In this document: positions 1-31,309 of the stretch, piece by piece
Numbering within the stretch: the stretch's first letter is position 1
How the letters are laid out: every line of letters begins with the position of its first letter
Assembly (NCBI GenBank): GCA_027600665.1
Contig: JADGJL010000215.1
Coordinates: 1 to 31,309 of the forward strand
Source: Irineochytrium annulatum
Taxonomy: Eukaryota; Chytridiomycota; Chytridiomycetes; Chytridiales; Chytridiaceae
DNA length: 31,309 bases
Direction: 5' to 3'
Notes under the pieces: model-generated
The model's input: the letters and a program-made list of their open reading frames with translations, nothing else
Database searches by the model: none
What the model was told of the DNA's origin: nothing
Made by a program: the position numbers and the translations under genes

Positions 1-65
1 GCACCAACATCAGCATTCACCCCTTAATAAGGCACAGCAACATTTCTACACACATCTCATTCCAG

Positions 66-2299
66 TGTCCCCGACGCCGTCGCCAACACCTACGCCGACG
101 CCGACACCGACTGCTACCCCGACGCCGTCCATCTCGGGTTCCATCCTGCCGGCGCGGTTCGACTTCAAGGGCGGCGTTTCGAGTGAGGCGTCGAGCGAGA
201 TCGACTGGGCCATGACTCCAGGGCGTTTAGGAGACCTGGCTAGCCTGGCGGAATCGGCGGATGTAACTCCGGATGGCACTTTGGCGCGGTCAGAGGGGCA
301 GTTAAACCAAGGCGGCTTTGATGCAGGGATCGTGGAAGGCTGGAGGAAAAATTTGGTGGGGGTGGGGGATGAGGACGGCGATGGAGGCGTGGCCGAGGCA
401 AGTGCTATCACAAGCGTGGTGGCGTCGCCGACGACGAAGGGCAAGAAACCCATCGTCATGCCCGCGAGGGGCACGTCGTTGACGCTCCTACAGACGCACT
501 TACATGGGCAGGCCAGCCCCGGCGGCTCGGTTTTCGCGCCAGGGCTTGTGTCGACATTGACGCGAGGCGGGTCGCTATCGCCAAGTGGCTCGTTGCAGAG
601 GTCGCCAAGCGGCGGCGCGAGCATCCCCTCGCCGCAAGCCCCGAGCCCGAAGTCGACGGGCTCGCCGAGCTTTGCCACGACGCCAACTGGCACGCTGTCG
701 AGCGTGATTGGGCTTAGTACGGCACCGGCTGTTGTTATTGTGGCGTCGGAGCGTGGGTCGTTTGAGTCGGCCCGCACTTCCACCCACACCGAGGTCCCCA
801 TTACGGCCTCGGAGCCCGTCAGGCCCGCGAGGCCGCTCCCGCCGACCCCTCTAAACATGTTGACCGGCTGCACCACGGACGGCGAGCTCGCATCATCATC
901 CACCTTCGTCTCCGCGCTGTCACACTCCTCAAGCCCAGGCGGCGCGTCGCTTTCATCGTCGAGCCGGAGCTCCGCTCCGTCGGCGGGCCCACACACGCCG
1001 CAACCCGCCACTCAACTGTACCAACACCATCAGTGCGCGATTGGGGGAAACATCATCGCGAACCTCCCGTTCCTGACGGCGCTCACGAACACGATTATGC
1101 CCCCTGCTAGCGCGTCGAGGATCAAGGCCAAGTTTTTCACGGCGCCCTCTAGGGCGTCTTCGAAGCATCCGGTCGACGCGGCGAGTCCTGCACCGTCTCC
1201 CGCGCCGGCAGTGGTCGTACCTGAGGTCGTTGTGGAGCAGGCCGAGAGGCTTGTCGTCGGCGACGGAGGGCACAGCTCATATGCGTCCGCGGGGACCACC
1301 GTAGAAGAGGCCACGGGGGTGGAGCCGGAGTGGCTTTGTGTCGACGCGGATGAAGACGAGCGCTTTGGGACGCGGCCGTTCTCCTTCACGCCATCTGTGA
1401 TTGCGGAAACCGTTGCGGCGGAGGATGCAGCGGAGGAAGTAGTTGTAGACGAGGTGGCCTCTCCTGTCGTTGCGGACGACACGGTTCGGCCGGTGGTAAT
1501 CCCTTCACTTGCGAATCACGCGCAGTCATTGGTGGACGGCGACAGCGAGTCGCAGGAGATAACGAACATTGTTGCGCCAGAGAGGGGTGCAAATTTGTCG
1601 TCGGACGTGCTGGCCGCGAGTGATGGTGTGGACTTCGGGTGCGTTTTTTTTTTTTTTTAAATCATTATTTTTAGCCTCTGTCTAACACCGTCCGGAAGAA
1701 CTCCAAGTTTGCCGGCGATTTCGGTTTTTATTCCGACGACAGCTGTTCTCAATTCCGCAGAAGGGGTTTTGCCAAAGGGTGTAACGTTGGATACCGCGGC
1801 TGGCGAGGGTTCCTCTTTCTCCACGCCTTCACCACCGGTAGACACCGTTATGAGCCCGCTGCCAAACGAAGGTGTCAAGGTTGCCGTTGTCCCATTGCGC
1901 CCAGCGATCGCAATACCGCCGAGGTCGACCTCGCAAGTCGAACTTATTCTCCTGCCAGAAAAGGAACTAGGACAGGTGCTAGCAGCCTCTATTGAGGTGC
2001 TTGCTGCGACGGCGGCGGACGCCGACAAGCCGCCGTTGCCCCCGCCAAAGGACGAGGCCGAGCCCGCACGGCAAGTCGTGGTGCCGGAGGTTGAGGCGGT
2101 GGTAGTGTCGCCCTCCGACTCTTTAGGAAGGGCCTCAACCACGACCGGAGACACCAGGCTCACCGCTGGAAGAGACGGGGCTAGCGGAACGAGCGGTTCA
2201 GTGATATCGCTAGAGGACGATGTTACTTCGGCGCACTCATCTACTAAAGGAGCGAAGGTTCAAAAGCTGATTGGGAAGTTTATGGGTGGATTCCGATGA
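66..2299 (+). CDS. Low-complexity Ser/Pro/Ala-rich protein, 5' end outside window (hypothetical)
   Basis: I do not recognise this protein. The frame is open from a likely splice acceptor (pyrimidine-rich tract ending CCAG at 62-65) to 1638. It continues in the same frame after a proposed 36-nt intron (1639-1674, GTGCGT, a T15 run, TTTTTAG) to the TGA at 2297-2299, giving about 731 residues. It opens with Thr-Pro repeats, then long Ser/Ala/Pro/Val-rich, presumably disordered sequence with acidic patches, and ends in a short basic segment (KVQKLIGKFMGGFR). No membrane segment or catalytic motif is visible. No convincing ATG start lies in the window, so at least one upstream exon is missing; the first in-frame Met is near 211. 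A 321-codon open frame opposite (46-1011) is probably a shadow of GC-rich codons. The gene is plausible rather than proven. Confidence 0.5.
1639..1674 (+). other. Very short candidate intron with T15 homopolymer
   Basis: GT at 1639-1640 and AG at 1673-1674 flank a 15-base T run followed by TAAATCATTATT. Removing these 36 nt replaces a stop codon inside the run and joins two long frames of the same phase (codon GG|C). The donor GTGTGG at 1626 would give a more usual 49-nt intron, but it leads to a stop after three codons. Because 36 is a multiple of three, a homopolymer length error would also change the interpretation. Confidence 0.45.
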
Positions 2300-2615
2300 G
2301 GACATTTTTGGCATAGAGATGTGGATTTATTCTATTGTAGATGTAAAGTACGTCGTTTCTCTTTTCCTGTTACGTTTTTTCATGAGAGTTTTTTCTCCAA
2401 ATGTTATATGATACATTGTTTTCTCCTACGATTTACCTTAAATATAATCCAAGCTATGTGACTCAGGCTCGGTCTTGCTAGGCTTCCTGTGGGGCCTAGG
2501 CTCCCTCGGTGGAGGGCCGTTGGTAATCCCAACCTAACAATGAAGACGCTAATCTCACAGTCAATCCCAGATTCGCGTACGTCCCCACGCTAGAATTCCT
2601 CGACTATCCGCTCAC
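2300..2615. other. Intergenic gap between the two + strand genes
   Basis: AT-rich sequence directly after the upstream gene (2300-2450) looks like 3' UTR. It is followed by GC-richer sequence that should hold the receptor promoter and 5' UTR. I see no further coding segment, RNA gene or repeat. Confidence 0.5.
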
Positions 2616-5600
2616 ATGCCGCGTCCCGCCGTCCTCCTCAGCGCGCTGGTCGCGTCGGCCGCCACCGGCGGCTGGGCCGCCAAGTCCGACACCGTCATCA
2701 ACATGGCCTTCGTGTTCCCCTACGCCGTCAACGACCAGGTCGGCGCGTCGTCCATCAACCCGAACTCGCTGGTCGGGAAGGTCACCACCGTCGACGCGGC
2801 ATCGGAAGTTAGTGGTCGCGAGGGTCAATATTCAGGCCTCTGTTTCTGACGCGTCTTCGAACAGCTCGCGGTCGCCCAGGTCAACGCCAACCCAAACATT
2901 CTGCCGTCGACAACCATCAACATCGTCAGGTTTGTGGCCCAGAGTGCCTCGTTTATCAATGCTGAGCGCGTTGTTGTTGCATAGGGTGAACGACTGGGAC
3001 CCGGCGCGACCAAACGACTACAAAATCATCGACTCTGGAGGTTACGCGTCCGTGGCCTGTATTAATGCCTCGACGAAGTCAAATGGTATGCTTGTTATTG
3101 GTTGCAATCCCACCGCTAATCTCCCAACAGTTTTGTTGGCTGTTGGTGATGTTATGGACTCCACCACCTTGTTTACCGGCGAGATCTTCTCCCACTACAA
3201 GGTGCGAATCTAGCCGTGTAGTATATCCAGCCTAACAATTGACAGGTTCCCTTCTGTGGTGCTGTCCAAACGTCGCCGACGCTTTCAGGTACGTGTTGTT
3301 TATTTGCCAACTGTTTTTGTCATCTAATAAGCGTCCCGGAGACAGACAAGATCAACTACCCCTACTTCTGGCGTATGCAAACCCTCACGGGCATCGGAAA
3401 CCACATGTACCAGCTTTTGAGCTCAATGGGCGTAACGAGGGCCGCGCTGGTCATGGGAACGGACCCTAAGAGTTCATCTGGTACGAGGTCTTGCCTTCAC
3501 GCGTCAACATCCAAGCAAAGCTGACCGGCTTCTCCAGATGCCACTGACATCGAGAACACCTTGAGTGCCCAGAACAGTAACATCACGCTTCTGACCAAGA
3601 TTGAGATTTCGCCCGAGATGGAGGCTGAAAACGACTATTCGTACGCCATGTCGCTCCTGACCGGCAGCTCCGGCGTTGACGCCCACTACATCATCGTCAT
3701 CGCCGACGCGAACATCACGATGGGCATTTACCAGGCCGGACTGTAAGAGCACACTACGAGCATACAAATGTAAGGCTATACTAACATATTCTTCCATGAT
3801 TAGTCAAAATGGCATCGTCGGAAACAATTACGTGTGGATCGGGACGACGCCGCCCTTTACCGACGCGTCCCTTGTCAGCGGCAATGACGTGCAGGGCTTT
3901 ATCCTCGCGAAGCAAGACGTGCAGCCCGCGTCCGCTCCGGCCGTCTCGAACTTCGTGTCGAGCTGGAAGTCTGCCAACGCCAAGAACTCGTCCCGCTATA
4001 TGATGCCGAACAACTGGATCCCGCCGTACTCCGCTCAAGGTTTCGACTGTGTTATGAACATGTTGATTGGACTCGACTTGGTGAGCTGCTTTGACTTGTC
4101 GATTGCGCGGCTCAATGTACTAACCCGTCACCCAAATAGTTTTTAAAAAGCAATGCGAGCTACACGCCGCAATTGCTTGCATCTGGAAACTTGAGCAGCC
4201 TGTTGACGCCAAAAGTATTCAGTAACACGGGCTACGACGGTGTCACCTTCTCCCCCATCGCTTTGAGTACCAGTGGAGACTTGACCCTGTAAGCATAGCA
4301 ATGAACTTCAGTCCTCGCGTCGTTTGCTAACCCCACCAAAAAGGCCCTTCATGTTCGTGAGTCTTAGCCCCCAAAACTTTGCGTCGCTTGCCACCATCGA
4401 CCAATCGTCGGCTTTCGGAGTCACAAACCAGCAGGGGACGAACTTCACCACGTTGGCTAAACCGTACTTCTACGGCGGCAGCTCATCCCCGCCGAAGGAT
4501 AAGTCGCCCCCCATTGTCTACACCGAGTCCGTGAACACCCTGGGATCCTCGAGCGGTATCACGTTGATCATCCTTGAGGCTATCGGCATTATTTTCTCGC
4601 TCGCTTGCCTCGTTATGGTTTTGCTTTACCGGAAAGAGAAGGTGTTCAAGACGGCGTCCCCGCCGTTTTCCACCATCTTTATCATCGGCACCCTCTGCTC
4701 CTACGTATCGAACAGCTTCTTCATCAACCGCGCCACCGCCACCAACTGCCACATCCAGCTCTGGCTGCCTCTGGTCGGGTTCTCCATGGTGTTCGGATCT
4801 ATCATCGTCAAGAATCTTCGAGTCTACTACCTCTTCAACAACACTAAGGGCACGCTCCTGAACTACATGAAGGACCCGCCGCTCCTGGCGGTCGCGTCCG
4901 TCTTCGTCCTAGTCGAGATGATGCTCCTATCCATTTGGTCTGCCACCATGATGCCTGCGCCGAACCAAATTTCCATTTCCGGCAACCAGTTCATCTACGT
5001 CTGCCAGGCTACAGGCGCTAATGAGATCCGCATCGTCGCCACCCTTTACGCCTACAACATCGCTCTCATCATCGGCGCCGGCTACCTGTCCTACCTCACC
5101 CGCGACATCCACGCGTCCTACTCCGAGTCCGTCTTCATGAGCGCCGTCGTCGTCGCGTTCGTCTTCGTCGGCGCCACTATCCTCCCCGTCCTCCAGACGC
5201 TCGAGCCGTCGGCCTGGAACACCATGATCCGCACCATCGCCGTCTGGGTCCTCACGACCTTCACGCTCCTGTCCATGTTCGGTTCCAAAGCCATCGCGAT
5301 GTACTTCTCCGCTAAGAACAGCATGAGGAACCCGACTAACAACAGCGAGTCGACCAACGGGCAGGGCACCAACAGCACTGGCGCGAGCTGGACGCCAGGC
5401 GTTCGCGGAAAGAAGTCCAAGGGCGACCGCACGATGGTCGCCACCAAGGACGAGGAGGAAGAGACCAACGACGACCCGAAGAAGCTGTCCAAGGCCGAAT
5501 ACAAGTTCCACGACCTCGGTGAGGTCATCTACCAGCCCTGGTTTTACTTCATGTGGGGCAAGTGGGCGGACGGCTACATGTCGCTTAACAAGCTGGACGA

Positions 5601-5868
5601 CCGCACGTGGATTGGCATCGAGGAGGAGGAGACTGCCAAGGCCATGGAGATTTCCGTGAATACTATCGTATCGACCAACGGAAACTACGTTATCGTGTCT
5701 AGCCCCGCTGAGACCAGGCCTGACGGGAGGAAGATTAGGGGGTTCGACCTCCGCCTCGAATTTGAAGGCCCTCAAGGCTCGGAGGGCTTCTTGAAGCGAT
5801 TCAAGGACTTCTTCATGGGTGCGCCCGTCTCAGAGAACGGCGGCAATGTCAGGGAGATGGAGAACTAA
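2616..5868 (+). CDS. Class C G-protein-coupled receptor, GABA-B-like
   Basis: Ten exons: 2616-2807, 2865-2929, 2985-3085, 3131-3201, 3246-3288, 3346-3480, 3538-3742, 3804-4080, 4140-4288 and 4344-5868, with GT-AG introns of 44-61 nt, give 920 aa. Residues 1-21 are a signal peptide. Residues ~25-470 are an extracellular type-I periplasmic-binding-like ligand domain (INMAFVFPYAVND, TGEIFSHYK, VPFCGAVQTSPTLSD, YFWRMQT). Seven hydrophobic helices follow at ~484-732. Cys548 at the top of TM3 (NCHIQLWLPLVGFSMVFGS) and Cys633 in the second outer loop (IYVCQAT) match the conserved class C disulphide. As in GABA-B receptors, and unlike mGluR or CaSR receptors, no cysteine-rich linker is seen. The cytoplasmic tail has a charged linker and an unusual ~110-residue globular-looking segment (about 797-905). 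The ligand is unknown; GABA or another amino-acid-like ligand would be a guess. The gene ends 158 bp from the convergent M1 gene. Confidence 0.9.
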
Positions 5869-6026
5869 GAATTACATCGCCAGAAGCTGTGATTTATGTT
5901 TGAGGATTGGTAGTTGAGTTTTCTTGAGGAACATGATCGTAACCGTGAACATTTACTTGTTAACTTTTGCATACAGCTAATACAGTCCTTTTATTTTTTG
6001 CAATATGCTACAAATGCTATCATTCT

Positions 6027-9000
6027 TCACGCACTCCCCGGCAGAAGCCTCCAAACTGCGTCAACAACCTCATTACCCCGAGCCTTACGAAACTCCTCCG
6101 CCGCCCACGCCCGCTCTAAACCTTTCCGCAAAGCCGTGTTAAACCATGGCTCATCATCCACCTTCATCTTCCATGAGTCGTGAAGGTCCCCGCCCGTCCC
6201 TACGCTCTCAACCATATCCGCGGCCTCCATAAACAGTAGCCCCCTACCCTCCATCCTCGCCACAACCGCTTCCACAATCTCGGCCACGGTCCGGCTCGCG
6301 ACCGGCGTTGCTAGCCACTTCTCCGACCTCGCCTTTATCTCCCTCCACGCGACAACATGCCCCGTCTCAGAACCTTCGGCCAAGAACGTCAACGCATGCA
6401 GCCCAATCATCCCTTCACGTATCAGCCCGACCACCATCTCATGATGACTCCGATGCGTCGATGTCGCCATCGCCGCCACGACCTCCTCCTCATACCCTCC
6501 CCACACGCCTACCACCTTCCGGTCGGCCGCCATAAGCCGATCGACCGCACCGAAGGCGTCGAACGCAACCGCGCCTTTGAGCACCGTCCCTAGCAAACCC
6601 CGGAATGCGTCTGGTACCTTCCCGGATGCCTGTATCAAATCCACCAGCTCCGAGCACTCCCGCAGCGTACTCCGTCTCCCTACCGCAACGCCCAGGTCCA
6701 ACACGATGGGCCTGAGGATCCCCGCCTCAAACGGCGACGCGCTCTTAGACCCATTCCTCCCCGGGATTGGGAAGCCCACCTCCGCGATAACGGGCTCCAC
6801 CACATCAGCGACGAACAGCCTGACGGCGTCGAGCCCGTTCGTGAGGGCCATGACGTTCATCAGGTTCGTCGCCCATCGGCTCACGACGCCCCATATAGCT
6901 GGGTGCCGCTCGTCGCGCGCGCGTTGCATAACCTTCAGCGCGATGCTAGGGTCGAGCCGGTTCGACAACAGGAACGCCATGGCGTCGCTCACGAGCCCCG
7001 CCCGGTCCATCATTGAGAGGACCTCGCTATCCGGCCGCATCAACGAGATGAAAGTGCTCCAGTCGTCGTCCGAGTGGAGGTAACGAAAAAAACCAGCCCG
7101 ATCGGGGTTCGGCAGCATAACGGGCCTCGGTATGGTGATGGGCGCCATGGGTATCGTCATAACAGTCTCCGGCTTCATCACGACAAACTTGATCGCGTCG
7201 TTGTTGGTCTCCCCCTCTTCTTTGTGCTTCTTCGCCTCCGTTGATATCCACCTGTATCCTAGTGGTATTACCCACGTCGCGTTCTTCTGCGGCATCACAG
7301 TCTTATCCCGATCATCCCACAGCGTAAACCGCTTTTGAACGAGCTCTCCGTTGCCCTTCTTCTCTATGTAAGGATATCCTTCCGCCTCGACGAAGGTCTT
7401 CATTGCTCGAGACACAAGCCCGCTGGGCTCCTCGTAGTCTATGGCACTGTATAGGTCCTTCGAAATCGTGGCGCCGTTAATGTGCAAGTTCACATACCGC
7501 TTGACTGCACGGCAGAAGCGACCACAAACTTCATCATTTCTATACAAGGACAAAGACGTCGAGGGGTCATCAGCCCTATCCGACCACATCTGAATCATCC
7601 GTATCACGGACGCTCCCTTGCAGTATGCTAAGAGAAAACCATCAGAGCTGATCCCCGAAATTGGATGAACTCACTGATGTCGTCAAATATCATCGAAAAA
7701 CTGGTCGGGTCTACGCTTTCCAAACGAACAGGCCGAGTCCAAGACGATCCGTCCAACTCCAAAGCGGTCTCATGCTCCCTGTCGAAGAAGAACTCGTGAA
7801 TTCCCCAGTCCGGCATTGTCGACTTCAGCGGCAGGTACTGCGCCCAATTCGCAAAGCCCTCATTTAACCATAAATCATTCCACCACCGCATTGTAACGAG
7901 ATCCCCAAACCACTGCGTCAAAGCGATATGCTGAAGTTAAAATGCATTCACAACGTGTAAGCTTATGGACGTACATGATGCGCAATCTCGTGGGCAACCA
8001 ACCCGGCCGTATACAGCCGCTCCTCCATCGTCGACCCCTCTCCCTCCGCCCTCATCAGCGCCCCATCCTCAAACACGCACAACCCCAAGTTCTCCATCGC
8101 CTCCCCACCAAAAACCGGCATGGGCAACAGATCCAGCTTCGGGGCAGGGAATGCCGCGCCAAGCCGCTTCTCATAGTATCCCACCGATGCCACGGCCACG
8201 TCGAGCGCGAAGCTTCCTTCTGCCTCCCTCCCAGGCTGTGAGTACACGCGCACGGGCACGCCGGTGTCCGTCGTCCCATTTGCGGCGAGAGCGAAGTCGC
8301 CGAGCGCCCAGGCGACGAGGTAGGAGCTCATGGGGCGGGTCTTTTGGAAGCGCCAGACTTTTGTGGCGGGCTCGACGTCGATAGATTGCTCCAATGGGTA
8401 GTTTGAGAGCACGACGGGGATCGAGGAGGGGGCGGCCACCGAGACCTGGAAGGCCGCCTTTAATGCCGGCTCGTCAAAGCACGGGAAAGCTCTATTGTTA
8501 TTGTTAGCTCGAGAAGGCTTGAAGTGAAGGCACGACGGTACCTCCTCGCCATGCTCGGCTGGAAATGCGTCGCAAACAAATAGCCCGTCGTATTGTCAGC
8601 AACTCGGACGTAGGAGTTCTTGTAGAATCCGCGGGATTGGGAGTGTAGGACACCCGTGTAATTTATGCTGAGCTGCACGACGCCATCCCCAACCGGTAAA
8701 GCGTCCTTGAACAAGATCGTGAGGGTGTCGGACGTGTGGGAGCGGATAATGGATGTAGGGATGTATGCCGGAATGTGCGGCTTCGTGTTGTTGCCCGCGG
8801 TGCTAGTTGGCTGCAGTGCTGTAGATTCTGCGGGAACAAATATTTTTAATACGAAGCATCAACTTTGAAGATGTACCTCCCCCCCATAGTCGCGTATTGG
8901 CGGCCTGGATTTCAACGCGAATTGTCGACAGGCTGAGATTCAGGTCGTTGTGCGCATGCAGCGTGATGTTGTTGGTGTTCTTGTCTATGACCGACAACAA

Positions 9001-9816
9001 GATGGACACGGACCCATTAAACGTCGTCGCGTTTTGCGGGTGATCCAGGAGCTGGATGTAAAGCGAGTAGAGAGAAGGGACGACCGACTTCGGCAGCCTG
9101 ACGGGATCCAACGGCACTGGCGTCGGCGGGATCATAAGCGGATTTGAAATCGAAAGAGCCAGGACGAGCGAAATAAGAAGGACGACCAGGAACGGCCGGA
9201 TGCACTTCTGGCATGTCGTCGGCGGTGGTCGGGCGACCGTAACGCGAGGACCTATAGGGACGCCGTGTCGATGTGAGGGGGGTGTGGGCCTCGGTGGAGG
9301 GATTCCCAGGGATGTTGACGACGACGAGACGGACGAAGGCGGCAAGGGCGCGTAATTGCCGCGATTGTGGACGGGCGAGGGCGAGTATGAGGCCGGGTAG
9401 GACCTCGAGGAGATAAGCAGCCCGGCCAGCCAGCCCGACCAGGAGCCGTCGAACCGCGTCGGCTGGGGTAAAGTCGGAATGTAGTTGTGCGGGTTCGAGG
9501 ACGACCCCGCGTAGCTCAGGAGCGGATCCGACTCTGAGTGGACGTAGTTCCTCCTCCCGCGATGAAAGGTCGAGGTCTTCTGCGGCTGGAAGGGCAGCGC
9601 TCCGCCAAAGAGGCCATTCGTGCCGCCGTTGGCCGTGATTCCGGGTGCCCCGCCGGCGCCGGGAGCATCGCGGGATGCTGCCAGGCGTGCGTGTGGCGGG
9701 GACGGGGCGGCGTGGCGAGGTGTCCTCGAGGCGGCTGCGGGAGAGGAGCTCCGAACCACGCCTCTATCCCGGATGGCGGCGGGGAGCTCGGAGTCCGACT
9801 CGGAGGAGGTCGACAT
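6027..9816 (-). CDS. Membrane-anchored M1 zinc aminopeptidase (APN/ERAP type)
   Basis: Exons on the - strand: 9816-8877, 8827-8542, 8491-7975, 7912-7675 and 7627-6027 (introns 47-62 nt), giving 1193 aa. A Ser/Pro-rich cytoplasmic tail (1-206) precedes one signal-anchor helix (~207-226, FLVVLLISLVLALSISN), so the protein should be type II with a luminal or extracellular catalytic part. M1 motifs follow in order: AFPCFDEPALKAAF; an aminopeptidase motif EAMENLGL (539-546) where GAMENWGL is usual; zinc ligands HEIAH (576-580) and Glu599 in WNDLWLNEGFA; and the proton-donor Tyr662 in TYCKGASVIRM. The long C-terminal half is an ERAP1-C-like helical domain. The acceptor at 7913 was chosen because it restores the exact HEXXH-X18-E spacing; the nearer acceptor adds six residues. 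The start at 9816 (MSTSSESDSE) is preferred, but the frame stays open to an ATG at 10320. The substrate peptides are not predictable. Confidence 0.9.
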
Positions 9817-11201
9817 GCGCGGGGAGCAGGTAAGGAGGCCGATCGTTGAAGTGGCCAGGCGACGATCGCAAACTTCCAAGAATTGACTTTCGCTAGTCCA
9901 CCATAGGCGTGCGACACCCAAACGTGGGCGGAGGCGGAAGGCAGGGTGCTGCGTCTGCTGGGGACTGATGGGTCGACGTACGCAGCTAGGCTGTCTCTCA
10001 GGGAAGGTGGGATGGCTGGTTGCGGACTGGCCACTGACGGCCGAACGCGATCGGGGATCTGGGTATCCCTCAATAATACGCGGATTGAGGAGGCGGATTT
10101 GCGGTTCTGCTGTGTGGTCATTCACGGGGGGAGTGGACGTGGCGCGGCGGCACGTCGTACATCGTTCCCCCGGCATCGACAACGGCAGCCGTACGCACTC
10201 GCCTCCGGCATGCTCGGGACGCGGCGGAACTGCCTGCGGCGTCAAGGGCTCGCGCTCCGTCGTGCTGCACCTGCAGTGCTTGCGAGGTTTAGATGCATGG
10301 CCGTTAGCGCCTGCTGTCATAGAGTCATGACATAATGGAGTCAGATTGCATGCCGTCGGCGAAGCTGTCAGGCAGGTTCGCTGGCTCCAAGCGGCCTTGC
10401 TTGCGCGTCTATGTGTTCACATGTTCCTGCCCGGGAGGCTCCTACGTTGCGCTGGCCACCGCCTCCTCGTTGGACCGTGGATCTTTGAGACCGCTTCTCG
10501 ACGTCAATTAGGACTACGGAAGGCGTCACGTCGGGACGCGAGACCAGAGTGTTACTCCGCCGCATAGACTATTGACCAGAGACGACTATCTCCTAACCAT
10601 TTTGCAGCTTTCAATTTCCTTATCATTTATCTGGTTCAGTGCTGGCAATCGCCTGGCAATCGCAATGAAGAGCGCTGTTTGCCGCCACCGCGATTTCCGG
10701 CTAAGTGTGCCCTGTTCCTCGGGCTTCCAGGGCGGAATTCTGTTGATGAAAGCTTGCTTTGAACAACGATGTGTGCAGCCCATTCTTAATAGATGCGTGA
10801 CCAGGTGCGCCGTCAGGTGGAATTTACGCGAGAACGACTTTCGGCAGGTGGGGTACTAATTGTTTTTCTTTATTGCACATAAAAGAATGAAGCAATCACG
10901 AGATAACGGATGATTTAACAAGCTTATTTTTGAGGACATGCAAAAACACACCCCGCGTTTAATATTTGGCGTTGGCCGTTGCTTTGTGCTAGCACCGGAT
11001 TCCTAGCTAATTCCGTTCCATTGACACGCTGCTCCCAGGTAGTAAAAAGTAATTGGATCTCAATTGTCCGGTCTTGTAAAAAAAAACACGTGCATAGCAT
11101 GTTATTGAAGTCGCCATTCATTGCATTCTTCAATATTATCACGTGAACTTCGTTCCTCGCTTCGCGCCATCAGAATGCCTCATGTAAGCAGGAGTAAAAG
11201 T
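9817..11201. other. Long gap upstream of the aminopeptidase gene
   Basis: The aminopeptidase frame stays open upstream through 168 more codons to an ATG at 10320. That stretch is Arg/Pro/Ser-rich without recognisable motifs, so it may be 5' UTR and promoter or an N-terminal extension. From about 10330 to 11200 I see only short unconvincing frames. Composition becomes AT-rich after about 10860, consistent with the 3' flank of the next gene. No tRNA, repeat or transposon fragment was recognised. Confidence 0.4.
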
Positions 11202-12753
11202 CTAAACGCCATGGCGGGCGCTCCAGGATGGGACCTTGATGAGCAAGGCAGCGGAAACGTAGATGGCTTCACACCCCTCATTTCCATAAACCGGGCTCTT
11301 GATGGCCTCCTGGTACATGGTAGGATAGATGCACCAAACGATGTCTTTACGAATAGTGACATCGCCATGCTGTTGAACGTCAAAAAAGGGACAGGAATAT
11401 GGTATGGCGATAACAAAAATAGCTAAAGCCTTATCGGCAAGCCAGAGCAAGTCCACACTCACCTTAGCAAGGATTTCATATTCCGACTTCTCAAGATCAA
11501 AGTGCTCAAAGTTGACACCGCCGGCCTTAAAGCTCTTGGTATTGGAGCACAGCAGCAGGTGTCTGTAGATTTGCCTCCCGGACTTCTTTTCGCAGAAGGA
11601 GGAGCCGTAAGATCGGGCCGAATTTAGCTCGGGGGTCTCGTCATCGTCCCACAATTGAACGTCGTAGATGGGGTTCAGCTCAGTCTCGAGTCCCAGCGCT
11701 TTGGCGGCCTCATAGATGACGTTATCGCCGCCTTTGAGCCTCATGTCCTCGCGCCAACCGTAATCCGTGATCGGATAAGCTCGGGTCAAGCTGAATCCCA
11801 GGATGGCACCATCCCGGAAGAAAGCAGGCTGGGCGAGAGCTCCGGTGAGCGCCTCGTGGATAGGCGTCCTGATGTAAGATCGTGGAACAGAAACGGCTTC
11901 ATGAGGAGCTACTTTCTCATCCGCCGGTTTGTCGTTCCAGTACAAGTTGTATGTCAGAGTAACACGGTGGCCTGTTTCGACCGGCAATATCTCGTGCTCA
12001 ACGTCCGAGTAGAACGCGGCCCACTGCAGGATGCCTTGCGCGGCGGCATCGTCGCCTCCCCAGTCGAAAACCGTCCTCTCAACCGCGGCCGGTATTTCTG
12101 CCCCAGGATTGCCACTTATGTAGCCATACACATCGACCTTCTTCGGGATCGTGCGCGACAGCACCAGCTGGCCGCCCGTGTGGGCGGACGGTAAGCATAC
12201 GACGAGCGACCCAAACATGTTGCTGGCGCGGGGTGAGTCGACATGAGTCTGAAAAATCATATGTTGGTACGGAAAGCGAGAGGAATATCCTACGGCAGAC
12301 CTTGAAATGACCTCCAGGCCCGTATATGTTGAGCTTGTACATCTCCGCAACCACGCTGCTGTCCTTCCATGCCAGGGTCTTAGAAATCTTCTCCATCAAG
12401 GCCGCGGTGGGGTCTTTGTTCATCGCGAATCGACCTGAATCCAATTTGAGCGCCTTGCGATACAATGGGTCGTAGACGTCCTTGGAGCCGAGGCCGAACG
12501 TTGCTGGCTCGCAGGCGTTGACGAGCGCTTCCATTGCGTCCGGCTCGGGCGGAAAGCTGAACCACTCCGCCGTTCCCCTGCGCCCGCCCTCGACGGTCGG
12601 ACGCGACTTGAGAAAGAGCTCGATTGGGCCGAGGTCGAGGGTGCCGCTGCAGTGGTGGCTGTCATTAATGGACTTCACGGCGCCGGCGAGGTAGTCGACG
12701 ATTGCTTTCTCGGCAAGCTCGGCGAGAGAGAGGGCGGTCTTGGTCTTCGGCAT
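11202..12753 (-). CDS. 2-oxoglutarate/Fe(II)-dependent dioxygenase, fungal prolyl-4-hydroxylase-like family
   Basis: Exons 12753-12301, 12248-11463 and 11369-11202 give 468 aa. The core reads MYKLNIYGPGGHFKTHVDSP, with the iron ligands His153 and Asp155 formed across the first intron (12249-12300). FGSLVVCLPSAHTGGQLVL follows, then AAFYSDVEHEILPV with the distal iron ligand His236, and GHRVTLTYNLYW with Arg246 placed to bind 2-oxoglutarate. The C-terminus ends with YGNEGCEAIYVSAALLIKVP, a segment I associate with this fungal protein family. The second intron (11370-11462, GTGAGT...CAACAG) is 93 nt with no in-frame stop, so its retention would insert 31 mostly hydrophobic residues. No signal peptide or membrane anchor is seen, suggesting a cytosolic or nuclear enzyme. 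The substrate is unknown; protein hydroxylation is a family-level guess. Confidence 0.85.
11370..11462 (-). other. In-frame, stop-free intron (possible retained-intron isoform)
   Basis: The donor GTGAGT follows codon AAG at 11463 and the acceptor CAACAG precedes CAT at 11369. The 93 nt encode 31 codons without a stop (VSVDLLWLADKALAIFVIAI and onward). Splicing is favoured by the strong sites and by better family continuity (EILAK joined to HGDVTIRKDI). Confidence 0.6.
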
Positions 12754-13228
12754 CCGTCGGTGAAGTGGAAGCGATGTGGAAGATCCTTGCGCATTGCGGG
12801 AAGACGGAAGGACACCGACATTCAGCCATCATCCGTCAGCGAGCCTCCTCGTGGCGCGTTTGAAGCAAGTATGTCGCCAGGGTCGTCCGCGTTATCAACG
12901 GGCGCTCACTCTGCGTGTTTCGCGAATATCATCAAATGTGCATCGTCGGGCGCGGAATCGTCGACCACCAGCGGTTCGCCGCAGTCTCGAAGAAGGACTT
13001 GGAGCGAGAGACAGTCATACAGAGACGGCGTAGCCGTTGGCTGGTCTTGGCCCCCGTCGAGCTTGAAGGGTCGCGAGATTCAAATGTTCTCATAGTTTCT
13101 CATAGTTAGTTATCAGGTTTATGTAATGTGGCTGGCGCTCGGTAAATAAATCCGAAAGAGCAATGAGAAGATAAAGAGAAACGGCTGTAGAAAGATACAT
13201 TTTTTCCCTCCAGAATTACGAAAACATA
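12754..13228. other. Intergenic gap between dioxygenase start and succinate-CoA ligase end
   Basis: The stretch should contain the dioxygenase promoter and, near 13100-13228, the AT-rich 3' flank of the succinate-CoA ligase gene. A + strand open frame across it (12652-13095) has no recognisable content and overlaps the dioxygenase start, so it was not accepted. Confidence 0.4.
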
Positions 13229-15077
13229 CTAAATGGGCAGCTCAAACTTCACAGCCACCCCAGCCTTCCTCCCAAGCTCGACGATCTTGCTCATTTGCAC
13301 GGCCTTGCTCGCAGCCATGTCGAGATCGTCGATCGACAGAATTCGGAGACCAGACTCGTTGATAAGCTTCTTGGCGGCGTCAACCTCGGTTCCCTGCAGA
13401 CGGACGACGAGGGGGAGGTTCAGGCCAAGCTGGTGAACCGCCTCAATAATGCCCTGGGCGATGACGTCGCAGCGCATAATACCGCCGAAGATGTTGACGA
13501 GGATGGCGGAGACCTTGGGAATAAACCTAGTCAGATTGACAGCCCAACGTCGACGAAACGTTCATTAAACTCACTCTCGGGTCGGAGCTGATGATCTTGA
13601 ATGCCTCGGCAACTTGTTCCGCGTTCGCGCCTCCACCAACATCAAGGAAGTTCGCCGGCTCGCCACCGTGAAGCTTGATGATATCCATCGTGGCCATTGC
13701 GAGACCGGCGCCGTTAACTACACATAGTTAGCGCAAATAAATTCGATACGTCGAAGTAAATAAACTCACCCAAGCAGCCGATAGTGCCGTCCAAGCCAAT
13801 GTAGTTGAGGTTCCACTTCGCCGCGGAAACCTCACGGGCGTCCTCCTGGGTCGGGTCACGCAGGGCAAAAATGTCCTTCTGCCGGAACTCGGCGTTGTCG
13901 TCGAAACCGAACTTTGCGTCCATGCAGTAAACTGAGAAGTCCTTTATTAGTACACCTGGCCAAATTAGGGTTCCCTACGGATAAGACAACGCACCATCGC
14001 CGGTAGAGGCCTCCGCCATCGGGTTGATCTCAATCATGGACGCGTCCTTTTCGATAAAGATCTTGTAGAGCCTCTCCATCGTGTCCGCAGCCTGCGGCAC
14101 GCCTTTCCCGTGGAAGCCAATCTTAACCGCAATGTCTTCCGCAGACTCCCTCGACAAGCCCTTGCTGATGTCGATCGGGAGCGTGACGATGGCCTCTGGT
14201 GACTCGGCGGCAACGGCTTCAATATCCATCCCACCCTGCGACGACGCGATGATCACGGGCCCACGTGTCGCACGGTCCATAACGATAGCGAAGTAGTACT
14301 CGCGGCGGACGTACAGGCGCTCGGCGATGTAGACCTTGTTGCAGATCCGGCCCTGCGCACCGGTCTGCTTCGTGACCAGCTTGTGCCCAAGCATCTTCTC
14401 CGCGAACATCTTGACCTCCGTCGGTCTTGCATCGGCGTTAAAAAATCATTCAAACGAGAACAAGAACGACTCACGAGTAGACCACGCGGACACCACCCTT
14501 CAAGCCTGAGTCGAACGTTCCCTTCCCACGCCCACCAGCCAGCACCTGGGCCTTGATAACGAGATCGTCGACGCCCAGTGAGTTGGCGACCTGCTCGGCC
14601 TCGTGGGGCGACGATGCTGGCCCTCCCCGCGGCACCTTAACGCCGTACTCCTTCAGCAGGCCCATGGAGAGGTACTCGTGGATGGAGAGGTTGCGCTTCT
14701 GCGATGCGAGCGGGTTGCCCAGGCGCGTAGACCGGACCTGATCGCGACCAAGCGTAGCCGATAAGGAAACGAGAGAACGTTAGCGTTCTGCAGTCGCGGT
14801 CCCCGACCCCAACAGGCACGATCCAAGGCGCATCCAGTCCTATCACGAGCTCCACTGCGTCGCCGTCTCCGCCTGCTCCAAGGCATCCGGGCGGTCCCGA
14901 CGGCGCTGCGGAATGGCGGTAAGGGCGCGAACCGCCGGACCGTCCGCCATCCTCTGTCCCGGGCCCTCCTCACATCGGGCCCCACGCGATCGGCATGCCA
15001 GCGTCTCTACGAACCGGCTGTCCGGCCAGGCGCTGGCTCGAAGCGCGAGCCGCCCTCGAGAGTGCTGACGAGATCAT
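13229..15077 (-). CDS. Succinate-CoA ligase beta subunit, mitochondrial (SUCLA2/LSC2-like)
   Basis: Exons 15077-15015, 14737-14475, 14425-13995, 13931-13770, 13717-13575 and 13513-13229 give 448 aa. This TCA-cycle matrix enzyme interconverts succinyl-CoA and succinate with nucleotide phosphorylation. The mature start [19 protein letters not shown] is typical. The ATP-grasp domain shows [32 protein letters not shown] and [12 protein letters not shown]. The CoA-ligase domain shows [48 protein letters not shown] and LVVRLQGTE. All internal junctions restore family sequence exactly. The least certain part is the 5' end: the proposed 21-residue, Arg/Ser/Ala-rich first exon ([19 protein letters not shown]) looks like a mitochondrial presequence, but it uses a GTTCGT donor and a 277-nt intron. 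ADP versus GDP specificity was not determined. Confidence 0.9.
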
Positions 15078-15251
15078 TGGAATTTCGTATGAGGGCAAAA
15101 AGGGAGAAAATCGCCAGGTCGCCTTAGAAGGCAATACGTGAATAGTAAGCTGTCCCTCTATTGTTAAACTACCACTAAATACAAAGCGAGCTGTTAATAT
15201 TACACGCCATCATTCTCCCGCCGCTAAGAAAACAAAAACGCATTCCAACCC

Positions 15252-16840
15252 TCATTTGGTTCTCTTTTCCCCCGACAGGAACTGCTCCAGCAACGATAAC
15301 GGTGCTTGTGAGTTTGCGACATCGTCGCACGCCGCCATCAACCAGCTCCACCGCCCCTCCAATATTGCCACGAGCTTGACCGCAATCTCGTCCAGCTCGG
15401 CGTCGGTCTTCTGCAGCCGCTGCCGTATCGGGATGAGTTTCGAGAGCGCGTATATCCGCATGTCGTCCGCGTGGTGTTCATTCGCGGCGTCAAGCGTGTA
15501 GACCTCGAAGCCGACAAAGAACTCGTCGATGTCCTCCTGCGGCTGGCTCGTGACGACCAGCTTGATAAAGGGCGGCAGCGCGTCCGCCCACCGCGTGAAG
15601 ACGTCGAGGAAGTCGATCCGGTCCCGGGACTGAAAGTCCCCGCACTCCTCCAGCGCGTCCACGATGATTACGGTTTTAAGCTGCTCTCCCTTCGGTATCG
15701 AGTCTAGCCGATCAGTGATGAGGGTTGTAAACATGAGGTCGATGGACTTGTTAAGCCGGTTCATCATGTCCGGCTCGAGGGTGATTTGCGACCTCAGCCA
15801 CGACGCGATTGACGGGAACCGCTTCGCCAGGTGGTACGCGAGCGTAGCAATCATCCCCGTCGGTTGGTCTCTGACACCCCTCTTAAAGAAGAAGTACCCG
15901 CCCACCGTGCCGTCCTGTTTCAGCTGCTGCCACACCGTGGCCGCGATCATCGACTTCCCCACGCCCTCCTCACCCCGGAACCAAACGACACTACTATCCA
16001 CGTCATCCATGACCCGCTTCACTTCGTCCAGCACCCACTCCCGCGTTCCCTTCATAAGGCTTTGTCGGATGGCGCCAATGTCGCCACCGACGTTAGCGTC
16101 GTCCACGGGTTGCAGCCAGGCTTTCAGGTCGGCGAAAGGGTTAACGGGTGGTGACGTGGGGAGAGGTGGGGAAGGTGATATAGATTTGCCGAGTTTTGGC
16201 TGCAGCTGTTTGATTAGATCGGCCACGAGTGCGCTCCAGCCGGACTCCGACGGCGGCAGTGGGTAAAAGTCGATGTGAGGGTTCCGAGCGGCAATTTCTT
16301 CCGACCAAGAGAACGGTCCGCCGTCTACTCGGACGATGACAAGAGGCTTCGCTTTTGAGTCTGCGAAAGTCAAGGCCCGTTTGCAGTGAGCGGATTTCTG
16401 TGATGAAGCGACTTAGTTCGGCCTTCCTGTTGTTGGTGAGGCTCAAATGCTTACCTCGTAATGGCTAGACAAGCAGCAAAGAACGATGGTTGACCCCGTC
16501 ATCTTGGCTGACAGATCGTCTATCGCCGCCGGTAGATACAGTTGTACCGTCAGGCTATGTGATTCCAGGGCAGATTTTATCTTCATGACGGCGTCCTGGT
16601 CGCTCGAGCTACAGAACGCGCGCGTCAGTCACGTCGAGGTCCACTGGACCCTTCTCGGCCTCCCAACAAAGATGAACTGCCGACTCACTCATATGCCATC
16701 AACACGTCGAAGGTTTGGCGGGCCTTTGAGGCGTCGGTAGGGCCCGAGCCGGCCGACGCGAGGCCACTGGGATTCGACTTCTGGTTACGCGTCAAGTCCT
16801 GGTGGACGGCGTCCCCCGCCCGCGAGGCCCCACATCCCAT
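15252..16840 (-). CDS. TIR-NACHT protein with N-terminal acylation motif (NLR-like)
   Basis: Exons 16840-16689, 16608-16455 and 16397-15252 give 483 aa. The start MGCGASRAGD fits an N-myristoylation signal with an adjacent palmitoylatable Cys3. A TIR-like domain spans ~43-170: FDVLMAYDSSDQD, STIVLCCLSSHYEKSAHC, KAKPLVIVRV. The position of the catalytic/structural Glu in C-x-x-E is Ala110 (CKRA). After a Pro/Ser-rich linker comes GTREWVLDEVKR, then a NACHT NTPase: Walker A GEEGVGKS (244-251), YFFFKRG (270-276), Walker B TVIIVDALEEC (344-354) and LVVTSQPQ. The chain ends soon after the NTPase with no WD40, ankyrin or TPR repeats, so it lacks the usual NLR sensor. A membrane-tethered signalling switch or adaptor is plausible, but its role is unknown. 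In-frame Met codons upstream of 16840 belong to probable 5' UTR. Confidence 0.83.
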
Positions 16841-17084
16841 GTCGAAGTCGCTCGGATCGAAGGTTGATGAACGCGTCTGTCGCGTGCGGGCGTCGTCGGG
16901 TCCCCGTTGGAGATTCAAGAAGGTGAAGATTGGCCAGCGCCGGAAATCCCTTTGTGTGATTGGCATGGGGGCGAGCCGCCGGATTACCGTTGAGCGTACC
17001 ATGGAAGGACGTTTGTGAAAACTAACATGGATACATAACGTTTTTGATATAAAATCAAGTACAGCCGCGGTAAAAATGATACCA

Positions 17085-19946
17085 TCAGAAAATGTAAACC
17101 GATTGTGAAAGCGGGACCGTCTCCGCAGGTCCCATCTCAGCAATCTTGCCGTCGACCGTCACTTCGTACGTTTCCGAATCTACGGAGATTTTGGGCAGAT
17201 AGTCGTTCAGCTTCATGTCTCGTTTCGAAACGGCTCTGCATCCCTTTACGGGCGTAATCATTTTGCGGATGGAATAAGCCAATTTGACGTGGTCAACGGA
17301 CGCCGCCGAGACAAACGTAAGGCAGTTGCGCCGGGTCGCGGACGGGTGCGCACCAAACATGGGACGCGAAATGACAGGTTGCGGCGTTGGGATTCTTCAA
17401 AGAAAAAATTAATTAGTCCCGACGTCAAAAAAGGCAAGGCTACACTTACGAAGCATTCGCGTCTCCCATCTGAGCCCATGCGATGACGCCACCTTTGATG
17501 ACGATCTCAGGCTTAGTGCCAAAAAAGGCGGGCTTGTACATGACCAAGTCGGCGAACTTCCCAGGCTCGATTGATCCCACAATATGGCCAACTCCATGAG
17601 CAAGCGCCCTAGCAAATATTAATGAGCAAAAGCAACGAAAATATGAAAAATGTCTACACGGACGAGAGAAACGCAAGAAACGAAAGGAATAATGGCAGCT
17701 ACTCACGGGTTGATTGTGTATTTTGCCACGAAACGCCGTATTCGGAAATTATCCGCCGACCCCTCACCCGGCAGCACGCCCCTAGCCTTCCGCATCTTAT
17801 CCGCCGTCTGCCACGTCCTCGCCACAACCTCCCCGACCCTCCCCATCGCCTGTGAGTCGCTACTGATGATCGAAATAGCTCCTAAATCATGCAGCACATC
17901 CTCCGCCCCGATTGTCTGCCCCCTGATCCTCGACTCTGCGAACGCGATATCCTCCGGTATATCTTTCGACAAATGATGGCACACCATCAGCATGTCCAGA
18001 TGCTCATCGAGGGTGTTCTTCGTGAAAGGCCTCGTCGGATTTGTAGAGGACGGGATGACGTTCGGGACGCCGCAGACGGTGATGATGTCGGGGGCGTGCC
18101 CACCGCCGGCGCCCTCAGAGTGGTACGCATGGATGGTGCGACCCTTGAAGGCCGCGATGGAGGTCTCAACGAAGCCGGACTCATTAAGCGTGTCCGTGTG
18201 AATGGTCGCTTGGACGTCGTATTTGTCGCAGATGGTTAGGCAGGCGTCAATGGCGGCTGGGGTCGTGCCCCAGTCCTCGTGCAGCTGTGCAAAAATATAT
18301 CAGCGAAATCCAGGAGATAATGAAAAGCCAACACACCTTCAGCCCAATGGCGCCGCCCTCAATCTGCTCAACCAGCCCCTCCGGCGACGACGAGTTACCC
18401 TTGCCTGTAAACCCAAAGTTCAACGGCAAATCATCTGTAGACTCTAGCATCATCCGCAGATTGTGCGTGCCCGGTGTGCACGTCGTCGCGTTTGTTCCAG
18501 TGTTCGGTCCAGTGCCACCGCCGATGAGCGTTGTGATGCCGCTGGAGATCGCCTCGGTAGCAATCTGAGGGCAGATGAAGTGGATGTGCGTGTCGATGGC
18601 TCCAGCGGTAAAGATATGGCCCTCGCCGGAGAGAACTTCCGTCGTGACGCCGATGACCATGCCGGGCGAGACACCCTCCATAACATGTGGGTTACCGGAT
18701 TTCCCTGCAGACCGCTTTAGGTGGGGAAACTAAATTCAAAGCAACCAAGTGGACCTACCGATCGCCTTAATATATCCACCCTTAATGCCGATATCCGCCT
18801 TGTAGATCCCCGTGTAATCAACAATGATCGCGTTTGTAATAACTAAATCCAAGGCGTCACCATTCCCGACGCCCACAGCCTGCCCCATCCCCTCCCGAAT
18901 CACCTTCCCACCCCCAAACACCGCCTCATCCCCGTACGTGGTGAAATCTTTCTCGATCTCCAAATACAAACTCGTGTCCCCCAGCCTGACGCGATCACCC
19001 ACCGTCGGCCCATACGCGTCCGCGTATCTCGACCTATCCATCTGATACGGGGCGATGGCCTCTAAGACTTCAACCAGCGGTTCATGCGCGAACCCCATCT
19101 CCGCGATCCTGGCCAATATGTCCGGCATCCGGTGCTGGTCCAGGGGGCCCGTCGCGATCCCGTTCCCTCCCCGAATGACCCTGTCGCCCCCAATCTCGGT
19201 GAGGGACACAAGCTTCGTTTCGCCGGGCTCGAAGCGGACGGCCGTCCCAGCGGGGATGTCGAGCCGCCTGCCGTAGGAGAGGGCGCGGTCGAAGGAGAGG
19301 GACGCGTTGGTCTCGATGAAGTGGTAGTGGGATCCGACCTGGACGGGACGGTCGCCGTTGTTCGTTACCTTGACCGTGTAACGCGCCCGACCTTCGTTCA
19401 GCGTGATCTTGCCCGGCTTCACGATCACGGCGCCTGTTCGCCAGTTAAACCGCACGTCAGCGTGCCGCAAAAAATACGTGCAGCCATTTACCAGGAGCCT
19501 CGACCTCCTTCTCCTCCGGGAACATTGACGCATCTGGAACCGGCAGGAAAGATCCGTGCATCGCGAGCTTCATATCCCCGTCCAACGACGAGATCGGGTC
19601 GTGCACTGTCACGAGCTTCGTTCCATCCGGAAACGTTCCCTCGATCTGGACCTCATGCAGCGTGGCCGCGACGCCGCCCATGACGTGTCGCCTCCCCAGC
19701 ATCCTCCGCCCAACATCCATCAGCTACTCCGCTCGCGTCAATGCCAACATCACCAGGATCCAAAGGAAACTAACTTACTTCGGAGACGGAATGCTTCCCA
19801 TCTCGGATGAACTCGACGAGCTGCGATGCGATCAGGGCGCACGCCTCGGAGTGGTTCAGCCTCACGCCGCGCGCGAGCCGCTTCTGCGCGAGGCAGCCGG
19901 CCTGATGGAGGACGAGCTTGTCCAGCTCCCGCGGAACGAGGTGCAT
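17085..19946 (-). CDS. Urease, single-chain gamma-beta-alpha fusion
   Basis: Seven exons: 19946-19779, 19723-19492, 19433-18759, 18704-18337, 18284-17707, 17608-17450 and 17394-17085 (introns 52-98 nt) give 829 aa, the usual length of fungal ureases. It hydrolyses urea to ammonia and carbamate in the cytosol. The start [11 protein letters not shown] is the canonical gamma-region start. The beta region carries [15 protein letters not shown]. In the alpha region the nickel site is complete: His398 and His400 (DTHIHF), carbamylated Lys481 (AIGLK, at an exon end), His510 ([11 protein letters not shown]), His536 ([15 protein letters not shown]), Asp624 ([10 protein letters not shown]) and the flap Cys583 (MVCHHLSKD). 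Activity would need nickel and the accessory proteins UreD/F/G, none of which is in the window. The start codon is 126 bp from the end of the Nsa1 gene. Confidence 0.96.
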
Positions 19947-20072
19947 CGTCGATAGCCAGATGCGATTAGCCCACCAATTTGGTGCGGACTTTGAACGCGA
20001 TATGTGTTTCAGAACACGGGAGCTGGTGATTGATGTTGACAGCAAATGGCGGATCAAATATCTTCTACTCGG

Positions 20073-21766
20073 CTACGGTTTCTTCTTCCTTCGCGTCGCG
20101 GCCCGCTCTCCCTTCTCCTCCTTCGCTGGTCGCTTCTTGGACCCACCCGCGTGCGCCTGCGTGTCGCCAACCTCCTCCATCTGGTCGAACATGTCCCCAA
20201 CGTCCTCTTCAACCCCGTCATCATCACCAATCTCCTCCTCAACCTCTGCCTTCCCACCAGTCCGGCCAATCCGCTTTGCGACGAGTTTCTCCTTCCGCGT
20301 CGTTTTCGGAGTGACGTAGCTATCGTCGATGAGCATCGTCGTGAGCCGTTGCTTCAGGAACACCTGCGGCGCATCAGATTCATGCCAATAATATGCGCAA
20401 TAGGCAATAGGGTACCTTATTTAACGCCCTACGTTGTCCATCCTTCTCGAAGACGCGCAGAAACCGATCCAGACTGACGGTGATGACAAAGTCGCCAGAC
20501 TCCGATCCCTCGGTGGGTGACGTCCCTACACCAATCCCGGTGACTGCACCCGAGTGCCCCTTATACCCACCGAGGTGCTTCATAGTGCTCAGATCCACAT
20601 GAGTAACACCGCCCATTGTGTCCGTCACAATGCCCTCGCTACAAAACACCGTCAGCGCGTGCTCACAAAACCAAAAAAAAAAAAAAAAAAGGCATACGTG
20701 GACCCAGGTACAACAGTCAACAGCTTTAGCGGGTTTTCACCAAGCTCTATCGACATTAGAGGCCGCTTCCCTTGCGCCGTCAAGTCGTAGAGGCGGACAT
20801 ATCGGTGGAGGGATATGGTGGCGATCCTGGTCGGCTTCGGGTTATGTGTGTCGAGAAATTGAAGGTCGGTGATGTGGATGGGGACGCGGAGGTCGAGGTA
20901 GTTGTTCTTGACCTTGTTTACAGAAGCAGGTCAGATGAGATAACCCAACAAAGACAACGCACGTTTTTGGCTTTCCAAGTCGGCTGCAGCATTCCCTCAG
21001 CATCCCTCCCCTCCAAGTCCCAAACACACAGATCCCGCTCGTCACCCCCGGTCGCAAACACGCGAGCATTCTTAGGGTACGCGCGCATGACCTTCAGGTC
21101 CGTCACGCCAAGCGACGTTGACAATATCGGCGACGGCGCCCCCTCAGCCTCCAGTTTGAACGTTGCCAACCTCCCCAAATCCGTGCAAACCATCACCACC
21201 CCGTTAGACTCCGACAGCCCGACGAAGTGCTCCTCCCTCTTCGTTTTCGAGTTGACGACGTACTTCCCAGCCCCGTCCACGTCGGGCTCGAACGCCTGGA
21301 ACTCCGTCAGCACCGTGCCGTCCTCCGCGTCCAGCTCGCGGATCACCCCGCCCTTCAGGCCAGCGAGTAACGTCCGTCTCGGAGCCACATCCGCGCTGGA
21401 ATCGTCTACAGGCCGTGATCCCGCAAAGCAAAGAATCTGGACCTCCCGCGACTTATCGATGGAGCCGAATGCGATCGTCTGTGCTGTTAAGGCGGAGTCC
21501 TTCGCGGTTGGGGTGTTGGCCAGGCGGGGCTTCTTGACAGCCACGGTCTTGGACGAGCCCGCTGCCGGAAGGGTGACGACTGGGATCCCGGTTAATCAGC
21601 GTACCGCGAGGAAATCCTGCTGGAGGTCGCTGTGGAAGCCAATTTTCCGCCAGCGAGGACTCTCACAGAGTCGACCCCAATCCGTCCGCCTTCACCCCGC
21701 TCACTAACCCCAGTATGACGGCTCACCTTTGATCAGGCCGACATCGTCACCGGTGTAGATCCTCAT
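20073..21766 (-). CDS. Nsa1/WDR74-like WD40 ribosome biogenesis protein
   Basis: Five exons: 21766-21727, 21579-20963, 20912-20698, 20638-20416 and 20363-20073 give 461 aa, close to yeast Nsa1. Family members are nucleolar factors of early 60S pre-ribosomal particles. Diagnostic stretches are MRIYTGDDVGLIK at the start, KNARVFATGGDERDLCVWDL, WKAKNVKNNYLDLRVPIHIT (joined across an intron), ISLHRYVRLYDLTAQGKRPL, and KHLGGYKGHSGAVTGIGV followed by FVITVSLDRFLRVFE, which are WD repeats. The C-terminal ~70 residues form an acidic then Lys/Arg-rich tail (KKRPAKEEKGERAATRRKKK), resembling a nucleolar targeting tail. The first coding exon is only 40 nt and its intron is 147 nt, the longest in this gene. 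The third intron carries an A18 run on the + strand. Confidence 0.92.
20673..20690. repeat. A18 homopolymer inside an Nsa1 intron
   Basis: Eighteen consecutive A on the + strand (T in the transcript) lie in the intron 20639-20697. They form the pyrimidine tract before the TTTTGTAG acceptor. Confidence 0.9.
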
Positions 21767-22126
21767 TCCCAGCGTTAGCTCCTGTAAAGAAAAAGCCCTG
21801 CCAATGTCGTCAATTTGCTGCGAAGTGCACTTGGACGACTGGCACACTTGTTGAAGCGCCTGTTATCCGCCGATCATCCTTGCGATCAGGATATCATCAG
21901 CGGAATAGTCCCGCGGCTCGAAGGCGGTTGTAAAGGAGAGGTCCGTCTCGTCACCAGAAGCTGGACTGAACTCGCAGCGGCGCCTTACAGGCCTTTCAGC
22001 GACGTGGCTGGCCGCGCCGTGACGATGACAGAATAGCACGATCAGTATCTGAGGGAGATCAAGCCCTGAAGCAGCGAATGGAGGTCCTGGAGAAGTCAGC
22101 AGTAATGGTGATCATGTGATACCCTC
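21767..22126. other. Gap between Nsa1 start and the transposon block
   Basis: This should contain the Nsa1 promoter and 5' UTR. I see no coding segment, RNA gene or transposon remnant. It marks the change from the gene-dense to the transposon-rich part of the window. Confidence 0.5.
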
Positions 22127-23650
22127 CTACAGCGATGCAGCTTTCAAGCATTTCGCATGGCCTCGAAGAACACGTTTGATGTCTTGGAGGAGCTCATCGT
22201 CTGACGCAGCAATGATAAAGTCGTCGACGTAACGGCAGATGATTTGACTGCAATTCTTTGATCTTGTCGAGCTTGTAAAACAAACAGGGGCTCTAGAGCA
22301 AACTATATGCAACCATTTTTGACGCATGTGGCTTGACTGTCTCATACCACAGCCTCCCAGAATGGTGTTGCCGTATTACGGCTTTTCCCAGTTGATGGAC
22401 AAGAAACTCCAGCATTGTTGCGGTCCCTTCCCTGTTAAGCTGCGGAACCGTAGCTCCAACGTAAGTTCGTAAGTATTGAGCGTAGGTGAGTAAGAAGGTA
22501 AAGTTCGTGGCGCCGTCGTAGTCCGTCTTGATTGAAGATTCTTGTCGGCGCCGAGCGATATTCGATGCAGTGTCGAAGGTGTTGAACCTCCCGCCCGTAG
22601 CATCTACTTATAGCCGAGCCTTGGGTTGCCACTGGGCACACCACGCGTATCGCCGAAGCGATGAAGGGCATGATGCGAGAAGTCTTAGAGGACTATTTCG
22701 TCAGTGACCGTATGAGAGGATAAATGGGTTTTGACTCTCCATCCGTCCGTCATTTGGTCAAAGGCCTTGAGGACGTGGGCGTGAAGGGGCTTTACATCTC
22801 TGACACGGGAAGCCTCGACGGGCTTCTCGTGTCCCGTCAATGTGACGTCGTCCTGATCGAACAGCGACAACATAGCCATGACCGAGTGTTCGGGAGGCGG
22901 TATATTGTCGGAGTTGATCCCACAGTGCGCCTTGCAATCGGCACTAACCAAGTGTGTTTGGTTAATAACAGTAGAGGTAACAAACGCAGTCGCTCAGCCG
23001 GGGTGACGATACCTCTTCCGGAGAAGGGCGCTTCCCTTGTCGGGACGGTCTGTACCTTCCTGTGACTAAAACGTGACTCGGCCTCATACTTGCTCTTCGC
23101 CAACGGATTAGAATATGAGGTTGCTCTGTTGCTGGAGGGCTCAGTGGCCTTCCAGCCAGGATGGTCCCGCAGAGGTCATTGGAGAGCTGGATCGGCAACC
23201 TTTCCAAGCCACTTTTGTCATACAGCACCCAGTCAATCCACAAGGAGTTATTTCTGCGGGTGGTCGATAGTAAAGCACGGCAGGAAGCGGTCCCTGACTA
23301 TCACGGGTGACGGCCAGATTGTCCTCCCCACTAACAAGCATGTTGGCGTCATATCGTTCAAATACACGAGCCGGTCGTAGAAAGTCTAAATCAGCATACA
23401 GGTATGCAATCTTGATGTCCAGCTGGCTAATGTGAAGTCCAAAGAGCACACCTAATGCGACGAGCAGCTGAAGGGTGGTAATTCGTATAACGGGTGAATA
23501 GGCATCGAAGTAATTGAATCCATTTCTTTGTCGGAACCCTGATCAACGAACCTTGCCTTGAACTTGGTGCACATGCCTTGTTCGTCCACTTTCTAATCAT
23601 GGGATAAGTGTAAGCTGCTTCGGAACTTGGCTGAACGCAAACTGGACACA
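22127..23650 (-). pseudogene. Ty1/copia reverse transcriptase fragment, frameshifted and split by foreign sequence
   Basis: Read on the - strand, copia RT sequence begins near 23600 (KFKARFVDQGS). It continues in another frame with NYFDAYSPVIRITTLQLLVA and LDIKIAYLYADLD, then stops matching near 23390. It resumes near 22450 with LVHQLGKAVIRQHHSGRLWY, PCLFYKLDK and the catalytic CRYVDDFIIAASDDELLQ, and ends near 22130. In intact copia RTs the two halves are separated by only a few dozen residues, so roughly 0.8-0.9 kb has been inserted. RNase H, integrase and LTRs of this copy were not found. Several frameshifts and stops make it inactive. It lies about 360 bp upstream of the Nsa1 start codon. 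Confidence 0.85.
22450..23390. mobile_element. Unidentified insertion inside the copia RT fragment
   Basis: This stretch separates the two RT halves and matches no copia domain I recognise. It has one 113-codon + frame (22724-23065) and overlapping - frames without known motifs. Part near 22450-22620 is open for about 85 codons on the - strand and runs into the RT, so the exact left edge of the insertion is unclear. No terminal repeats or target duplication were identified. It could be a nested element, captured host DNA or rearranged sequence. Confidence 0.4.
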
Positions 23651-23654
23651 ACAA

Positions 23655-23806
23655 ATACTACGCAATGGTCTTGCAAACGTACACGCAAAACACGTACAGC
23701 TCATTGGAATGCTCAAAATTGTTCAAAGGACATGCAACATGGTCAAAAACTGCTTTCGCCGTAAACGGGTATTTATTGAGTCAGCGCAAACTGGCACGAC
23801 AAATTG
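23655..23806. repeat. Copy 1 of a ~150 bp dispersed repeat
   Basis: The unit runs from ACTACGCAATGG through ACACGCAAAACACGTACAG, CATTGGAATG and GCTTTCGCCGTAAA to an end near GCAAACTGGCACGACAAAT. The same order of landmarks recurs at 27991-28141 and in part at 28142. The flank just upstream of this copy (GCAAACTGGACACAACAAAT) resembles the tail of another unit, suggesting a once tandem arrangement. It may be LTR-derived, but TG...CA ends are not evident. Confidence 0.7.
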
Positions 23807-24546
23807 TCAGGCGGAACGCAGTAACACGTATATGTTAGTATACATATGGATTCGATACGCCATAATCACTAAGAGATGATGCGGCACTAAAAGTCCAAAT
23901 GTTCCCGTCTGATAGGAATCATGCTCATTTCTCGGGAAAGAGCAACACGAATGGGTTATTGGTGGAATAGAGTCAAAAATCCTCGATTATAGCGAAAGTA
24001 GGGAGACTCAGCAAGCGTTGTTTGACGCGAGCAAAGGACCCACCTATACAGTTGGTGAAATCCACAGGATCCTCATAAGATCTGCTTGATTGCTGAATAT
24101 TTAAGGGACCAGCTACCCAAACACATATTGAATGAAGTGCAAGTGCATCGCTTACGAAAGTTTTGTTCAAGCTAATCACGCTCGTCGAGCAATGAAGTTT
24201 CTCCAGTCTGATATTAAGAACTCGGAGAAGAACGCCCGAGCGAAAAAGAGCGGAAGTGGCAAATCGAAGGGAAACACTAGGAAGACTGTACGGATGGCTA
24301 GTGGGCCAAGCTTTTCGACCTTGGCCAAGTTATGAAGATTACTCAAGGAGGCGAGAAAAGGTGTAAACACGTAAACGTGATAAAGTGGGGTCAAACCCAC
24401 ACTCTATTCAGTGATTAGACTGGACTACGGATGCTGTCAGTCATGACATTTCGTGATCCGATAGTATTGTACAAGTGTACTATATTATGCCGTGTCTCAT
24501 TCTCAAACGAGACGCATAGCATAGGATCAGTCAGAATATTGGGCGC
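23807..24546. other. AT-rich gap within the transposon block
   Basis: Possible 5' region of the + strand copia copy. It contains a short open frame (24132-24335, 67 codons, Lys/Ser-rich C-terminus) that I do not recognise. No clear primer binding site or LTR boundary was found. Confidence 0.35.
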
Positions 24547-25827
24547 ATGTCAAACTCCGCACCAATCATTTCGTTTGCCTCAGAACGTCCAATCAGACGG
24601 AGGAATGCGCACAATCAACAATTGATTTTTAGTTGCACATCTCAAGTTCAGTCCTTGAGCAAACGATACACCTGCCTCGCTATGAATCCGAAGTGCAACC
24701 TCATGGCCAACGACCAAGCCCGATATAACGGACTTGATCAAATAGAGACACGATGGTTTTTACCTGATATAATCTTCAGATACAACGGCGATGTCGAACC
24801 AATCGACCTCGAAGGTGGAGGCTGGAGCCTTTACCGAACATACTCGATCTCGCAGGTCACTGCGGATTCTGCGTGGTTTAATGAGATTCTTAAATTGGAT
24901 CTTACGACCATGACTGTTGGGGGCTTCAGAAGTACATGAAACACATTGATGAGCAAATCGGCAGCCACAAAGGCGTATTTTTACTTGACTAGATTACCTC
25001 AGTTTGAGTTTCCCCCTCTTGAAATTCCTGTGCCTCCGGGAACGACCTGGCTCGATGTCTATCAGATCGTCGAGTCAGAGGTCCATAATGACCAACGGAA
25101 TTGACTGAAAACGAGTATACAATCAAAGATTATGATGGATCTACCCGATACCGAGGCATTTGCTATTTTGAAGCATGAATATGGGCCTCCCGGTAGCAAG
25201 TCGGATGTGAATATAAGGGAGTTGAAGGATGCATTGCACCAACTTCTTGACCGGTTGATTTCATTGCATGGCATCAATTTTAAAATACCAAACCATCAAC
25301 CGGGAAAAATTACTATGGCTTACAAGCCGATACATGACGATAAGGGCAGAGCCCGGGTGACTCCCGTCGCAGATGTCGCTGGAGAAAATTCAAATCGTTC
25401 TCAGCGACCGTCATGGGACAAACAAAGACCGCTATCTGGTGCGATAAACACCAAGGATGGTGGGGTTCGGCCCATTAATGTTAAGCAATAACTTAACAAA
25501 GCAACTTTTGCAACAGGTCACCATAATGCTGACCGATGTTTTCTGAAGGGAGGATCTACAGCTCAAAGAAGCAGATCGATCTCTCCTAATAAACGCAAAG
25601 TTGTAAAGACTTCGAAGAAAGAGGCGATCCAGACACAGCAATTGTTGAATGTTAGCAAGGAAGACCTTCGAAGAATGATTAATGATACCTTTAATGCCCG
25701 AATGGCAGAGAATTCGAAGGCATTAGTTGTTGCAAAGAAGCCTGAAGCTGCTGTCACAACTGCCACTGGCCCTTCCGAACATTCACCTACTCGTTTTGGG
25801 TTTGAGCAAACGTCTCAATATTCCTGA
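24547..25827 (+). pseudogene. Copia gag remnant with half zinc knuckle
   Basis: Three + strand frames (24547-24939, 25132-25491 and about 25501-25827) lie in series, broken by stops and frameshifts. The last begins ATFATGHHNADRCFLKGGS; GHHNADRC at 25516-25539 matches the second half of a CCHC zinc knuckle, and the first two cysteines are lost at the frame break just before it. The downstream pre-integrase, integrase and RT remnants in order support gag identity. The upstream frames are assigned by position rather than by motif. Confidence 0.55.
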
Positions 25828-25831
25828 GAGA

Positions 25832-26480
25832 GAGATGGGTGATGCACCGTCTGGAGAAAGTATCGCGAGGGGACAACAGTTTCCCCAGGCTGAGGTAGAT
25901 CATCCTTCTCAACATTATGCTGAACAAAATTCTGCTAAAGGAAACAGACTGATGCAAATATGGCATCAACGTCTCAAACATCCTAGCAAGATATACCTCA
26001 GGAATACACTGCGACGAGTGCTTTTCCGAGAAGGCGAAAGTTCAGTAGAGGAGGATAGGGATGAAAGTAGTGACGAATATGTCAATACTGCAAAAACTGC
26101 CAATGAAAATCTTTTTAATTATACTGTGGCAAACTACTTCCAAACCCCGATGATTGTTTGATTTGTGCTGAGCATAAGGCTCGCTCTCCACCGCTGTATG
26201 ATATGAAAAGACCTGCAACGAGGGTGCTAGAGAGAATTGCAACAGATTTATGCGGGAAAATGCCAATTAGAGCGTATAATGGAGAACTATACCTCCAATC
26301 CATCGTGGATGCATGGTCATCTGTAGCGTTTATTAACACGATCGCTTTGAGATCCCAAGCTCTGGTTGTATTTAAGAAAACCATTCAATCAATGGAAAAT
26401 TATCAGCAGAGGCACGTTGAAAGTTTACAGGCAGACACGGACGGGAATTGAAAACAAATTTTTTTGAGGAATTGAATTCC
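25832..26480 (+). pseudogene. Copia pre-integrase and integrase remnant, truncated
   Basis: LMQIWHQRLKHPSKIYLRNTL (25950-26010) is the pre-integrase domain with its zinc-binding HxxxH-type segment. After a frame change, DDCLICAEHKARSPPLYDMK supplies the following C-x2-C. ERIATDLCGKMPIRAYNGEL with YLQSIVDAWSSVAFINTI is the first part of the DDE integrase core, and the second catalytic Asp lies in LQADTDG. After a further frameshift, ELKTNFFEEL follows, and then the match stops. The third catalytic residue and the integrase C-terminus are missing: the sequence passes within about 60 bp into RT sequence, so an internal deletion has joined integrase to RT. Confidence 0.8.
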
Positions 26481-26499
26481 CACCGTGACCATACAAATA

Positions 26500-28005
26500 A
26501 ATTGGAATGGATAGTCCCATATGTTTCAGCTATGGATTCGGAGTTGAAGTCCCTCAAAGGACAAGAAGTTGCGAAGAAGTCGAAGATGAGGGTTAACCTG
26601 TAACGGCTAGTAAATGGGTCTTTGATTATAAAGTTTCAGAACGGGATAATCTCCTCCGCTTTAAAGCAAGATTTTTTGCACGCGGATTTAGCCAAGAATA
26701 TGGCAGAGATTACTTCAAAAAACTTATTCACAGTTTTGAAAAGATTCATGCTTCCCTTAATACTCGCCCTATGTGTCATGTTCGACCTTGTTACAGGGAC
26801 CCTTGATGTTATGACCGCTTATCTACTGCATTGCTATTAGAAATCGTCTACATCAAGGCACCCAAAGGTTACGAAAGCATAGGGAAAAACGGACGACGCA
26901 AGATTTGGAAATTACGAAAGCACTCTACGGACTGAACAGTCTGGAAGGGCGTGGTATGAACTTGGTGTCGAGACTGCATTGAAGATTGGCTATAAGCAAA
27001 GCACGTCTATTTTATAAAATCGACACAGCAACGCGATCAATGCAGATCCTGATTATCTACGTTGACGATTTCGTCCTGATCGCTTCCGATCCTAAATTGC
27101 TAAGCAATTGAAAGAAAATTAAACAGCCCGTGGGAAGCATCCTATTGTGACTTTGAAGCGCAATGGATCTTCTCAATCAGCATTGAAAAATTGAACGATG
27201 GCATTTTCATAGGACAACACAAGTTAGCAAAACAAATTCTAATCAAATTTGGGTACTGGGAAACCAGTGAAGGACAGCTTCCGAGAATAGAGGAAACTGC
27301 AATGGTGATCACTTATCGACACGATGAGAGTGACGAAATACTACCACAGGAGAAAATGTCTTTGTATATTTCCTGCTTGATGAAACTATCATATTTGGCA
27401 CAACACACCAGACCTGACTTGATGTATGCGGTCAACTACCTAGCACAATTTTAAGCTGGTAAAGCCACTCAAAAAGACATGAAAGCCTTAGTTCGAATAC
27501 TGCAATATTTACGCAGCACTTATGACCATGGAATCCTATATTCCAAAGATTCGTCCGTGGAAAATGTTCTATTCTACAATGAACTAACTCCTGAGCAATT
27601 CCCGGTTTATGCGGATGCAAATTGTGGAGACGAACACGACAGAAAGTCACGTTTGGGCTGGGCTTTTCTATGTAGCGGTGGTGTGTGGGCCTATGATAGC
27701 AAGAACAAAGCACAATTGCTTTGTCATCAACGGAAGCTGAAACATCCTCGTTAACCAAAGCAATCAAGACAGTTATTCGGTTTAAACACCTATTGAAAGA
27801 AATTGGCTTGTCATTCAGTTGCCAATCAACATCGTTCAAAATAACCAGTCAACAATTGCATTTGCATTAAACCCGATTCATCACCAATGTGTCAAGCACT
27901 TTGAGATAAAGAGTGCATTTATCAGGCAAAATATTGCTGAAAAAGTTGTGCACTTAGAATACTGCATGACAGAAGACATGATAGCTAATACTACACAACG
28001 GTCTT
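26500..28005 (+). pseudogene. Copia reverse transcriptase-RNase H remnant, multiply broken
   Basis: Consecutive pieces in shifting frames follow copia order: AMDSELKSLKG; VTASKWVFDYKVSERDNLLR with FKARFFARGFSQEYGRDYF; LDVMTAYLL; EIVYIKAPKGYES; SGRAWYEL; the catalytic LIIYVDDFVLIASDPKLL near 27050; LSYLAQHTRPDLMYAVNYLA; YADANCGDEHDRKSRLGWAF (RNase H); LSSTEAETSSLTKAI; NNQSTIAFALNPIHHQCVKH; VVHLEYCMTEDMIAN. There are at least five stops or frameshifts. The end of the coding sequence runs straight into the ~150 bp repeat at 27991. Confidence 0.88.
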
Positions 28006-28200
28006 GCAAACGTATACGCAAAACACGTACAGTTCATTGGAATGCTTGAAATTCTTCCAAAGTTGTTCGACATGCTCGAAACTTGCTTTCGCCATAAAAC
28101 TTATTTGATTGAGCCACGCATACTGGACAGACACGGCAAATACTACGCAATTGCCGCAATTGTACACGCAAAACACGTACAGTTCATTGGAATGTGTCAG
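27991..28200. repeat. Copies 2 and 3 (partial) of the ~150 bp repeat, in tandem
   Basis: Copy 2 (about 27991-28141) shows CTTGCAAACGTATACGCAAA, ACACGTACAGTTCATTGGAA and CTTGCTTTCGCCATAAA, and ends with CATACTGGACAGACACGGCA. Copy 3 starts at once (28142, ACTACGCAATTGCC) and keeps only the first third, up to GTACAGTTCATTGGAATG at about 28192. It is then followed by TGTCAGGAAATT, a possible LTR-like start that could not be matched elsewhere. Confidence 0.75.
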
Positions 28201-29071
28201 GAAATTGTTCCACTTCGGTAGTACAGCTATGTTTCAGATAGTTTACCTTATTATCTCCTTACTAAGCTCCCATTTTCATAGTAATAATTCGTTTATATAA
28301 CTTTCTTCTATCCTTTTCTTTCTTCTCACTTTTATTGATAACGATAACTTCTCCATAATTGGCTGCTTTATTGGGTGTTGAAATAGAATAAAGAAGCTTG
28401 TCTGACGACTGTCTTGCGTAGAATGAGTGGGATTAGCGTTGGCGTGATAATTCTCAATGGGTTGTGTTGAATTGTGTGTTTTTTTCGTTAAATCCTTTCC
28501 CTGATTTTATACTGTCACTATATCAAACTGCCCTGCTAAACTGCTGGCTAAAACGTTTTGGCAGATTGCTTACGCTACTGTTTCACGGATGCAAATGCTT
28601 CGTCACGCGTCGGATACGCGTGATGACGCGTGGTACACAAATGGCGCGTCCAAAAATTAGATTTGGCAATAATTTCATAAGTGCACGCTGGCTCAGCCTG
28701 GCGTGCTATTCCAATACTTCCTCCCATCCGTAAAACCTGTTGTCATAGTAAGTAATCTGATAGAGGTGTTGTGTTGGAGTCATAGGTGGAGTTTCCCGTG
28801 CGTATTCCTCTGCTGCTTGTTCCCTTCTTCGGAGGTTTCCCGTGCGTATTCCTCTATTGCTCGTGCCCTTCTTCGCAACAAAGTGTAGGGTTCTGCCCGC
28901 GTGACTATAACGCGTGGGATCGTGTGTGGACGCTGTGAAAATCGTAATGGCTGCCGTGCAATTGCGTTTAACGCTGCTTCTACGTTCATGGCGCGTTCTG
29001 GTTCAGAATTGTCGCGTCCTAAGTCCATAGGTCCTTGGATATTGAGTGCCGTCAGATGTCGCTGAAGAGTT
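28201..29071. other. AT-rich stretch between transposon copies
   Basis: I see no recognisable coding sequence here. An 82-codon - strand frame (28780-29028, Arg/Glu-rich) lacks known motifs and overlaps a 44 bp tandem duplication. Several ACGCGT motifs cluster around 28595-28650. Confidence 0.4.
28791..28878. repeat. 44 bp tandem duplication, two copies
   Basis: Copy 1 (28791-28834) and copy 2 (28835-28878) both begin GTTTCCCGTGCGTATTCCTC and continue through CCCTTCTTCG, differing at only a few positions. Confidence 0.9.
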
Positions 29072-29263
29072 TTATTGCGAGGTATACGGTAAAGGCACTC
29101 AGTATGATCACTTCACTTCAATTGTGTCTATTCAAATTCTTGCTGGCAAAAACTAATTGGCTAATTCACTATTCACTACACCTAACATCAGGCAATATAA
29201 AATACTACAGACAAAATAAAAATGATATAAGAACTAATAATCAAGAATTAATAAATTCCAACA
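29072..29263 (-). repeat. Copia LTR, left copy
   Basis: About 192 bp, nearly identical to 29594-29787. On the - strand it starts TGTTGGAATTTATTAATTCT and ends near TACCTCGCAATA; the final CA of the TG...CA ends is altered (TTTATTGCG on the + strand). It directly follows the RNase H fragment on the - strand without a polypurine tract. Confidence 0.85.
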
Positions 29264-29597
29264 AGTTTCGCGTGGTAGTGACTTCGTGAACATGTCGGCT
29301 CGTTGATTAGTTGTTGGTATGTAGGCAATCTCGATTTCTCGTTTGTTGACGCACTCTCGAGTATAGTGGTATTTAACGTGTATGTGTTTGGACCGATCGT
29401 GATGAATAGTATTTTTCGTCATGGCTATCGTGCCCATATTGTCCTCAAAAATCCGTATTGGGCCGTCGATTTTAATGTTGGTATCGTTGAATAATTGTCG
29501 AATCCACGCAGCCTCGCGCGCTGCTTCAGATAATGCGATGTATTCACTTTCTGTTGAAGACATAGCCGTAACTGATTGTCGTTTGCTCCTCCATGTA
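29264..29597 (-). pseudogene. Copia RNase H C-terminal fragment between two LTRs
   Basis: On the - strand the fragment starts inside RNase H with WRSKRQSVTAMSSTESEYIA, continues through AREAAWIRQLF, IFEDNMGTIAMTKN and IHVKYHYTRECV, and ends TNQRADMFTKSLPRE. The last codons then read into the LTR. Its sequence differs clearly from the RNase H of the neighbouring element at 29815-31230, so it comes from another copia lineage even though the flanking LTRs are alike. Everything upstream of RNase H is missing and is replaced by the end of the right-hand LTR. Confidence 0.85.
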
Positions 29598-29787
29598 TTG
29601 CGAGGTATACGCTAAGGCACTCAGTATGATCACTTCACTTCAATTGTGTCTTATTCAAATTCTTGCTGGCAAAAACTAATTGGCTAATTCACTACACACT
29701 ACACTTGACGTCAAGCAATATAAAATACTACAGACAAAAATAAAATGATATATAAAACTAATAATCAAGAATTAATAAATTCCAACA
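29594..29787 (-). repeat. Copia LTR, right copy (3' LTR of the RT-RNase H element)
   Basis: A 194 bp LTR with proper ends: on the - strand TGTTGGAATT to CGCAATACA. A purine-rich tract lies immediately upstream on the - strand, which identifies it as the 3' LTR of the element whose pol frame ends at 29815. Confidence 0.9.
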
Positions 29788-29797
29788 CTCCCCCTAA
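29788..29797 (-). other. Polypurine tract
   Basis: On the - strand TTAGGGGGAG directly abuts the LTR start TGTTGG. This is the expected plus-strand primer site of an LTR retrotransposon and fixes the element's orientation. Confidence 0.85.
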
Positions 29798-29814
29798 TTC
29801 GTAGATTAGGAGTT

Positions 29815-31230
29815 TTAAATTTCATATGGTTTCAAATTCATACGTTCGCGATGATACAAAAACCTCGGCCTTAATAAAGGCTTGGTCATTATATCCGCTA
29901 TCATGTCTTGAGTGTCTAATTCAAAATTCTCATCTCTGAACTTTCAACAGCGTAGGTAATTGCACTTAACTAACACATGCTTCGTTCCAGGTAACCTCTT
30001 GCGGCTCTCGACGGTCTTGATTGTGCCGTTGTTGTCTTGGTACCAGGTACTTTTGGTTTCTTCCTCTGAGAATCCCAATTCGAGTAATAACGTTTGAATC
30101 CACTCATATTCTAGTACTCCTTGAACTAACGCGTCTAACTCTGCCGTTAAGGTACTCGTTGCAACTGTGGATTGTCTTTTGGATTTCCAACTAATCAAAC
30201 TCTTTCCGAAATATATCAGGTACCCCCCGACGGACTTGGATGAGGAATCGGCGGCCCAGTCGGAGTCGGCATACCCGACTAAGGTGGGTAGCTCTTCTGA
30301 CTTCTTAAATTCCAGTGCATAATCTCGAGTTCTTTTCAAGTATTTTAGGACACGTAACCCATGCTTCCAATGGGTCTCGGTAGGTTTCTCTAGATATCGG
30401 CTTAACAAACTAACTGCATATGCTATATCCGGCCTGGACGTCTGGGTCAAATACATGGTGGACCCGAGGAGTGATCGGTAAGGTTTTATCGTAATTTCGC
30501 CTTCGATATCTTCGAGTACTAAATTTGCTTCCATGGGCGTATCAACTGAATTCGACTCCGTCATTTGGAATTTTTCAAGTATATTATCAATGAAATTGTG
30601 CTGACGGATTTTCACTTCGCAGGTATCAGTTTGCTCGACAATCATTCCGAGGTACTGCTTCACTTTTCCGAGTTTCTTAACTTCATACTTTGACTCTAAA
30701 ATCTTTTCAATTTTCACCCGTAGGTGAGGACTCTCCCGGTGAGTGAGAACTAGGATGTCGTCGACGTATAAAATGACTAATTGTAAATTTTTGATATCTC
30801 TGATGGACCCTCTGAAATACAGGCATGGATCGGCAACGGCTCGTGCAAACTTTGCGGAGATAAGTGTTTTGTTAATTTCTTCATTCCAGCATTCTCCTCC
30901 TTGTTTTATACCATATAATCCCTTCAACACTTCTGCGCCAATATAGTTTTTAATTTCATATCCTTCAGGTAATTCGATGAATAATTGATGTTTTAAAATA
31001 CCATTTAGGTAAGCAGAACTTATATCGAATGAATGAATTTCTAACTCATATTCGGCAACTAATGCAAAACAGATTCGGATCGTAGTAAAATTCGCGACTG
31101 GACTAAAGGTATTGAAATAATCGATGTCTGCAATCTGAGTGAATCCTTTTCCTACCCAGCGAGCGTGGTACTCTTTGATGTTTCCATTTTCGTCACGCTT
31201 TTTAACGAATACCCATTTCGCTTTCATCAT
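29815..31230 (-). pseudogene. Copia pol (reverse transcriptase-RNase H), near intact with one internal TGA
   Basis: A 428-codon frame from 31230 contains the RT: AKWVFVKKRDENGNIKEYHA, ARWVGKGFTQIADIDYFNTF, SFDISSAYLNGIL, GLYGIKQGGECW and the catalytic VILYVDDILVLTH. The connection and RNase H follow: PYRSLLGSTMYLTQTSRPDI, GYADSDWAADSSSKSVGGYL, ISWKSKRQSTVATS, TAELDAL and WYQDNNGTIKTV. It stops at a TGA (29946-29944). Beyond that stop the same frame continues with KFRDENFELDTQDMIADIMT and ends at TAA 29817-29815, so a single nonsense codon separates it from a full C-terminus. Upstream of 31230 the frame stays open to the window edge, but the residues no longer resemble copia pol. Gag, integrase and the 5' LTR are not in the window. 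Confidence 0.9.
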
Positions 31231-31309
31231 ATTGTTGTAACAGCAGGAATTCGCTCTAACACTGACCTGCGTGCTGATCTCGTAGAAATGGTGATAATTG
31301 GAGAGATGG

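What the first reader, a model, noticed from the sequence alone, without database searches (positions are those of the whole stretch)
15252..16840. Short TIR-NACHT protein with an N-terminal myristoylation/palmitoylation signature
A three-exon gene encodes MGCGAS, a TIR-like domain and a canonical NACHT NTPase in 483 residues. TIR-NACHT architectures are mostly known from bacteria, plants and animals, and I regard them as rare in fungi; a lipid anchor on top suggests a membrane-tethered immune or self-recognition switch. The motifs are seen; rarity and role are inference.
Basis: partly seen in the sequence, partly recalled or inferred. Interest (0 to 1): 0.82.

Follow-up and report, generated by a model that had tools for sequence, protein, structure and literature searches.

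The report
Short chytrid TIR-NACHT, probably enzymatically dead
A small gene of an aquatic chytrid fungus encodes an immune-receptor-like protein with a TIR domain and a NACHT ATPase domain, but it has lost key catalytic residues and its sensor half, so it may be a membrane-tethered scaffold or regulator rather than a toxic enzyme switch.

Summary
The host is the chytrid Irineochytrium annulatum. TIR_2 (residues 46-147, 33.4 bits, cut-off 28), NPHP3_N and NACHT pass Pfam's cut-offs. The deposited protein HK101_004648 misses the TIR and is fused to the next gene through a 634-nt junction. The architecture is not unique: chytrid relatives carry TIR-NACHT, mostly with WD40 repeats, and a 2022 paper says TIR NLRs were reported in Chytridiomycota. 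The odd part is degeneration. The catalytic TIR Glu is Ala, against Glu in 12 of 12 readable chytrid TIRs. The BB loop is 6-7 residues short. The NACHT sensor-1 Arg is Gln, against Arg in the 20 of 27 relatives where the motif was found. The protein ends at HD1, without winged-helix domain or repeats. MGCGAS fits an acylation signal in the best start context, but two in-frame upstream ATGs exist. Best reading: an acylated, enzymatically dead TIR-NACHT scaffold or regulator; localization and function are inferred.

The parts
16689..16840 (-). Exon 1: MGCGAS start, 40-residue linker, first strand of the TIR (FDVLMAYD)
   Evidence: coding-like codon score 0.196
16609..16688 (-). Intron 1, 80 nt, GTGAGT...CTGTAG
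16455..16608 (-). Exon 2: TIR alpha-A to beta-C, including the shortened BB-loop region (residues 72-80)
16398..16454 (-). Intron 2, 57 nt, GTAAGC...TCACAG
15252..16397 (-). Exon 3: rest of the TIR, linker, NACHT (NBD+HD1), stop codon 15254-15252
16263..16705 (-). TIR_2 domain, residues 46-147 (interrupted by the two introns)
   Evidence: Pfam TIR_2 7.4e-8, 33.4 bits, cut-off 28
16374..16376 (-). Codon 110 (Ala) at the position of the TIR catalytic glutamate
   Evidence: SARM1 alignment
16101..16118 (-). WLQPVD pre-NACHT motif shared with chytrid relatives (residues 196-201)
15546..16049 (-). NPHP3_N/NACHT core, residues 219-386: Walker A GEEGVGKS 244-251, Walker B DALEEC 349-354
   Evidence: NPHP3_N 1.1e-23, NACHT 1e-8; motifs
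15543..15545 (-). Codon 387 (Gln) at the position of the sensor-1 arginine (TSQ instead of TSR)
16841..17002 (-). In-frame upstream extension with ATGs at 17002 and 16966 (alternative starts)

Best explanation
A real chytrid gene encodes a minimal TIR-NACHT protein, a fast-evolving truncated relative of the chytrid TIR-NACHT-WD40 NLR-like proteins. It keeps a recognisable TIR, Walker A and probably an N-terminal myristate plus palmitate (G2, C3). It lacks the TIR catalytic glutamate, the full BB loop, the NACHT sensor-1 arginine, the winged-helix domain and sensor repeats. Most likely it is not an NADase or a self-contained sensor. It would sit on a membrane and bind TIR or NACHT partners, such as the catalytically complete HK101_007329 of the same genome, as a scaffold or restraining subunit. 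Shown: gene, domains, missing residues, relatives. Inferred: acylation, membrane, partners and role.
Against: No expression, acylation or interaction data. In the NACHT tree the window row is a long branch (1.82) outside the five other chytrid rows (94/91); one clade is not rejected (p-AU 0.26) but not shown. The codon score over the exon-3 TIR/linker part is weak (-0.003) and exon 2 is borderline (0.058). The start codon is not settled. Foldseek's top rows are ORC and other AAA+ proteins, not NLRs.
Confidence: 0.5

Rival explanations
1. Relic: a recently truncated TIR-NACHT-WD40 gene on its way to loss, with no present function.
For: Missing winged-helix domain, repeats and catalytic residues; long branch; weak codon signal over the TIR/linker.
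Against: Frame, splice sites, Walker A and frame-specific codon bias over the NACHT (0.47 against -0.37 and -0.43 in the other two frames of the strand) are intact at 28-31% identity to the nearest relatives.
Confidence: 0.2
2. The start is upstream (ATG 17002 or 16966), so MGCGAS is internal and there is no lipid anchor; the Arg-rich extension might be a targeting peptide.
For: The frame is open from 17002 to 16840, 54 codons.
Against: Poor start context at both upstream ATGs; the extension does not score as coding, -0.03.
Confidence: 0.2
3. One reading: a membrane-tethered TIR NADase switch in immunity or self-recognition.
For: TIR and NACHT domains and an acylation-type start.
Against: Catalytic Glu to Ala, short BB loop, sensor-1 Arg to Gln, no winged-helix domain, no sensor.
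Confidence: 0.08
4. A flagellar-membrane protein: like mammalian NPHP3, a myristoylated protein with an NPHP3_N domain carried to the cilium by UNC119.
For: NPHP3_N is the best Pfam match (1.1e-23); NPHP3 is myristoylated at residue 2 (PMC9266639 figure legend). That chytrids have flagellated zoospores is recalled.
Against: NPHP3_N also matches general fungal NACHT proteins; a Cys3 palmitate would rather hold it at the plasma membrane (recalled). UNC119 was not looked for.
Confidence: 0.07
5. The deposited model: a NACHT fused to succinyl-CoA ligase beta (HK101_004648).
For: It is the record in the databases.
Against: It needs a 634-nt junction with donor GTGGCAAT that jumps over the stop codon, where the other introns read here are 52-98 nt; it starts inside the NACHT exon and discards the TIR.
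Confidence: 0.02

Closest known systems
Chytrid TIR-NACHT-WD40 proteins (Irineochytrium HK101_007329 = P0013; Rhizophlyctis rosea HDV00_001591 = P0015 and HDV00_002764 = P0014)
   Same: TIR, then the W-L-x-P-V/L-D ... GTRxW pre-NACHT motif, then NPHP3_N/NACHT
   Different: They keep the catalytic Glu and the sensor-1 Arg and continue with WD40 (P0013 also ankyrin) repeats; the window protein stops after HD1. P0014's TIR_2 score (18.7) is below the cut-off; it starts with a hydrophobic helix rather than an acylation motif.
Blyttiomyces sp. HDU76_001528 (P0002)
   Same: TIR_2 plus NPHP3_N, no repeats in the deposited model
   Different: PB1-like N-terminus (19.9 bits, below the cut-off of 23.6); TIR cut short in the deposited model, so the Glu could not be read
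Plant TIR-NBS proteins without LRR, and acylated CNLs such as RPS5
   Same: Truncated NLR forms exist (recalled); N-terminal Gly/Cys acylation motifs in Group B CNLs (PMC6312357 passage)
   Different: NB-ARC instead of NACHT; plant TIRs mostly keep the Glu (recalled)
MyD88/MAL-type TIR adaptors
   Same: TIRs that assemble without detectable NADase activity (PMC9153377 passage)
   Different: No NACHT
HET-NACHT-WD40 NLRs of Dikarya (HET-E type)
   Same: TIR-like effector domain, then NACHT (PMC4986451 passages)
   Different: HET instead of a true TIR; WD40 repeats present

Membership tests
TIR domain (Pfam TIR_2) | Profile match above the curated cut-off | tested here: met
   33.4 bits against 28, residues 46-147
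Catalytic TIR NADase | Glutamate in alpha-C | tested here: not met
   Ala110; Glu in 12 of 12 readable chytrid TIRs
Catalytic TIR NADase | Full-length BB loop | tested here: not met
   6-7 residues shorter than relatives (and count by eye)
Catalytic TIR NADase | NAD+ hydrolysis | not testable with these tools
   needs protein
NACHT / STAND NTPase | Profile match and Walker A | tested here: met
   NPHP3_N 84.6 and NACHT 35.7 bits, GEEGVGKS
NACHT / STAND NTPase | Sensor-1 TSR | tested here: not met
   TSQ; TSR in 20 of 20 relatives in which the motif was found, 27 examined
NACHT / STAND NTPase | Winged-helix domain after HD1 | tested here: not met
   Protein ends with HD1: alignment to relatives, model and structural ranges, no Pfam match there
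NLR (tripartite: effector, NOD, repeats) | C-terminal WD40, ANK, TPR or LRR repeats | tested here: not met
   Stop codon 15252-15254; no repeat family
N-myristoylated and palmitoylated protein | MG-x3-[ST]-[KR] start with Cys3 | tested here: inconclusive
   Motif present, 2 of 1631 ATGs examined match, but the start codon is not proven
Chytrid TIR-NACHT clade | Groups with the chytrid relatives in a NACHT tree | tested here: inconclusive
   24 rows; window row outside five chytrid rows (94/91), one clade not rejected, p-AU 0.263

The most novel reading that the evidence does not exclude
Chytrids evolved membrane-anchored NACHT proteins, anchored by acylation (this protein, and a second NACHT protein in the same genome that starts MGGGSSK) or by an N-terminal hydrophobic helix (Rhizophlyctis P0014). 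This one is a TIR pseudoenzyme that restrains or nucleates the genome's catalytically complete TIR-NACHT receptor at the plasma or flagellar membrane: a dead-TIR regulatory layer in an early-diverging fungus.
Probability: 0.13. Interest if true: 0.68.

Novelty: new variant of a known kind. Interest (0 to 1): 0.4.

Why it matters
If true, it would show that early-diverging fungi keep true TIR-NACHT receptors alongside catalytically dead, truncated, lipid-anchored versions, an arrangement comparable to adaptor TIRs of animals and truncated TIR-NBS proteins of plants. It also corrects the public annotation: the deposited model loses the TIR domain and invents a metabolic fusion.

Tried and rejected
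Rejected: the deposited NACHT-succinyl-CoA ligase fusion. A TIR-region-only protein search gave only the deposited fragment itself. PDB by sequence with the whole protein gave 0 matches at E up to 1. PADLOC gave no match for the window protein. The whole-genome counts of NPHP3_N (PF24883) and TIR (PF01582) could not be had: the machine was busy, so the size of this genome's NACHT set is a lower bound (four matches, scored exon by exon). One search did not list the window's own TIR, which is split by introns. The protein searches score only the candidates sharing most words (7993, 7995), so relatives can be missed. Structure: exon 3 alone was folded, since the tool asks for letters read straight from DNA; the first half of the TIR is therefore untested by fold, and the TIR rests on profile evidence. 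The fold lists cover model residues 106-386. Foldseek's best rows were ORC/AAA+ proteins with TM 0.26-0.47. UNC119, N-myristoyltransferase and a TIR phylogeny were not tested. In the literature, 'TIR-NACHT' occurs in one held paper, on amphioxus (search listing); NACHT plus myristoylation plus fungal plus NLR gave five papers, none with a fungal title (listing). Only the paper library held here was searched.

In one search locus L010 was dropped by mistake (L002 and L012 were dropped as overlaps). One search asked beyond a locus end and one search used a sign the tool does not take; both gave errors.

Full report
Observation. Among 42 open two-intron combinations the model ties for the best splice-site score. 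Intron lengths (80 and 57 nt) fit four introns of the neighbouring urease gene (52-98 nt). The frame is unlikely to be open by chance (3.5e-8) and has GC3 0.75. Codon scores are coding-like for exon 1 (0.196), the NACHT (0.470) and the tail (0.246), borderline for exon 2 (0.058) and weak for the TIR/linker part of exon 3 (-0.003).

Identity. A protein search finds the deposited record HK101_004648 of Irineochytrium annulatum, a chytrid of the Chytridiales, on a contig of 31309 bases like the window. That record starts inside the NACHT exon, skips the stop codon by a 634-nt junction (15371-14738, donor GTGGCAAT) and continues into succinyl-CoA ligase beta. It therefore lacks the TIR.

Domains. 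Pfam gives TIR_2 at 7.4e-8 (33.4 bits, cut-off 28, residues 46-147), NPHP3_N at 1.1e-23 (219-386) and NACHT at 1e-8 (239-403). By fold it is only half tested: exon 3 alone was modelled (mean pLDDT 83.6), and its first 70 residues are of low to middling confidence and read strand-helix-strand-helix, as a TIR's second half should (inference).

Relatives. A profile search with the window protein, its paralogue at contig C388 and a Blyttiomyces protein returned 16 proteins. Among them are HK101_007329 of the same species (TIR-NACHT-WD40-ANK, 1579 aa), two Rhizophlyctis rosea proteins (NACHT-WD40 with TIR; TIR_2 is in the precomputed list of P0015, and below the cut-off at 18.7 bits in P0014) and a Chytriomyces fragment with NACHT only. 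All share the pre-NACHT stretch W-L-x-P followed by a TRxW motif, with variations. In a NACHT tree of 24 rows (the window protein and 23 of 27 relatives; P0024, P0026, P0027 and P0028 were left out as were the deposited copy P0001) five chytrid rows group at 94/91 and the window row is a long branch next to them; holding all six together is not rejected, p-AU 0.263.

N-terminus. MGCGASR fits the myristoylation pattern (recalled PROSITE-type pattern) with a palmitoylatable Cys3. In 13 fetched records, 70,531 bases, 2 of 1631 ATGs followed by ten open codons match MG-x3-[ST]-[KR] with the usual exclusions: this start and that of another NACHT protein, at L001:1114. The sample is not random, since L001 was fetched as a NACHT match. 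Against it stand two in-frame ATGs upstream, in poorer context and in a stretch that does not score as coding.

Mechanism. A TIR without its catalytic Glu can still assemble with other TIRs (PMC9153377 passage), and an NLR core without winged-helix domain and sensor cannot switch in the usual way (established knowledge, recalled). The most economical role is a membrane-held scaffold or restraint for complete TIR or TIR-NACHT partners of the same genome. This is inference; no step of it was tested.

Known or new. TIR NLRs were reported in Chytridiomycota before (PMC9815663 section 17, citing works not read here). The 2014 survey passage restricts fungal NLRs to filamentous multicellular fungi (PMC4986451). 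The truncated, catalytically dead, acylation-type form was not seen in the passages read; searches are listed under Tried and rejected. I file it as a new variant of a known kind.

Papers: passages only of PMC4986451, PMC11291939, PMC6040629, PMC9266639, PMC9153377, PMC7075850, PMC6312357 and PMC5658179; passages, section 17 and part of the reference list of PMC9815663; abstract and outline of PMC13142454 (a TIR atlas; 'fungi', 'chytrid' and 'NACHT' do not occur in its main text).

Noticed in passing
L001:1114-3324 (+), contig C907 of the same genome: A second NACHT protein (39.5 bits) whose ORF's first ATG gives MGGGSSKSSSKG, also a myristoylation-type start in good context; it has no TIR match.
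   Followed up: partly
P0014 residues 1-25: A Rhizophlyctis rosea TIR-NACHT-WD40 protein starts with a strongly hydrophobic helix (Kyte-Doolittle 2.27 over 19 residues), another possible membrane anchor on a chytrid TIR-NACHT.
   Followed up: partly
window 13229-15371 (-): The deposited gene HK101_004648 fuses the NACHT exon to succinyl-CoA ligase beta; probably an annotation error.
   Followed up: yes
window 22900-31309: Fragments of copia-type retrotransposon reading frames on both strands, one open at the contig end (29944-31308, minus); named from the translations by eye.
   Followed up: no
L006-L010 (contigs C8, C524, C295, C118): A set of TIR proteins with ankyrin-like repeats downstream, with an intron just after the first TIR strand; read by eye from the three-frame translations.
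   Followed up: no
L015 (contig C375): A weaker TIR match whose alpha-C seems to lie in another frame beyond an intron (CESEY), also with Glu; not counted.
   Followed up: no
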